A stretch of 64,000 nucleotides of DNA from Bifidobacterium sp. ESL0732 (lineage in GTDB: Bacteria > Actinomycetota > Actinomycetes > Actinomycetales > Bifidobacteriaceae): NCBI RefSeq assembly GCF_029395535.1, contig NZ_CP113920.1, forward strand, positions 1,674,001 to 1,738,000, read 5' to 3'. The stretch's first letter is position 1. Every line of letters starts with the position of its first letter. Position numbers and translations under genes: made by a program. The notes beneath the pieces are model-generated. The model did no database searches. It was not told the DNA's origin and worked only from the letters and a program-made list of their open reading frames with translations. Shown piece by piece: positions 1-64,000 of this stretch.

Positions 1-384
1 CACCCGCTTGACCATCAGCAGATTGCGTTCTTTGGCTTTTCTGCGTTTCAGTTCCTTGCCCTTGCCGTTGCGAAACCATATCCTCTCCCTACCGTGCATT
101 TATCGCCATCGACGAAAACGGAACGTCCATTCTCTTGCTTTCGTCGATTTGGCGTAAGCTCATTGTCAACGTTAAAACGCTGTGTTACTGGTGACACTAT
201 ACGCGTCAAAACGTAAGCGGGAGTTGGGTTTTGCGACTCAGAGCCGAAGAACAAGCAGGTCGCACAATATTGTCCGTTTCGTTTTTCTTTGACACTAAAA
301 CCGACAATCTTTTTCATTTTCAAAAAGCGGCTTATACTGCCGCAGCCGAAACGATAAAACCCAGTGATACCAAGGATTTTTCTT
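1..384. other. left-edge region without a supported gene
   Basis: No convincing gene is visible here apart from the terminator at 322-343. A minus-strand ATG at 77-79 has a purine-rich AGGGAGAGG just upstream and stays open to the window edge (26 codons, starting MVSQRQGQG). It could be the start of a gene that continues leftward, but the peptide is low-complexity and unrecognised. A longer minus-strand frame over 48-323 has no recognisable content and I treat it as chance. Confidence 0.4.
322..343 (-). terminator. intrinsic terminator after the AEC carrier gene
   Basis: Read on the minus strand, GCGGC - AGTATAA - GCCGC is followed directly by TTTTTG. This is a short GC-rich stem with a U tract about 40 bases past the stop codon of the carrier gene, the classic layout of a rho-independent terminator. 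Confidence 0.65.
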
Positions 385-1320
385 TTACTGCAGCAGCAAC
401 ATTGCGCAGCTCAAGGTGACGAACGAGAGTACCGTACTCAAGAATTGCGTCGATGCCATCTCCGACTCATGGATGCCGTAGTCAATGGCCAGGTTCGTCG
501 GCAGCGTGGCGGTAGGGATGGCCATGGTAATCACGACGATACGCGTCAGCTCGCTCGGCATGCCGGTGGCGACCATCAAAGCCCAGATGATGGCCGGATA
601 GGCGATGTTTTTCAAACCCACGGTCAGCCAGACATGAGGGTTGAAGGAGATCTTGCGGGTGACGAGCACAATGCCTGTGGCGAACATCGCCACACCGCCT
701 GCAGTCTTGCCGAGCACGGTGAACGTAGGCTCGAGAACGCTGGGCATCGACCAACCACAGATCGAAAGAATGAAGCCAAGGAAGGCTGCCAGCACCAACG
801 GTTTCGTCAGCCCTTTCACCAGCCGCTTGCCTACGGAAATCTTCGGGCCATTCTTTTTATTCACATCCGCGGCGAGCGCCTCGAACACAAACGGGACCAG
901 AACCACATTGATGATGAGACTGGCAATGCCAATGTCTATGGCGCTGATAGTCTCGTCGAAGAAGAGCGGAAGCACCGCGGAACCGATGAAGGGAATCGAG
1001 GGGTCGGCCACCGAAAGCGCACGCAACGAGGAAAGCCCGCTTTGGTTCTTGACAATCTTCCAGTAGATGAAATAGAGCAGGAAATAGGAGACGAGCATCG
1101 CACCGAGCATCCACAACGCCAACGGGATATCTTCGACGATCAACTTGCGTTTGGTGGCCCAGATACCGCCGAACACGTGCATGGGCAGGGCGTAATTCAT
1201 CACGAATTTGATGAGCCGACTGCTGTCGGTGCTATCGAAATCGCCGCGTTTGGCGGCAAAAGCGCCGAGCAACATGGTGACAAGTATCGGCAGCAAGGCA
1301 AATATGACAGTTTTCAGCAT
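385..1320 (-). CDS. AEC (auxin efflux carrier) family transporter
   Basis: The 311-residue protein is almost entirely hydrophobic helices, with a charged cytosolic loop near the middle (around NKKNGPKISVGKR), matching the ~10-TM AEC/malate-permease family (PF03547). The family moves organic anions such as malate or lactate across the cytoplasmic membrane. The N-terminus MLKTVIFALLPILVTMLLGAFAAKRG and the late motif ATLPTNLAIDYG fit the family's paired half-repeats. GGAG lies 9 bases before the ATG. It lies just downstream of ldh on the same strand, about 360 bases away, so organic-acid export is a reasonable but unproven role. The substrate cannot be read from the sequence. Confidence 0.85.
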   Translation of the reverse strand: MLKTVIFALLPILVTMLLGAFAAKRGDFDSTDSSRLIKFVMNYALPMHVFGGIWATKRKLIVEDIPLALWMLGAMLVSYFLLYFIYWKIVKNQSGLSSLRALSVADPSIPFIGSAVLPLFFDETISAIDIGIASLIINVVLVPFVFEALAADVNKKNGPKISVGKRLVKGLTKPLVLAAFLGFILSICGWSMPSVLEPTFTVLGKTAGGVAMFATGIVLVTRKISFNPHVWLTVGLKNIAYPAIIWALMVATGMPSELTRIVVITMAIPTATLPTNLAIDYGIHESEMASTQFLSTVLSFVTLSCAMLLLQ

Positions 1321-1682
1321 AAATTATTTCTCCATCTCACCCACGCTTTTCCCCCTGCATAGCGTCTAGGCGAGCATCGTTGAATCCCGACATTTCAGGC
1401 AGACGTTCTTTTACGTGAGTTACGGATACTCTACACAACGCATATTTTCCGGACGTTTCACGTCTCAACGAGCGGACAATAATCCGATAACTTTTAACAA
1501 AACCCGATACTTGCATCCCTGCAAAATGATGTATGCCGCATCTACCTTAATAAAAGTAGAAGCGGCATACGATGCGGGCCGGATACATTACCGGTGTTCA
1601 ATAAAGTATCGAATCATATTCGAATGTTCAGAACCAACGACCACCGGCGTTCAGATCGACGATGGCGGTATTCGAAAAACGA
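1321..1682. other. ldh-carrier intergenic region with a long inverted repeat
   Basis: No gene is supported. The region holds an inverted repeat, GTATGCCGCATCTAC (1531-1545) against GTAGAAGCGGCATAC (1556-1570), with a 10-base A/T-rich loop and a single mismatch. It lies about 113 bases past the ldh stop on the minus strand and could end ldh transcription or act as an mRNA 3' end. It lacks a clean U tract after the stem. Confidence 0.45.
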
Positions 1683-3095
<1,413 letters not shown>

Positions 3096-3941
3096 TCAGC
3101 AAGCCGGCCAATACGGGGCAACGTAAGTATCGAAGGTATCGGCAACACGGCGCGCAACTTCGTCAAACGGCGTATCCCACACAGCCTGATTGAAGATTTC
3201 ACATTCGATGTCGCCACGCCAACCAGTAGCGGCGACAGCCTCGGTCAGCGGTTTGAAATCGATGACGCCCTCACCTGGGTAATGGCGGCTCAAAAGCGGA
3301 TCCGCCTCGAGCGGGGTACGGTAATCGCAGACCTGATAGGCGGCGATACGGCCTTCACGTCCGGCACGCGTGATGGAGCGCAACACATCAGGATCCCAAA
3401 AAATATGGAACGTGTCGACGGTGACGCCCACCGCTTTCGGGTCGAAAGGTGCGGCGATATCAAGTGCCTCGGCAAGCGTCGAGACACAGGCCCTGTCGGT
3501 GCAATACATCGGATGCAACGGTTCAATGGCCAGCGTGACGCCGGCAGCCAGAGCATCGTCCTCGAGCTCCGCGAGCGCTTCGGACACACGAGTGCGAGCC
3601 CCCGCCAGATCCTTCGACCCCTGGGGCAACCCGCCGACGACGAGCACGAGTGTCTTGCATCCGAAGGCGGCGGTCTCTTCGATGAGCTTGCGGTTATCGT
3701 CAATCGAAGCGCGTCGTTCCGGTCCTTCCGGCATCGTAAAGAAGCCTCCACGACACATCGATGAGACGCGCAGGCCGGAATTGGCGACCATACGTACCGC
3801 CGCCGGCACACCCACCGCCTCCACCGGCTCACGCCAAAGTCCCACGCTGCCATAACCGGCCTGGGTAAGCGTGTTAAGCGTCTGCCGCAAATCGGCATGT
3901 TTGATCGTCGCCTGATTCATCGAGAGTATGGGACTGACCAT
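3096..3941 (-). CDS. sugar phosphate isomerase/epimerase-like TIM-barrel protein
   Basis: This is a xylose-isomerase-like/AP-endonuclease-2 superfamily protein (PF01261) of 281 residues. Metal-site segments in barrel order are visible: AIEPLHPMY (Glu), VGVTVDTFHIFWDPD (Asp/His) and DIECEIFN (Glu). Such proteins isomerise, epimerise or dehydrate sugars and keto-sugars using a divalent metal. The reading frame can be extended to 3983, but AAGGAG six bases before ATG(3941) decides the start at MVSPILSMNQ. It is the last gene of the minus-strand island that also holds DUF993, Gfo/Idh/MocA, a second TIM-barrel protein and a hydroxyacid dehydrogenase, so a shared catabolic route is likely. The exact reaction is unknown. 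Confidence 0.82.
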   Translation of the reverse strand: MVSPILSMNQATIKHADLRQTLNTLTQAGYGSVGLWREPVEAVGVPAAVRMVANSGLRVSSMCRGGFFTMPEGPERRASIDDNRKLIEETAAFGCKTLVLVVGGLPQGSKDLAGARTRVSEALAELEDDALAAGVTLAIEPLHPMYCTDRACVSTLAEALDIAAPFDPKAVGVTVDTFHIFWDPDVLRSITRAGREGRIAAYQVCDYRTPLEADPLLSRHYPGEGVIDFKPLTEAVAATGWRGDIECEIFNQAVWDTPFDEVARRVADTFDTYVAPYWPAC

Positions 3942-4063
3942 ATCGAACTCCTTCATTCTGTTATTAGCCATTATTAGCTGCACTTGCCAGCTGGACTTTT
4001 CCCATCACGACAATCAATAAGCTGCATAAAAAGAAGCGTCCAAAGCCGTATTGACGTCACCGA

Positions 4064-5308
4064 TCAGGCTGTGTCTATACCGTTGAGCGCGAGCAGTGAG
4101 TTCCAGCGCTGTGCCGCCAATTCCGGGACCTCGAGCGCACCGCACTCGTTTGCCAGCTCAACCACCCGCGAGAGGTTCGGCAGGCTGCGAGCCGATTGCA
4201 GGCCACCGACCATTTGGAACGCCGGCTGGTGGCCATTGAGCCATGACAGAAAGGCGACGGAGGTTTTGTAGTATTCGGTGGGCTCGGCGAATACCTGACG
4301 CGCCAACGCCTGGGTGGGTTCGAGAACTCCTAGATAACCCGCTTCGTCGCCACGATCAAGCGCTTGTATGGCTGCACTGGCTTGCGGAGCGATAACGGAG
4401 AATGCACCGAGCAAGGCATCGGAATGCATCATGATTTTGCCACCCGAGGCGCTTTCACAACGGGGATCGTCTTGCTCGCAATCCCGTATCAAATCGACAT
4501 AGTGCATATCGTCTCCGGTGAGCATCATCACCCCTTGCGGCAGCATGGCACGCATATAGCGTTCAGCGTCCGCGTCAAGCAACGACATCTTCACACCACG
4601 CACCTTGCCGGGATTGTCGGCGATGATCTGCAAAACCGTTTGCGAGGCCTCCCGCCAATCGGACGAGCCAAAATAACCATGTAGCTGAGTGTCGAATACC
4701 TCCCCTAACCAGTGCAGGATCACCGGAGACTTCGCGGAAGCTATCACTTTGTCATACACCTTGACATAGTCGGCGGCGCTTGAAGCGGCCCGACACAAGT
4801 GCCGCGAGCACATGATGACCGGCCCACAACCCGATTGTTCACAGACATGCAACTGCTCCAAGTAGGCCTCGACTATCTGCAAAAGGTCGAAATCACGGCG
4901 CCCGGCAGGTTCAAGCTGATCGGTATTGACTCCAGCGCACACCAAGTCGGCCACACTCCTGCCCCAGCCTTCATCACGCGCATATTGAGCAGCGGCGGCC
5001 CCACTTCGACGCATCAGTTCAGCAGTGGCAGGCCAGTCCATACCGAGATTGCGCTGTGCCGTGTCCATACAATCGGCCACGCCCAGGCCCCACGACCAAA
5101 TCATGCGCCGGAAACCGATGGTGGATTCCCAATCGACCTGTGCCGGACGCCCCGGCGTATTGTCCGCCCAAGCGAGCGGCACGACGTGCGCCGCGGCATA
5201 CACCGTACGCGAGCGCAATGGTGTTGTCGGCTTGACGAACCTAGGTGCCGGGTTCGCTTCGACACATCGTTTATCGCCAGATTCGTCGATCAACGTCAAT
5301 GTCGTCAT
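4064..5308 (-). CDS. DUF993 (dihydrodipicolinate-synthase-like) family protein
   Basis: A protein of about 414 residues that I recognise as the DUF993 family (PF06187). It carries the early TPLRSRTVYAAAHVV, DWESTIGFRRMIWSWGLGVADCMDTAQRNLGMDW, a central VILHWLGEVFD and HSDALLGAFSVIAPQAS. The family is thought to fold as an aldolase-type TIM barrel, and its substrate is not established. Several in-frame ATGs lie upstream (to 5377); ACGAGG a few bases before ATGATG at 5311/5308 suggests MTTLTLIDES as the N-terminus. The 5' end lies about 70 bases from the Gfo/Idh/MocA gene and 122 bases separate it from the next isomerase, so it sits inside the same operon. An aldolase or lyase step in that pathway is inference only. 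Confidence 0.8.
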   Translation of the reverse strand: MTTLTLIDESGDKRCVEANPAPRFVKPTTPLRSRTVYAAAHVVPLAWADNTPGRPAQVDWESTIGFRRMIWSWGLGVADCMDTAQRNLGMDWPATAELMRRSGAAAAQYARDEGWGRSVADLVCAGVNTDQLEPAGRRDFDLLQIVEAYLEQLHVCEQSGCGPVIMCSRHLCRAASSAADYVKVYDKVIASAKSPVILHWLGEVFDTQLHGYFGSSDWREASQTVLQIIADNPGKVRGVKMSLLDADAERYMRAMLPQGVMMLTGDDMHYVDLIRDCEQDDPRCESASGGKIMMHSDALLGAFSVIAPQASAAIQALDRGDEAGYLGVLEPTQALARQVFAEPTEYYKTSVAFLSWLNGHQPAFQMVGGLQSARSLPNLSRVVELANECGALEVPELAAQRWNSLLALNGIDTA

Positions 5309-5381
5309 CATTGCCTCGTTTCCCATTGCTGTCATACATTTTTTCAATTGCGTTTCAGACCTTGCCCGTCCAATCACAAGG

Positions 5382-6533
5382 TCAATACCGGGCCTTCGGC
5401 ACCGCCACCTTCACGCCGCGTTCGGCCGACTGATAACCAAGCTCGGCCAACCGCACGCCACGCGCCCCGGACGCGAGATCGTAGGGATATGTCGCGCCCG
5501 TAGCCAAAGCGCGGATGAACTGCTCCCACTGTGCCTTGAAGCCGTTCTCGAACGTTTCGTCATCACCGACACGCTGCCAATCACTTTGGTAATCATGCGC
5601 GTCCGGCACATCCGGATTCCACACGGCCAGAGGAGTGGCGTCGCGCACCTGGATCTTGGCGTCGAACAGCCCGACCACGGCCGAGCCATGCGTCCCGTCA
5701 ACGTGCAGCTCAAGAAGTTCGTCACGATCCACGCGCGTATTCCACGAAGAGTTCATCTGCACGCTCGCCCCGCTTTCGAGCTCGAAAATTGCGTAGGCTG
5801 CGTCCTCGGCCGTCGATTTGAAGCGTTTGCCGTTTTCATCCACACGTTCAGGAATCTCGATTCTGGCCTCCGTATAAACCGAAGAGATCGGCCCGAATAG
5901 TCCCTCGATGACATAATTCCAATGCGGGAACATATCCGAGATGATGCCGCCACCATCTTCTTTGCGATAATTCCAACTCGGCCGCTGTGAGGCACGCCAG
6001 TCCCCTTCGAAGACCCAGTAGCCGAAGTCGCCACGCACCGAAAGGATACGGCCGAAGAAACCTGAGTCGATAAGGCGCCTGAGCTTGATCAGACCTGGAA
6101 GAAAGAGCTTGTCGTGCACGACCCCTGTTCTCACGCCTTTGGCCTCGGCAAGTCGCGTCAGCTCGCAGGCGCTTTCGTAATCCGCTGCGATGGGCTTTTC
6201 GGTATAGATATCCTTGCCGGCTGCAATCGCCTTTTTGATGGCATCGGCGCGTGCCGTGGTCGTCAGGAAATCTGCATACAGCGAATAATGCGGGTCCGCC
6301 AGCACGCTATCGAGATCGGTGGTGTATTTGAGATCACCGTGCCGTGCTGAAATCTCACGCAGCTTGTCTTCATGCCGTCCGACGAGTATCGGGTCGAGCA
6401 TGACGCGCGAACCGTCCGGCAGCTCGACCCCACCGGCCTCGATGATGGGCAACACGGAACGGCAGAGGTGCTGTCGGTAACCCATGCGCCCTGTCACGCC
6501 GTTCATGATTACGCCGATGGTTTTATCAGTCAT
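5382..6533 (-). CDS. Gfo/Idh/MocA family NAD(P)-dependent oxidoreductase
   Basis: A 383-residue oxidoreductase with an N-terminal dinucleotide-binding fold (IGVIMNGVTGRMGYRQHL), the EKPIAADY motif whose lysine is catalytic in this family, and a C-terminal domain with DGGGIISDMFPHWNYV (the Asp/His positions used for substrate protonation). Members oxidise sugars, inositols or keto-glycosides at a hydroxyl carbon. GAAAGG eight bases before the ATG supports this start. The first codons overlap the stop of the small ORF at 6530-6799 (ATGA). Together with two TIM-barrel isomerases nearby, the set resembles pathways that oxidise a sugar and then eliminate or isomerise it, for example 3-keto-glycoside or levoglucosan routes. 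Which one, if any, is unknown. Confidence 0.87.
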   Translation of the reverse strand: MTDKTIGVIMNGVTGRMGYRQHLCRSVLPIIEAGGVELPDGSRVMLDPILVGRHEDKLREISARHGDLKYTTDLDSVLADPHYSLYADFLTTTARADAIKKAIAAGKDIYTEKPIAADYESACELTRLAEAKGVRTGVVHDKLFLPGLIKLRRLIDSGFFGRILSVRGDFGYWVFEGDWRASQRPSWNYRKEDGGGIISDMFPHWNYVIEGLFGPISSVYTEARIEIPERVDENGKRFKSTAEDAAYAIFELESGASVQMNSSWNTRVDRDELLELHVDGTHGSAVVGLFDAKIQVRDATPLAVWNPDVPDAHDYQSDWQRVGDDETFENGFKAQWEQFIRALATGATYPYDLASGARGVRLAELGYQSAERGVKVAVPKARY

Positions 6534-6799
6534 AATATCGACCTTTCGTTGTCCTTACGATTTACCGTGGTCCGCGCTGCTTCACCTGTTTCAGCCACGT
6601 CGTCTATTTCATGGCAAACACGTACTTTTCGATGCATAAGCGGTTTGCCGCCGAATCCTTTGCCGCTCAGAATCGGAATCGTTGCGATCCTGCCATTTTG
6701 CAAATCTTGATTCGATTCAATGCAGACGACCGGTGTCTGTGGAATGCAAATCATCGTTTTGCTCTTCAAGTACCGCTCGTATCCATCAGAGTTGCGCAT
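6530..6799 (-). CDS. small bridging ORF of unknown function (89 aa)
   Basis: This frame fills the gap between two island genes exactly: its ATG lies inside the last codons of the upstream TIM-barrel gene, and its stop overlaps the ATG of the Gfo/Idh/MocA gene as ATGA. Such double overlap is typical of a translated operon member. The middle (residues ~16-60) reads like beta-strands: PVVCIESNQDLQNGRIATIPI then HRKVRVCHEIDDV. Codon choice is more A/T-ending than in its neighbours, so it may be acquired or decaying. No family is recognised. The alternative is a non-coding 250-base spacer carrying an internal promoter. Confidence 0.4.
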   Translation of the reverse strand: MRNSDGYERYLKSKTMICIPQTPVVCIESNQDLQNGRIATIPILSGKGFGGKPLMHRKVRVCHEIDDVAETGEAARTTVNRKDNERSIL

Positions 6800-7679
6800 C
6801 GGCCGGCAAGGCTTCTATGGCGGCATGCGCAGCAACAAGCGCCTCACGTAACGGCTCGACATCCGGGTACCAACGTCTCTCCCACTCCAAGGAAAGCGGG
6901 CCTGTGTAGCCACCCGCTTTCAGCACTCGGCAGCACTCCGCGAGCGGCACGCGCCCCGAGCCCTGCAGCACCGGCGTCTGGTCGCCGGGGTATGCGCAGT
7001 CCTTGATTTGTACCAGCCCACGGCCGTCGACCAGATACTGCCCGATATAGTCAAACGTCGTCTGTGGTGCCTCACCCACGCGCCAGGGGTGCGCGATGTC
7101 CCAAATCGAGCCGACATGGTTGCCCGGGGCGATCTTGTCAAGATAATGATGGATCAGCGCATTGCGAGCGCCGTTGGTGTGGCTGTCGTGGGTCTCAATC
7201 AACGGTTGTACGCCAAGTCGGTCCGCAAGAGGCAAGGCCCGCGCCACGATCTCAGCTCCGCGCTTCGACACATCAGCCAGATTCATATCGTCGGGCAGCT
7301 CGAGGCCGGGCAACCGGTCAGGCGTGGAGGCACTGCCCGCGTCCAGCGGCGCGGTCGGAAAGACACGCACGAACCGCGCACCGAGTACGCTCGCCATCTT
7401 TAGGCAGTGTTCGAGGCTTTCGGTCAGTTCGTCGTCCGAACGAGACGTATTGCAAATTTGTACACGGGAATCGACCGAGACAATACCGACTCCCGCCTTG
7501 TCGGCCAGTTCGTCGCGCATCGCCTTGAGCTCGTCGTCGGTCGAGTCCATGCGAAAAATCATTTCCTCGCCAACCGAAACCTCGATGGTCTTTACTCCGG
7601 TCGCGCGGAACGTCGCTGCCAGCTCGTCAATCGAATCATAGGGCGCGCCAAGTGTGCTTGCGGCCAGTTCCCACGTCAT
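6786..7679 (-). CDS. sugar phosphate isomerase/epimerase-like TIM-barrel protein (second copy)
   Basis: A 297-residue PF01261-type barrel. Metal-ligand segments are seen in order: PLIETHDSHTNG (Glu, with following His), VGSIWDIAHPWRVGEAP (Asp/His), QIKDCAYPG and LSLEWERRWYPD (Glu). It is clearly different in sequence from the protein encoded at 3096-3941, so the island holds two distinct members rather than a recent duplicate. Its ATG overlaps the stop of the upstream hydroxyacid dehydrogenase gene (ATGA), which implies translational coupling. A keto-sugar isomerase, epimerase or dehydratase role is inferred from family and context. Confidence 0.82.
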   Translation of the reverse strand: MTWELAASTLGAPYDSIDELAATFRATGVKTIEVSVGEEMIFRMDSTDDELKAMRDELADKAGVGIVSVDSRVQICNTSRSDDELTESLEHCLKMASVLGARFVRVFPTAPLDAGSASTPDRLPGLELPDDMNLADVSKRGAEIVARALPLADRLGVQPLIETHDSHTNGARNALIHHYLDKIAPGNHVGSIWDIAHPWRVGEAPQTTFDYIGQYLVDGRGLVQIKDCAYPGDQTPVLQGSGRVPLAECCRVLKAGGYTGPLSLEWERRWYPDVEPLREALVAAHAAIEALPADAQL

Positions 7680-8761
7680 CGCGCACCGCCCTTCATATCC
7701 GGATGGTTCGCATCATTAGCTTCCTTCGTATCAGGATGGTTCGCGTCGCCCAGCGGGTTCGGCTCAGGGTGGTCGAGCGGCTCGCCCGCGGCGATATGCT
7801 CGAATTCGCGCACCACGGACTCGCCCATACGCTTTAGATCGCAACCCATCGATCCGGCGATATGCGGGGTTAGGATGACATTGTCGCGGTTCCACAGCGG
7901 CGAGTCCGGCGGCAACGGCTCACTCGGGTAGGTGACGTCGAGCACGGCGCGGATACGCCCGGAGACCAGTTCCTTTTCGAGCGCTTCGGGGTCGATGACG
8001 ATGCCACGCGCCGAATTCATCAGCAACGCTCCATCCTTCATCAGGCCTAGCTCATGGGCGCCTATCATGCCTTTGGCCTGCGGGATGCCGGGCGTATGGA
8101 TCGAGACGATATCGGAATAGCGAAATACATCATCGAGGCTGACCTTCGTGGCCCCGTAGCGTGCCGCCGTTTCGTCGCTCAGGTGCCGGCTCCATGCAAT
8201 GACCTTGAAATCGAAGGGCTTCAAGAGGGTCATGAAGTCGCGGGCGATCTGCGAAGTGGCGGTGACGATGCCGACGGTCTTGCCGAAGGTGCCCGCGTCC
8301 GGGTAGGCCTGCTCGCGGTCGATCGGTTTGCGGTCACGCTCGTACTGGCGTTGCGAAAGGGTGTAGTACTTACTTTCCAAAAGTGTCACACCGAGGCAAA
8401 ATTCGGCAACAGGCAGGGAATTGGCAGCTTGGACGTTCGTGGCAAAAATGCCGCGCCTCTTGGCGACCTCAAGCGCTTCGGTAGTGAACTTGACGTACGC
8501 GCTGCCCTGCGAGGCGATGATGCCCTTGAGATTGGGCATGGCCTCGAGCACCTGAGGCGTGACCTCAGGTGCCTCCCAGCCGTACCAAAGGTAGTCGATA
8601 TCGTGAAGACGCGCCATTTCGGCGGGATTATCGTAATCCATCACCTCCTGATGCTGCGTGAAATCCGCGATCTTGCGCAATCTTTTCCACATCGAATCAG
8701 TCAGCAACATTTCCGGCAAACCCGGTTTCATGGATATACCGATTTTGAACTTCCCCGTCAT
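7676..8761 (-). CDS. D-isomer-specific 2-hydroxyacid dehydrogenase-like protein
   Basis: A 361-residue member of the 2-hydroxyacid dehydrogenase family. The catalytic arginine is in MNSARGIVIDPEAL, the acidic residue in DVTYPSEPLP and the histidine in ILTPHIAGS. The NAD-binding turn reads VGIVTATSQIAR, in which the usual GxGxxG glycines are largely replaced, so cofactor binding or activity may be altered. The last ~25 residues carry two copies of an ANHPD-type motif and look like a low-complexity tail. AAGGAGCG precedes the ATG. It is the first gene of the island; the upstream 240 bases hold a likely promoter/operator. It could reduce a 2-keto acid or oxidise a sugar acid produced by its neighbours. 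Confidence 0.83.
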   Translation of the reverse strand: MTGKFKIGISMKPGLPEMLLTDSMWKRLRKIADFTQHQEVMDYDNPAEMARLHDIDYLWYGWEAPEVTPQVLEAMPNLKGIIASQGSAYVKFTTEALEVAKRRGIFATNVQAANSLPVAEFCLGVTLLESKYYTLSQRQYERDRKPIDREQAYPDAGTFGKTVGIVTATSQIARDFMTLLKPFDFKVIAWSRHLSDETAARYGATKVSLDDVFRYSDIVSIHTPGIPQAKGMIGAHELGLMKDGALLMNSARGIVIDPEALEKELVSGRIRAVLDVTYPSEPLPPDSPLWNRDNVILTPHIAGSMGCDLKRMGESVVREFEHIAAGEPLDHPEPNPLGDANHPDTKEANDANHPDMKGGAR

Positions 8762-8787
8762 AACGCTCCTTCGCCAGGGCGCATCAA

Positions 8788-8806
8788 ATCGGCAATCATC
8801 GCCGAT
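8788..8806. promoter_or_regulatory. operator-like inverted repeat upstream of the carbohydrate island
   Basis: ATCGGC (8788-8793) and GCCGAT (8801-8806) form a perfect 6-bp inverted repeat with a 7-base spacer. It overlaps a partial direct repeat of ATTGCC(A/G)AT on the minus strand, about 27-45 bases before the first ATG of the island. The size and place fit a repressor site, but no regulator gene lies beside it and the call rests on symmetry alone. Confidence 0.35.
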
Positions 8807-9003
8807 ATTGGCAATCCCCCTGTAACGGACTAAAGAATATCACAGAAGAGAAGCAGCCGAAAATACCGGACATAGACCATCGATTTTTGCAGGCCGCAAC
8901 TACCTGCGAACTTCGGCTGAATACTTTGCCTGTCACCTCGAAGCGAACACGACGACAAATTCTGGCATAAATCGCAATACGAATTACGACGATACGCAAA
9001 AAC

Positions 9004-10479
9004 CTAGCCTACTGCCTGATCCATCACCTGAGCCGCCAAACGCGAGTCGACGTCGGCCTGTAACGCGACACCGTCGGTTCGATAATCCTCTTTCTCGACC
9101 TTTCCATACTCACGTACGCGGGCAAGCAAGGAACCGGCCTCGTCACTATATGGCAACAGCGCCTCGACGTGGACTTGCGGGACAGGTAGTGTCGTTTCCA
9201 CCCTCGTGCGCAAGCCGTCCAAGCCACTATTGTCGGCTGCGGAAACGATAAGCGCATCCGGGCGGATGTTATGCAGGCGGTCCAGCGTGCCCTGATCGAC
9301 CTGATCGGCCTTGTTGAAGGTGAGGATACGTGGAATGTCGGAGACGCCGTCGATGCCGGCGAGCACGTCGTTGACCGCCTCGATCTGCGCGAACGGATCG
9401 GTGGTGGACGCATCGACGACGTGAAGAATGACATCGGCCTCTCCGATCTCCTCCAATGTCGACTTGAACGCCTCGACCAGTTGGGTAGGCAGGCGACGCA
9501 CGAAGCCGACAGTATCGACGTAGGCATAGAGCCGTCCGTCGGCGGCTTTGGCCCGACGAACCGCGGTGTCAAGGGTCGCGAAAAGCGCGTTGCCGACCAG
9601 CTCGCCGGAATTGGTCAATCGGTTGACTAGTGAGGATTTGCCGGCATTGGTATAACCGACCACAGCCACGGTGGGCAGGCCGTAGCGATGGCGTGATCCG
9701 CGCTTGACAGCACGCGCCGGAGCCATCGCGCGAATCTGCTTCTTGAGTCTCGCGATACGAGTGCGGATGACGCGGCGGTCCATCTCGATCTGCGTCTCGC
9801 CCGGGCCACGGGAACCGATGCCGCCGTTGACGCCGGCCGCCTGACCGCCGGCCTGACGGGAAAGCGAGCCGCCCCAGCCACGGAGCCTCGGCAGCATATA
9901 TTCCAGTTGCGCGAGCTCGACCTGCGCCTTGCCCTCACGGCTGGTGGCGTGCTGGGCGAAAATGTCCAGAATGACGGCGGTGCGGTCGACCACTTTGACC
10001 TTGGTGGCGTCCTCGAGCGCACGGCGCTGGCTCGGTGCCAGGTCGCCGTCAACGATGATGGTATCGGCCTCATTTTGTGCCACGATTCCAGCGATCTCCT
10101 TAGCCTTTCCGCGACCGACGTACGTGGCTGCGTCAGGTTTCAGGCGATGCTGCAAGACTCCATCGCAGACCACCGCGCCTGCGGTGTGTGCGAGCGCCGC
10201 CAACTCTCGTAACGACTCCTCGGCCTGTTCGATGGTGGTTTCGACGTTCGACCACACCCCCACCAAGACCACGCGTTCGAGACGCACCTTGCGGTATTCG
10301 ACGTCGGTCTCGTCCTGCATCTCGCCCAGGCCGACAACATGCTTCAGCTTGTTACGCGCCTCGCGCTCACTCCATTCCTCGGCCCCCGGAGCACGGTTAT
10401 CACTGCTCTCCTGCAGGATGTCGGAGCGCTTGCGCAGCACCTCGCTTTGGGTGTCGCCGCGCGTATCATCATTCGCCAA
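9004..10479 (-). CDS. hflX: GTPase HflX
   Basis: A 491-residue HflX GTPase, a ribosome-associated protein that splits stalled 70S particles under stress. The N-terminal glycine-rich linker (LRGWGGSLSRQAGGQAAGVNGGIGSRGPGETQIE) is the HflX signature. It is followed by G1 VGYTNAGKSSL, G3 DTVGFVRRLP and G4 FNKAD, with SAADNSG as G5. The first ~50 residues are a charged extension common in actinobacterial members. It is divergent from the methyltransferase gene at 10632, with about 150 bases between starts. Confidence 0.95.
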   Translation of the reverse strand: MANDDTRGDTQSEVLRKRSDILQESSDNRAPGAEEWSEREARNKLKHVVGLGEMQDETDVEYRKVRLERVVLVGVWSNVETTIEQAEESLRELAALAHTAGAVVCDGVLQHRLKPDAATYVGRGKAKEIAGIVAQNEADTIIVDGDLAPSQRRALEDATKVKVVDRTAVILDIFAQHATSREGKAQVELAQLEYMLPRLRGWGGSLSRQAGGQAAGVNGGIGSRGPGETQIEMDRRVIRTRIARLKKQIRAMAPARAVKRGSRHRYGLPTVAVVGYTNAGKSSLVNRLTNSGELVGNALFATLDTAVRRAKAADGRLYAYVDTVGFVRRLPTQLVEAFKSTLEEIGEADVILHVVDASTTDPFAQIEAVNDVLAGIDGVSDIPRILTFNKADQVDQGTLDRLHNIRPDALIVSAADNSGLDGLRTRVETTLPVPQVHVEALLPYSDEAGSLLARVREYGKVEKEDYRTDGVALQADVDSRLAAQVMDQAVG

Positions 10480-10498
10480 TAAATCAGCCTTTCGTCAG

Positions 10499-10528
10499 TT
10501 GACAATCTTTCTGGTATCAGCATATTCG
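10499..10528 (+). promoter_or_regulatory. possible sigma-70-type promoter for the methyltransferase gene
   Basis: A perfect TTGACA at 10499-10504 is followed after 18 bases by TATTCG (10523-10528), in the divergent gap between hflX and the methyltransferase. The -35 is exact but the -10 is poor, so this is a candidate only. Confidence 0.35.
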
Positions 10529-10631
10529 ATGAGGTGAACCCATGTTCACTGTTCCGGCATGGAAACTAGTATGGAGACTCTGATATCGATATATGGCTTG
10601 GGCCATGAACGGGACAAACGAACAGGATAGC

Positions 10632-11303
10632 ATGGGCGAGAACAGCACCGAAAAGACACGGCCGGAACAAGTGGATGCCCACTCGATGAAAACACGCAAG
10701 ACTGAGCAATATTTTTCCGCCGAACCGACTTCACGTGACGTACGGCGAAACCTGCACGTTTCGCTGCGCGGACACGAGGTGGATGTCGAGGCGTCCAACG
10801 GGGTGTTTTCGGGGCATCGGCTTGATTTGGGAACTTCTGTCCTGCTAAGGCACGCACCGGAACCACCAGAAGACGGAACATTCCTCGACATCGGCTGCGG
10901 CTGGGGGCCCATTGCGTTGACGATGGGGTTGGAATCGCCGAAAGCCGATATCTGGGCGCTGGACGTCAACGAACGTGCGCTGGAACTGACAAGGGCGAAC
11001 GCCGAAAAACTCGGGATTGACAAACGAATCCACGCGGCGAAAGCCGAAGACATACCGACAGATCTGACCTTCGATCTTATCTGGTCGAACCCGCCGATCC
11101 GCGTGGGCAAGGACGAGCTGCACACTCTGCTGATGGCTTGGCTTCCTCGACTTAAGGTGGGTGGCTACGCTTATCTGGTGGTGCAGAAGAACCTCGGCAG
11201 CGATTCGCTGATCAAATGGCTGGGCGCCGAGCTCGGCGACGATTTTTCGGTCGCCAAATACGCCAGTTCCAAGGGCTACCGCGTTATCGAAGTTCGCCAC
11301 TGA
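10632..11303 (+). CDS. class I SAM-dependent methyltransferase, RsmC-like
   Basis: The core matches the MTS domain (PF05175) of 16S rRNA guanine-N2 methyltransferases. It has the SAM-binding FLDIGCGWGPIAL, an acidic motif-II DVNERALEL, and SNPPIRVGK, the (N/D)PP(F/I) catalytic motif typical of N-methylation of exocyclic amines. Upstream YFSAEPTSRDVRRNLHVSLRG is also family-like. The protein is half the length of E. coli RsmC, as usual for the single-domain actinobacterial form. The frame opens at 10593, but AGGA five bases before ATG(10632) makes MGENSTEKTRPE the likelier start. Target rRNA position is inferred. Confidence 0.82.
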   Translation: MGENSTEKTRPEQVDAHSMKTRKTEQYFSAEPTSRDVRRNLHVSLRGHEVDVEASNGVFSGHRLDLGTSVLLRHAPEPPEDGTFLDIGCGWGPIALTMGLESPKADIWALDVNERALELTRANAEKLGIDKRIHAAKAEDIPTDLTFDLIWSNPPIRVGKDELHTLLMAWLPRLKVGGYAYLVVQKNLGSDSLIKWLGAELGDDFSVAKYASSKGYRVIEVRH

Positions 11304-11561
11304 ACCAACGTTGATTGACCTGGCCGCCTTAGCGTCAATTCGCCGTCAGCATCAATTTCGGAACCGTTTTTATGGGCACGAAACAGGATTCAGATGGAAA
11401 CGGTAGCAATAATATGAGGCGCAAGTCGGTTCGGGCAAATCAATGACAGCATCTTCTGTTGTCAACATACTCCGACGCACAACAACGTAATACAATCAAC
11501 CTGTTATGCCCGATATATCACCAATACGCAAACATAGGGTATGCGTACAATAGAGAAGCTT

Positions 11562-14500
11562 ATGAAATACCATTATCCTCAAGAGTTGCCGGTCAGCGCG
11601 GCGCACGATGAAATCCAGCAGGCGGTGCGGGATTCGCAGGTCGTCATCGTCTCCGGGCAGACCGGTTCGGGCAAAACCACCCAGATCCCGAAAATGCTCC
11701 TCGAAATGGGCCGCGGCACCCACAGCCACCAGATTGTGCATACCCAGCCGCGCCGCCTGGCCGCACGCACTGTGGCCGAGCGCATCTGCGATGAAATGGG
11801 TGTCAAGCTCGGCGAGGAAATCGGCTATCAGGTACGATTCGACGACGAAAGCTCGCCCAAGACACGTTTGCGCATCGTCACCGACGGCATTCTCTTGGCG
11901 CAGATCCAGCACGATCCGAAGCTGACTCGCTATGACACCATCATCATCGACGAGGCGCACGAACGCAGCCTCAACATCGATTTCCTCTTGGGTTACCTGA
12001 CCGCCCTACTGCCCAAGCGCCGCGACCTCAAGCTCATCATCACCTCGGCGACCATCGATTCGGTAAAGTTCAAGGAGCATTTCGAACACGCGCTGCGTAC
12101 GAAAGTACCTGTCATCGAAGTCTCTGGACGTACCTACCCGGTGCAGATCGTCTACGAGCCGCTGGGAGGCATGCCGGCGCTGATGCGTCACGTCCCCGGT
12201 TTCGCCGACGGGTCGCTGCCCGATGAGAACGGCGAAATTCTGGGGGCAGATAGCACTTCGGGCAATACGGGCAGCGAGGATATGCCACGCGCGGTGGCAC
12301 GCGCGTGCGCCGAGCTGGTCATCCATTCCTCGCACGACCGCGGACCGCGCGATATCCTCGTTTTCGCTTCTGGCGAGCGCGACATCCACGAATACGAAGA
12401 CGCCATCCGTCACCACTTCGGGCCCCGAGCCGCTGACATGCGCCGGCCGGACGCGCTGGAAATCGTGCCACTGTATGCCCGCCTTTCATCGAAGGAACAG
12501 CATCGCGTCTTCGAACGCCATTCCCATCAACGCATCGTCATCGCCACCAACGTGGCCGAAACCTCGCTGACGGTCCCAGGCATCCGCTACGTGGTCGATC
12601 CGGGCGAAGCGCGTATATCGCGCTATTCCAAGTCGGCCAAGGTGCAGCGCCTACCCATCGAGGCCATCAGCCAGGCAAGCGCCGACCAGAGAAGCGGCCG
12701 ATGCGGGCGTATCGCCGACGGCATCGCCATCCGTGTCTATTCCAAAGACGACTACGAGTCCCGTCCGCGCTTCACCGAGCCCGAAATCTTGCGTACCTCG
12801 CTGGGAGCAGTGGTGCTGCACATGCTGTCGGTGGGCGTGGCCCGCACGGCCGATGACGTGACCCATTTCGGCTTCATCGACCCGCCTGACACCCGATCGG
12901 TGTCCGACGGTTTCAACGAGCTGACCGAACTCAAGGCCATCGCACGCAAACACGGCGAGGTGCGCCTGACCCACACCGGCCGCCAGCTCTCTCGCATTCC
13001 CATCGACATTCGCCTCGGTCGTATGATTCTCGAGGCCGCACAAAAGGCCACGCCCAACACGCTCGCCGCAGTGCTGGTCATCGTCGCCTTCCTCAGCCTG
13101 CAGGACCCGCGCGAACGACCCGACGAGATACGCGCCGAGGCCGACCGCGTCCACAATCGCTACGCCGACGAGACCAGCGATTTTCTCACGGCGCTCAACA
13201 TGTGGGACCATATCTTCGGCCCTGACGAAGGCGGCAACGGCAACCATACCGGCAACGCCAAACTGCGCAAAATCTGCAAGTCTGAATACTTCAGTTTCAT
13301 CCGCTTGCGGCAATGGCGAGACCTCGTCTCCCAGCTGCGGCAAATGTGCCGACAGATGCACTTCAAAGTCGGCAAACCCGCTCCAATCTCGCGTCCGGCA
13401 CCGGAAATCCTCATGCTGCCTATCAACCAGCAGGCGGCGCATGCCCTCTGCTGCTCGTGGGACTTTCAGGGAATCCATTCCTCGATGCTCGCCGGCCTGC
13501 TTTCGATGATGGGCATGCAGGTGGTGCGCGAACCCAAGGCTTCGGACTTCTCGGGGCTCAAGGGAGCTGCCAAGGCACGAGCGATGAAACGTGCGGCCAA
13601 GCAGTCGAAGAACGAGTATCAGGGGGCGCGCGGCACACGCTTCGCCCTCTTCCCCGCCTCGTCGGTGGCCAAGTCGACCCCGCCATGGGTTATGTCGACC
13701 GATCTCACGGAAACCTCACGCCTCTGGGCGCGCTATTCTGCCGCCATCGACCCGGCGTGGGCCGAACCGTTGGCAGGAAGTCTCACCCGCGTCACCTACG
13801 CCGAACCGCACTGGTCTGGTTCGCGAGGCAGCGCCATCGCCAGTTCGAAAGTGCTGCTCTACGGCCTGCCGATCGTACAGGACCGACAGGTGCAATGGGG
13901 ACGTATCAACCCTCCCGAAGCCCGAGATTTCCTGATTCGGCAAGGCCTGGTCGAAGGTGATATCCAACAACGCTTCTCCTACGATGATTTCATCGAGGCT
14001 AATCGCGACATTCTGCAGGACGCGGTGGATGACACCAATCGTACCCGTCAGATTTCCGATTCCGTCAGCGACGAAGACCTCTTCGACTTTTACAACACCG
14101 TCATTCCCCAAGATGTCACCAGCGTCGCCGACCTCGGCAAATGGGTCAAGTCCATCCACGAGGCGCAGCCGCACCTGCTTGATTTCGACCCGGACAAGGT
14201 CGAACGCCTGCAGTCGCACGAATCCGTGGACCTGCGCGATTACCCCAACCAGTGGCATACGCTTGGCACCGATGGCACTCCCATTGATCTGCGTCTGAGC
14301 TATATCTACAACCCCAGCGACCCAGCCGACGGCGTGACGGTGCACATCCCTATCAAAGCCTTGTCCCGCCTGACTCCTGAGCAGTTCACATGGAACGTTC
14401 CGGGGCTTTTGGACGAGCTCATTCTGGGCTATATCAAGTCGCTGCCGAAGTCGCTGCGCGTCCAGTTCGTGCCCGCGCCCGACACAGCCCGCACGATCCG

Positions 14501-15881
14501 TGCCGCCATCGACGAGCGTTACCCCAATCTGCCCGGTTCGGGTACGGAAGGCAAGCCAAACCTACCCCCAGTCGACGAGGCAACCGGTAGCGCGCGCTGG
14601 CCAGATTTCGCGCACGCGTTCACCTATGCGGCCATCACCAGCGTCAACGCCACCATCCACCCCGAGGATTTCAACAGCGACCAGCTCGATAAGCTCTCGC
14701 CCTATTTACGGGTTACATTCAGCGTCGAGGAACCGTTGCCGCCGGCACCCGGCAAAGGCAGTCGCCACGGCAGCAAACATGACGGCAAAGGCAGCAGCAA
14801 TCACATTGATGTCAGCAATACAACGAAACCCTACAATAAGTACGCAAACGGTTCCGGTTCGATTCACAGCAAAGATAGCGGCAACGCCGACACCCAATCG
14901 GGGCGGGATAGCCGAAACAATTCAGGCAGCGCCAATAATCCCGTCATCATCGACGACGCAACGTTCCGTGCCCAACGTCACGGTAAAGCCCAACGTTACC
15001 GCGTGCTCGGAACCGGCAAATCGCTGGTCGAGCTGCAACACAAGTTCGCTCGTCAGGCACAGGCCAGCGCCCGCAAAACCGTGGAGCGTCAGGCCAGCAA
15101 AGCCAAGTCGCGGGGCTTGGTGGTCGCACAGGCGAACCTCCTCAACAAAGCCGGCGCCACCACAGTCTCCCGCGCCGAAATGCTCTGGCAAGCCGCCTAC
15201 GAGAAGCTGAAGCTGCCCGAAGACCGTATCTCCTCGCGTTGGCTCGGCAGCGAAGCGCTGATGCTCGCCAGTGCTCCCTATAAGTCGACAAAACTCTTGG
15301 TCGACGACCTTGAACTGGCGGCCGTCAAACGTCTGCTCCCCCATATCGACAAACTCGCCGACGACACCGCGCTGGCAGAGGCTGTGAGCGGGGTGTCCGA
15401 GACCTTCGAAGATACGGTTTACGCCGTAGCACACGACGTCATCGCCATCCTCAAACGTTATGCTGCTGTCGATTCAGCAGTGGGAGGCAAAGCGGACCTG
15501 ACAATGCTGGCCGTGCTGCAATCGGTACGTGAACACATCGCAACGCTCGTCTACCCAGGCTTCATTGGCAAGACCCCACCCGAAGCGCTGCCCAACATCG
15601 AGCGTTATCTTCACGCCGATCTGATGCGCTTGGAAAAGGCCAAAGCCGACAAAAACCGTGACGTGCGCTGGGCATGGGAAGCCGACGAAGCCAAGGATCT
15701 GGTCACGCGAGCCCAAGAAAAGCTCAAGACCGAACCCGCCGGCCCTCGCCGCGAACAATTCGGCAAACAGGTTCAGCAGGCCCGCTGGATGCTCGAAGAG
15801 TTCTATGTCTCCCTGTGGGCACAGGAACTGGGCACGAAATCCCCCGCCAGCCTCAAGCGCATTCGCAAACTGCTGTCATGA
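11562..15881 (+). CDS. hrpA: ATP-dependent RNA helicase HrpA
   Basis: A DEAH-box helicase of about 1,440 residues. Walker A is GQTGSGKTTQIPK near residue 35; DEAH, SATID and the motif VI segment QRSGRCGRIADG follow in the expected order. After the helicase core come the HA2/OB-fold regions and a long C-terminal DUF3418 domain (RFSYDDF onward), the arrangement of HrpA. HrpA acts on mRNA and stalled ribosomes in E. coli. A hydrophilic Gly/Ser/Asn-rich insert at roughly 14740-14960 (KGSRHGSKHDGKGSSNH and following) interrupts the C-terminal domain. An ATG at 11541 is also in frame; GAGAAG just before 11562 and family N-termini favour the later start. Confidence 0.93.
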   Translation: MKYHYPQELPVSAAHDEIQQAVRDSQVVIVSGQTGSGKTTQIPKMLLEMGRGTHSHQIVHTQPRRLAARTVAERICDEMGVKLGEEIGYQVRFDDESSPKTRLRIVTDGILLAQIQHDPKLTRYDTIIIDEAHERSLNIDFLLGYLTALLPKRRDLKLIITSATIDSVKFKEHFEHALRTKVPVIEVSGRTYPVQIVYEPLGGMPALMRHVPGFADGSLPDENGEILGADSTSGNTGSEDMPRAVARACAELVIHSSHDRGPRDILVFASGERDIHEYEDAIRHHFGPRAADMRRPDALEIVPLYARLSSKEQHRVFERHSHQRIVIATNVAETSLTVPGIRYVVDPGEARISRYSKSAKVQRLPIEAISQASADQRSGRCGRIADGIAIRVYSKDDYESRPRFTEPEILRTSLGAVVLHMLSVGVARTADDVTHFGFIDPPDTRSVSDGFNELTELKAIARKHGEVRLTHTGRQLSRIPIDIRLGRMILEAAQKATPNTLAAVLVIVAFLSLQDPRERPDEIRAEADRVHNRYADETSDFLTALNMWDHIFGPDEGGNGNHTGNAKLRKICKSEYFSFIRLRQWRDLVSQLRQMCRQMHFKVGKPAPISRPAPEILMLPINQQAAHALCCSWDFQGIHSSMLAGLLSMMGMQVVREPKASDFSGLKGAAKARAMKRAAKQSKNEYQGARGTRFALFPASSVAKSTPPWVMSTDLTETSRLWARYSAAIDPAWAEPLAGSLTRVTYAEPHWSGSRGSAIASSKVLLYGLPIVQDRQVQWGRINPPEARDFLIRQGLVEGDIQQRFSYDDFIEANRDILQDAVDDTNRTRQISDSVSDEDLFDFYNTVIPQDVTSVADLGKWVKSIHEAQPHLLDFDPDKVERLQSHESVDLRDYPNQWHTLGTDGTPIDLRLSYIYNPSDPADGVTVHIPIKALSRLTPEQFTWNVPGLLDELILGYIKSLPKSLRVQFVPAPDTARTIRAAIDERYPNLPGSGTEGKPNLPPVDEATGSARWPDFAHAFTYAAITSVNATIHPEDFNSDQLDKLSPYLRVTFSVEEPLPPAPGKGSRHGSKHDGKGSSNHIDVSNTTKPYNKYANGSGSIHSKDSGNADTQSGRDSRNNSGSANNPVIIDDATFRAQRHGKAQRYRVLGTGKSLVELQHKFARQAQASARKTVERQASKAKSRGLVVAQANLLNKAGATTVSRAEMLWQAAYEKLKLPEDRISSRWLGSEALMLASAPYKSTKLLVDDLELAAVKRLLPHIDKLADDTALAEAVSGVSETFEDTVYAVAHDVIAILKRYAAVDSAVGGKADLTMLAVLQSVREHIATLVYPGFIGKTPPEALPNIERYLHADLMRLEKAKADKNRDVRWAWEADEAKDLVTRAQEKLKTEPAGPRREQFGKQVQQARWMLEEFYVSLWAQELGTKSPASLKRIRKLLS

Positions 15882-15965
15882 CTTTGGCATAATCGTGCCG
15901 GCAATTTCCATAACCTTGACTTTGCTTCAGGAAAACTTTCAGGGGCGGACGATAGCATTGAGTTT

Positions 15966-16880
15966 GTGACATCTTCTTCCAAGTCTCGCAAACGTTCCCA
16001 TTCCCCAAGCAAATTCATCGCGGCCTGCAAACGCAAGTGGCGCAACGCCGGTGTTCCCGCCAAAATCGGAGTGGTGCTCGGCGGCATCGTGGCGGTGATT
16101 TGTGTGATGGCACTGGTGATGGGACTGATTCGCATGGTCCAATGGCATATCGAAGTCACCGAGGCGCAGAAACGACAGGAAGAGATGGTACAAAAGTACG
16201 ATTTCGACCCTGGCAACATCATCTCGGACGCCCAGTTCTTCAACGCTGACGCCATGAGCCAGGCGGAAGTGCAAGCCTTCATCATCAAACATGGCCCGAA
16301 TTGTACTTCCGCGAACTGCCTGCCGGTAAAAACTTTCGATACCACTGACATAGCCGCCAATAGCCTCTGCAAGGCCTACAAAGGTGCCAAAGCCGAGTCT
16401 GCGAGCGCCATCATCTACAAGTCCTCACAGGCCTGCGGCGTCAGCGAAAAAGTGCTCCTGACCGTAATGCAAAAGGAGCAGCATCTCATCGGTTCGGCCA
16501 ATCCCAGCGATTTCCAATACAAGGCCGCCATGGGCCTGAGTTGCCCGGACGACGCCGACTGTGACCCGCAGTACGCGGGATTCTTCAATCAGGTCTACGG
16601 CGCGGCAAAGCGGTTCAAGTACTATCAGGCCCACGAAAGCCAGTACGGATACCATGCCGGCACGCTCAATTACGTGCAGTATCATCCGAACAAAAGCTGC
16701 GGCGGCAGCCAGGTTTACATCCGCAACTCCGCCACCGCACTGCTCTACGTCTACACGCCCTACCAGCCCAACACCGCCTCGCTAGCAGCGGGCTTAGGCG
16801 AAGGCGACTCTTGCTCCAGCTATGGCAACCGCAACTTCGCTCTGATCTACAACAACTGGTTCGGCGACCCGCGCAAATAG
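15966..16880 (+). CDS. membrane-anchored lysozyme-like (hemagglutinin-type) envelope protein
   Basis: A 304-residue protein with a basic cytosolic N-terminus, one transmembrane helix (about residues 32-58) and an extracytoplasmic domain. The domain contains SSQACGVSEKVLLTVMQKEQHLI, which resembles the start of lysozyme/lytic-transglycosylase folds, with a Glu in a plausible catalytic place. It has several cysteines (NCTSANCLP, CPDDADCDPQ, SCGG, DSCSSYG) and ends YNNWFGDPRK. Similar proteins are often labelled hemagglutinin in actinobacteria. A cell-wall role is inferred. The start codon is GTG and the nearest purine-rich AGGGG is about 20 bases upstream, so the start is not firm. Confidence 0.6.
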   Translation: MTSSSKSRKRSHSPSKFIAACKRKWRNAGVPAKIGVVLGGIVAVICVMALVMGLIRMVQWHIEVTEAQKRQEEMVQKYDFDPGNIISDAQFFNADAMSQAEVQAFIIKHGPNCTSANCLPVKTFDTTDIAANSLCKAYKGAKAESASAIIYKSSQACGVSEKVLLTVMQKEQHLIGSANPSDFQYKAAMGLSCPDDADCDPQYAGFFNQVYGAAKRFKYYQAHESQYGYHAGTLNYVQYHPNKSCGGSQVYIRNSATALLYVYTPYQPNTASLAAGLGEGDSCSSYGNRNFALIYNNWFGDPRK

Positions 16881-16928
16881 CAACACACAGTAGCAAACAT
16901 CTACGCACAAATAGCGATATGAAATAGC

Positions 16929-16966
16929 AATGAGGCCGCCATGAATCAAATCACAGCGGCCTCATT
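16929..16966. terminator. bidirectional terminator between convergent genes
   Basis: AATGAGGCCGC (16929-16939) pairs perfectly with GCGGCCTCATT (16956-16966) across a 16-base loop. It lies between the stop of the lysozyme-like gene (+) and the stop of glnA (-), where one shared terminator is expected. The stem is strong, and A/T-rich flanks serve both directions. Confidence 0.75.
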
Positions 16967-16984
16967 CAGCAAAGTCATCTGTCT

Positions 16985-18322
16985 CTATAGCTTCGGCAGG
17001 AACTTCTCCAGCTCGTAGCGAGTGACCTGCCGGCGATAATCGTCCCATTCCTGACGCTTGTTGCGCAGGAAGTACTCGAAAACGTGCTCCCCCAAGACAC
17101 CGGCGACGAAATCAGACTTCTCCATGACTTTGAGCGCCTCGTCAAGACTTTCCGGCAACGGCTCGATGCCCATTGACTTGCGCTCGGCGTCGGTCAGATC
17201 CCAGACCGCGTCGCTGGTCGGCTCCGCGAGCGTCATCTTCTGCTCGATGCCGTCGAGGCCGCTGGCCAACAATACAGAGAACGCCAGATACGGGTTAGCC
17301 ACCGGGTCGAGCGCACGGAACTCCATACGCGCCGAATTGCCTTTGCCGGGCTTGTACTGTGGAATGCGCAGCAGCGCGGAGCGGTTGTTATGACCCCAGC
17401 ACACATAGCTCGGCGCCTCGTTGCCGCCCCAGAGACGCTTGTAGGAATTGACGTACTGGTTGGTGATCGCGCTGATTTCGCGGGCGTGGTAAAGGATGCC
17501 GGCGGCGAACTGGCGGGCGATAAGAGACATGTTGAATTCCTGGCCGGCCTCATAGAAGGCGTTGGAATCCCCTTCGAACAGGCTCAGATGGGTGTGCATG
17601 CCGCTGCCCGGCTGGTCGGTCAGGGGCTTGGGCATGAAGCTGGCGTGGATGCCGCGCTCGAGCGAAATCTCCTTGACCACGGTGCGGAAGGTCATGATGT
17701 TGTCACTGGTCGCCATCGCGTCGGCGTAACGCAGGTCGATCTCGTTCTGGCCTGGGCCGACCTCGTGGTGCGAATACTCGACGGAAATGCCCATCTGCTC
17801 GAGCATGTTGACGGCGGCACGGCGGAAGTCCATCCCGGGGCTGCGCGGAACGTGGTCGAAGTAGGTGCCATAGTCGACGGGCGTGGGCGGTACTCCCCAA
17901 TCGTCCTGCTGATCGAAGAGATAGAATTCGATTTCCGGATGGACATAGAAGGTGAAGCCCTTCTCCTTGGCCTTGTCCAGCTCCTGCTCGAGGACGTGAC
18001 GAGGGTCGCCGAGCGACGGTTCGCCGTCCGGTGTCAGAATGTTGCAGAACATACGGGCGGTGCCTTGCGGGCCGTCGCGCCACGGCAACAATTGGAAGGT
18101 GGAAGGGTCCGGCTTGACGATCATGTCGTCTTCGGAGACGCGGGTCATACCCTCGATCGCGGAGCCGTCAAAACCGAGACCTTCCTCGAAGGCATCCTCA
18201 AGTTCCGCCGGGGCAATGGCCACAGACTTCAACGTACCCAGCACGTCGGTGAACCACAAACGAATAAATCGCACGTCACGTTCCTCAACGGTGCGCAAGG
18301 CGAATTCTTGCTGTTTATCCAT
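16985..18322 (-). CDS. glnA: type I glutamine synthetase (GSI-alpha-like)
   Basis: This enzyme makes glutamine from glutamate, ammonia and ATP. The 445-residue length, the N-terminal RFIRLWFTDVLGTLKSVAI, the latch GLGFDGSAIEG, the substrate-site FMPKPLTDQPGSGMHTHLSLF and NRSALLRIPQ are all glutamine synthetase landmarks. The length and the lack of an NLYDLP-type adenylylation loop fit the GSI-alpha group (GlnA2 of mycobacteria) rather than the adenylylated GSI-beta form. An in-frame GTG lies two codons earlier (18328); the ATG giving MDKQQEF matches family N-termini, though no strong ribosome binding site is seen for either. Confidence 0.95.
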   Translation of the reverse strand: MDKQQEFALRTVEERDVRFIRLWFTDVLGTLKSVAIAPAELEDAFEEGLGFDGSAIEGMTRVSEDDMIVKPDPSTFQLLPWRDGPQGTARMFCNILTPDGEPSLGDPRHVLEQELDKAKEKGFTFYVHPEIEFYLFDQQDDWGVPPTPVDYGTYFDHVPRSPGMDFRRAAVNMLEQMGISVEYSHHEVGPGQNEIDLRYADAMATSDNIMTFRTVVKEISLERGIHASFMPKPLTDQPGSGMHTHLSLFEGDSNAFYEAGQEFNMSLIARQFAAGILYHAREISAITNQYVNSYKRLWGGNEAPSYVCWGHNNRSALLRIPQYKPGKGNSARMEFRALDPVANPYLAFSVLLASGLDGIEQKMTLAEPTSDAVWDLTDAERKSMGIEPLPESLDEALKVMEKSDFVAGVLGEHVFEYFLRNKRQEWDDYRRQVTRYELEKFLPKL

Positions 18323-18494
18323 AGCCACTATGGTCTCACGGCATTATTACATTTCAGTTAAACCATGGGATTGCGGACGGGATTTGCACACTTCACAGCC
18401 AACGTTGCAGGCAGAGACTAGTACACGTTCCATTCAAGAAGTAAGGAAACCATTGAGACAGTTCCGTTTTATGACCATGAATACGGACAAAAGA

Positions 18495-18555
18495 CCGGCA
18501 GATAGCAATATAGGATAGACGGTATCCCGTCATTTTTCGTTTTGCTATCTGCCGG
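18495..18555. terminator. nested-hairpin terminator of the glycoside-hydrolase operon
   Basis: CCGGCAGATAGCAA (18495-18508) pairs perfectly with TTGCTATCTGCCGG (18542-18555). Inside it a second stem, GACGG/CCGTC (18518-18532), is followed on the plus strand by ATTTTT. On the minus strand the long stem is followed by TCTTTTGT, so it would end the operon that finishes with pgmB 40 bases upstream. Confidence 0.72.
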
Positions 18556-18593
18556 CCTTTATGGATTATTGGCCTTCGTTTGTTGTTACGAAA

Positions 18594-19250
18594 TTATCGG
18601 CGTTCCCACGCGCTTTCGATCTCGTCATATTTCAACGCGGCGGTATTCGGCACCAGCAGCCTGGCATGGCCGAGCTCGTTCGGACTGCCGACGCCGACCG
18701 AGAACGTTCCGGCAGCATTGATGGCGGTGATCCCGGCGACGGAATCCTCCAAGCCCACGCAATCTTCGGGCTTTTGGCCGATTTCCGCTGCTGCTTCCAG
18801 GAAGATGTCGGGAGCGGGCTTGCCGGCGGCTACCTTGCTTGGATCGGCGATGGCGTCGAAGGTGTCGGAAAGCCCGAGCTTTTCGAGGATAAACGGACCA
18901 TTCATACTCGCCGAGGCCAGCGAAAGCTTGACACCGTGCTGCTTCATCTGCGCAATCAATTCCGGGATTCCAGGCAGAATATCGGCCGAGGTGAGCTCCG
19001 CGAGAAGCCCGCGGTAGGCCGCGTTCTTTTCGGCGGCCAGAGCGTCGAATTCCTTCTGCGGCACCGTGACGCCGAGATAGTTCAGGATGACCTTGAGCGA
19101 GTCGACGCGGCTGACACCCTTGGTCTTCTCCTCGAGTTCGTCGGGGAGCTCGCGGTCGAAGTGGTCTTTGACCAGCTTGCGCCAAGCCTGGAAATGGTAA
19201 ACGGCGGTATCGGCGATCACGCCGTCCAAATCAAAGAGAGCGCCTTTCAT
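18594..19250 (-). CDS. pgmB: beta-phosphoglucomutase
   Basis: A 218-residue HAD-superfamily enzyme interconverting beta-glucose 1-phosphate and glucose 6-phosphate. The nucleophile motif is LFDLDGVIADTAVYHF; KGVSRVDSLKVIL matches the cap-domain substrate loop of the family; LSLASASMNGPFILEKL and the acidic GLEDSVAGI complete the HAD motifs II-IV. AAAGGAGA, about 7 bases upstream of ATG(19250), decides the start. Its 5' end overlaps the end of the upstream ORF by 20 bases, so it is co-translated within the glycoside-hydrolase operon. Its presence implies that some sugar in the pathway is released as beta-G1P, but no phosphorylase is in the window. Confidence 0.92.
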   Translation of the reverse strand: MKGALFDLDGVIADTAVYHFQAWRKLVKDHFDRELPDELEEKTKGVSRVDSLKVILNYLGVTVPQKEFDALAAEKNAAYRGLLAELTSADILPGIPELIAQMKQHGVKLSLASASMNGPFILEKLGLSDTFDAIADPSKVAAGKPAPDIFLEAAAEIGQKPEDCVGLEDSVAGITAINAAGTFSVGVGSPNELGHARLLVPNTAALKYDEIESAWERR

Positions 19251-19690
19251 CGAGGAATCTCCTTTCGCTTTCAAGTGGTGTCTTGTCCATAATGGCCTTG
19301 ATCTTGCCGAAGTCCTCCGCCGAGATATTGACGAACGGGAACATGGTATTCATCTTGACCAGGGAAAGCGACCCGAAGTTATCGAGGTTGCCGTCCTGTT
19401 GCAGGAATCCAAAGACACCGTTAATGGGTTCCAGCTGCCCCAGCAATTCCTTGTCGGCCATCAGGGCCGCGACAGGCATGTCGAGGTTGTAGTGCTCAAT
19501 ATAGTCCTCATCAGGCCGATACGCGATATGGTATGTCCCGTTGGTCAGCACCAAACGCTGCGAAACGACTACCCCGTTGACGCTGATTTCGGCGTGTTGG
19601 CTGGACCGCGAATTCAATGCGTATCGAGCCTGCGAAATCGTAGCCGATCGGCTCGCGCATGTGGTTAATCGAAATATCCGAAACTTCCAT
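19231..19690 (-). pseudogene. frameshifted operon ORF of unknown function
   Basis: A strong AAGGAGGT precedes ATG(19690), 26 bases after the GH3 stop. The frame starts MEVSDISINHMREPIGYDF and continues to about 19605 (IEFAV), after which sensible protein continues only in another frame (SSQHAEISVNGVVVSQ and onward) to a stop at 19231. One base appears lost or gained near 19598-19610. If repaired, it encodes about 152 residues. The opening INH.xEP.GYD pattern weakly recalls the N-terminal beta-domain of some rhamnosidase-type proteins; the remainder is unrecognised. It overlaps pgmB by 20 bases. A sequencing error or programmed frameshift would give the same picture. Confidence 0.55.
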
Positions 19691-19716
19691 CGCGACCTCC
19701 TTGTTTTCCATTTGCC

Positions 19717-21420
19717 TTACAGCCTCGTCTCGAAATGGCCGCAGAAGGGATCGACGGGGTTCTTGCCGATGAACTCCTCTTTGCCGGTCATCTTGCGTAT
19801 GACCGCGTCGATGGTTACATTGTTGCCGGCATATGCATTGACGTAGGTGGATACCATCGGGATGTCGTAGAGATGATAGGGGTTGCAGGTCGAGACGAAG
19901 ACCGTGGGGATGCTGCGCATGAACCACGGCGCGTCGGCGGCCATCAGGTGGATCCAGTCGAGGCGGGTCGTCGTCTGGTTGCTGGCGGTCTCGACATTGG
20001 CCACGTAAAAGGCGAGGTCGAACCGATCCTCCTCTTCCTTGACGCCGCCTTCGAAGACCTCCTGGAAATCAAGATGCTTGCGGTCGAAGAGCGTCACCTC
20101 GAAGCCTTCATCCTCAAGCTTCTTCTTGAACTTGTCGGTGACCAGGCCGCCTTCCTTGAAGCCGCCGTCATTGGTGTCACCGAGCACGACCATGCGCACA
20201 CGCGGGTACTTTTTCGGGGTGATCGGCAGGATCTTGTCGCGGTCCTTGACCAACGTGACCGATTTCGCGGCGAGATCGGCGGAGAGCTTACCGTGCTCCT
20301 CAAGCTTCAGGTCGAAGTCCGGAGAGGACGGGTTCTTAAGCTTGCCGTCGGTACCCATGACGCCCTGAGCGACCTTAGTAGCGACGATGCGGGTGACAGC
20401 TTCGTCGACTCGGGACATCGGCAGCGTGCCGTCGGCGACGGCAGCCCGGATGTAACCGTAATCCTCGTCGATGTCCTTGTTGAACAGGATCATGTCGATG
20501 CCGGCATTGATGGTGGTCGGCAGCGCCTTGGCACGAGGCATGATGGCGTTGTAGCCCATCATCGGCGTGGCATCGGTGATGGTCAGGCCGTTGAACTTGA
20601 GCTCTCCACGCAGCAAGCCGTCGATCAAGAGCTTGGAAGTGGTGGCCGGGCGCAGGTCCTTGTCTTCGATGCCTGGGCAGAGGCGACGTTCCCACGCCGG
20701 CTGCATGATATGGGCGATCATGACGGCCGGTAGGCCGCGCTCGATCAGGTGATGATAGATCTGTCCGTACGATTCCATCCAGTCATCGGCCGAAAGCGAG
20801 TTGATGGAGCTTAGGAGGTGCTGATCGCGCTCGTCGACGCCGTCACCGGGGAAATGTTTGGCCACGGGGATGATGTCGTTGGCTTTGAACCCATCGATCT
20901 CGGCGTCGGACATGGCGATGACCGTGCTTTCGTCGCTACCGAAAGTGCGGGTGTTCATGATCGGATTGCGGAAGTTCAGATCGAGGTCGACAATCGGCGA
21001 GAACGACATGTTACCGCCCACCTGACGTGCCTCGTATCCGGAGACATCGCCGAGCTCGTACGCCTGATGGGGGTCGGCCGTCGCGGCGACCTGCATCGGA
21101 CGGCCGAACCACGTGCCCTCGGACACTAGTCCGTTGCCGCCGGCCTCAAGGTTCGCCGCAATGAAGAGCGGAACCTTGCTTTCAGACTGGCAGGTCGCCA
21201 CCTCGCGCTGCAGCTTGCCGGCCTTGTCGGGACGGTACATGATGCCGCCGGGACGGTACTTGTCGACGAACTGCTTCAGGTCGGTCTGGTCCTCGTCCTC
21301 TCCGATCACGAAGAAGAGCTGTCCGATCTTCTCCTCTGCCTCCATTCCTGCCACGGCATCTTGGACGAACCTAATCTGCTCGTCGTTCAAGTTGTATGGC
21401 ATTGCTTTCAGATCTATCAT
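19717..21420 (-). CDS. glycoside hydrolase family 3 protein, NagZ-like
   Basis: A 567-residue GH3 enzyme with the N-terminal (beta/alpha)8 domain (EEKIGQLFFVIGED, GGIMYRP, FIAANLEAGGNG) and the motif KHFPGDGVDERDQH. This aligns with the KHFPGHG..D.H loop carrying the Asp-His acid/base dyad of NagZ-type beta-N-acetylhexosaminidases and some phosphorylases. The nucleophile aspartate is in LTITDATPMMGY. The C-terminal ~190 residues form a separate alpha/beta domain. AAGGG precedes ATG(21420); a TTG five codons earlier is less likely. No signal peptide is seen, so it acts in the cytoplasm on imported glycosides. Specificity is uncertain, especially with a Gly-Asp where Gly-His is usual. Confidence 0.86.
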   Translation of the reverse strand: MIDLKAMPYNLNDEQIRFVQDAVAGMEAEEKIGQLFFVIGEDEDQTDLKQFVDKYRPGGIMYRPDKAGKLQREVATCQSESKVPLFIAANLEAGGNGLVSEGTWFGRPMQVAATADPHQAYELGDVSGYEARQVGGNMSFSPIVDLDLNFRNPIMNTRTFGSDESTVIAMSDAEIDGFKANDIIPVAKHFPGDGVDERDQHLLSSINSLSADDWMESYGQIYHHLIERGLPAVMIAHIMQPAWERRLCPGIEDKDLRPATTSKLLIDGLLRGELKFNGLTITDATPMMGYNAIMPRAKALPTTINAGIDMILFNKDIDEDYGYIRAAVADGTLPMSRVDEAVTRIVATKVAQGVMGTDGKLKNPSSPDFDLKLEEHGKLSADLAAKSVTLVKDRDKILPITPKKYPRVRMVVLGDTNDGGFKEGGLVTDKFKKKLEDEGFEVTLFDRKHLDFQEVFEGGVKEEEDRFDLAFYVANVETASNQTTTRLDWIHLMAADAPWFMRSIPTVFVSTCNPYHLYDIPMVSTYVNAYAGNNVTIDAVIRKMTGKEEFIGKNPVDPFCGHFETRL

Positions 21421-21490
21421 CGTGTCCCTTATCAAACATGAAATTTGATTTCCCGGTTTATCTTACGTCCGCTTTCGACTTGCCTTGGCT

Positions 21491-22969
21491 TCACACGCGG
21501 AAATACTTCGGGACGGTGATGAACGCGGAGGCTTGCGTCGGCAGTGTGAGGCTGATATGCCCGTCGTGCGCGGTCAGTTGCTCGGTCCTAAGGCTGGAAG
21601 CGGCACGCAGCTCTTCGATCTGAGCGGCAGTCGGATACTCCGGGCTGCCCATGATCTGCCACTGCTTCTTCGGGTTGGCATGGTCGTCATCGATGCGTTG
21701 CAGAGCGCATTGCATGTCGCCTGCGGAGGCACCCAGGTCGATGTCGATGTCCTGCTCGCTGATAGTGCCCATAGGAACGTTCACGTTGTAGGCAAGCAGC
21801 TGTAAATCATCGCCCTTGCGCACGGCCAGAAGTTCCGCTGTGGAATCCGGATCAGAGGACTCGACGGGCAGGCGCTGTTCGCCAAGCTGGTGGTAAATCT
21901 GGTAGATGCGATACGAAGGCTTTTCGATGCCCTGAGTGGTCTGCAGGCCGAATCCGCCGTGGAAGACGCCCGGACGCTGTGACTGTTCCTCGAAGATGTC
22001 GGTGAAGGTCCAGAAGGAATAGCCTTCGACTATCCCGTCATTGTCCGCCAAGGTCTTGGCCACGAAAGTCGCCGTGTACGGTTCGTCGTGGATAAAGTCG
22101 TCCGACCTGGCCGAGGAATTCCATTCGGTGTAATAGAGCGGCAGATCTCCGGCCTGTTGCTTGGCCTCGACGACCATTTCCTTCAAAATACCACGACGGT
22201 AATTGATCTCCTGCCCCTTGTTTTCCTTGAAGAACTCATCGACATTCTTGCCACTCTTCCACAGCGGATCGTCGGTGGGATATTGGTGAGTCGAGATGAA
22301 GTCCAGCGGCACTTCGTTCTTCTTGCAGAAATTGATCAGGTCGGGAATCCACGAGTTGAAAGAGGTGGCAGGCCCGCCCACGCGCACCTTCGGATCGGCC
22401 GCCTTGAGCGTGCGCACTGTCATCTCATAGAGATGGAAATAATCATCCTGCGTTCCGGTGAAGAAGGCCGAGAGGTTCGGCTCGTTCCAGACCTCGAAGA
22501 ACCAGGATTCGACTTCCTCTTTGCCGTAGCGGTCGAGCAGATGCTCAACGAACCGGCGAATCAGCCCCGTCCAAAGATTGTCGTCCTTGGGCATGGTGAT
22601 GTTGCCGTGATAGGCGCCGAAGGTCTCCTTGCCGCTGGCCAGGCAGGTGGGCATGAACCCAAGCTCGAAGAAAGGCTTCATGCCAATGCTCAGCAGGAAA
22701 TCGACGATGTTGTCGAGGTTGACGAAGTTGTATTGGATACCCTGCGACTTGCCGTCGAAACCAAAATTCTCGATACAGATGCTCATGTCATCGTCGAAGA
22801 GACCGTGGAAGCGCACATAGCGGAACCCGAGCTCGTCATGTGCCTTCCTGAGCTGCTGGCGATAATCCTCGCGCAACGCCGTGTATGCGTGGCAGCTGCC
22901 TACGCAGGTCTCCCAATAATGCGGGAAATCAGAGGTCTTTGAATCTCGTGAAACCTTGAAATCTACCAT
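21491..22969 (-). CDS. glycoside hydrolase family 39 (beta-xylosidase-like)
   Basis: A 492-residue GH39 enzyme. The N-terminus FPHYWETCVGSCHAYTALREDYRQQL, then GFRYVRFHGLFDDDM, matches the family; the acid/base glutamate is in FFEVWNEPNLSAFF (about residue 174) and the nucleophile glutamate in LPLYYTEWNSSAR. GH39 members release xylose, or act on other beta-linked sugars, by a retaining mechanism. AAAGGT six bases before ATG(22969) sets the start. It has no signal peptide, so it is intracellular. It lies directly upstream of GH3 and downstream of a GH2 remnant, facing away from the IclR regulator. Confidence 0.9.
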   Translation of the reverse strand: MVDFKVSRDSKTSDFPHYWETCVGSCHAYTALREDYRQQLRKAHDELGFRYVRFHGLFDDDMSICIENFGFDGKSQGIQYNFVNLDNIVDFLLSIGMKPFFELGFMPTCLASGKETFGAYHGNITMPKDDNLWTGLIRRFVEHLLDRYGKEEVESWFFEVWNEPNLSAFFTGTQDDYFHLYEMTVRTLKAADPKVRVGGPATSFNSWIPDLINFCKKNEVPLDFISTHQYPTDDPLWKSGKNVDEFFKENKGQEINYRRGILKEMVVEAKQQAGDLPLYYTEWNSSARSDDFIHDEPYTATFVAKTLADNDGIVEGYSFWTFTDIFEEQSQRPGVFHGGFGLQTTQGIEKPSYRIYQIYHQLGEQRLPVESSDPDSTAELLAVRKGDDLQLLAYNVNVPMGTISEQDIDIDLGASAGDMQCALQRIDDDHANPKKQWQIMGSPEYPTAAQIEELRAASSLRTEQLTAHDGHISLTLPTQASAFITVPKYFRV

Positions 22970-22980
22970 TGTATTACCTT

Positions 22981-23274
22981 TCATTTTAATTGTTTTTCAC
23001 TATAACAAACGAGTTTTCCATTAAACCCGTTTTCGGACGCAACTAGCAAGGCCGATGTGGCATTTCCAGCATCGCGTTCGACAACTATAAGCGCACGACC
23101 ATGGAAGGTCTTGCCTTTGGTACCGTTGAACGGCAGGATGGCGCTGTGATCGCCGCTACCGACGGCGTGAATCTTGCCGTCACCCTCAAGCGAAACGTCG
23201 AAGTCGACATCAGCAACAGATTCATGCTCAATATGCCAGTGGCGGCTAATACTTGCTTCTCTTTCAAAGAGCAT
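22981..23274 (-). pseudogene. C-terminal remnant of a glycoside hydrolase family 2 enzyme
   Basis: The frame carries VDFDVSLEGDGKIHAVGSGD, then FNGTKGKTFHGRALIVVERDAG. This is the pattern of the last beta-sandwich domain of GH2 beta-galactosidases (v.G.G.l.avG.gd ... f.Gralvvv). Protein-like sequence continues about 11 codons upstream of the first ATG (NSTKFDNDVKE) until a TGA, with no start codon, and the ATG has AAGGAG immediately against it, too close to work well. No catalytic domain is nearby. I therefore read it as the tail of a deleted GH2 gene. Its stop overlaps the ATG-rich leader of the GH39 gene. Confidence 0.6.
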
Positions 23275-23498
23275 CTCCTTGACGTCGTTATCAAATTTTG
23301 TTGAATTTCAATCGCTATCGCCACTTCCGACATTCATGGCAAAAGGCCTATGAAACCCATATACGCGATGGCACAATGTCGTTATTGCAACCATCGATAT
23401 TTCATTTCTATCGTTTCGTGTAAAGTTCTGTGAACCGGTTTTCCGCTCAATGGAAAAATAGGAAAAAACATAACCTATGTCCGTTTAGGATTAGCATT

Positions 23499-24332
23499 AT
23501 GAATGAGCCATTGCACACGTCAAAGAAGACGGACGCGAATACCACTGCCGGAAAACCAGGAATGATCGACCGGACTTTCGCCATTCTTGACTGTTTCACA
23601 CCCGACCAGCCAGACCTGAACCTCACTCAAATTTCCGCACGCAGCGGACTTCCCATCAGCACCACCAGCAGGATTCTTGCGGACCTCGAACGCCATGGCG
23701 CAGTGGAACGACGGAACAACGGCATCTACTCCATCGGTTCCCACCTTATCAACCTGGCCCAGACGGCAAGACCAATGCTAGGCATCCAGGAGACCGCCTC
23801 GCCGTCTTTGGACAATCTTGAACGCATAACAAATCTTCATGTCCAGCTGGCAACATTGCAGGGGTCAGGTGCCCTGATCGTCGACCGACGTGATGGAAAA
23901 CAGCAACTTCCCATCTATTACCATATCGGCGATATCCTGCCGATAGTTCCAACGGCGGTCGGACGGGTGCTCTTGGCTTTTGCTTCGCCTTCACTGCAAA
24001 ACGCAGTACTTGACCACGACAACTTCATTTGGCCCTCATGGGGAACGAAACGTCCGAGTGCGCAGAGTGTACGCGAAACATTGAAGAAGGTGGAACGGGA
24101 ACATATCGCCTTTCTCGATCTCAAAGATATCCCCGTCAATTCTGTCGCCGTCCCCATTTTCGGCCAGAGCAAGAACGTGGTGGCCGCCGTCAGCGTCGTC
24201 GTCAAAACCGGCACCGTCCCGCTGGCACCGAAGTTGGCGGATCTGTTGAAAGGCACAGCCAAAGAAATCTCGAGGAAGCTGGCTGGGCCAAAACCAGGTC
24301 GCGTTCTGCCACCATGGAATGCCGATAATTAG
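23499..24332 (+). CDS. IclR family transcriptional regulator
   Basis: A 277-residue regulator with an N-terminal winged helix (MIDRTFAILDCF, TQISARSGLPISTTSRILADLERHGAVER) and the IclR effector domain (PIYYHIGDILPIVPTAVGRVLLAFASP ... SVAVPIFGQSKNVVAAVSVV). The frame runs upstream to a GTG at 23430, but TTAGGA eight bases before ATG(23499) supports MNEPLHTSKK. It is divergent from the glycoside-hydrolase genes, so it most likely controls them in response to a small sugar-derived effector. The ~200-base gap upstream is A/T-rich with several TTTCAT/GAAAT half-sites. Confidence 0.9.
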   Translation: MNEPLHTSKKTDANTTAGKPGMIDRTFAILDCFTPDQPDLNLTQISARSGLPISTTSRILADLERHGAVERRNNGIYSIGSHLINLAQTARPMLGIQETASPSLDNLERITNLHVQLATLQGSGALIVDRRDGKQQLPIYYHIGDILPIVPTAVGRVLLAFASPSLQNAVLDHDNFIWPSWGTKRPSAQSVRETLKKVEREHIAFLDLKDIPVNSVAVPIFGQSKNVVAAVSVVVKTGTVPLAPKLADLLKGTAKEISRKLAGPKPGRVLPPWNADN

Positions 24333-24398
24333 CAGAATCGCTTTATTGTCCTGCTCGCTTTTGTTTCTTTGTCTTGGCTCTTGCCGTTTTATCTTCCT

Positions 24399-25124
24399 TT
24401 ATTGGCCAACAAGCGCCAACGCCTCTTTCAGCGTAAAAGCATGGGCATAGAGGGATTTGCCGAGAATCGCCGCATCGACACCGACGCTTTCGAGTTGAGC
24501 GACCGCGCGGATGTCATCCAGGCTTGAGATGCCGCCGGAAGCGGTGACGTGGGCAGGCGTACATTCGGCGACTTCACGTAGCAACTTGAGATTCGGCCCG
24601 TCCATCATGCCGTCGTGGGCGACGTCGGTGACCACATAACGCTGACAGCCTGCTTTATCGAGCATCTCCATCGTCTCGAAAAGATCGCCGCCTTTGCTCG
24701 TCCAGCCACGACCGGCCAACGCATAGCCTTTGACGTCGAGGCTGATGGCCACCCTGTCGCCGTATTTCTTGATTATCCTTGCCGTCCACTCAGGGTTTTC
24801 CAGCGCTGCGGTACCGATGTTGACGCGCGCCGCCCCCGCTGCGAACACGGCCTCGAGGCTCGCGTCGTCACGGATGCCGCCACTCATTTCGATATGGACC
24901 TTATCACCCAGCTTCTCGCCGATCTCGCGCAGTTTCGAGCGGTTGTCGCCGGTGCCGAACGCGGCGTCGAGATCGACCAGATGAATCCAATCCGCACCTT
25001 CGCCATACCACGTCTGCGCGGCCTGAAACGGGCTGCCGTAATCGGTTTCGGACCCGGACTTGCCCTGACGCAAGCGCACGGCCTTGCCACCTCGGACGTC
25101 AACGGCCGGAAGCAATGTCAGCAT
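24399..25124 (-). CDS. priA: phosphoribosyl isomerase A (HisA/PriA)
   Basis: A 241-residue (beta/alpha)8 isomerase. [15 protein letters not shown] carries the first catalytic aspartate, [11 protein letters not shown] the phosphate site, [15 protein letters not shown] the second catalytic aspartate, and [12 protein letters not shown] the second phosphate site. In actinobacteria this enzyme, PriA, does both the HisA step of histidine and the TrpF step of tryptophan synthesis. I use the PriA name by that lineage rule; whether a separate trpF exists cannot be seen here. AAGGAGA precedes the ATG. It is the last gene of the histidine run, 30 bases after hisH, and converges on the IclR gene. Confidence 0.93.
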
Positions 25125-25154
25125 ATCGTTCTCCTTTGGATCGAAGGATATTTT

Positions 25155-25853
25155 CTATAGCGTCGCAGCCCAGTTCTTGAGCAGCTGGGCACCCGCCTCC
25201 CCCGACTTTTCCGGGTGAAACTGGGTGGCCGAAAGCGGACCACGCTCGTAGGACGCCACGAAATGGCTACGTCCGTAATCGCAGAAACCGACCTTTTGCG
25301 TGCTCGCGTCGTCAATGGAAGATTGCGCATGACCATGGTATCCGTCCGTTTGTGACGCTGCCACACTTGCTGCGGCCACGGGGTTTTCGGGAATGGACGC
25401 GCTCATGGCGGCATAGGAATGCACGAAATAGAAGCGTTCGTTCTCAAGCCCATGCAGAATCACCGAATCGTCGGGGGCGCTGATGGTATCCCAGCCCATA
25501 TGCGGTACCACGTCCGCGTCGAGCAAATCCACGCTGCCGTCGATCACGCCAAGACCTTTGGCCACCGAACCGCCTTCCGTCCCCTGAGCAAACATGACCT
25601 GCAGTCCGACGCACACGCCGAGCACCGGACGCCCCGCCTTGAGCCTTCCGAGGATGATCCGGTCACCGCCCACAGCCTTGAGCCCGTCCATGCACGCCGC
25701 GAAAGCGCCGACACCGGGCACCACCAGCCCATCGGCCTCGAAAGCCTGCTTACGATTACTGGTCAGCGTCGGCTCAAGCCCGATATGCGCCAGCGCACGC
25801 ATCATCGAGCGCACGTTGCCGAAACCATAATCGAACACCACCACTGCGGTCAT
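25155..25853 (-). CDS. hisH: imidazole glycerol phosphate synthase, glutaminase subunit
   Basis: A class I glutamine amidotransferase of 232 residues that supplies ammonia to HisF. The oxyanion/nucleophile elbow is VLGVCVGLQVMF (Cys), and the histidine and glutamate are in ATQFHPEKSGEAG. Also typical are VVVFDYGFGNVRSM at the start and HMGWDTI in the middle. An insert of about 25 residues (roughly SIPENPVAAASVAASQ onward) lies between the FVHSYA segment and the region before FCDYGRSHFVASY, making it longer than most HisH. HisF is not in the window. Confidence 0.93.
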   Translation of the reverse strand: MTAVVVFDYGFGNVRSMMRALAHIGLEPTLTSNRKQAFEADGLVVPGVGAFAACMDGLKAVGGDRIILGRLKAGRPVLGVCVGLQVMFAQGTEGGSVAKGLGVIDGSVDLLDADVVPHMGWDTISAPDDSVILHGLENERFYFVHSYAAMSASIPENPVAAASVAASQTDGYHGHAQSSIDDASTQKVGFCDYGRSHFVASYERGPLSATQFHPEKSGEAGAQLLKNWAATL

Positions 25854-26002
25854 TGCCTACCCCGTTTCGTAAGTTTGCTTAGATATGTCAAGTATCGTCC
25901 TGATTCTCGTGGCACATCAGAATCATTCACGATACGATATGGAATGATTCAGGGTGCAGCGCACCGAAGGCTGAAGCCGCTCGATCCGAAAGCGAATACC
26001 GG

Positions 26003-26830
26003 CTACTGTATGCTGGGCTTGCCACGGCCACGCGAACGCGTATGGTCGGCAATCACCCCGATCGCCTTCTTACGATCGAAATCAGCGGTGGCGACCACAT
26101 GTTCACCCTGTTCCTTGAGTTCGGCGACATCGGTGATGCCAAGCATCAGGTCTTCGACGCATCTGGGCGTGGTGGTGAACAGCACCGGCGGCGCGAACTG
26201 CTGGCCCGGCTCCCCCGCCATGTAAAGCGTGGAAACGAGCTTGTCGGCACGATTGACCGAAAGCACCGCCGGCATGCCGTTGACCACACTCGTCAGGTCT
26301 TTCGCGGCAGCTTCGGGCGCGTCCCCATCAAGATTGTGCAAAATGGCGACGGCTCCGTTCTGATCGGCCACACAATCGGCAGAAATATCCGCAATCTGGC
26401 AGAACGCGGCGAGCAAGTCCGCCGAAATCAAACGGGTGATGAGCACAGCGACCTTGGCGCGGTTGCCGATAAGCCCCTCAAGCTCTTCGTCAAAGTCCAT
26501 CTTGTCGAGTTCGTCGGTAATCTTGCGGTCAGACTGCTCGGAGTCTTGGCTTGCGCCATTCACATCGGAATCAATCGTTTCGTCTTTGCCGGCATTTTTG
26601 CCGTCAGAGTCGTCCGCGAATTCCTTTTCGAAACCTGCCAGAGCCGCCTCGAGCTCCTCGTCGCTGAACAAACGCTCATTTTCATCGGCGGAATCATTGG
26701 ATTTGTCGGAACCTTGAGAATCTTTGGCATTGTTGGAATGATTGGCATTGTTGAACCCGTTGGCATTGCCACTGCTGCCGAAATCATTGAAGCTGTCGTC
26801 TCGTTCGTCGTCATCGCGACGTTCGCTCAT
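26003..26830 (-). CDS. unknown protein in the histidine operon (acidic N-terminus)
   Basis: A 275-residue protein whose first ~115 residues are Asp/Asn/Ser-rich and surely disordered. A compact C-terminal region follows (AKVAVLITRLISADLLAAFCQIADISADCVADQNGAVAIL and on), with alternating hydrophobic strands and helices. I do not recognise a family. The ATG overlaps the hisB stop (TGATGA-type) and GAAAGGGG precedes it, so it is co-translated with hisB. No enzymatic motif is seen. The tail ends in a basic RSRGRGK. Its fixed place between hisB and hisH suggests a role tied to the operon, but that is conjecture. Confidence 0.75.
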   Translation of the reverse strand: MSERRDDDERDDSFNDFGSSGNANGFNNANHSNNAKDSQGSDKSNDSADENERLFSDEELEAALAGFEKEFADDSDGKNAGKDETIDSDVNGASQDSEQSDRKITDELDKMDFDEELEGLIGNRAKVAVLITRLISADLLAAFCQIADISADCVADQNGAVAILHNLDGDAPEAAAKDLTSVVNGMPAVLSVNRADKLVSTLYMAGEPGQQFAPPVLFTTTPRCVEDLMLGITDVAELKEQGEHVVATADFDRKKAIGVIADHTRSRGRGKPSIQ

Positions 26831-27432
26831 CACAGCGCCCCTTTCGTGCTGGGAATGATACCCGCAATACGCGGGTCAGGCTCGACGGCAAAGCGCAACG
26901 CACGGGCGAGCGCCTTGAACTCGGCCTCGGCGATATGATGCGGATCGCGGCCGGCAAGCACCGTCATATGCAGGCAAAGGTCGGCGTGGAAGGCGATAGA
27001 TTCCATGACATGACGAACCAAAGAACCAGTGAAATGGCCGCCGATCATGGCGTATTCGAATCCTGCCGGCTCCCCGGTGCACACCGCATACGGGCGACCG
27101 GAAATGTCAACCACAGCGCGGGCGAGCGCTTCGTCAAGCGGCACGGTGGCATCGGCAAAGCGACGGATGCCGCGCTTATCGCCCAGCGCCTGCTTCAACG
27201 CCTCACCGAACACGATGGCCGTGTCTTCGACGGTGTGGTGCACGTCGATGTCGGTGTCGCCGCTGGCGCGGATCTTCAAGTCGATCAGCGAATGTTTGCC
27301 GAGCGCGGTCATCATGTGGTTATAGAAAGGCACCGAAGTCTCGATGTCGGTTTTGCCGGTGCCGTCAAGATTCAGGCTCAGCTCCACCTTGGATTCGCTG
27401 GTCTCGCGCACTATCGTCGCCGTTCTTGCCAT
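26830..27432 (-). CDS. hisB: imidazoleglycerol-phosphate dehydratase
   Basis: A 200-residue HisB dehydratase, the sixth step of histidine synthesis, with the duplicated metal-binding pattern: [43 protein letters not shown] and [17 protein letters not shown]. There is no fused phosphatase domain, as usual outside enterobacteria. AAAGGAG six bases before ATG(27432) decides the start (MARTAT) over an in-frame codon at 27459. Confidence 0.95.
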
Positions 27433-27596
27433 ATCCGCTCCTTTATCGCTGGTTCGCACATTTCAACGCTTCTACTATCATAATTCATCGCAAAGTCAAG
27501 CGAAACAAGCTGAATGTATCACACGAATGACGAAAGAGACGAACACGTCGTAGCAACTACCACTGCCGACAATTAGACTACGAATCGCAATAACCG

Positions 27597-28760
27597 CTAT
27601 TCGTTTTCGAGCTGCGCCAGCACTTCCGTCAACGCCTCTCGGAAACGGGCCATCTCTTCATCGGTGCCCATGCACACGCGCAGCCAGCCATCAGGCCCGA
27701 CCACACGAATCAAGACGCCGCGTTTCAGCAGTTCGTCAAAGACTCGTTCGCGGTTTTCGAACGATCCTCCGAAAAGCACGAAATTGGACTGGGAATCGGC
27801 GACCTGAAGCGGCTTGCCGTGCCAGCTCTGCGTTTTAATCCACTCAGCGGTCGCTTCACGGGTTTCGCGCAAGTGCTTCACCTGGCTCAGCTGCTCATCT
27901 GTGTGCTTGAACGCGGCGAGCGCCGTGGCCTGCGTGACGGCGGAAAGATGGTAAGGCATGCGCACGATACGCACGCAGTCGATGATGCCCTGATCTGCGG
28001 CAAGATAACCCACGCGCGCGCCTGCGAAGGCGAAAGCCTTGCTCATGGTGCGGCTGACCGCAAGATTCGGGTATTTGGTGAGCAGTTGAAGCGCGGTCGG
28101 GGTGCCGGGCGTGCGGAATTCGATATAGGCCTCGTCTACCACAACCACCGGGTGCACACCAGCTGCCGCCCCATCGACCTTGGCATTTTGCGCTGCTTTC
28201 AGCACCGCTTCGAGCTGATCCATAGGCAGAATGGTGCCGGTCGGGTTGTTCGGGCTGGTCAAGAGGATAATCGACGGCTGTTCACGCTCCATGGCTTCCA
28301 GCAGGGCGTCAAGATTCAGGGAAAAATCAGTGTTGCGCTGCACCGTAATCCACTTGGTGAACGTGTCTCGCGCATATTCTGGATACATCGAATAGGTCGG
28401 ATCTGCCCCCAAAGCCTTGCGTCCCGGACCGCCGAAGGCCTGGAAGAGCTGGAGCATGATCTCGTTGCTGCCGTTGGCGCCCCACAGCTGATCGACGCCG
28501 AGCTTCACGCCGGACTCACGTTCGAGATAATTCGAGAACGCCTGCCGTAGCGCGGTGTGCTCACGATCCGGGTAACGATTCAAAGTCGGGGCAATCTTGC
28601 GTACGTCTTCGGCAATCTCATCGACCACCGCAGGTGCAGGCTGGTACGGGTTTTCGTTGACGTTCAGGCACACCGGCACGTCAAGCTGCGGCGCACCGTA
28701 CGGCACCTCGCCGATCAGGTCGTTGCGCAGCGGCAGATCCTGCGGAATCGTATCGGTCAT
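27597..28760 (-). CDS. hisC: histidinol-phosphate aminotransferase
   Basis: A 387-residue PLP-dependent fold-type I aminotransferase. LNVNENPYQPAPAV is the HisC N-terminal segment, LTSPNNPTG and VVDEAYIEF contact the PLP, and the Schiff-base lysine is in SRTMSKAFAFAGARVGY. It converts imidazole-acetol phosphate to histidinol phosphate. AAGGGA lies 12 bases from the ATG. It is followed by hisB after a 160-base gap and preceded by an unusual tandem-repeat array (28793-29018). Confidence 0.95.
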   Translation of the reverse strand: MTDTIPQDLPLRNDLIGEVPYGAPQLDVPVCLNVNENPYQPAPAVVDEIAEDVRKIAPTLNRYPDREHTALRQAFSNYLERESGVKLGVDQLWGANGSNEIMLQLFQAFGGPGRKALGADPTYSMYPEYARDTFTKWITVQRNTDFSLNLDALLEAMEREQPSIILLTSPNNPTGTILPMDQLEAVLKAAQNAKVDGAAAGVHPVVVVDEAYIEFRTPGTPTALQLLTKYPNLAVSRTMSKAFAFAGARVGYLAADQGIIDCVRIVRMPYHLSAVTQATALAAFKHTDEQLSQVKHLRETREATAEWIKTQSWHGKPLQVADSQSNFVLFGGSFENRERVFDELLKRGVLIRVVGPDGWLRVCMGTDEEMARFREALTEVLAQLENE

Positions 28761-28792
28761 CTTGCTCTTCCCTTCATTTCAACAATGTCCTG

Positions 28793-29018
28793 TTTCTAGC
28801 ATCCGGTACCGGCCATGCAAGAAAACGGTCACTGAACCACTCTAAATGACCACTTTCTAGCATCTTACCGACTCCTATGCAAGAAAACAGCCACTAAGCG
28901 ACCCCAAACGACCACTTTCTAGCATCTCATCAGCTTGATGCAAGAAACCGGTCACTAAGCTGCCGTAAATAAGCACTTTTCTGCGTCCAGCAACGTTCGT
29001 GCCGAAAAACAGTCAGTC
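28793..29018. repeat. tandem array of four ~61-62 bp hairpin-bearing units
   Basis: Units begin TTTCTAGCATC at 28793, 28854 and 28916. Each continues to ATGCAAGAAA (28815, 28877, 28938) and then a (G)GTCACTAAG-like and GACCAC-like segment before the next unit. A fourth, degraded unit starts near 28977 (TTTTCTGCGTC ... GTGCCGAAAA). TTTCT.GCAT and ATGC.AGAAA are inverted, so every unit can form a hairpin; the first loop is itself the palindrome CCGGTACCGG. The array fills the gap between the GNAT gene stop and the hisC start. Confidence 0.85.
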
Positions 29019-29027
29019 ACAGCGACC

Positions 29028-29426
29028 TTAGAATGGACGTCTGGCGATGGTGAATGCGTTGTCGGCATGACGGAAACCTATGCGGGGATAATATTGCATC
29101 GCACCGCTTGCCGCCAGCAGCACCAATGACACATCAGGACCGATCGTACTGCGAACACCTTCGACCAGCTTTCTACCGATTCCTTGACGCTGATAATCCG
29201 CGTCGACGGCAAGATCGGAAAGATAGCACGCATAACTGAAATCCGTCAACGCGCGGGCGACGCCGACCAGCTTATCGCCGTCCCACGCAGTAAGCAAGAT
29301 ATCACTGTTGTCGAGCATGGTCTGCAATCGTTTCAGATTACCGGTCGGCCGATGAATCGTCGACCTGTCGAAAACCGATGCCAGTTGCTTGGCGTCGATT
29401 TTCCGGTCATCTGAAACGATAATCAT
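29028..29426 (-). CDS. GNAT family N-acetyltransferase
   Basis: A 132-residue acetyltransferase with the acetyl-CoA binding stretch LSDLAVDADYQRQGIGRKLVEGV (the Q/RxxGxG/A motif) and the C-terminal YYPRIGFRHADNAFTI. Such small GNAT proteins acetylate amines on metabolites, antibiotics or proteins; the substrate is unknown. It stands between hisD and the repeat array before hisC, an unusual place within a histidine run. Confidence 0.88.
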   Translation of the reverse strand: MIIVSDDRKIDAKQLASVFDRSTIHRPTGNLKRLQTMLDNSDILLTAWDGDKLVGVARALTDFSYACYLSDLAVDADYQRQGIGRKLVEGVRSTIGPDVSLVLLAASGAMQYYPRIGFRHADNAFTIARRPF

Positions 29427-29493
29427 GCAGATTCTTTCCCGAAATAATCATCCATGCCGTTATCACATCTCATGATTTCGAACATCGAACTAC

Positions 29494-30876
29494 CTATTTG
29501 CGTAGGCCGGCCTTACGTTCTTGATCCTTCAGCGTGGCTTTATCATATGGGTCGTCGATGAAACGGCTCAGCACGCACTCGCCATGGGCGGGCAGGTCCT
29601 CGGAAACGGCGAAAGCGTTGATCAGCGACGCCAGCGGCTTCAAGCCCTGTTCGTCGTATTCGATGACTTCGACGGGCTTCATGAAGGTGTGCACCCCCAG
29701 ACCACAGGCGAAACGGGCGGTACCGCCGGTGGGCAGTACGTGGTTGGAGCCGGACATGTAGTCGCCCAGCGGGACCGGCGAATATGGCCCGCGGAAGATG
29801 GCACCGGCATTCTTGATGAGCGGCACAACCTCATCGGGGTTTTCGGTCTGGATCTCCAAGTGCTCGGCGGCGTAGGCGTTGGCGGCGTCGACCGACTGGT
29901 CGAGCCCGTCGGTCAGGATGATGCCGGACTGACGACCGGTCAGCGACGTGGCGACACGTTCATGCGACATGGTGCGCGGCACGCGCTCATCCAGGCTTTC
30001 CTGCGTCTTCTTGGCAAGTTCTTCGCTGTCGGTGATCAACACGGAACCGGCGAGCTCGTCGTGCTCGGCCTGACCGATCAAATCGGCGGCCACCCAGCTC
30101 GGGTTGGCGCTCTTGTCGGCCAGAATCGCGATTTCGGTAGGCCCAGCGACCGCGTCGATGCCGACGATGCCGGAAACCATGGATTTGGCCGTGGCCACGA
30201 AAATGTTGCCGGGGCCGGTGATCTTGTCGACCGGTTCACAGAGCACCTCGCCGTCCTGCGGCTCGCTTCCGTTGGCGCCATAGGCGAACATGGCGACGGC
30301 CTGTGCCCCGCCGACCGCATAGACCTCGTCGACGCCGAGGATAGCGCAGGTAGCGAGAATGGTCTTGTTGGGCAGACCGTCGTTGTCGGCTGCCGGAGGC
30401 GTGGCGATGGCCAGCGACGAAACGCCCGCGACCTGGGCCGGAACGGCGTTCATAATCACGGAAGTCGGATAAACCGCCTTGCCGCCAGGCACATACAGGC
30501 CGACGCGCTCGACGGGAATCCAGCGTTCGGCGACGCGGGCACCTTCGGCCAAGTCGGTGTAGAAGTCCTTGGGAACCTGAGAATGGCAGACCTTGCGGAT
30601 ACGACGTACCGATTCCTCGATGGCGGCGCGAACCTCGGGATCGAGTTCTTTGAGCGCACTTTGCATCGCTTCGACAGGCACGCGCAGATGATGCGGACGG
30701 ATATGATCGAATTTCTCCTCGAAATCGCGCAGGGCCGCAGCACCGCGGGCCTTGACATCGTCGAGAATAGGGCGCACAGCGCTACTGGCTTCGTTCGTGC
30801 CCATTTCGGCACGAGGCATAGCTTCCAGCATCTGGGCTCTGGTGAGGCGCTTTCCGCGCAGGTCAATAATTCGCAT
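29494..30876 (-). CDS. hisD: histidinol dehydrogenase
   Basis: Catalyses the last two oxidations of histidine synthesis, histidinol to histidine with two NAD+, using zinc. The core GPGNIFVATAKSMV, IDAVAGPTEIAILAD, and the zinc/catalytic segment GQAEHDELAG are all clear. YAAEHLEIQ and GSNHVLPTGGTARF follow. In-frame starts exist at 30912, 30891 and 30876; GGAAA eight bases before 30876 and the usual N-terminus MRIIDLRGK favour the last, giving 460 aa. The gene leads the histidine run; upstream lies a second hairpin array. Confidence 0.95.
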   Translation of the reverse strand: MRIIDLRGKRLTRAQMLEAMPRAEMGTNEASSAVRPILDDVKARGAAALRDFEEKFDHIRPHHLRVPVEAMQSALKELDPEVRAAIEESVRRIRKVCHSQVPKDFYTDLAEGARVAERWIPVERVGLYVPGGKAVYPTSVIMNAVPAQVAGVSSLAIATPPAADNDGLPNKTILATCAILGVDEVYAVGGAQAVAMFAYGANGSEPQDGEVLCEPVDKITGPGNIFVATAKSMVSGIVGIDAVAGPTEIAILADKSANPSWVAADLIGQAEHDELAGSVLITDSEELAKKTQESLDERVPRTMSHERVATSLTGRQSGIILTDGLDQSVDAANAYAAEHLEIQTENPDEVVPLIKNAGAIFRGPYSPVPLGDYMSGSNHVLPTGGTARFACGLGVHTFMKPVEVIEYDEQGLKPLASLINAFAVSEDLPAHGECVLSRFIDDPYDKATLKDQERKAGLRK

Positions 30877-31007
30877 GTTGTTATTTTCCATACTCACCAT
30901 CGTATTCTGCACGGCGTATCGCTATGAGACACAACTCACATTCTGAGACTGATTGCCCAGCCGCTCAGACGTATTACGTACCGTTGTATCGTAATCCTCT
31001 ATTCCGA

Positions 31008-31154
31008 GGTCTCTTGGCGCACCAAGAGGCCAATTATTCGAAGAATGCACCATGAATCCTGCGATTTCGGGCCTCTTGGCGCACCAAGGGACCAATTATT
31101 CGAAGATTGCACCATGAATCTTACGATTTCAGACCTCTTGGCGCGCCAAGAGGG
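31008..31154. repeat. tandem array with three CTCTTGG/CCAAGAG hairpins, ~62 bp period
   Basis: Three hairpins, CTCTTGG-N4-CCAAGAG (31011-31028), CTCTTGG-N4-CCAAGGG (31073-31090) and CCTCTTGG-N4-CCAAGAGG (31134-31153), are spaced 62 bases apart. The intervening bases are near-identical (CCAATTATTCGAAGA.TGCA and CCATGAATC.T.CGATTTC). The region lies between the hisD start and the dnaE stop. There is no U tract after the last stem, so these are not ordinary terminators. The sequence differs from the array at 28793 although the period matches. Confidence 0.85.
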
Positions 31155-31211
31155 TATCAAATGAGATGATTTGTGGCACAATAAACTTCATCCCGCGATA
31201 TTCAGAGAAAC

Positions 31212-34200
31212 TCAGGACGCGGGCAAACACTTCGGCCCGAAGAGAATCTTGATTTCGGCAAACAGCGACGTGTCACGTTTTACGCGGAATCGATCACCGA
31301 ACGTCAGCACTTTCGCGTTGCCATCAGTGTCCATGATGGCCAGCTCGACCTCGCAGACGCCGGGGTGCTTGGTAAGTATCTGCCCAAGCTGCATGACATG
31401 CGGCCGGTTCAGGGCGGCCTGCGGCAAGGTGAGCACCAGCGGCCGTTCGTCTTCGGCCACAAGATTCGGCACGTTCATATCATTGGCCCGCAGACTCACC
31501 GTCTCATCACGCAGTTCGACCTGCCCGCGGATCTGGACCACTTCGTCGACGGCCATCGATTCGGCCGCGGAGGTATAGGCACGCCCGAAGAACATGCACT
31601 GGATGGAGCTTTCCATGTCTTCGACGGTGACGATAGCCCAAGGGTTGCCCTTCTTGGAGACACGTCGGTCGACGGAAGTGATGAGCCCGGCGATGGTGAC
31701 CTGCTGGCGGTCGTCCATGTTCGCGGCGCTGTTGACCAGTTGGGCGATGGACATGTCGCGCAGACTGTTGAGCACCGAGGCCATGCCAGACAGCGGATGG
31801 TCGGAGACATAGAGGCCAAGCATTTCGCGCTCGAAGTTGAGCTTGGTCTTCTTGTCCCATTCGGGAATGTCGGGAACGCTGACCTGAGCGTCGCCCATCG
31901 CGGCACCGCCGGCCCCTCCGTCATCGCCATCAGAGCCCAAGTCACTGAAGAGGTCGAACTGCCCTTCGGCCTGCTTGCGTTTGAGGCTCACCACCGAGTC
32001 GATGGCGGATTCGTGAATCTGGAAGAGCGCACGACGGTTCGGGTCGATCGAGTCGAAGGCCCCGGCCTTGATCAGCGATTCCACCAAGCGCTTGTTGAGC
32101 GCGCTCAGCGGCACACGGCGGATGAAATCCATGAAATTGACGAACTTGCCGCGCTTACTTTCACGCTCGGCGATGATGTCCTGCACGGCTTTGTCGCCGA
32201 CGTTGCGGATGGCACCGAGGCCGAAACGGATGATGTCACCGACAGGAGCGTATTCTAGCCGAGATTCGTTGACATCCGGCGGCAGCACCTTGATACCCAT
32301 GCGCCGTGCCTCGCCCAAATAAAGGGCGGTCTTGTCCTTGTTGCTGCGTTCGTTCTGCAGCAGCGCGGCCATGAATTCCACCGGATAGTGGGTCTTCAAG
32401 TAGGCCGTCCAGTAGGAAATCAGGCCGTAGGCCGCGGAATGGGCCTTGTTGAACGCGTAGCCGGCGAAAGGCACGAAGATGTCCCAAACATCCTGCGCGG
32501 CCTTGCGCGAATAGCCATGCTGCTTCATGCCTTCGAAGAACGGCACCTGCTCTTTGGCCAGCACCTCGGGCTTCTTCTTGCCCATCGCGCGTCGCAGCAC
32601 GTCCGCTCGGCCGAGCGAGTAACCGGCCAGTATTCGCGCGGCGGACTGCACCTGTTCCTGATAGACAATCAGGCCGTAGGTCTCGTCCAAGACCGGGGCG
32701 AGCGCCTCGGCCACCTCGTCGTTGATCGGGGTGATGGGCTGCAGGCCGTTCTTGCGCTTGGCATAGTTGTTGTGAGAGTCCACATCCATCGGGCCAGGAC
32801 GATAAAGGGCGATAAGTGCCGAAATATCGTTGAAGTTATCGGGCTTGAGACTTTTGAGCAGAGCCCGCATCCCGTCGCCATCGAGCTGGAAGACGCCGAG
32901 TGTGTCACCTCGGGTCAACAGGTCGTAGGTCGCTCTGTCGTCCAGCGGGATCTTGGTATAGTCAATGGATTCTTTGCCGTTGAGCTCGATGTTCTTCAGG
33001 GTGTCACGGATGACCGTCAAGTTGGAGAGGCCGAGGAAGTCGTTCTTGACCAGCCCCAGCGTTTCGCAGGTATGGTATTCGAAGGTCGTGGTCACCGTGC
33101 CGTCGGTGCGTTCCAAAAGCGGCGAGGTATCGGTGATTGGCGTGGCCGACATGATGGTGGCGCAGGCATGCACACCGGTCTGGCGAATAAGGCCTTCAAT
33201 GCCCTTAGCCTCGTCTGTAATACGTTTGGCATCGGGGTCAGAATCGTACAGTTCGCGGAATTCACGCGCCTCGGCGTATTTCTTGGAGGTCGGGTCAAAC
33301 ATCTCCTTCAAGCTCGCGTCCTTGCCGTTCTTGCTCGGCGGCAGCGCCTTGACGATACGGTCGCCCACGGAGAACTCGTAGCCCATGATGCGCGCGGAAT
33401 CCTTGAGGGCCTGCTTGGTCTTGATGGTGCCGTAGATGACACACTGCGCTACTTTGTCGTGACCGTATTTGTCGGCCACATAGTCAAGCACCTTCTGCCG
33501 GCCTTCGGGGTCGAAATCGATATCGATATCAGGCAGAGAGACGCGTTCGGGGTTGAGGAATCGTTCGAAGATCAGGCCATGTTCCAGCGGGTCGAGTTCG
33601 GTGATGCCCATGGCGTAGGCCACCATGGAGCCTGCCGCAGAGCCGCGCCCGGGACCGACCATCACGCCATGGGTCTTGGCCCAGTTGATGTAGTCGGCAA
33701 CCACGAGGAAGTAGCCGCAAAACTGCATCTGGCAGATCACGCCGCATTCGTAATCGGCCTGTTTGCGCACCTTGTCGGGCACGTTGCCTTCGTAACGCTT
33801 CTCGAGGCCCTGCTGCACGTCGTGAAGGAAGAGCGAAGTTTCGTCCCATCCGTCCGGGCAGTCGAAGAGCGGCATGAACGCGCCGTCCTCGTGGTCGTCG
33901 AACATCACGTTGCAGCGTTCGGCCACTTCCAGCGTGTTGTCGCACGCCTCAGGCAGGTCTTTAAAGAGTTCGCGCATTTCCTCGGCCGACTTGATGTAGT
34001 AGCCGGAACCGTCGAATTTGAAGCGGTTCGGGTCATCCAGATGCGAGCCGGAATTGATGCAGAGCATTGCGTCCTGCGAACCTCGGTCGGCTTCGTGGAC
34101 ATAGTGGGAATCGTTGGTGGCGATGATGGGGGCGCCAAGGTCTTTGGCAATCTTGAGCAGGTCTTTGGAGACGCGCTTTTCGATTTCCAGATTGTGGTCC

Positions 34201-34781
34201 ATCAGTTCGATATAGAAATTATCCTTGCCGAAGATATCCTGCAGCTGGTGGGCTGCGCGCAACGCCTCTTGGTACTGCCCCAAGCGCAAACGGGTCTGGA
34301 TGATGCCGGACGGGCAGCCCGAAGTACCGATAACGCCTTTGTGATACGTTTCGAGCACGTCGTAATCCATGCGCGGCCATTTGCCGACGCGGCCTTCCAG
34401 ATTGGCCACGGATGAGGCCTTCATCAGGTTGACCAAGCCTTCGTCGTTTTCGGCCCAGAGGGTCATATGGGTGATAAAACCGCCACCGGAGACGTCGTCG
34501 CTACGCTGGGCTTCGGTCCCCCAGTGCACGCGGGTTTTGTCGGTGCGGGAGGTTTCAGGGGTTACATAGGCTTCGATACCGATAATCGGCTTGATACCGG
34601 CGCTGACGGCATTGCTCCACATCTCGTAGGCACCGTGCATATTGCCATGGTCTGTAATACCAACGGCCGGCATATCGAGTTCCTTGGCACGGTTAATCAA
34701 ATCGGGAATCTTGGACGCACCGTCGAGCAGCGAGTAATGCGTATGGTTATGCAATTGAACAAAGTTTCCCGAATAAGCCAT
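31212..34781 (-). CDS. dnaE: DNA polymerase III alpha subunit
   Basis: The 1,189-residue replicative polymerase. The N-terminal PHP domain starts with FVQLHNHTHYSLLDGASK. Catalytic aspartates are in SLPDIDIDFDPEGRQKV. The fingers include FAGYAFNKAHSAAYGLISYWTAYLKTHYP, followed by a helix-hairpin-helix region and a C-terminal OB domain (VTIAGLITSVDRRVSKKGNPWAIVTVED). The ATG at 34781 follows GGAG; an in-frame GTG three codons earlier is less likely. It is the standard DnaE1-type length. Confidence 0.97.
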   Translation of the reverse strand: MAYSGNFVQLHNHTHYSLLDGASKIPDLINRAKELDMPAVGITDHGNMHGAYEMWSNAVSAGIKPIIGIEAYVTPETSRTDKTRVHWGTEAQRSDDVSGGGFITHMTLWAENDEGLVNLMKASSVANLEGRVGKWPRMDYDVLETYHKGVIGTSGCPSGIIQTRLRLGQYQEALRAAHQLQDIFGKDNFYIELMDHNLEIEKRVSKDLLKIAKDLGAPIIATNDSHYVHEADRGSQDAMLCINSGSHLDDPNRFKFDGSGYYIKSAEEMRELFKDLPEACDNTLEVAERCNVMFDDHEDGAFMPLFDCPDGWDETSLFLHDVQQGLEKRYEGNVPDKVRKQADYECGVICQMQFCGYFLVVADYINWAKTHGVMVGPGRGSAAGSMVAYAMGITELDPLEHGLIFERFLNPERVSLPDIDIDFDPEGRQKVLDYVADKYGHDKVAQCVIYGTIKTKQALKDSARIMGYEFSVGDRIVKALPPSKNGKDASLKEMFDPTSKKYAEAREFRELYDSDPDAKRITDEAKGIEGLIRQTGVHACATIMSATPITDTSPLLERTDGTVTTTFEYHTCETLGLVKNDFLGLSNLTVIRDTLKNIELNGKESIDYTKIPLDDRATYDLLTRGDTLGVFQLDGDGMRALLKSLKPDNFNDISALIALYRPGPMDVDSHNNYAKRKNGLQPITPINDEVAEALAPVLDETYGLIVYQEQVQSAARILAGYSLGRADVLRRAMGKKKPEVLAKEQVPFFEGMKQHGYSRKAAQDVWDIFVPFAGYAFNKAHSAAYGLISYWTAYLKTHYPVEFMAALLQNERSNKDKTALYLGEARRMGIKVLPPDVNESRLEYAPVGDIIRFGLGAIRNVGDKAVQDIIAERESKRGKFVNFMDFIRRVPLSALNKRLVESLIKAGAFDSIDPNRRALFQIHESAIDSVVSLKRKQAEGQFDLFSDLGSDGDDGGAGGAAMGDAQVSVPDIPEWDKKTKLNFEREMLGLYVSDHPLSGMASVLNSLRDMSIAQLVNSAANMDDRQQVTIAGLITSVDRRVSKKGNPWAIVTVEDMESSIQCMFFGRAYTSAAESMAVDEVVQIRGQVELRDETVSLRANDMNVPNLVAEDERPLVLTLPQAALNRPHVMQLGQILTKHPGVCEVELAIMDTDGNAKVLTFGDRFRVKRDTSLFAEIKILFGPKCLPAS

Positions 34782-34862
34782 GCTCTCCACGATACCGAGC
34801 CGGTCAGACGCGAAAAGCCTTTAGCGAATCGTCGCTGCCTATCGATTATTTGCTATAAAACT

Positions 34863-35789
34863 TTATTCTTTTTCGCGTTTGTCTTCGCGCACGACGTCCA
34901 GCGCATGCTGCAAATCGGCGGGATAGCGAGATTCTACTACCGTGCGGACGTGGGTGCGGGGATGCTTGAACTCAAGGCGCATCGCGTGTAGCCATTGACG
35001 TGTCAGGCCCAAACGTTCGGCCAGTACAGGGTTGGCGCCGTACATCGAATCGCCTACCAGCGGATGGCCGATGGATGAGAAATGCACACGAATCTGGTGG
35101 GTGCGACCGGTCTCGAGGTTGACACTCACCAGCGTCGCCTCGTTGAAACGCTCCAACACGTCAAAATGCGTGATCGCCTTTTTGCCGAGCGGGGTAACAG
35201 TGAAACGGAAATCCGAGACTTTGGCCCGTCCGATAGGTGCCTCGATGGTCGCCTTGTCGTTGGTGAGATTGCCTTGTGCCAAGGCATGATAGATTTTGGT
35301 CACTTCGTGATGGGAAAATTGACGACGCATCTCGCGGTATGCCAAGTCGGATTTGCACACCAGCATCAGTCCGCTGGTGCCGACATCAAGCCTGCTGACA
35401 ATGCCTTGCCTGCCGGGAGCCCCCAGAGATGTGATATGCACTCCCCTGGCCAGAAGGCTACCGAGCACCGTCGGCCCCGTCCAACCGGCAGAAGCGTGGG
35501 CTGCTACACCGACCGGCTTGTCAACCACAACGATATCCTCGTCCTCGTAGACGACGGCCATGTCTTGAGCCAGCGGTTCGGGTTCGGGGTCGTGCTCGAC
35601 AATATCGAATTCGACGGTATCCCCGCTACAAAGCGTACCTGATTTTGATATCTTATGCTGAAGAACGCTTACTTCCCCTGCTTCGATGAGTTCGACGGCC
35701 TTGGAACGCGAGACACCAAGCATCTTGGCGACGGCGACATCAAACCGTTTGCCAATCAACGCATCGGGAGCAGGCACCAAGCGACTCAT
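34863..35789 (-). CDS. RluD-family pseudouridine synthase
   Basis: A 308-residue RNA pseudouridine synthase with an N-terminal S4 RNA-binding domain (VAKMLGVSRSKAVELIEAGEVSV) and the RluA/RluD catalytic domain. The active-site aspartate is in GIVSRLDVGTSGLMLV; VVDKPVGVAAHAS and GRTHQIRVHFSSIGHPLVGD are also diagnostic. It modifies 23S rRNA in well-studied relatives. Its ATG overlaps the lspA stop, an arrangement widespread beyond this genus, which points to co-translation. Confidence 0.93.
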   Translation of the reverse strand: MSRLVPAPDALIGKRFDVAVAKMLGVSRSKAVELIEAGEVSVLQHKISKSGTLCSGDTVEFDIVEHDPEPEPLAQDMAVVYEDEDIVVVDKPVGVAAHASAGWTGPTVLGSLLARGVHITSLGAPGRQGIVSRLDVGTSGLMLVCKSDLAYREMRRQFSHHEVTKIYHALAQGNLTNDKATIEAPIGRAKVSDFRFTVTPLGKKAITHFDVLERFNEATLVSVNLETGRTHQIRVHFSSIGHPLVGDSMYGANPVLAERLGLTRQWLHAMRLEFKHPRTHVRTVVESRYPADLQHALDVVREDKREKE

Positions 35790-36334
35790 CGGCCGTCTGC
35801 TTCCTTGTTTTCGGCAGTTTTCTTCGATTCTTTTTTAAGATCTTTCGCGCTGAATGGGACGTTTGCAAGCAGCAAGATGACAATAAGCACTGCGGCGATG
35901 CCAAGTTCGATATCGGCGACATTGCCGACCGACCAGCCATAGTTGAGGAAATCCACCACTTTTCCGTTAAGGAACCCTTGGGCAAAAATAACACGATCGA
36001 TGAGATTGCCAAAAGCCCCTGCAAACGCCAAGGTGAGCACAGCTGTCCACCAGAGCGAAACCGTGGTCAGCGCTAGATACACAAGCGCCACACAAGCAAC
36101 CAAAGCCAGACAGGAAATGAGCCAGGTCACTGACGATCCCATCCCAAGAGACGCCCCAGGATTATGTACCAATGTCAAACCGAGAAGCTTGGGAATGACG
36201 ATAATGGTCTTACCGTCACTGAGAGCGGCTTGCGCCCATAGCTTCGTAAGACGGTCGAGCAGCAGCGCCACCACCGTGACGATAACGAAAACGGCCACAC
36301 GATTGCGCGGCCGTTTAGGGGATACATTCTTCAT
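35786..36334 (-). CDS. lspA: lipoprotein signal peptidase (signal peptidase II)
   Basis: An integral membrane aspartyl protease of about 182 residues that cleaves lipoprotein signal peptides. There are four hydrophobic segments. LVHNPGASLGM is the conserved loop. The two catalytic aspartates are in AFGNLIDRVIFAQG and SVGNVADIELG. A charged, lysine-rich C-terminal tail follows the last helix. The frame is open to 36406; I take ATG(36334) (MKNVSPKRPRN), which sits 13 bases past the divIVA stop and has only a distant AAGGA as ribosome binding site. Confidence 0.92.
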   Translation of the reverse strand: MKNVSPKRPRNRVAVFVIVTVVALLLDRLTKLWAQAALSDGKTIIVIPKLLGLTLVHNPGASLGMGSSVTWLISCLALVACVALVYLALTTVSLWWTAVLTLAFAGAFGNLIDRVIFAQGFLNGKVVDFLNYGWSVGNVADIELGIAAVLIVILLLANVPFSAKDLKKESKKTAENKEADGR

Positions 36335-36347
36335 ATCGATGGCCGAA

Positions 36348-37622
36348 TCAGTCCTTGGATTCTTCCATCTTATTGTACGTATTCGTATCGCTGACCTGGG
36401 AGACAAGCTGGCCCAGGAACTCAGTCAGGCGAGTTCGATATTCGGTCTCGAACTGCTTGAGGCTCTGAATATTGGCCTCGATGACCTTGGACTGAGATGC
36501 GAGGTTGTCGCGCACCTGCTGAGCATAAGTCTCTGCGGCGGAACGGGTCTTCTGGTCGTACTCGGCGGCACGACGCTGAACTTCGGACTCGTAGGTATCG
36601 GCCGAAGAATGCTTCTGCGTGGAGTAATCGTCGGCGGCGGTGCGGGTCTTCTGCGCGTACGTATCGGCTTCGGAGCGCGTCTGCTTGGAATAATCCTCAG
36701 CCTTGCTGCGGGTCTGCTTGGCATACTCGTCGGATTCGTTGCGCGTGCGGGTGGAGTAATCGTTGGCCTTGTTGACCAGCTCCTGGTACTTGGTCTGGCT
36801 GGCCTCGGTGATTTCCTTGGCCTTGGCCTTGCCCTTGTCCACATACTGGTCATGAAGCTGCATGGCGAGCGTCAGCATGGCGGTCGCACGTTCCGGCTCA
36901 CTGGAAGCTCCAGCGGCGGCTCCTGCAATCTTCTGCAGGCTGCCGGTCTCGGTATTCGGCTCAATCTTGGAGACCTGAGCGCGCAGCTGGTTTTCACGCT
37001 GCTTCGATTCCTCAAGTTGACGCGAAAGATCCTGTAGCTGTCTGGCCTGCTGACTTGCGGAAGAAAGCTGCTTCTTGGCCTGTTCGAGCTCACGAGAGAG
37101 CTTCTCATTGCCACTGCGGAACTCGTCACGCTCGTGCTGGACCGCGACAAGCTGGTTGTCGATGTCCTTCTTGCCTTGAGCTTGGGCGGCCTGGGCTGTG
37201 AGCTGATCAATCTGCGCATTCAAGCGGTCGACCTGATCCTTAAGCTGCTTGTTCTGCTCGGCCAGTGCCCTGTTGCTTTCCTCTGCCTCGGCGAGCTTGG
37301 AGGCATCCACACTTGCGGTCGCGGAATGATTGGCGGCGCTCTGCTGCTGGCTTGCGGCCGTCTTCAAAGTCTGGTTTTCACGGCTCAGGGTCTGAACCTG
37401 GGTGGTCAGATCGGAAATCTTGGAATTGAGCTTGCTGACGTCCGGTCCAAGCGACTGGGTCGACTGGCCGTTGCCATTCGCCATCGCCTGCTTACCGAGA
37501 GCTTCAACGGTCTCGGTGACCTGATCGAGGAAGTCATCGACCTCTTCGACATCGTACCCTTCTTTAAAACGTACGGTTTGGAAGGCATGTTCCCTGATAT
37601 CTTTCGGCGTTAACAGTGCCAT
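36348..37622 (-). CDS. DivIVA/Wag31-type polar growth protein with repeat-rich coiled coil
   Basis: A 424-residue protein whose N-terminal 60 residues (TPKDIREHAFQTVRFKEGYDVEEVDDFLDQV) are the DivIVA membrane-curvature domain. A long coiled coil follows (KLNSKISDLTTQVQTLSREN and onward). At about residues 290-390 is a run of 11-residue units of the type Y..QTRS.AE/D (SKAEDYSKQTR, SEADTYAQKTR, TAADDYSTQKH and more). In actinobacteria Wag31/DivIVA recruits wall synthesis to poles and septum. GAGGTG lies upstream of the ATG. The gene sits in the conserved order with yggT, sepF and ftsZ. Confidence 0.9.
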   Translation of the reverse strand: MALLTPKDIREHAFQTVRFKEGYDVEEVDDFLDQVTETVEALGKQAMANGNGQSTQSLGPDVSKLNSKISDLTTQVQTLSRENQTLKTAASQQQSAANHSATASVDASKLAEAEESNRALAEQNKQLKDQVDRLNAQIDQLTAQAAQAQGKKDIDNQLVAVQHERDEFRSGNEKLSRELEQAKKQLSSASQQARQLQDLSRQLEESKQRENQLRAQVSKIEPNTETGSLQKIAGAAAGASSEPERATAMLTLAMQLHDQYVDKGKAKAKEITEASQTKYQELVNKANDYSTRTRNESDEYAKQTRSKAEDYSKQTRSEADTYAQKTRTAADDYSTQKHSSADTYESEVQRRAAEYDQKTRSAAETYAQQVRDNLASQSKVIEANIQSLKQFETEYRTRLTEFLGQLVSQVSDTNTYNKMEESKD

Positions 37623-37717
37623 AAACTTTTACACCTCACTTTGGGCATAATGCCTCTGATTTTTGACTCTTGGATAAATCTTACACTATGCAGTATACCC
37701 TGACGCCGGAAATGGCT

Positions 37718-37996
37718 TCAGATGATGAAATCCACCACTGCCAGGATGAACCACAAGACCATAGGCGTGACGTCCAATCCCCCGTTGCCCATACGAATAA
37801 TGGGAATGAACCTGCGCAACCAACGCAGCGGCGGCTCGGTGAGCACGTAGAAGACATTGATAATCGAACCGATCACGCGTCCCGGACGCCAGCGGGGAAT
37901 CAGCACAAGCACCCAATCGATGAGCACACGGATAAAAAGCACCGTGGAATAGATGCCGATAAGCCACTTGATCAGGTAAAGGATGGTGAAGAGCAT
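37718..37996 (-). CDS. YggT family membrane protein
   Basis: A 92-residue protein with two hydrophobic helices and the intervening amphipathic stretch DWVLVLIPRWRPGRVIGSIINVFYVLTEPPLRWLRRFIPII, the pattern of PF02325. Its function is not firmly known, but it is nearly always found next to sepF and divIVA in Gram-positive division clusters. Six bases separate it from sepF. Confidence 0.9.
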   Translation of the reverse strand: MLFTILYLIKWLIGIYSTVLFIRVLIDWVLVLIPRWRPGRVIGSIINVFYVLTEPPLRWLRRFIPIIRMGNGGLDVTPMVLWFILAVVDFII

Positions 37997-38002
37997 AAAA
38001 CC

Positions 38003-38482
38003 TCAGAACAGACCGTCTTCTGACTCGTCAGAGGACTGATCCACCTTGATATTGACTTGGGCAGGACTTAAGAGGAAGACTCGGGGTGTGACGCGTTCGA
38101 GCGAACCGCGGACACCAAAGACCACACCGGCCGAAAAATCGACGATGCGGTAGGCGACGGCCTCGGAGACGCCGGTAAGGTTCAAAACCACCGGAATGCC
38201 GTCACGAATGGCGCGTCCGACCTTTTGGGCTTCGTCATAAGTCTTGGGGTGAATCGTGGTGATGCGGTTGATACGGCCAGCCGGGAAAGGCTTGGCGGCG
38301 CGCGAAGACGAAGGAGCCTCCTGGCTTTGGGAGGCAGGAGCCGCGTGCTGAGTGATCGGCGTCACGGTGCTGTCGGAATCGAAGTCGGAAGGCGCCGCAT
38401 CCTCATCCTGCATCTCGTCATCATCACCGACTACATCAGCCATACCGAGATACGACATCGCCTTTTTCATATATCCAGCCAT
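38003..38482 (-). CDS. sepF: cell division protein SepF
   Basis: A 159-residue SepF: an N-terminal amphipathic membrane-binding helix (MAGYMKKAMSYLGMADV), an acidic Ser/Pro linker, and the globular domain (INRITTIHPKTYDEAQKVGRAIRDGIPVVLNLTGV ... RIVDFSAGVVFGVRGSLERV) that binds the FtsZ tail and polymerises at the septum. It is 21 bases downstream of ftsZ, its partner. Confidence 0.95.
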   Translation of the reverse strand: MAGYMKKAMSYLGMADVVGDDDEMQDEDAAPSDFDSDSTVTPITQHAAPASQSQEAPSSSRAAKPFPAGRINRITTIHPKTYDEAQKVGRAIRDGIPVVLNLTGVSEAVAYRIVDFSAGVVFGVRGSLERVTPRVFLLSPAQVNIKVDQSSDESEDGLF

Positions 38483-38503
38483 TACAATCCTTTCGTCTTC
38501 TCT

Positions 38504-39703
38504 TTAGCGCAGGAAATCGGGGATATCGAGGTCGCCGGGATCGTCGGGCGAAGACGATTCACCCGGGTCGTCGTAGGGCTCGGGTTCGGGAGTATGCGAT
38601 ACGGTCGGAGTATCCAGATCCGGCACATGACGCACCAGAGGAGTCTGAGAATCGGCCTCATAGGTCTGGTTCGACGAATCACTCGCGCTGTGGGATGCCG
38701 GCTTTGAGACTTCGCCGAGATTTTCGGCATCCTTCTTGCTTTCGGCATCGAAGCCCGCCGCGATGACGGTGACACGAACCTCGTCGCCATAGGCATCGTC
38801 CAGAGCCAGGCCCCAGATGATCTGAGCCTCGGGATGGATGGCCTTGCGCACGAGTTCGGTGGCGTCGCTGGCCTCCTGCAGCTTCAGGTCGGTCGGGCCG
38901 GCGATATTGATGAGCGCACCGTGGGCGCCTTCGATGCTTTCTTCGAGCAGAGGCGAGCTGATGGCGATTTCGGCGGCCTGGGTGGCGCGATCCTCGCCGC
39001 GTGCAGAACCGATGCCGAAGAGGGCCGTGCCCGCACCGCGCAGAATGGCGGTGACATCGGAGAAGTCGACGTGGATGTAGGAGTTCATCGTGATGAGGTC
39101 GGTGATGCCCTGCACGCCGGCCAGCAGCGCGGTGTCCGCAGTCTTGAAGGCGTCGACAATGCCGATGGTCTTGTCGGAAAGTTCGAGGAGACGGTCGTTG
39201 GGAATGACGATGAGCGCATCGACTTCCTTGCGCAGGTTTTCGATACCGAGCTTGGCAGAGGCCGCACGCTGCGGGCCTTCAAAGGCGAACGGACGGGTGA
39301 CGACCGCGATGGTCAAAGCACCCTGCTGATGCGCCGCACGCGCGACGATAGGGCTTGCACCAGTGCCGGTGCCGCCGCCCTCACCGCAGGTGACGAAGAC
39401 CATATCGGCGCCCTTAAGCGCCTCTTCGATATCCGACTGGTGATCCTGAGCGGCCTTGGCTCCCTTTTCCGGATCTGCCCCGGCTCCAAGCCCACGACTG
39501 GAGTGATCACTCAGGGAAATCTTGACATCCGCGTCGCTGCGGAGCAGATCTTTCGCGTCGGTATTGATAGCTACAAATTCAACGTTCTGCAAGCCTTCGG
39601 CAATCATTCGATTGACGGCGTTACCACCAGCACCACCGACACCAACCACCTTGATGCTCGTTTTATCGTTGAAATTGTCATTCTGGGCAATCTCGCTCAC
39701 CAT
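38504..39703 (-). CDS. ftsZ: cell division protein FtsZ
   Basis: The 399-residue tubulin homologue that forms the division ring. VVGVGGAGGNAVNRMI binds nucleotide, GGEGGGTGTGASPIVARAA is the tubulin signature, and the T7 loop is in NSYIHVDFSDVTAIL. The C-terminal linker is Ser/Asp/Pro-rich and ends with the conserved DLDIPDFLR peptide that binds SepF. AGGAGA precedes the ATG. It heads the ftsZ-sepF-yggT-divIVA-lspA run. Confidence 0.98.
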   Translation of the reverse strand: MVSEIAQNDNFNDKTSIKVVGVGGAGGNAVNRMIAEGLQNVEFVAINTDAKDLLRSDADVKISLSDHSSRGLGAGADPEKGAKAAQDHQSDIEEALKGADMVFVTCGEGGGTGTGASPIVARAAHQQGALTIAVVTRPFAFEGPQRAASAKLGIENLRKEVDALIVIPNDRLLELSDKTIGIVDAFKTADTALLAGVQGITDLITMNSYIHVDFSDVTAILRGAGTALFGIGSARGEDRATQAAEIAISSPLLEESIEGAHGALINIAGPTDLKLQEASDATELVRKAIHPEAQIIWGLALDDAYGDEVRVTVIAAGFDAESKKDAENLGEVSKPASHSASDSSNQTYEADSQTPLVRHVPDLDTPTVSHTPEPEPYDDPGESSSPDDPGDLDIPDFLR

Positions 39704-39837
39704 AGTCTCCTGTCACTTCACGGTTATGCCTATTACTCTATCGCAGAACACGCCTAAATTAAGACTATTTCGCGGGGTGTACCACGTATTTTTTTGAATT
39801 TTTTAATTATTTGTTCCAAATCATCAATACAGACACA

Positions 39838-39943
39838 CAACTGACGTGGTGGAGTGGGGATATACAATGTCCGACACGCTCCGGGCCGCTCAGGCCAAGT
39901 CTTTACGGTCTGACATCGCATATCCCCACCCCACCACTCAACC
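39838..39943 (+). repeat. long-hairpin element, copy 1 (ftsZ-dusB gap)
   Basis: From CAACTGAC to ACTCAACC. The outer stem is GTGGTGGAGTGGGGATAT against ATATCCCCACCCCACCAC with one mismatch; the second stem is ATGTCCGAC against GTCTGACAT with one mismatch; the apex has GGCC/GGCC around GCTCA. It shares its core with two further copies at 41331 and 41508. No coding potential is evident. Confidence 0.85.
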
Positions 39944-39966
39944 ACACTAATTTTTATCAACACAAA

Positions 39967-41280
39967 TCAGTAGCTGGCATCCATCGGGTCATCACCGAAA
40001 AGCTGCTCGCGTTCTTCGTGGGTAGTGGTACACGAATCGAACCAGCCGTAAGGAACGTGGACCTTTTTCGCGTAGCGAACACGGCCACGAGGCTTATCGG
40101 TTATCCGTTCTGGATAAGTGACAGTCGGATCAAGCCTGTCCATCACTTTTCTGACGTCGTCCAAAGTTTCGGACTCCATGAACTCGCGACGGATATTGCC
40201 GCCGACGGGAAAACCTTTGAGGTACCACGCGATGTGTTTGCGCAAATCATGCACGGCCATCGTCTCGTCGCCGTCATAGAAACGAAGCAAGAGCTCACCG
40301 TGGGCCAGAATGATCTGACAAACGCCACCCAAAGTAGGGCTGAAACGCTCGTCGGAACCAGCGAAGGCATGCTTGATATCGGAGAATATCCAAGGCCTTC
40401 CCTGACATCCGCGGCCGATGGCGACACCGGCGCAACCGGTCTCACGCACCATTTCCAACGCATCCTCGGCACCCCAGATGTCACCGTTGCCAAAGACCGG
40501 AATATCCACGGCCTCGACCAGTTCGGCGATACGGCTCCAGTCGGAATGGCCGCCATAGTATTCAGCGGTGGTGCGCGCGTGAAGCGTCACTGCGACGCAG
40601 CCCTCATCTTCCGCGATACGTGCGGCATCGAGGAACGTCGTATGGTCGGCGTCGATACCTACGCGGATTTTCGCGGTGACAGGAATGTTGGCATCACTGC
40701 ACACTTCGACCACACGGTGGATGAGCTCGCGGAACAGGTCGGTCTTCCACGGCAGCGCGGAACCGCCGCCACGACGCGTGACCTTGGGAACAGGGCAGCC
40801 GAAGTTGAGGTCAACGTGGTCGGCCAGATTGCCATGAACCACCATTTGCGCGGCTTGTGCAGTGATATTGGGATCGACACCGTAGAGCTGGAGCGAGCGG
40901 GGCTGCTCGGTGGGTGCGAAGCGGCACAGCCTGAACGCTTTGGGGTTTCGGGCGACCAGCGCACGCGCGGTGATCATTTCGGCGACATACAGGCCATCGG
41001 GGCCATACGCACGGCAAAGCGTCCGGAACGGCCAGTTGGTGACGCCCGCCATCGGAGAAAGCACCACCGGCGTCTCGACGTGGATGGGTCCTAGGTCGAC
41101 CGGTGCGATCTTCGGCAACGGCTTGCCATCGGCCGGCGCCTCATATTCGCCGGCTGCGGCACTGGTCGCTTCCGGATCGAGCCCGGGCAGCGCCTTGAGC
41201 GCCTCGTCCCAGCCCTCATCAAAGTGCTGTCGGGCCTCCGAATAATCCACTTTCTTCAGCCATTCCACAAAGTTCTTCAC
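39967..41280 (-). CDS. dusB: tRNA-dihydrouridine synthase
   Basis: A 437-residue flavoenzyme that reduces uridine to dihydrouridine in tRNA. The FMN barrel is visible (VVLSPMAGVTNWPFRTLCR, AEMITARALV, HVDLNFGCPVPKVTRRGGGSAL with the catalytic cysteine, GNGDIWGAEDALEM and AIGRGCQGRPWIF). An actinobacterial N-terminal extension of about 60 residues precedes the barrel. The start is GTG(41280), with AGGGGA 5 bases before it. It is flanked on both sides by copies of the long-hairpin element. Confidence 0.93.
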   Translation of the reverse strand: MKNFVEWLKKVDYSEARQHFDEGWDEALKALPGLDPEATSAAAGEYEAPADGKPLPKIAPVDLGPIHVETPVVLSPMAGVTNWPFRTLCRAYGPDGLYVAEMITARALVARNPKAFRLCRFAPTEQPRSLQLYGVDPNITAQAAQMVVHGNLADHVDLNFGCPVPKVTRRGGGSALPWKTDLFRELIHRVVEVCSDANIPVTAKIRVGIDADHTTFLDAARIAEDEGCVAVTLHARTTAEYYGGHSDWSRIAELVEAVDIPVFGNGDIWGAEDALEMVRETGCAGVAIGRGCQGRPWIFSDIKHAFAGSDERFSPTLGGVCQIILAHGELLLRFYDGDETMAVHDLRKHIAWYLKGFPVGGNIRREFMESETLDDVRKVMDRLDPTVTYPERITDKPRGRVRYAKKVHVPYGWFDSCTTTHEEREQLFGDDPMDASY

Positions 41281-41330
41281 GTATCCCCTATTTTATTTGT
41301 TTATTTATTCAATCTTCGTCAACGATATTC

Positions 41331-41437
41331 CAACTGACGCGTTGGAGAGCGGGATATACAATGTTCGGGACGCTCCTTGGCCGCTCGGCCGTGTCTTACG
41401 CCCGACCATCGCATATCCCGCTCTCCAACACTCAACC
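41331..41437 (+). repeat. long-hairpin element, copy 2 (dusB-glyS gap)
   Basis: From CAACTGAC to ACTCAACC. The outer stem GTTGGAGAGCGGGATAT pairs perfectly with ATATCCCGCTCTCCAAC; the second stem is ATGTTCGGG against CCCGACCAT; the apex is GGCC/GGCC. The stem bases differ from copy 1 at many places, but pairing is kept. Confidence 0.85.
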
Positions 41438-41507
41438 AAAGACTCTTTTAAATGTCAAAGTATTCCACCATCAACTGCTAAAGATATTCGTACAAGAGCC
41501 AGAATGT

Positions 41508-41612
41508 GTTGAGTGCTTGGGGCTGGGATATGCGATGTCAGACCGTAAAGACTTGGCCTGAGCGGCCCGGAGCGTGTCGGACATTGTATATCCCAGCCCC
41601 AAGCACGTCAGT
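41508..41612 (-). repeat. long-hairpin element, copy 3, inverted (dusB-glyS gap)
   Basis: Reverse orientation to copies 1 and 2 and 70 bases from copy 2. On the minus strand the outer stem GTGCTTGGGGCTGGGATAT pairs perfectly with ATATCCCAGCCCCAAGCAC. The whole interior (from ATACAATGTCCGACACG to GTCTGACATCGC) is identical to copy 1, while the outer stem is different. It lies about 40 bases past the glyS stop. Confidence 0.85.
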
Positions 41613-41653
41613 CCAAGTCTTGACAGTGTTTTTACCTTATTCTTTTGAACGAC

Positions 41654-43174
41654 TCAGTACAACCCGCCTGCTTCGGCGACCTTGACCGGGGCGGACTCGT
41701 CGATGCCCGACTCCTTGGCGAAATCGACGCCTCCGTCGGCAGCGGTGGTGCCGACGATTGAAGCCGGGCCTTCGGGGTAGCGCACGCGCTTCTCGCCGAT
41801 GCGGTCGGCGACGTACTGGGCCACGTTGTCGAGGTCGACGCGTTCCTGTTTCATGGAGTCGCGCTCACGAATGGTGACGGCGTGGTCGTCAGCGGTGTCG
41901 AAGTCGACGGTGATGCACAGCGGGGTGCCGATCTCGTCTTGGCGGCGGTAGCGGCGGCCGATGGCGCCGGCCTCGTCGTAGTCGATCATCCAGTCGTGCT
42001 GGCGAAGTTCGGCGGCCAGATCGTGGGCGATCCCCTGCAGCGGGGCCTTCTTGCTCAACGGGAAGACGGCGGCCTTGACCGGGGAAAGGCGCGGGTCGAG
42101 ACGCAGTACGGTGCGGCGGTCGACGCCGCCCTTGGTGTTCGGCGCCTCGTCGACGGCGTAGGCGTCCACGAGGAAGGCCATCAGCGAACGGGTCAGGCCT
42201 GCGGCCGGCTCGATGACGTAGGGGATGTACTTCTTGCCGCTGGCCTGATCGAAGAAGGTCAGATCCTCGCCGGAATGCTCCTGATGTGCCGAGAGGTCGA
42301 AGTCGGTGCGGTTGGCCACGCCTTCGAGCTCACCCCAGTCGGAGCCCTTGAATCCGAACTTGTATTCGATGTCGACGGTGCGCTTGGAATAGTGCGCGAG
42401 CTTCTCTTTGGGATGCTCGTAATGGCGCAGGTTCTCCGGGTTGATGCCAAGGTCGGTATACCAGCGGGTGCGGGTGTCAATCCAATACTGGTGCCATTCC
42501 TCGTCGGTGCCGGGCTCCACGAAGAACTCCATCTCCATCTGCTCGAACTCACGGGTGCGGAAGATGAAGTTGCCGGGGGTGATCTCGTTGCGGAAAGACT
42601 TGCCCATGTTGGCAATGCCGAACGGCGGCTTCGAACGCGAAGAGGTCATCACGTTCTTGAAGTCCACAAAGATGCCCTGGGCAGTCTCGGGGCGCAGATA
42701 ATGCAACGAGTTCTCGTCGTCCACCGGGCCGAGATGCGTACGCAGCATCATGTTGAAATCACGCGGTTCCGTCCACTGGCCGCGGGTGCCACACTCGGGG
42801 CAGACGATGGACTTCAAACCATCTTCAGGCATCTTGTCGCCGTGCTTCTCGGCGTAGGACTCCTGCAGCTTGTCGGCTCGTTGGCGCTTGTGGCAGTTAA
42901 GGCATTCGATCAGCGGGTCGTTGAATACCTTGACATGGCCGGAGGCCTCCCAAACGGCGGAAGGAAGAATAATTGAGGTGTCAACGCCGACCACATCGCC
43001 ACGGGTGACGACCATCGAGCGCCACCATTCGCGCTTGATATTGTCTTTCAGCGCGACGCCGAGCGGGCCATAATCCCATGCGGAACGTGTGCCGCCGTAG
43101 ATCTCCCCCGCAGGGAACACAAAACCACGACGCTTGGCCAGCGATACGACTTCATCAAGTTTGGATTGAGCCAC
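41654..43174 (-). CDS. glyS: glycyl-tRNA synthetase (alpha2 type)
   Basis: A 506-residue class II synthetase. [15 protein letters not shown]-type opening ([31 protein letters not shown]), the CxxC...CxxC zinc knuckle (ECLNCHKRQ ... [11 protein letters not shown]), motif 2 region [25 protein letters not shown], and the C-terminal anticodon-binding domain ([24 protein letters not shown]) are present. The frame opens at 43213, but GGAAGG seven bases before GTG(43174) indicates the real start, [11 protein letters not shown]. This corresponds to the eukaryote/Gram-positive single-polypeptide GlyRS (GlyQS-type). Confidence 0.95.
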
Positions 43175-43327
43175 GACACACCTTCCGCTTTCGGCTTTAA
43201 TCAGCCATTTCATGACAATTACTCGTGTGCCACTTTACCGACATAGCCTGACACACGGCGCAAACGCAACGACAGGCAATGCCAAGCCTTGCGAGTAGCA
43301 TACAGGTAGCGATTTCAAGGAGCATAA

Positions 43328-43705
43328 ATGAGCGAGAATATCGACCGCAACGCCGTCAAACAGACTGTCCCCACTGACCCGAAAACCGGCAAACCCTATA
43401 TCAATACCGTCGCAGCCGTGGCCATCGCGCCCAGCGGCACAGGTTCGGAACTGAGCGAATACGTCGCGCAATCCGTCAACGTCATTCGCGAATCTGGTCT
43501 GCCCAACGAGACCAACGCGATGTTCACCAACATCGAAGGCGATCTTGACGACGTACTCAAAACCGTGCGGGACGCCACCATGGTGTTGGCAGCCCAAGGA
43601 TATCGCACTGGCGTCACACTTAAACTCGACATACGTCCCGGTTTTTCCGGACAAATCAAAGAGAAACAGCAACTTGTTGACGACATTCTAAGTCAAACGA
43701 AATAA
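43328..43705 (+). CDS. thiamine-binding protein (MTH1187/YkoF-like)
   Basis: A 125-residue protein matching the PF01910 thiamine-binding family: INTVAAVAIAPSGTGSELSEYVAQSVNVIRESGL followed by TNAMFTNIEGDLDDVLKTVRDATMVLAAQG and RPGFSGQIKEKQQLVD. Family members are small ferredoxin-like folds that bind thiamine or hydroxymethylpyrimidine. A ribosome binding site AAGGAG lies about 7 bases before the ATG. No thiamine genes or TPP riboswitch are seen nearby, so its role here is unsettled. Confidence 0.85.
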   Translation: MSENIDRNAVKQTVPTDPKTGKPYINTVAAVAIAPSGTGSELSEYVAQSVNVIRESGLPNETNAMFTNIEGDLDDVLKTVRDATMVLAAQGYRTGVTLKLDIRPGFSGQIKEKQQLVDDILSQTK

Positions 43706-43757
43706 ACCGCCAATTTCCAATGAAATGAGCATGGGTTTCAAATAGTAGTCATTGAGT

Positions 43758-43774
43758 TTTACTTAGTCCGTAAA
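43758..43774. promoter_or_regulatory. operator-like inverted repeat upstream of the LacI regulator
   Basis: TTTAC (43758-43762) and GTAAA (43770-43774) are inverted around TTAGTCC. They sit directly after a TTGAGT (-35-like) hexamer at 43752-43757 and about 20 bases before the gene. The position suits autoregulation by the LacI protein. The half-sites are short, so confidence is limited. Confidence 0.35.
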
Positions 43775-43793
43775 TAGGTATAGATTAAAAATC

Positions 43794-44843
43794 ATGATGA
43801 CTATGAAAGACGTCGCGGAGAAGGCCGGAGTCTCAATCTCCACTGTCTCCTTGGTACTCAACAACAGAGATGCCGGACGTGTAAAAACTCAGATAGCCGC
43901 AAGGGTGCGAGAAATCGCCGATGAGCTTGGTTATAAACCGAATCCGATGGCGCGCAGCCTGCGTACCAGCAAAACCGGAATCTTGGGATTCGTCGCCGAC
44001 GAAATCTACGACATCCCTTACACCGCGCAAACCCTGCAGGGCGCACAGGATGCCGCAAGCCACTACGGCTACATCATCCTCTTCGTCGATACCGACGGAT
44101 CTGCCAGCCAGACAGACCAGATTTCGGTGCTGCAACGGTACGGTATGGACGGATTCCTCTATTCCAAGCCTTCCAGCCAGGTCACCGAAGTCCCTGAGGA
44201 CCTCGTCCACTCCCCGCTGGTTCTGATTTCCACCAATACTGTCGACAATCGCTTCCCCATCGTCGAACCCGACGAATTCGCCATTGGTTACGACGCCACG
44301 AAGAAGCTGATTGGTTCCGGAGCGAAAAAAATCGCCTATATCGGCAATGCCGCACCGACCATCGCACAAGCTACAAGACTTGAAGGCTATCGCAAGGCGC
44401 TCAAGGAAGCCAAAATGCCCTTCGACAAGAATCTGGTCGTCAACGTCTCGAAGAACGACGACGCCCTCGGCAAGGTCTCATCGCTTTTCGACGCAGTACA
44501 CCCCGACGGGTTCTTCTGCTACGACGACGCACGCGCCTGGTACATCTACGAATGCGCAGCGCGCCGCGGACTGAACGTCGGCAAGGACCTTTCAGTTATC
44601 GGCGTGGGCAACGACAGCAATATCGCCGACACCTTCACCCCCAAGCTGACCAGCGTCGCCATGCCGTATTACGAAATGGGTTACTGGGCAGTCTGCAAGC
44701 TCGTCTCGCTGATTGAAAAGCGCTCCTTGGGCGATGACCCATTCCCGAAGAACCTCATCGATCTGCCACCCATCAATTCCGCGATTCCGGCCTGTATTCA
44801 TTGCCAGATCATTGACAACCAATCGGTTGTCGGCAAAGAATAG
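43794..44843 (+). CDS. LacI family transcriptional regulator
   Basis: A 349-residue regulator: N-terminal helix-turn-helix and hinge (MKDVAEKAGVSISTVSLVLNNRDAGRVKTQIAARVREIADELGYKPNPMARSLR) and a periplasmic-binding-protein-like sensor domain (TGILGFVADEIYDIPYTAQTLQGAQDAAS ... FFCYDDARAWYIYECAARRGLNVGKDLSVIGVGND ... TSVAMPYYEMGYWAV). It presumably senses a sugar. No sugar transport or hydrolase gene adjoins it, so its regulon lies elsewhere. Two other in-frame ATGs (43797, 43803) are possible starts; no strong ribosome binding site is seen. Confidence 0.92.
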   Translation: MMTMKDVAEKAGVSISTVSLVLNNRDAGRVKTQIAARVREIADELGYKPNPMARSLRTSKTGILGFVADEIYDIPYTAQTLQGAQDAASHYGYIILFVDTDGSASQTDQISVLQRYGMDGFLYSKPSSQVTEVPEDLVHSPLVLISTNTVDNRFPIVEPDEFAIGYDATKKLIGSGAKKIAYIGNAAPTIAQATRLEGYRKALKEAKMPFDKNLVVNVSKNDDALGKVSSLFDAVHPDGFFCYDDARAWYIYECAARRGLNVGKDLSVIGVGNDSNIADTFTPKLTSVAMPYYEMGYWAVCKLVSLIEKRSLGDDPFPKNLIDLPPINSAIPACIHCQIIDNQSVVGKE

Positions 44844-44917
44844 CGGAAGGTTGGCGTTGCTTTACACTTGATTGAGAGTAAGGCAGACAGTCCGATAACC
44901 CGCAGCTAACCGATAAA

Positions 44918-44971
44918 AAAATCAAATAACGGCTTTTCCATAATATTTCGGAAGAGCCGTTATTTGATTTT
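44918..44971. terminator. strong bidirectional terminator (LacI gene / uppS)
   Basis: AAAATCAAATAACGGCT (44918-44934) pairs perfectly with AGCCGTTATTTGATTTT (44955-44971), and TTCC/GGAA extends pairing inside the loop. It lies between convergent genes (LacI +, uppS -), with A runs on one side and T runs on the other, the expected layout of a shared terminator. Confidence 0.85.
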
Positions 44972-45028
44972 GGTGCTGTTATTACTCGACGTTCGTTAAA
45001 CGCATTACGTTTTCGTTTTAGAAATCTG

Positions 45029-45829
45029 TCACTTCGCTTTGGTCTTGACACCACCGAAACGACGATCGCGGTGAACGTAATGGTCAATGGAACGCCAAAG
45101 CGCCTCGCGTCCGTAATCCGGGAACAGTTCGGGAGCGAAATCGAGTTCAGCGTAAGCCGCTTCCCACGGCAGGAAGTTAGAGGTGCGCTGCTCGCCGGAA
45201 GTGCGGATCACCAAGTCGCAATCGGGAATATCAGGATTATAAAGATGCTCGGCAATCATTGATTCGGTGACACGGTCACCGCTGATTTTGCCATCCCGAA
45301 CTGCCTTCGCGATGGCTGCCGCAGCGTCCGCTATCTCGGAACGACCGCCGTAATTGATGCAGAAGACGACATCGATGGTGGAATTGTGCTTGGTCCGTTC
45401 CATGGCGACCTCAAGCTCGTCGATCACCGACTTCCAGAGCCTCGGGCGGCGGCCCGACCAGCGCACACGCACGCCCCACTCGTCCATCTGCGCCACCCGG
45501 CGGTGGATGATGTCGCGGGAGAAGCCCATGAGAAAACGCACTTCCTGCGGGCTGCGTTTCCAGTTTTCGGTGGAAAAAGTATAGAGGCTCAAGTAACGCA
45601 CACCGGCCTCGATGGCACCGGCGATGGTGTCGAAGACGACCGGTTCGGCCGCCTGGTGACCGTGGGTGCGGGTCAAGCCGCGCTGCTGGGCCCAGCGTCC
45701 GTTGCCGTCCATGATGACGCCGACGTGACGGGGAACCTTGTTCTTCGGGAACGCAGGGATTATCGAGGGATCCGAGAAGGGGGCCGACGGAACGTCAAGC
45801 GAGGTATAGTCCACATGTTCAAAAGCCAT
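45029..45829 (-). CDS. uppS: isoprenyl transferase (undecaprenyl diphosphate synthase)
   Basis: A 266-residue cis-prenyltransferase that makes the lipid carrier for peptidoglycan and wall glycans. HVGVIMDGNGRWAQQRGL holds the catalytic aspartate and phosphate-binding residues, YLSLYTFSTENWKRSP the substrate wall, and DLVIRTSGEQRTSNFLPWEAAYAELDF the C-terminal signature. Only two bases separate it from recO, upstream on the same strand, so the pair is one operon. Confidence 0.95.
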   Translation of the reverse strand: MAFEHVDYTSLDVPSAPFSDPSIIPAFPKNKVPRHVGVIMDGNGRWAQQRGLTRTHGHQAAEPVVFDTIAGAIEAGVRYLSLYTFSTENWKRSPQEVRFLMGFSRDIIHRRVAQMDEWGVRVRWSGRRPRLWKSVIDELEVAMERTKHNSTIDVVFCINYGGRSEIADAAAAIAKAVRDGKISGDRVTESMIAEHLYNPDIPDCDLVIRTSGEQRTSNFLPWEAAYAELDFAPELFPDYGREALWRSIDHYVHRDRRFGGVKTKAK

Positions 45830-45831
45830 AC

Positions 45832-46554
45832 TTACGAATCTAGCAACTTCAACGAGCGGATGGGGCGTTCGAGGTAATATTCACCCCATTCTTCAACAAA
45901 TCGCCGAATTTCGGCCTTCAAAGGCGCATAATCAAGTACTTTCCAGTCCCCTTCGACAAGCGCCTCCATTTGTTCTCTCCCGTCAAGGTCGATGCGCTTG
46001 GAATCCGGGGTGTGGTCGACGGAGCACAGGATGCCGCCGGAAGCCACAGAAAAGTATTCGAGGTCATCACGCCTGCCGCACACCGTGCACGAGGCAAGTC
46101 GTGGGGTCCAACCAGCCTGTGCCAGCGCGCGCATCACATAGGAATCACTGATGGCTTCGGCCGGATGCTGCGCCTTTGCGAGCGCAGCCAATGCCGAAAT
46201 CAGCAACATATATTGACGTTGGGCCGGCTCGTGCTCCGTGGAAACCAGTTTGTCGGTCGTCTCGGCGATGACGTTGGCGGCGGTGTAGGCATCGTAGTCC
46301 ACACAAATGCGCGCGGCGTAGGAGGAAATGGAAGCGGCTTGCGAGATGACATCGAGCGAACGGCCTTCGGCGATGAGCAGATCGTCGCGCATGAACGGCT
46401 CCAGCCTGCCGCCAAAGCGAGATTTGGTGCGCCGCACGCCCTTGGCGACCGCACGTACTTTGCCGTGGGTTTTGGTCAGCAGTGTGATGATACGGTCGGC
46501 CTCGCCGAGTTTGACGGTCTTCAGAACCACACCTTCATCACGATACAGCGCCAT
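45832..46554 (-). CDS. recO: DNA repair protein RecO
   Basis: A 240-residue RecO: an N-terminal OB fold (MALYRDEGVVLKTVKLGEADRIITLLTKTHGKVRAVAKGVRRTKSRFGGRLEPF), a helical domain, and a zinc-binding CTVCGRRDDLEYFSVASGGILC. It loads RecA in the RecFOR pathway. The recO-uppS adjacency is common in actinobacteria. GGGGTGA lies just before the ATG. Confidence 0.95.
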   Translation of the reverse strand: MALYRDEGVVLKTVKLGEADRIITLLTKTHGKVRAVAKGVRRTKSRFGGRLEPFMRDDLLIAEGRSLDVISQAASISSYAARICVDYDAYTAANVIAETTDKLVSTEHEPAQRQYMLLISALAALAKAQHPAEAISDSYVMRALAQAGWTPRLASCTVCGRRDDLEYFSVASGGILCSVDHTPDSKRIDLDGREQMEALVEGDWKVLDYAPLKAEIRRFVEEWGEYYLERPIRSLKLLDS

Positions 46555-46861
46555 TCACATCACCCCCCGATTGCAACAACAGGTACATACTACAAGCAAC
46601 ACACGTCGCCATATATCAACCGGCAGTGTCACCGACAAATCCGAACATCGCAAAGGGACACAGGCCAACTTGCCAGCATCGTAAACACAACTAACCCTGC
46701 GATTACGACCGATATAACAAATCAATTACCCCGATTGGCAATATGACTGTTAGTATGAAAACCAGATCAAATATAGACAAAACACGCAATGCTGCATATC
46801 GTTTTTTGACGATATCTTTGCTGTTGAAAACGACGACATGCTAAACACTGAGGTTTGATAG
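46555..46861. other. A/T-richer divergent spacer, no gene seen
   Basis: This roughly 300-base gap lies between the divergently read recO and the orphan ORF. Base composition drops toward A/T here. I see no ORF with recognisable content and no clear promoter hexamers. It begins the accessory stretch that continues to the surface-protein genes. Confidence 0.4.
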
Positions 46862-47359
46862 ATGCGGAAAAGAGCGAATTGGGACAAGGAACAATCGATA
46901 CTTTCCATGCGAGACGAACATAACCTCCTACAAGAGGACTGGGATCGCAGACAATTGCAACTAGGCATTCCCCCTGATGAAGATGTGTTGGAAATGCATG
47001 AAATCGTATTTCTGGAACGCTTCATCGAACTGGGAAACCACTGTATTTGGATAGCGAAACAGACCAAAAATCATCAACCTACGAACGACTTTCATTGGAA
47101 CGAAACCAAGTTAGACATGGAATTAAAATCAATGTCCAGCCTCAAGTACCGAAGCATCTCCCTAAGAATAAGCGACGCCGCGGCAAAAGCAGCCCGGCAA
47201 GGATTTATCAAAGAAAATTTCATCGTCGATCTAGGGAATAGCTCACTTCCCGGGAAATTACACCAACAACTTACCCGCTACAATAAAGTTCACGACATTA
47301 AAATAAAAAATCTGTTCATATTTGATAAAAATGGGATTGACAGAATCAATCTCAGTTAA
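46862..47359 (+). CDS. unknown protein, A/T-rich orphan (165 aa)
   Basis: GAGG lies eight bases before the ATG, and the frame is open to a clean stop. The N-terminal half is charged and helical. The C-terminal part (SISLRISDAAAKAARQGFIKENFIVDLGNSSLPGKLHQQLTRYN ... IKNLFIFDKNGIDRINL) alternates strands and helices, like the end of a compact nuclease-type domain seen in some bacterial toxins; this likeness is from memory and weak. Codon use is clearly lower in G+C than in neighbours, a sign of acquired DNA. It has no partner gene; the next gene is convergent. Confidence 0.55.
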   Translation: MRKRANWDKEQSILSMRDEHNLLQEDWDRRQLQLGIPPDEDVLEMHEIVFLERFIELGNHCIWIAKQTKNHQPTNDFHWNETKLDMELKSMSSLKYRSISLRISDAAAKAARQGFIKENFIVDLGNSSLPGKLHQQLTRYNKVHDIKIKNLFIFDKNGIDRINLS

Positions 47360-47558
47360 GAAACTACCAAGTATTAAAACAAAAGTATTGCCGGAAGCAC
47401 TCCCCCGACTTATGTTCCAGTCCTATGGCTGGTCGCGTGGGACCTCCGGTAAGATTTATATTACCACATATAAGGCAGAGGAGCAATCGGCTCGAAGGCC
47501 AAATGCGGGCCAGCCTCCGAATTGGAAGTTGGTTCACATTTGGCTACCTATGCTTTAT

Positions 47559-47587
47559 CGGCTGGCGGGCATGAAGCATGTCAGCCG
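47559..47587. terminator. hairpin just past the first surface-protein gene
   Basis: CGGCTG (47559-47564) pairs with CAGCCG (47582-47587), and CATG/CATG pairs inside. It starts eight bases past the stop of the surface gene on the minus strand. There is no U tract, so it may be a 3' stabiliser or a factor-dependent end rather than a simple terminator. Confidence 0.45.
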
Positions 47588-47594
47588 TACTAGC

Positions 47595-50500
47595 TTACCG
47601 TTTTTCACGCTTGCGTAGCACGAGCGTGATACCCGCGAAAGCCGCCAGCACAGACGCCAGCACGGCAGGGGCCACGACCCCGGCGCCGGTGGCCGACAGA
47701 CCGCCCCTGAGCTTCAGGCCGTTCAACGCATTGCGCAACGCGGCCGTGGCCTGGTCGATGTCGGCCTTTGACGCATGCGGGTCGCGCGCCACGGCCCTGG
47801 CACGGTCTAGAGCGTTCTGGAAGGCCTCCCACGAGTCGGGGGTGTAGTCCGACTGCCTGTGGTTGCCCGCCTGGGCCACGGCCTGATCGATCAGCCCGTC
47901 CAGCCCGCCGGAACCGTTGGAACCGTTCGAGCCATTCGAGTTGGAACCGTTAGCACCGGAACCGTTCGAGCCATTTGAACCGTTAGAGCCAGAATCGACC
48001 GGCTTCAGGGAGTTCAATGCGTCCTGCAGGGAGGCTGCCGCCTGATCAACATCCGACTTCGAGGCATCCGGGTCCTTGGAAACGTCCTTCGCATGGTCGA
48101 GCGCGTCCTGCAACGGCTTGAACGACTCCGGTGTGTAGTCCGACTTGTCCTTGCCTTTCGCCTTGTCGATCAACGCGTTGAGCGCGGACTTGTCCACCTT
48201 CCAGCTGGCCTTGAGGCTCACGTCGCCGGTCACCGCCGAATCGAAGTCGTAAGCCCTGCCGTTGGCGTCCTTCCAGCCATTCAGCACGTACCCGTCGCGC
48301 GACACACTGCCCGCCGCGGGAGCGGTGGCCTTCGCGCCGTCGTCCACGACCTGCGCCACGGGCTGGCCCGTGCCGCCGTTCGCGTCGAACGTGACGTTCC
48401 ACGTTTTGACATAGTGCGCATACAGAGTGAAATCGCCGGTCGGCGCCACGGAGAAGTCGTATGTTCCCGCGCCACGCAGGCGAATCCGGCTGGCCTGCGA
48501 AGGCGCGACAGTGTACCAGCCGTCGAACCGGTAGCCCGTCTTCACCGGATCCGTCACAGGCCGGATGAGCAGGCCTCCATCGTCGACCCACGAAACGGTG
48601 TCGGCCTCGCCGTTACCAAGATTGAGCGTGATCTTGTGCCGCGCATCCCCCCACCTCGCCTTCAACGACACATCGGCCGTCAAAGGCTTCGAGAAGTCAT
48701 AGGCCGTGTCCGCACCATCTACGAACCAGCCAAGGAACTTCGACAGATCACCGTGCGAATCCGTCGCCGACGTAGTCGGGTCAGTCACCGACACCGCCGA
48801 GGAACCCTCGTCACGCGTCTGCGACGGCACGACACTGCCGCCAAGCCCAGTATCGAACGACACCGTCCACGTCTTCACCCACCGCGCATGCGCCGTCACA
48901 TCACCATGCAACACCTGGCCGAAACTGAACGTGGTACCGCCATCAGCGGCCGTGAACCAACCCACGAACCGATAACCGGTCTTCGACGGGTCCGCCACCA
49001 CGTCCGGGCTCTGCCCGTCAACCTTCAACTGACTGTCCACTGCCGAACCGCCATGCGAGTCGAACGACACCTTGCGATGCAGATCATCCCAACGCGCCGT
49101 CAACGTCACATCCGCACTCACCGGAGTCGAGGCGAACACGTATGCGGTCTCGGAACCCGGCTCGTACCAGCCCAGGAACCGCGCCGGCTCGCCATGCGAA
49201 TCCCGCTTCGTGGGATCCGCAGGCTTCAAGACAGGCCGACCCGCATCCACAGTCTTAGCGTCAACCGCACTGCCGCCATTCGCGTCGAACGTCACCGTAT
49301 ACCGCCGCACCCACCGGGCGTGGGCCGTCACGTCGCGATGCAGCGCCTGCCCGAAGTCGAACTCGGTACCGCCATCCTCGGCCGTGAACCAGCCGAGGAA
49401 GCGATAGTTCGCACGGGTCGGAGTGGCGGGCGCCGCACCCGGCGTGGCACCGTCGTTGACCAGACGGTGCGCGACGTTCGAACCGCCGTGGGAGTCGAAT
49501 TTGACTTCACGATGCGCATCGTCCCACTTGGCCTTCAACGCAACATCGCCGGTCACCGCCGTCGAGAAGTCATAGGCGGTTTCCGAACCATCGGCGAACC
49601 AACCAAGGAAACGGGAGGATTCACCGTGGCGATCGGTCGGAGGAGTGGACGGCGCGCCCGTATCGGTGGCGGTGCCGCCGCTGTTAATCTCCTGCTTGGC
49701 GACATCGTCACCGCCGTTCGCGTCGAACGTCACGTCCCATGTGCCGGTCCAGTGGGCATACGCCGTCACGTCGCCATGCAGCGTCTGGCCGAAGTCGAAC
49801 GGCGAGCCGCCCGTGGGCGCGTCGAACCAGCCGAGGAAACGGTGCCTGGCCCACTCGGGATCCGCAGGTGCCGCGCCCGGCGTGCCGCCGTCGTCCTTCA
49901 GGCGATGCCCAACGCTCGGGCCGCCCTGGGTGTCGAACCTGACCTCACGGTGCAGGTCGTCCCAGTGCGCCGTCAACGTCACATCGGCGCCCACCGAAGT
50001 GGCGGAGAAGTCGTACGGCGTGGCCGAGCCGCTCTCGAACCAGCCGAGGAAGCGGGAGGATTCACCGTGCGCATCCGTCGGCGCCGTGGCGGGCGCGCCC
50101 GGATCGGTGGCGGTGCCGCCGGCGTCGATCGTCTGCCCGTCCACATCGCTGCCGCCGGCCGGGGCGAAGGTCACCTTGTAGGTCTTGACCCAGTGGGCGT
50201 AGACCGTGGCGTTTCCGGTGATCTCGGTCGTCGAGAAATCGAACTTCGTCGAACCGGTCGCGTCGGTGTACCAGTCATCGAACCGGTAGCCCTCGCGCGT
50301 GGGGTTCTTGCTGGCCGCGGGACGGGTCACCTTGCCATGGTCGGCGACCCTCACCGCGTCCGGTGCGCCCTGGCCCTGGTTGGGGTCGAAGGTCACCGTG
50401 TGGTTGGCATCGGCCCACTTCGCCTTGAGGTTCAGATCACCGGTCACCACGTCGTTAAAGTCGTACTTGGTGGTGCCGTTGTACCAGCCGCGGAACACCG

Positions 50501-53279
50501 AGGGATTGCCGTCGCCATCGGCCGGAGCCGGGTTCGGCGCGCCTGGGTCGCCGACCTTCTGGCCATCGTCCAGCGTCACCGTCGGGTTGGCCACTGCGCC
50601 ACCACCGTTCGCATCGAACACGACCTGCCACGTCTTGACCCACTTGGCATAGATAGTCGTATCGGCGGTAATCGCCATATCATCGAAATTGAACTTAGTG
50701 GCATACGTATTGTCGGTGTACCAACCACCGAACCGATAACCAGTCGGAGGAGCCGGGTTGGTGGAAGGCTTGGCAGCATGGCCGCCATCAGCCACCTGTT
50801 GGTCCACGGTCGACGCATTGCCAGTGCCAGCCATGGCACCCGACCCCAGATCGAAACTGACCTTGTACAGCCTTGTCCACTTCGCATAAATCGTCTTGTC
50901 CTCGTTGATGGCGATTCCGCCGAAATCAAACTTCGTACCGTAATTGTCATCGGTATACCAGCCGTCGAACCGATAGCCGGTCTTACTAGGGTCAATGGTC
51001 GGCGCAATGGCATGACCACCATCCGCGACGTTCTGATCAACCGGGGCATCGGTCACCGCGCCCGGCCCCACATCGAAGCGGACCGTGTTCGACATCTTCA
51101 CCTCGACAGGATCGGAACCGTTGCTCCGGCCCTCGACGCCGTTCGCACCGGCGGCATCCGTGGCCTTGACCTTGGCCTTCCCGCTCATCGGCACACTGGC
51201 AGGAACCGGCACACTGAACTTGCCATCAGCGCCGGAAGCCGACGTCGAGGTCGTCTCATCCGGCCAAGTGACATCGACCGTATCGCCGGACTCCACCGTC
51301 CTGCCCGTCTGAGCAGTTTTATCGCCACTTGACCATACGGTTCCCGTCAGCGTCCTCGCCGAGGAATCGACCTTGAGGTCCTCGAACCCGGGAGCAACCG
51401 CATCGATCGTGGCGGTATACGCGTCGGACGGATCCGCGTTCTCTCCGGTGATCGTAGCGGTATACGTCACGTCGCCGCCCCTGCCGACCAAGTCCTTAGG
51501 CAAGGGAACCACAGCCTCCCACGAACTTCCGGTCGTAACCGCGACCGCCGGACTGGACTGTCCATCCCCATCCGAAACGGTAACCTTGTCGCCTGTCCGC
51601 AACGTGCCCAGCGAACTTCCCGACACATGCACCCCATCCGATTTCACCGTGTGCCCGGTGATAGTCGGCTGCGGCTTATCAGTCCAACGAGCATACAAGG
51701 TGACATTGCCCAGATCATAGGGAATCACGGGAACATTGCCGTTCCCGTCCTTCAACAGGTAATCGGTACCCTGCATGTTCGCCTGGGTGTTCCAGCCCTT
51801 GAGCCGGTAACCAGGGCGCGTAGCCGCCGTGCACACCGGAGCGAAGGGGACCGCGTTCCCGTCGCCACATGGCGTAACGCTGCTACCGGCCCCGTTGCCG
51901 TTATAATGGGCAGTGGTCAGATACAACCATTCGCCCTTGCCGTCAGGACCGGCAGGGCCCGGGTTGATTCCATGCCAGCCTTTGAATACGGCGGACTGGT
52001 CCACCGTCTCATACCTAGGAGTAGTCGCAAGACAGGCATCGTCAAATTCATGACCATTACCAGCGCAATCATAGCTGAATACACCCTTTGAGCCATAAAC
52101 AGAATAATATACTTCAGAATTACTCGAATAATCCGTAACGATGTGCGCACCTTGTCCCAGCTTCACACGTTTCAGATTCATGCCTGCGAACATGCTATAA
52201 TAGTTTCTTAAAATCGCCTGGCCTCCTGGTCCTTCGTCACTTCCCAACCACACCCAGCTCAGCCCGTTCATGTCGAAGCCGCTGATGTCCAAGGACTGCA
52301 ACGCCGAACAATTCTGGAACATGCCCGTCATGTTTTTGACGGCGGACGTCTTCCAGTTCGACAGGTCGAGATTGCGGCCGTTAGGGGCAGCCTGAGGGCT
52401 GGTGTCAACGTCGCCGACCAGCACGGTGTCGCCCTGGAACATGTACTGCATGTCGGTGACTTTGGAGGTGTCCCACTTGTCCATCCCAGTGATCGAGGTC
52501 AGATGGGACTGGATGTGGAACATGTAGCCCATGTTCGTGGAGCCGGACGTATCGAGGTTGTCGACGTCCGCGGTCTTCAGGTTAGGCAGGAAGTAGCCGT
52601 CGAAGATGCCCCAGCCGTTCGTCAGCTTTACCGGGTTAGCGTCATTCTTGTCGACGACCAGCTTGGTGACCTCGGTGCTCTTATACTGTTGGTTGATCGG
52701 GTTGGAGGCCTGGTCGCCGATGGAGTGCGTGTCCGGAATTGTGCCGCCTTCCAACTCAAGCACGCAGTCCTGCTGGTCGTCGCTCAGGTGGATGCTCCAG
52801 TGCAGCGCGCCCCAGACCTGATTCGTCTTCGCCGTGCACGGCACCGCGTCCTGCGCGCCGACGGACGGTTTCGCCTGCGTAATCGAGCCATTGCGATTAT
52901 CGGAAACCGGGCTCGACGCGGACTTGGCGGTCAAGCCAGACGAACCATTGGCGGCCTGTCCCTTTACATTAGAGGCGGAAGTGCCGGGACCAGGATTGGA
53001 AACAGTTGAAGATGCGGGCCCGGTGGTTTGGGTTTGCTGTGAAGTGCTGGAGGAATCTGTGGGTGACGAAGGTGAGGAAACACCAGCTTCATTGCTGGAC
53101 GGCGTACCTGCCGAGGGTGCACTATTGCTGTCTTCGGCAACGTTTGCCGACTGCGACTGTGTTGTTTGAGTAGCCGCAGTATCATCGTTCGGTGAAACGG
53201 CATTCGCTGCGGGAGGAGCAAGACCCAGAAGCATCACCGGGGCTAAAACGGCACCAATCAGACTCTTCACCAACGACAT
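47595..53279 (-). CDS. giant sortase-anchored surface protein A (BspA-like, bacterial repeats, FIVAR)
   Basis: A 1,894-residue cell-surface protein. A signal peptide (to about residue 28, ending ANA) is followed by a Ser/Thr-rich stretch to ~140, then a BspA/DUF285 region (LDTSGSTNMGYMFHI, DKWDTSKVTDMQYMF, SAVKNMTGMFQNCSAL). Next come two Ig-like modules, about 13 InlB-B/Flg_new-type repeats (each ~65-75 residues, V.FD..GG ... F.GW ... YDF ... A.W), two FIVAR domains (LIDKAKGKDKSDYTPESF; QAVAQAGNHRQSDYTPDSW) separated by an Asn/Gly/Ser linker, and a sorting end: LSATG, hydrophobic helix, LRKREKR. LSATG is a non-standard LPXTG. AGGAGA lies eight bases before the ATG. It probably binds host or food surfaces; function inferred. 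Confidence 0.9.
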   Translation of the reverse strand: MSLVKSLIGAVLAPVMLLGLAPPAANAVSPNDDTAATQTTQSQSANVAEDSNSAPSAGTPSSNEAGVSSPSSPTDSSSTSQQTQTTGPASSTVSNPGPGTSASNVKGQAANGSSGLTAKSASSPVSDNRNGSITQAKPSVGAQDAVPCTAKTNQVWGALHWSIHLSDDQQDCVLELEGGTIPDTHSIGDQASNPINQQYKSTEVTKLVVDKNDANPVKLTNGWGIFDGYFLPNLKTADVDNLDTSGSTNMGYMFHIQSHLTSITGMDKWDTSKVTDMQYMFQGDTVLVGDVDTSPQAAPNGRNLDLSNWKTSAVKNMTGMFQNCSALQSLDISGFDMNGLSWVWLGSDEGPGGQAILRNYYSMFAGMNLKRVKLGQGAHIVTDYSSNSEVYYSVYGSKGVFSYDCAGNGHEFDDACLATTPRYETVDQSAVFKGWHGINPGPAGPDGKGEWLYLTTAHYNGNGAGSSVTPCGDGNAVPFAPVCTAATRPGYRLKGWNTQANMQGTDYLLKDGNGNVPVIPYDLGNVTLYARWTDKPQPTITGHTVKSDGVHVSGSSLGTLRTGDKVTVSDGDGQSSPAVAVTTGSSWEAVVPLPKDLVGRGGDVTYTATITGENADPSDAYTATIDAVAPGFEDLKVDSSARTLTGTVWSSGDKTAQTGRTVESGDTVDVTWPDETTSTSASGADGKFSVPVPASVPMSGKAKVKATDAAGANGVEGRSNGSDPVEVKMSNTVRFDVGPGAVTDAPVDQNVADGGHAIAPTIDPSKTGYRFDGWYTDDNYGTKFDFGGIAINEDKTIYAKWTRLYKVSFDLGSGAMAGTGNASTVDQQVADGGHAAKPSTNPAPPTGYRFGGWYTDNTYATKFNFDDMAITADTTIYAKWVKTWQVVFDANGGGAVANPTVTLDDGQKVGDPGAPNPAPADGDGNPSVFRGWYNGTTKYDFNDVVTGDLNLKAKWADANHTVTFDPNQGQGAPDAVRVADHGKVTRPAASKNPTREGYRFDDWYTDATGSTKFDFSTTEITGNATVYAHWVKTYKVTFAPAGGSDVDGQTIDAGGTATDPGAPATAPTDAHGESSRFLGWFESGSATPYDFSATSVGADVTLTAHWDDLHREVRFDTQGGPSVGHRLKDDGGTPGAAPADPEWARHRFLGWFDAPTGGSPFDFGQTLHGDVTAYAHWTGTWDVTFDANGGDDVAKQEINSGGTATDTGAPSTPPTDRHGESSRFLGWFADGSETAYDFSTAVTGDVALKAKWDDAHREVKFDSHGGSNVAHRLVNDGATPGAAPATPTRANYRFLGWFTAEDGGTEFDFGQALHRDVTAHARWVRRYTVTFDANGGSAVDAKTVDAGRPVLKPADPTKRDSHGEPARFLGWYEPGSETAYVFASTPVSADVTLTARWDDLHRKVSFDSHGGSAVDSQLKVDGQSPDVVADPSKTGYRFVGWFTAADGGTTFSFGQVLHGDVTAHARWVKTWTVSFDTGLGGSVVPSQTRDEGSSAVSVTDPTTSATDSHGDLSKFLGWFVDGADTAYDFSKPLTADVSLKARWGDARHKITLNLGNGEADTVSWVDDGGLLIRPVTDPVKTGYRFDGWYTVAPSQASRIRLRGAGTYDFSVAPTGDFTLYAHYVKTWNVTFDANGGTGQPVAQVVDDGAKATAPAAGSVSRDGYVLNGWKDANGRAYDFDSAVTGDVSLKASWKVDKSALNALIDKAKGKDKSDYTPESFKPLQDALDHAKDVSKDPDASKSDVDQAAASLQDALNSLKPVDSGSNGSNGSNGSGANGSNSNGSNGSNGSGGLDGLIDQAVAQAGNHRQSDYTPDSWEAFQNALDRARAVARDPHASKADIDQATAALRNALNGLKLRGGLSATGAGVVAPAVLASVLAAFAGITLVLRKREKR

Positions 53280-53430
53280 GACCCAATTCTCCTACTGCTT
53301 TAAGGCGCACTCTCACCAACTCGAAAACTACCTGGAACAACATGCATCAACACAAGCAGGCTCGCCACATCACGAACACACGCACCCGCCGGATGCACTA
53401 CATCACAATACAATAATAATTATACAAATA
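53280..53430 (-). promoter_or_regulatory. conserved leader/promoter region of surface gene A
   Basis: About 130 bases between the ATG and an A/T-rich promoter-like patch are nearly the same as the region before surface gene B (59102-59260), including TAGGAGAATT, GGTGAGAGT.CGCCTTAAAG, GATGCATGTTGTTCCA and GCATCCGGCGGGTGCGTGTG. On the minus strand TATAAT lies at 53419-53424. Such a long conserved 5' leader suggests a shared control element. Confidence 0.6.
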
Positions 53431-53583
53431 TGACCGACATAACAAACAACCCATAATCCAAATGTCGGAAAACCGCCCGCTCCCAGGCAAACAGCATCAC
53501 CAACCAACCGTTGCGGGCACGGCATCCACGCCTCTCAACACCATCACCAGTCAATTTACAAATCGGGCGATTACAAGAATGCA

Positions 53584-53610
53584 GGCCGGTTCCAGGGATG
53601 AAAACCGGCC
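53584..53610 (-). terminator. terminator-like hairpin after surface gene B
   Basis: GGCCGGTT (53584-53591) pairs perfectly with AACCGGCC (53603-53610), flanked by GC/GC, about 55 bases past the stop at 53663. Downstream on the minus strand the sequence is T-rich (ATTCTTGT), but without a clean U run. It separates the transcripts of the two surface genes. The rest of 53431-53662 shows no gene. Confidence 0.55.
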
Positions 53611-53662
53611 CGCATCGGTCATCGCCTACCACGCATGGCGGAGGTGACGATTATTGTTCGCT

Positions 53663-56600
53663 CTACCGTTCTTCGCACATGCGCAGCACGAGCGCGATAC
53701 CGGCGAAAGCCGTCAACACGACTGCGAGCACGGCAGGGGCCACGACTCCGGCGCCGGTGGCCGACAGACCATCACGGAGCTTCAGGCCGTTCATTGCGTT
53801 TCGCAACGCGGCTGCGGCCTGGTCGATGTCGGACTGCGAGGCGTTCGGATCGCGTGCCATGGCCTTGGCGTGGTTCAGGGCGTCCTGGAAGGCCTCCCAT
53901 GAGTCGGGGGTGTAGTCCGACTGCTTGTGGTTTCCTATCTGGGAGGCGGCCTGATTAATCAAATCGTTCAGACCGGCCAGCCCGCCGGAAGCGTTGGAAC
54001 CATCGGAACCGTTACCGTTCGCGCTGTTGGAACCAGAATCGACTGGCTTCAGGGAGTTCAATGCGTCCTGCAGAGAGGCTACTGCCTGATCCACATCCGC
54101 CTTCGAAGCATCCGGATCCTTGGAAACGTTCTTCGCATGGTCGAGCGCATCCTGCAACGGCTTGAACGTATCAGGCGTGTAGCCCGACTTGTCCTTGCCC
54201 TTCGCCTTGTCGATCAACGCGTTGAGCGCGGACTTGTCCACCTTCCACTTGGCCTTGAGCACCATATCGGCCATCACCGGAACATCGAAACCATAGTCAC
54301 GGCCCTGAGCGTCCAGCCAGCCGGCAAGTACATAGCCCTCGCGGCTCACAGCACCGGCGGCAGGCCGGGTCGCCTTGCTGCCCTGGTCGACAATCTGAGC
54401 CGGGGGTTGACCAACGCCGCCGGCAGGATCGAACGTCACCTGCCAGGTCTTGACCCAACGCGCGTACACGGTGACGTCCGCTGTGGGCGCGGCACCGAAA
54501 TCGAGCTTCGAGCCGCCCGAAGCGGCCGTGTACCACGCGTCGAACCGGTAGCCGTCCCGAATCGGATCCCTCGGCTCGGTGGCCTTCGCGCCGTCGGCCA
54601 CATCCTGCGAGGCCACCGACGAACCACCTTGCGAATCGAAGACGACACGATGGTGCGCATCCGCCCACATGGCCTTCAGGGCCACATCGGCGGTCACCGG
54701 CCGGGCGAAATCAAACGTCTCGCCTGTGCTTGCAACGACCCAGCCCTTGAACGTGCTCAGCTCCTGATGATGATCCAAAGGCGCCGTACCCGGCCGGCCA
54801 GGATCTGTCGCCAGCGACCCCGCGTCCGGCGTCTGCGCCGGCAGGGTCACGCTGCCGCCGTTCGGATCGAACGTCACGTTCCACGTCTTGACATAGTGCG
54901 CATACAGGGTGAAATCGCCCGTTGGAGCCACGGAGAAGTCGTATGCCCCCGCGCCACGCAGCCGAATCAGAATAATCGACGAAGGCGCGATCGTGTACCA
55001 GTCGTCGAACCGGTAACCAGTCTTCACCGGAACCGCGAGCGAGGAGGCAGAAAGCAAAGTACCGTCGTCAACCCACGCCACACCCGTCGGCTGGTCATTG
55101 CCCAGATCAAGCGTGATCTTGTGCCGCGCGTCACCCCACTTCGCCTTCAGCGCCAGGTCTGTGGTCACCGGCTTGGAGAAGTCGTAGGCGGTGTCGGAGC
55201 CATCGGCGAACCAGCCAAGGAACTTCGACGATTCATTATGCGAATCCAGTGGGGCGGTCGCGGGCGTGCCCGGATCGGTGGCCGAGGTGCCGGTGTCCGG
55301 CGTCTGCTCAGGCACCGCACTGCCGCCATTCGCATTGAACGTCACCGTATACTGCCGCACCCAGTGGGCGTGCGCCGTCACGTCGCCATGCAGCCTCTGG
55401 GTAAAGTCGAACGGCGTTCCACCCGTCTCGGACGTATACCAGCCGAGGAAGCGGTGGTTCGCACGGGTCGGGGCGGTGGGCGCCGCACCCGGCGTGGCAC
55501 CGTCGTTGACCAAGCGGCGCGCGACGTTCGAACCGCCATGGGAATCGAACCTGACCTCACGATGCGCATCGTCCCACTTGGCCTTCAACGCAACATCGCC
55601 GGTCACCGCTGTCGAGAAGTCATAGGCGGTGTCCGAACCATCGGCGAACCAACCAAGGAACCTCGACGGCTCATTGTGATTGTCGGTCGGAGGCGTGGCG
55701 GGCGCGCCGGGATCGGTGGCCGTGCCGCCGCTGTCGATCTCCTGCTTGGCAACATCGTCGCCGCCGTTCGCGTCGAACGTCACATCCCACGTGCCGGTCC
55801 AGTGGGCGTACGCCGTCACGTCACCGTGCAGCGTTTGGGTGAAGTCGAACGGCGAGCCGCCCGTGGGCGCATCGAACCAGCCGAGGAAACGGTGCTTCGC
55901 CCACACCGGATCCGCAGGCGCCGCACCCGGCGTGCCGCCATCATCCTTCAACCGGTGCCCGATGCTCGGGCCGCCTTGGGTGTCGAACCTGACCTCACGG
56001 TGCAGATCGTCCCAACGCGCCGTCAACGTCACATCGGCAGTCACCGAAGAGGCGGAGAAGTCATACGCTTCGGTCGCTTCAGGAGCGAACCAGCCAAGGA
56101 ACCGTGCCCGCTCGCCATGCGAATCCGTCTTGGTGGGATCCGCCGGACTCGAGACAGGCAGACCCGCATCCACCGTCTTTTTGGCGACATCACTGCCACC
56201 AGCCGAATCGAACGTCACCACATACGTCTTCACCCAATGCGCATACACCGTGATGTCATCGTCGATAGCCGTGCCGGCGAAGTTGAACGCCGAGCCGCCC
56301 GTCGCTTCCGTGTACCAGTCATCGAACCGGTAGCCCTCGCGCGTCGGGTTCTCGCCCGCCGCAGGACGATTCACCTTACCATGATCGGCGACCTTGGCCT
56401 CGGCCGGTGCATTCCTGCCGCCGTTCGCGTCGAACGTCACCTTATGGCTCGAATCCGCCCACTTTGCCGTCAACGTCACAGCCTCCGTCACCGGCGCCTC
56501 AAAGTCGAACGACTCAGACTCCCCGTCCTTGTACCAGCCGCGGAACACCGAAGGCTGGCCGTAACGGTCGTCCGGCGCCTTCGAAGGCGCAACACGCTCA

Positions 56601-59101
56601 TCCTCCGGCACTGTGCCGTTGTCATCGACCTTCACCACCACAGGGCCCGACAGGCCGCCGTTGTTCGGCTCCATCGTCACTTCCCAGAACTTCACCCACT
56701 TCGCATAAATTGTCTTGTCCTCGTTGATGGCGGTTCCGCCGAAATCAAACTTCGTACCGTAATTGCCGTCGGTATACCAACCGTCGAACCGATAACCAGC
56801 CGGAGGAGCCGGATCTTGAGAAGGCTTCGTCACATGCCCGCCATCAGCCACCTGCTGGTCCGCCGTCGACACGTTACCAGTACCAGCCATGGCACCCGAA
56901 CCCAAATCGAAATGAACGGTAAAGGGCATGTTCGTGGTGGACACGCCAGAATTGTCAGCACCCTCGATGCCATGCGTACCGGCCTTGTCCTTCACCGTGA
57001 CTGTCACCTCGCCGCTGCTGGTCATAGCCGCAGGAGCTGCAACACTAAACGTGCCATCGGAGCCCGAGACCAATGGCGCGCCGCCATCGCCGGTAGTGGT
57101 CGTCGTATTGTCGGGCCACTTGACGCTGATGGCGTCACCGACCTCAAACGTGCGATTAGGCTGCGCAATTTCATCCGCGCTGGTCTGCACCGTACCGCTC
57201 AGTACACGGTCAAGATCGACCTTCAGATCCTTAACTCCAGGAGCTACCGTGTCAATTGTGGCGGTATACGGCGCAGAATCATCGGCATCCTCATTGGAGA
57301 CCCGGGTAATCTTGGCGGTGTACTTCACATCACCGCCCGCGCCAACCGTGTCCTTCGGCAAGGGAACCACCGCGTTCCACGATGCCGCCCCGGCCGCCAG
57401 CGTCACCGGCACGCTCTGCTGCCCATCGTCATCGGACACCGTCAACTTATCGCCCGCGGCAATAGTGCCCGCGATCGTGCCACTCAGATGCACACCATCA
57501 GCCTTCACCGTATGCGAGGCGATGGTCGGCTGCGGCTTGGTACTCCACTTCGCATACAAAGTCGTTACACCATCAGGTAGGGGGTATGGAATGGTCGCGG
57601 TACTGCCATCCGCATTCTTGAGAGGAAGGTCCTGCCCATTCCCATCAGCCGCAGTATTCCAATTCAACAAACGCGAACCGGCTTTGGTTGCATTTTTGCA
57701 AATTGGCGTGGTCGGTACGGCGTCGTTGTACCCATTGACAGCGCATGAGCTGATGTCGCTTCCGCTTCCGTTACCGTTGTATGAGAGCGTTTTGTAAATC
57801 CAAGTAGGTTCGTTTGTATTGACATTTTTAACCTCTGAGCCACGCACCATATGCTCACGGTCTGCAGCCACGTACGCAGGAATATCAAACGGCGGATGAT
57901 AATACGCGTTCCAGTACGACAAATCGAAAACCGACTCTTCGATATAATTAGTGTAACCGCCTTCAATAAGGTGGGAGCTTTCAAAATTTACCAGCTTCCC
58001 GACACGTATTCGCGCTAATTTAGGGCAATTCTTGAACATCTTAACATTCAGGTAGCAGCCTCCTTGGTTATAATAGCGAGTACTCGCCGGACACTGATAT
58101 ATCTGGCTCCCTGTCAACCACGTGAGACCTCGCATATCCCAACTACTGATGTCGATTTCACGTAAACTTGTGCAATCAAGGAACATGGAATGCATGTTCG
58201 TGACCTTACTGGTATCCCACTGCTCAGTGCCGTTCACATTGGTCAAGGCAGTGAGACCATGGAACATGTACGCCATGAGAGTGGTTTTGGATGTGTCAAG
58301 ATGGCCGACTTCGGCGGTTCTAAGATTCGGCGTGATGGACACATCGAACAGACCCCATCCGTTGGTGAGTTTGACTGAACCGTTCTCACCGGGGGCATCT
58401 ATCTCAAGTTTGGTGACTGTTGCATCTTTCCACGGGATGGGGTTGCTGTTGATATAGTCACCGGGAACTCCGTCATCACCTCCCTCTGATCCGGAGGAAC
58501 TCCCACTGGAGCCGGGAGGGACGCCAGCCGCACTCCCTGCGTTGAGTCCAGTTTCGGGGATTGTGCCATGCTCCAGCTCAAGCACGCAATCCTGCCCATC
58601 GTCGCTCAGGTGGATGTTCCAGTGCAGCGGATCGGTCGTGCCCCAGATCTGATTGGACTTCTGCGTGCACGGTACCGCGTCCTGCGCTCCGACGGACGGC
58701 TTTGTCTGCGTAATCGCACCATTGCGATTATCGGGAATCGGGCTCGACGCGGGCTGGGCGGTCAAGCCAGACAAACCATTGGCAGCCTGCGTTTTTGCAT
58801 CAGGGACAGCAGTGCCCACGTCAGACTTGGAAACCGGTGAGGATGCGGTTTCAGGAGCCTTGGGCTGCTGCGGAACATTGGAAGAATTTGTAGATGGTGA
58901 AAGGGAGGAAGCATCCGTTTTATTGCTGGAGATCGTACCTGTCGGAGCAGCATCATTGCTGCCTGCGGTACCTTTTGTCGATTGCGATTGCGCATTTACA
59001 GTATCATTGTTTAATGAAACGGCATTCGCCGCGGGAGGGGCGAGACCCACAAGCATCACCGGGGCTAAAACAACACCAATCAGACTCTTCACCGACAGCA
59101 T
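53663..59101 (-). CDS. giant sortase-anchored surface protein B, paralogue of A
   Basis: An 1,812-residue paralogue of the neighbour, with the same plan: signal peptide (ending ANA), Ser/Thr/Pro-rich stretch, BspA/DUF285 region (LDTSKTTLMAYMFHGLTAL, EQWDTSKVTNMHSMFLDC), two Ig-like modules, about 12 Flg_new-type repeats, two FIVAR domains and the end LSATG-helix-LRMCEER. Several repeats are almost the same as in A (VRFDTQGGPSIGHRLKDDGG, VTFDANGGDDVAKQEIDSGG), while the N-terminal BspA part and repeat number differ. The final tail has fewer positive residues than in A. The ATG has the same AGGAGA ribosome binding site. No sortase is in the window. Confidence 0.9.
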   Translation of the reverse strand: MLSVKSLIGVVLAPVMLVGLAPPAANAVSLNNDTVNAQSQSTKGTAGSNDAAPTGTISSNKTDASSLSPSTNSSNVPQQPKAPETASSPVSKSDVGTAVPDAKTQAANGLSGLTAQPASSPIPDNRNGAITQTKPSVGAQDAVPCTQKSNQIWGTTDPLHWNIHLSDDGQDCVLELEHGTIPETGLNAGSAAGVPPGSSGSSSGSEGGDDGVPGDYINSNPIPWKDATVTKLEIDAPGENGSVKLTNGWGLFDVSITPNLRTAEVGHLDTSKTTLMAYMFHGLTALTNVNGTEQWDTSKVTNMHSMFLDCTSLREIDISSWDMRGLTWLTGSQIYQCPASTRYYNQGGCYLNVKMFKNCPKLARIRVGKLVNFESSHLIEGGYTNYIEESVFDLSYWNAYYHPPFDIPAYVAADREHMVRGSEVKNVNTNEPTWIYKTLSYNGNGSGSDISSCAVNGYNDAVPTTPICKNATKAGSRLLNWNTAADGNGQDLPLKNADGSTATIPYPLPDGVTTLYAKWSTKPQPTIASHTVKADGVHLSGTIAGTIAAGDKLTVSDDDGQQSVPVTLAAGAASWNAVVPLPKDTVGAGGDVKYTAKITRVSNEDADDSAPYTATIDTVAPGVKDLKVDLDRVLSGTVQTSADEIAQPNRTFEVGDAISVKWPDNTTTTTGDGGAPLVSGSDGTFSVAAPAAMTSSGEVTVTVKDKAGTHGIEGADNSGVSTTNMPFTVHFDLGSGAMAGTGNVSTADQQVADGGHVTKPSQDPAPPAGYRFDGWYTDGNYGTKFDFGGTAINEDKTIYAKWVKFWEVTMEPNNGGLSGPVVVKVDDNGTVPEDERVAPSKAPDDRYGQPSVFRGWYKDGESESFDFEAPVTEAVTLTAKWADSSHKVTFDANGGRNAPAEAKVADHGKVNRPAAGENPTREGYRFDDWYTEATGGSAFNFAGTAIDDDITVYAHWVKTYVVTFDSAGGSDVAKKTVDAGLPVSSPADPTKTDSHGERARFLGWFAPEATEAYDFSASSVTADVTLTARWDDLHREVRFDTQGGPSIGHRLKDDGGTPGAAPADPVWAKHRFLGWFDAPTGGSPFDFTQTLHGDVTAYAHWTGTWDVTFDANGGDDVAKQEIDSGGTATDPGAPATPPTDNHNEPSRFLGWFADGSDTAYDFSTAVTGDVALKAKWDDAHREVRFDSHGGSNVARRLVNDGATPGAAPTAPTRANHRFLGWYTSETGGTPFDFTQRLHGDVTAHAHWVRQYTVTFNANGGSAVPEQTPDTGTSATDPGTPATAPLDSHNESSKFLGWFADGSDTAYDFSKPVTTDLALKAKWGDARHKITLDLGNDQPTGVAWVDDGTLLSASSLAVPVKTGYRFDDWYTIAPSSIILIRLRGAGAYDFSVAPTGDFTLYAHYVKTWNVTFDPNGGSVTLPAQTPDAGSLATDPGRPGTAPLDHHQELSTFKGWVVASTGETFDFARPVTADVALKAMWADAHHRVVFDSQGGSSVASQDVADGAKATEPRDPIRDGYRFDAWYTAASGGSKLDFGAAPTADVTVYARWVKTWQVTFDPAGGVGQPPAQIVDQGSKATRPAAGAVSREGYVLAGWLDAQGRDYGFDVPVMADMVLKAKWKVDKSALNALIDKAKGKDKSGYTPDTFKPLQDALDHAKNVSKDPDASKADVDQAVASLQDALNSLKPVDSGSNSANGNGSDGSNASGGLAGLNDLINQAASQIGNHKQSDYTPDSWEAFQDALNHAKAMARDPNASQSDIDQAAAALRNAMNGLKLRDGLSATGAGVVAPAVLAVVLTAFAGIALVLRMCEER

Positions 59102-59260
59102 GATTCAATTCTCCTACTGCTTTAAGGCGTACTCTCACCAGCTCGAAAAAACACTTGGAACAACATGCATCAACACAAACAGGCCCGCCACATCATAAAC
59201 ACACGCACCCGCCGGATGCATCACAACAAAATACAATAATAAGTTAGCAAATGTGATTGA
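59102..59260 (-). promoter_or_regulatory. conserved leader/promoter region of surface gene B
   Basis: This is the counterpart of 53280-53430, alignable base by base with few changes, with the same ribosome binding site and the same CATGCATCAACACAA and CACCCGCCGGATGCA blocks (plus-strand reading). The -10-like region is altered (CTTATTATTG instead of TATAATTATTATTG), so promoter strength may differ between the paralogues. No gene is seen in 59261-59367. Confidence 0.55.
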
Positions 59261-59367
59261 CATAACAGATAACAACCAACCGTTTGTACAAAATCACATT
59301 CCGGCCACAGGCAAACGACACCGCGATCGTTTGATGGCATACGACAAGCAGCGAATCGAATCATCCG

Positions 59368-61098
59368 CTAGAAAATGAACAAACCCCAGAATGCGAAAAA
59401 CAGCAGAACACTGAACATCGCTGCCGCGACCAGCCAGAAGAAAACGCGACCGAACCGTTTCGAGGCGAACACCGGCTCACGGCCACTGACCACGTCACTG
59501 ATAGCCCCTTTACGCGGCGGGAACTGCGCCAGTCCGCGCACCTGTGCGACTTCGATGCAACGGGCTAGAATCCGCGCCCACGCCCAGACAACCAAGGTCG
59601 AAACCACCTGGATGACCGGCCAGCTCCAATGCATCATGCCCGGGTTTTCCGTAGGCGCCCCGCCCCAGCCGAGCTTCACGACGGCCATGATGACCTGCCC
59701 CAGACCCGCGGCGAAGAGCACGAAGGTGGCCATCGTGGTGAGCGTTACCGCCAATAGCTCACTGCCGAAGCCACGCATGAAACCGAACACCTTGTTATGG
59801 TGGCGGCGAATCAAACGGAATGCCTTGATGCCGCAGCCAATCAACGCAACAAGCAACGCAACGGCAAGTAAAATCACCATGCCGACATTGACGATGGTTC
59901 CGTAGATGGTGAGATTGCGGTCCGCCTTGAGCTCCAGCGGCACCGCGATGGACTGGCGTATGGTGGTGCCGGCGACGAGCTCGCTGGTCTGTTTGAGACC
60001 CGAAGTCGTGCCCACGGCCCAGGAAATGACGTCATTGATGTAATCGTCGGCGAACGGCGTGCCGGTGTCCGCCTCGTCGCCAAGTCGCAAAACGTGGTTC
60101 GCCACGGAATAGCTGCGTACCGTCACGTTCTGGTTGCCGGCACGGTGGGCGGAATTGAGAATATGCTCGAGCCCTTCAACCTGCGCGGTCAGGACGTCCT
60201 TGGAACCATAGACCACCATGGTCGGTACCGCGTAGGCTTGCGGCAAATCCATCGGAAAATCAAGGTTGTGGAGTCCCATCATGTCGGTATCGGCGTGGAA
60301 AAGCCTGCGGACGATGGACTGGTAGCCGTTGTTCGCCCCGACCAGCGAGAAGTCCTGACCGACGAAGAATCCCAGAGACTGTCGCGGCCCGTAGACCATC
60401 GGGCTCAACAGGAGTTGGAAGGCGATGCGCTTGTCATACTTAATGACGTATGGGGAAATCCATGTGCTTTCGGAAGTCGCGTAAAGTCCGACCTTGTCCG
60501 GATCAACGTTGCGTTGCGTGCGCAGATATTGGACGACCTGGTCGTAGGCTTTTGCGCTTCCTGGATAGTCGCGGGTCAGATCATTGGTCGACCAGACAGG
60601 CTTGTCGAGCACGGCGGTGACAAACCCCGCTGATGAAAGGTCTTCTGCGGCGTCGCCGAAACTGTTTTCCGCGGTCCCGTAGCCCGCGCCGTGCATGAAA
60701 ACGACTCCCGGGTGCTTTGCACTCACGCCTGCCAGGTCCTTCGGGGCTCGAATCAGCACATTAATATGTTGCACCTCGCCGGTGGAAGGGCGCTTGATAT
60801 CCAGCGTAACTGTACGCGAAGAAACCTTGAAGGTATCACGTTGAGCCAAGGGCACACCTTGCGGATTGTCAAACGTGACGGCGGTGTTCGGCGAAAGCGT
60901 CGATACCGACTGGCCCGTCGGCTCCCTTTTCCACGGCACGCTGGTGAGGTTGGAGACGGTGACCAGAATGCCCAATAACACGATGAAAATAGGAATGGTC
61001 ACCAAAAGACGACGGCCAAGACCCCACGAAGTATTGGAAGAATTCGCGGAAGCCTTGGCTTGAGCTTGAGGGGACAGTTCGCTTGACACAGTGCTCAT
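59368..61098 (-). CDS. membrane-embedded alpha/beta hydrolase
   Basis: A 576-residue protein with one N-terminal transmembrane helix (about 29-50), an extracytoplasmic alpha/beta-hydrolase domain (~70-370), and about four more membrane helices to the end. The oxyanion region is PGVVFMHGAGYGTAENSFGDAAEDLSSAGFVTAVLD, the nucleophile elbow KVGLYATSESTWISPYVI, the acid likely in VVYGSKDVLTAQ, and the histidine in SYSVANHVLRLGD. It probably cleaves an ester or peptide bond in the wall or surface layer; the substrate is unknown. It is 42 bases downstream of the DivIVA-domain gene, so likely one operon. Confidence 0.78.
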   Translation of the reverse strand: MSTVSSELSPQAQAKASANSSNTSWGLGRRLLVTIPIFIVLLGILVTVSNLTSVPWKREPTGQSVSTLSPNTAVTFDNPQGVPLAQRDTFKVSSRTVTLDIKRPSTGEVQHINVLIRAPKDLAGVSAKHPGVVFMHGAGYGTAENSFGDAAEDLSSAGFVTAVLDKPVWSTNDLTRDYPGSAKAYDQVVQYLRTQRNVDPDKVGLYATSESTWISPYVIKYDKRIAFQLLLSPMVYGPRQSLGFFVGQDFSLVGANNGYQSIVRRLFHADTDMMGLHNLDFPMDLPQAYAVPTMVVYGSKDVLTAQVEGLEHILNSAHRAGNQNVTVRSYSVANHVLRLGDEADTGTPFADDYINDVISWAVGTTSGLKQTSELVAGTTIRQSIAVPLELKADRNLTIYGTIVNVGMVILLAVALLVALIGCGIKAFRLIRRHHNKVFGFMRGFGSELLAVTLTTMATFVLFAAGLGQVIMAVVKLGWGGAPTENPGMMHWSWPVIQVVSTLVVWAWARILARCIEVAQVRGLAQFPPRKGAISDVVSGREPVFASKRFGRVFFWLVAAAMFSVLLFFAFWGLFIF

Positions 61099-61140
61099 GA
61101 TAAACGACCCGCGGCACAGCGTACGCTTCTGGTGGAAGCG

Positions 61141-62508
61141 TTACTCACCGGTCTTCTGGTCGTCGCTTTTTGGGGCGCCGAAATCGGGGAACGAGATATC
61201 GGGGATGTCGACATCAGGAGTGCTGAGCGGCGAAGCGGCATTGGCATTGCTGGTCGCATTCGTATTCACATCGGTATTGCCCGCATTGCCCTGAACCGGG
61301 GTGTTGAAGGTCGGCATTTCAGGGGTAAAGGCCGCTGTTTCCGCATCGCTGGAAGCACTTTGCGTGGTATTCGCCATATTTGCCAAAGCAGCCAACGAAG
61401 AGTTGGCATCGGCGCCGTCCGTATTGCCTTGCGAGGGAGTCGTTGCATTGGTCGTGCCGCTGGATGTTCCGACGCCATCAGGCAAATTCGGGATTACCGG
61501 CGCAGCTGGAGCAGGGGTATCGGAAACCGCGGTATTGAAATCAAACGTCGAGGAAGACGTGGCAGCTGAATCACCAGTGGTTGTTGGCGTGGTGCTCGTC
61601 TGGAACGCATCGAAGGCAGTCGATGAGGCAGCTGTTTGCAACGGCTGCGTCGGCTCGGTGGGCTGGTAGGCAGGAGCAGCCGTCTGGGCGGACGGAACCG
61701 TCGGATCGGCGAACGGAGCCGTGGTATTGCTGTTAATCAAGGGGCTCACAGGAGCATTGTTTATTCCAGAAACAGGCTGCGACTGCGGAACTGCCGGAAC
61801 GGCCATAGGTGCAGCGACGGGCACACCAGCCGGCTGCGCGGCCGCAGCCGCAACGGCGTTCTTTTCGTTGTAATCGGTGATACGCGCGTACGATTCGACG
61901 CGGCTCAGAAGCTGTACACAAGCATCAAGGTAATAATCGACCTGACGCTCGTCATAGCCACGGCTGCCCTTGCGCTGGGTGAAGATGACATTGGCGACGG
62001 TACTCGAATTAAGATCGGCGAGATCCTTGGCCTCGTCGCTGCTCATCGACCTGACGCCCAAATCGTCGGCCGACTTGGTGATGATCTGGTCAATCAGTCG
62101 ATCAACCTGCTTGACATCGTAGGAAGGATGCTTCCTCTCCCCACGGATGAAGCGGTCGCTGTGGCTACGCTTGGCGTGGGCGCTAATCATGCTGTAAAGC
62201 TGCTGGGTACGAGCCTGCCAGGCGACACTTCCATTGCCGGCAATCTGACGGGCCGTCTCCTTATCGACTACGGCGTGCTCGAGACGAGCCAACGCAGCGT
62301 CGACCTCGGCTATGACGTAGCCACCCTTGGTGAAAGTGAACGCAGCGCTCTGAATGTCCTGCTGGGTAAGTTCTCCATCGTTCCTGTCATACATCTCATG
62401 GGCGCGCTCCAGGAAATCGTTCACCTGATCAACGTCATATCCCCACTTACGCTTCCCCGCATATTCTATTCCTGTCGAGCTTTGGTTGTTCTCCGACTCT
62501 TCAGCCAT
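61141..62508 (-). CDS. DivIVA-domain protein with long disordered tail
   Basis: A 455-residue protein. Residues ~15-250 hold repeated DivIVA-like short motifs (RKWGYDVDQVNDFLERAHEMYD; ERKHPSYDVKQVDRLIDQI; RGYDERQVDYYLDACVQLL), three copies of the pattern Y(D/E)xxQVDxxLD. The remainder is Ala/Thr/Ser/Pro-rich and disordered. AGGAGG seven bases before ATG(62508) sets the start; the frame is open to 62538. It probably associates with polar or septal membrane. It differs from the DivIVA protein at 36348, which has one such motif plus a coiled coil. Confidence 0.85.
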   Translation of the reverse strand: MAEESENNQSSTGIEYAGKRKWGYDVDQVNDFLERAHEMYDRNDGELTQQDIQSAAFTFTKGGYVIAEVDAALARLEHAVVDKETARQIAGNGSVAWQARTQQLYSMISAHAKRSHSDRFIRGERKHPSYDVKQVDRLIDQIITKSADDLGVRSMSSDEAKDLADLNSSTVANVIFTQRKGSRGYDERQVDYYLDACVQLLSRVESYARITDYNEKNAVAAAAAQPAGVPVAAPMAVPAVPQSQPVSGINNAPVSPLINSNTTAPFADPTVPSAQTAAPAYQPTEPTQPLQTAASSTAFDAFQTSTTPTTTGDSAATSSSTFDFNTAVSDTPAPAAPVIPNLPDGVGTSSGTTNATTPSQGNTDGADANSSLAALANMANTTQSASSDAETAAFTPEMPTFNTPVQGNAGNTDVNTNATSNANAASPLSTPDVDIPDISFPDFGAPKSDDQKTGE

Positions 62509-62913
62509 CAGTTCTGCCTCCTGAGGTGGTCTATGCATCTGTGCCAGTATACGTGGCCGTTACGACGCAATACGATTGCCTTCACCTAAATATCGCAAAC
62601 GTTCTATAACACACCTTAATACTACTTGACGAAATAGGGCAGCACGACTTTCAAGACAAATTATAAAAAAACGTCTCAAACAATCCCGATGCATCACATT
62701 TGTTGCATTTGCTAGGCATTTGCTATCTCTTACGTTGTATTAGATTCAGCCATGAAAAAATGCCTGCTACATCGCGAAAATACCGTAAAGCCTTACGGCA
62801 ATGCTTTCTTATTTTACTTTTGAGAACGTTTCTTCAACCGTTGGATAACAATCATGTTCGCTATCCTCGACACCCCGCTGGGCAACGGTTGCGGTAAGCT
62901 AGACGAGGTCTTC
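62509..62913. other. non-coding spacer before tRNA-Val
   Basis: No gene is supported. The stretch is A/T-rich with a direct GCATTTGCTA/GGCATTTGCTA repeat near 62710-62735. It must contain the promoter of the DivIVA-domain gene (minus) and of the tRNA (plus). TTGGAT and TATCCT (about 15 bases apart, near 62840-62866) could be the tRNA promoter, with suboptimal spacing. Confidence 0.35.
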
Positions 62914-62987
62914 GGGCAATTAGCTCAGTTGGTTAGAGCGCCACCTTTACACGGTGGATGTCAGGGGTTCGAATCCCTTATTGCCCA
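62914..62987 (+). tRNA. tRNA-Val (anticodon TAC)
   Basis: A complete 74-base cloverleaf: acceptor GGGCAAT/ATTGCCC with discriminator A, D-arm GCTC..GAGC, anticodon stem CCACC-TTTACAC-GGTGG with TAC in the middle, and T-arm AGGGG-TTCGAAT-CCCTT. The 3' CCA is not encoded. It is read toward glyA. Confidence 0.95.
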
Positions 62988-63175
62988 CCTTCTCAATCCC
63001 TTGCTTTTAACGGATTATCAATTCTTGCGATAGCTGTTTGTCCATAAATAGAACAGACCAGGCGCGTTCCGGCTTCTTTCTGGCATAATAATTTTGTGCA
63101 GCAATGAGGCAAAATCCCCCTGACTGCGCAATCCGTAGAATCCATTCCTTTAATAAGGACGACGAAGCGGAAGCA

Positions 63176-63197
63176 ACCTACCGAATTTCCGGCAGGT
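63176..63197 (+). promoter_or_regulatory. 5'-leader hairpin before glyA
   Basis: ACCT-A-CCG and CGG-C-AGGT form a stem around AATTTC, 20 bases before the glyA ribosome binding site. A tandem GAGTATTAA(C/G) duplication (63201-63219) lies between stem and AAGGAG. The 240-base leader is long enough for a riboswitch or attenuator, but I cannot match it to a known class. Confidence 0.3.
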
Positions 63198-63229
63198 CAT
63201 GAGTATTAACGAGTATTAAGGAGTTCGAA

Positions 63230-64000
63230 ATGGCTGAACCATTTAAAGCCGACACATCCAACCCTGCAGTCGTGCAGAGTTCGTCGGACGTGTTCAATGC
63301 ACCCATCGCACAAGCGGACCCCGAAATCTCGTCGCTGATTCAGGACGAACTCAAGCGTCAGCAGAACGGCCTTGAGATGATCGCTTCCGAAAACTTCGTG
63401 CCCCGCGCCGTTCTGGACGCGCAGGGTTCCGTCTTGACCAACAAATACGCGGAAGGCTACCCCGGACGCCGCTACTACGGCGGCTGCGAATTCGTCGATG
63501 GCATCGAGACGCTCGCACGCAACCGCGCCAAAGAGCTCTTTGGCGCCGAGTTCGCCAACGTGCAGCCTCATTCCGGAGCTCAGGCCAACGCCGCGGTCTA
63601 TCAGGCGCTCATCAAGCCGGGCGACACCGTGCTGGGCCTGGCGCTCGACCATGGCGGCCACCTGACCCACGGCACCAAGATGAACTTCTCCGGCAAGTTC
63701 TATCACGCCGAATCCTACGGCGTGAATCCTGATACTTTCCTGATCGATCCCGAAATCGTGCGCCAGCGAGCGCTCGAAGTCCACCCGCAGCTCATCATCG
63801 GCGGCTGGAGCGCCTACCCGCGCATCGAGGACTTCAAGGCGATGAAGGAGATCGCCGATGAGGTCGGCGCGAAGTTCTGGGTCGATATGGCCCACTTCGC
63901 CGGTATGGTGGCCGCGGGCCTGCACCCGAGCCCGGTCCCCTACGCCGACGTGGTTTCTTCGACCGCGCACAAGACGCTCGGCGGGCCACGTTCCGGCTTT
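63230..64000 (+). CDS. glyA: serine hydroxymethyltransferase (5' part, cut by window end)
   Basis: The first 257 codons are seen; the gene continues past the right edge. This PLP enzyme interconverts serine and glycine with tetrahydrofolate. [45 protein letters not shown] is the SHMT N-terminal signature, followed by [30 protein letters not shown], the PLP aspartate in [20 protein letters not shown], and the Schiff-base lysine in [15 protein letters not shown] at the very end. AAGGAG lies six bases before the ATG. Confidence 0.97.

What the first reader, a model, noticed from the sequence alone, without database searches (positions are those of the whole stretch)
39838..41612. Three copies of a ~106-bp long-hairpin element with compensatory stem changes around dusB
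Copies at 39838-39943, 41331-41437 and 41508-41612 (inverted) share conserved flanks (CAACTGACG, ACTCAACC), a conserved interior and a GGCC/GGCC apex. Their outer stems are different sequences that remain complementary (GTTGGAGAGCGGGATAT, GTGCTTGGGGCTGGGATAT, GTGGTGGAGTGGGGATAT with matching partners). Copies 1 and 3 have identical interiors but unrelated outer stems. The second stem also covaries (CCGAC/GTCTG versus TCGGG/CCCGA). This pattern indicates selection on structure: either a palindromic mobile repeat (REPIN/MITE-like) or a family of structured RNA or DNA elements. I do not know a described family that matches.
Basis: seen in the sequence. Interest (0 to 1): 0.85.

Follow-up and report, generated by a model that had tools for sequence, protein, structure and literature searches.

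The report
Long hairpin repeats between bifidobacterial genes
Bifidobacteria carry a scattered family of roughly 100-base DNA hairpins between genes whose two arms differ from copy to copy yet stay matched, which makes them a natural test of how matched stems evolve.

Summary
The window has three long hairpins (39839-39943, 41333-41436, 41508-41612), each far more stable than its shuffles. They belong to a dispersed intergenic family: 10 short-form places plus 2 long-form copies and 1 fragment found in this genome, matches in 82 of 189 Bifidobacteriaceae genomes (4 of 16 genera), and in 1 of 296 genomes sampled over the class (the window's own). Among 234 copies the two arms of the 12-position outer stem occur in 206 distinct combinations; 152 copies are fully Watson-Crick there. 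The apex and a helix ATATGCGATG/CATTGTATAT are more conserved. 60 of 61 close pairs are head to head; 1 of 196 classifiable copies lies between divergent genes. At the dusB locus of 13 related species the sites show compensated stems, swapped or lengthened interiors, one inverted interior and copies with mismatched arms. Most likely this is a REP/MITE-like hairpin repeat, not found in Rfam or the papers searched, and without the RAYT transposase of REPs. Its compensatory changes probably come from template switching and exchange between copies, plus strand-specific selection, clearest in the conserved helix (G-U 44, A-C 3). Mobiliser, transcription and function are not shown.

The parts
39839..39943 (-). 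Copy 1 (short form), alone, between dusB and the next gene downstream. Read on the - strand: tag GTTGAG, stem, core, stem, tag CGTCAG.
   Evidence: sequence, fold, model match at genome 1713845-1713938
41333..41436 (-). Copy 2 (short form, different interior), upstream of dusB; one half of a head-to-head pair.
   Evidence: sequence, fold, model match at genome 1715339-1715431
41437..41507 (.). 71-nt spacer between the 5' ends of copies 2 and 3.
41508..41612 (+). Copy 3 (short form, core identical to copy 1); other half of the head-to-head pair.
   Evidence: sequence, fold, model match at genome 1715513-1715606
39860..39869 (+). Copy 1, one arm of the conserved helix P1b (ATATACAATG on +); partner 39914-39923.
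39846..39859 (+). Copy 1, one arm of the variable outer stem P1a; partner 39924-39937.

Best explanation
The three copies belong to a family of dispersed, non-coding palindromic repeats of Bifidobacteriaceae that live like REP/REPIN or MITE repeats: intergenic, downstream of genes, commonly in head-to-head pairs. Each is one long hairpin: an outer stem of about 13-17 bp whose sequence is largely free (P1a), a more conserved helix (P1b), a covarying helix (P2) and a conserved apical region; a long form carries extra hairpins in the apex. Shown: family, distribution, anatomy, covariation, pairing, gene context, and turnover at one orthologous locus. Inferred: (a) new copies arise by structure-dependent mobilisation in trans by an enzyme not identified here, with the apical region and P1b as the likely recognition part; (b) the outer arms are kept complementary mainly by template switching between arms during replication together with exchange between copies, which also swaps and occasionally inverts interiors; (c) selection on the folded strand adds to this, most clearly in P1b; (d) where transcribed in a 3' UTR the hairpin probably acts on the mRNA end, as is proposed for REPs.
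For: Family and spread; absent from the rest of the class as sampled. Structure: (206 distinct arm combinations in 234 copies, 152 copies fully Watson-Crick over 12 positions). Copies with an identical interior have different arms, e.g. 7 copies with 7 different 5' arms. Head-to-head pairs 60 of 61. Gene context 176 co-directional, 19 convergent, 1 divergent of 196, baseline 72:4:8 (Fisher for divergent 0.0003). Copies antisense to the upstream gene lie a median 24 nt after its stop, 84 of 93 within 60 nt. Presence or absence at orthologous sites: upstream of dusB in 12 of 13 species, downstream in 6 of 13, in none of six more distant species by eye. Signs of template switching or exchange: inverted interior, interior swapped under the same 5' arm and copies with mismatched arms. 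Strand bias G-U over A-C in P1b 44:3, also outside the window's clade 32:1.
Against: No mobilising enzyme found; RAYT-type Y1_Tnp absent. No clear target duplication at the downstream dusB site, so movement of single copies is not proved. Only 1 inverted interior among 65 copies whose tags could be read, of 136 in the clade. At one orthologous pair the states G-C (G090), G-U (G000) and A-U (G084) occur, which is the classical stepwise route under selection rather than template switching. Gene calls and the context baseline come from my own script on few loci. No transcription data.
Confidence: 0.5

Rival explanations
1. A family of structured RNA elements (3'-UTR hairpins or small RNAs): selection on the RNA fold, not the mutation process, keeps the stems paired, and the apical region binds a protein or is processed.
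For: Strong covariation in every stem position; G-U over A-C in P1b 44:3 and in all variable stem positions taken together 113:48; position just after stop codons; G-C, G-U and A-U at one orthologous pair.
Against: No promoter excess upstream of the elements (8 of 136 clade copies against 6.3 shuffled; 3 of 98 others against 1.5). No Rfam match. Copies antisense (93) and sense (83) to the flanking genes are about equally common. P2 has no G-U bias (9:10). Orthologous sites lose the element freely.
Confidence: 0.25
2. Purely mutational palindromes: old repeat copies without present function or mobility, kept complementary by template switching and spread by recombination only.
For: Inverted interior, mismatched chimeras and interior swaps; outer stem with only weak G-U bias (47:27).
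Against: Conserved apex and P1b, strand bias in P1b within and outside the clade, near-exclusive head-to-head pairing, avoidance of divergent regions.
Confidence: 0.15
3. A mobile or embedded promoter: on the strand opposite to the G-U strand, the tag CTGACG and the P1b sequence TACAAT form a -35/-10 pair with the variable stem as its 16-17 nt spacer, which would explain why the stem is fixed in length but free in sequence.
For: The three copies gave the only three promoter-like hits of a 2-kb scan (1.5 expected by shuffling). 67 of 234 copies fit, against 16.75 with shuffled spacers and 18 on the other strand; 59 of 136 in the window's clade.
Against: Only 8 of 98 copies outside the clade fit, although the hairpin is there too. 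In head-to-head pairs the two promoters would fire at each other. Much of the excess follows automatically from two conserved blocks at a fixed distance.
Confidence: 0.07

Closest known systems
REP/REPIN repeats, GTAG super-family, with RAYT transposases
   Same: Dispersed intergenic palindromes; alternative complementary stems; dimers in opposite orientation; mostly between co-directional or convergent genes (PMC3733652: abstract, passages and section 14 seen).
   Different: REPs are 20-40 bp with stems of 5-13 bp and a GTAG tag (same paper); here the copies are about 93-178 nt with some 34 paired positions in the main helix, no GTAG tag, and no RAYT in the own genome.
CGTC-tagged REPs
   Same: No dedicated transposase, mostly paired elements, a CGTC sequence at one end (PMC3733652, passages).
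   Different: Their stems are 8-9 bp and loops 4-5 bp; here CGTC lies 3' of the hairpin on the G-U strand and points outward in the pairs, and many copies outside the window's clade lack it.
ERIC, BOX, RUP, Correia and other MITE-like intergenic repeats (recalled; not compared by sequence)
   Same: About 100-bp, structured, intergenic, non-coding.
   Different: To my knowledge (recalled) their stems do not vary wholesale with compensation; no sequence test was made.
Template-switch evolution of hairpins (a mechanism, not a family)
   Same: Arm homogenisation, multi-base compensatory change and spacer inversion (PMC8794818: abstract and outline; PMC8604942: passages).
   Different: Described there for RNA genes and for yeast coding sequences; here it would act on a multi-copy repeat with exchange between copies.

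Membership tests
REP/REPIN (GTAG) with RAYT | RAYT/Y1 tyrosine transposase in the genome | tested here: not met
   PF01797: none in G000; 1 of 20 element-bearing and 2 of 19 element-free genomes match; the control genomes ring
REP/REPIN (GTAG) with RAYT | 20-40 bp palindrome with GTAG tag | tested here: not met
   hairpins of 93-178 nt; tags of the window copies are GTTGAG and CGTCAG
REP/REPIN (GTAG) with RAYT | paired in opposite orientation, avoiding divergent gene gaps | tested here: met
   60 of 61 pairs head to head; 1 divergent of 196
CGTC REP | stem 8-9 bp, loop 4-5 bp, CGTC tag, CCA-like tail | tested here: not met
   long multi-part hairpin; CGTC on the other side of the stem
MITE | terminal inverted repeats with target site duplication, empty sites | tested here: inconclusive
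   head-to-head pairs look like inverted ends and empty sites exist, but no clear duplication
Rfam RNA family | covariance-model match at gathering score | tested here: not met
   only a tRNA in the window; weak microRNA-hairpin scores far under their gathering scores over the elements
Intrinsic terminator | GC-rich hairpin followed by a T run | tested here: not met
   no T run after the hairpins; the scan's single hit is elsewhere
Integron attC site | outer boxes RYYYAAC...GTTRRRY (recalled) in cassette arrays with an integrase | tested here: not met
   GTTGAGT lies at the 5' end with the hairpin 3' of it, the wrong order for attC; by eye; integrase not searched
ERIC/BOX/RUP/Correia | family consensus sequence | not tested
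   no consensus compared
Structured non-coding RNA | transcription | not testable with these tools
   no RNA data held

The most novel reading that the evidence does not exclude
A new class of hairpin mobile element in which an unknown bifidobacterial enzyme reads a long folded single strand by its apex and P1b while the outer stem is free in sequence, so that the same element keeps changing its stem by template switching and exchange between copies; or a lineage-wide 3'-UTR RNA element with this unusual way of evolving.
Probability: 0.25. Interest if true: 0.75.

Novelty: new variant of a known kind. Interest (0 to 1): 0.55.

Why it matters
Compensatory change is usually taken as the best sign of a functional RNA. 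Here a family with hundreds of copies and orthologous sites in many species shows near-perfect stems of largely free sequence together with an inverted interior and mismatched chimeras, which are marks of template switching. It lets one measure how much covariation the mutation process alone can make. It also adds a REP-like repeat family in Actinobacteria, a phylum that is not among those listed for tagged REPs in PMC3733652 (passages).

Tried and rejected
RAYT-type transposase as mobiliser: not found in the own genome. A shared neighbouring gene: the recurrent open frames beside copies were readings of the element itself or orthologous loci such as uvrA, by eye. Own small-RNA promoter upstream: no excess over shuffles. 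Intrinsic terminator: no T run. attC: wrong order of boxes (by eye). Preference of pairs for unlike interiors: 11 A-A, 37 A-other and 13 other-other of 61 pairs are close to chance (about 14, 31 and 16, by hand); my type pattern left 54 of 234 copies untyped, many of them plainly A- or D-like, so nothing is claimed. A K-turn reading of the type A apex (recalled consensus) was dropped because types C and D do not fit. Of 18 stretches in genome contigs with the 20-base pattern, 11 are Bifidobacterium (two genomes) and 7 are other organisms; about 7 are expected by chance (hand estimate), so the 7 were not pursued.

Rows dropped and limits: searches gave 196 and 183 matches and each alignment took the best 150. 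Of these 300 rows, 50 overlapping (mostly opposite-strand) rows and 16 duplicates were dropped, leaving 234 copies. 38 of 234 copies at locus edges had no gene class. Copies were found with a model built from 21 copies of this genome and its close relatives, so a fit to the fold is partly built in. G-U and A-C counts are on distinct arm combinations but are not independent events. The context baseline is 84 gaps of 150 nt or more from the window and 18 loci, 17 of which were fetched because they carry or match the element. Clade membership (136 and 98 copies) was typed by hand from the locus lists. Searches over more than 40 genomes use stricter filters. In one search records very near the window's genome may be left out.

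Full report
Observation. Copies 2 and 3 are a head-to-head pair with a 71-nt spacer, between dusB and the gene upstream of it; copy 1 is alone, between dusB and the gene downstream.

Family. A DNA search of the window's genome gave 11 matches at 10 places. A covariance model from 21 copies gave 17 matches at 10 places, seven of them weaker opposite-strand hits. Two of the places are not among these ten: a fragment at 373,557 and a long-form copy at about 1,292,150; a further long form lies at about 178,000 (loci L010 and L061). By DNA alone 60 of 112 genomes of the genus match; by the model 82 of 189 genomes of the family in 4 of 16 genera, and 1 of 296 genomes sampled over the class, the own one. 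Plasmid and phage records gave no match, and an exact 32-base apical pattern none in viral contigs. A 20-base pattern in genome contigs gave 11 Bifidobacterium stretches and 7 others; about 7 are expected by chance (hand estimate).

Anatomy. Read on the strand where the conserved mismatches are G-U: tag GTTGAG (or another tag, often ending in AG), outer stem P1a, helix ATATGCGATG/CATTGTATAT (P1b), covarying helix P2, then an apical region with a GGCC/GGCC helix. A long form of about 178 nt has extra hairpins in the apex. In 234 copies the arms of 12 outer-stem positions form 206 distinct combinations; 152 copies are Watson-Crick at all 12 and 51 have one non-pair. Copies with identical interiors differ in their arms: 7 copies of one interior have 7 different 5' arms. 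Beyond P1b the stem is 13 bp in 55 of 98 copies outside the window's clade and 13-17 bp in 123 of 136 inside it. The 5' arm is G-rich: G 1481, T 410, C 334, A 228.

Arrangement. 60 of 61 neighbouring pairs within 400 nt are head to head with spacers of 32-392 nt; one is head to tail. Of 196 copies with a called gene on both sides 176 lie between co-directional, 19 between convergent and 1 between divergent genes; baseline gaps of 150 nt or more were 72, 4 and 8. The lack of divergent sites is significant (Fisher 0.0003), the excess of convergent ones is not (0.24). Copies antisense to the upstream gene lie a median 24 nt after its stop codon, 84 of 93 within 60 nt; sense copies a median 195 nt, 14 of 83 within 60 nt.

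One locus in 13 species. Around dusB at least one upstream element is present in 12 and the downstream element in 6 of 13 related species; in six more distant species none was seen by eye in the stretches printed. At these sites one sees: the same 5' arm with a short apex (G000) or a long apex (G090) downstream; the same 5' arm with a type B interior (G089) or a type C interior (G090, G082) upstream; pairs changed on both arms (G084 against G000 and G090 downstream), among them one pair that is G-C in G090, G-U in G000 and A-U in G084; arms that no longer match (upstream long copies of G091, G083 and G092); and an interior inverted between normally oriented tags (G084; 1 of 65 copies whose tags could be read, of 136). 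Comparing empty and filled downstream sites gave no clear target duplication.

Selection or mutation mechanism. Both leave matched arms. Template switching homogenises arms and inverts the spacer (PMC8604942, passages) and is proposed to make multi-base compensatory changes (PMC8794818, abstract and outline). Selection on a folded strand predicts more G-U than A-C. On distinct arm combinations the counts are P1a 47:27, P1b without its two fixed G-U positions 44:3, P2 9:10, all together 113:48; outside the clade P1b is 32:1 and P1a 17:8, inside it 13:2 and 30:19. So the strand with G-U is favoured in P1b, weakly in P1a and not in P2. The G-C, G-U, A-U series at one site speaks for stepwise change there. 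These counts are not independent events, and I read them as both processes acting.

What it works like, and what it is. The habit matches REPs as described in PMC3733652 (abstract, passages and section 14): opposite-orientation dimers, positions after genes, alternative complementary stems. It is not filed as a REP: size and tags differ, and the RAYT family is missing. Rfam has no match at gathering score over the elements. It was not found in print in seven searches of the open PubMed Central library; Bifidobacterium does not occur in the main text of PMC3733652, PMC2267715, PMC1590033 or PMC12306157 (find only), and PMC4449606, on bee-gut bifidobacteria, has the word palindrome only in its references (find only). 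Most subscription papers, and preprints, are not in that library.

An unexpected feature. In the window's clade the strand opposite to the G-U strand carries CTGACG and TACAAT about 16-17 nt apart, with the variable stem as spacer: 59 of 136 clade copies and 8 of 98 others fit a loose promoter rule. It may be a real promoter or a by-product of two conserved blocks at a fixed distance; it cannot be the reason for the hairpin across the family.

Noticed in passing
window 39841-39868 (+), 41334-41362 (+), 41611-41583 (-): A -35/-10-like pair CTGACG / TACAAT inside each hairpin on the strand opposite to the G-U strand, with the variable stem as spacer.
   Followed up: yes
L155 (G087), upstream of dusB: The whole intergenic region with its elements is missing: the upstream gene's stop codon runs almost directly into the dusB coding sequence, and the usual start codon is gone.
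   Followed up: no
L152 (G085), downstream of dusB: The sequence after dusB differs from the other species, where the next gene follows; the locus seems rearranged.
   Followed up: no
L036 spacer (1286-1493), L166 and L168 upstream of dusB: Another intergenic repeat with CCCCTCAGTCGGCT... and a GGGGAGC hairpin occurs in several Bifidobacterium genomes.
   Followed up: no
L028, L029, L030, L031, L032 (G048, G016, G047, G010, G055): A copy sits beside what looks like uvrA at the same place in five genomes, a second orthologous site for studying stem change.
   Followed up: no
apex of type A copies, e.g. window 41508-41612: The asymmetric loop CGUAAAGAC.../...CGGAGCG resembles a K-turn (consensus recalled), but types C and D do not fit.
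   Followed up: partly
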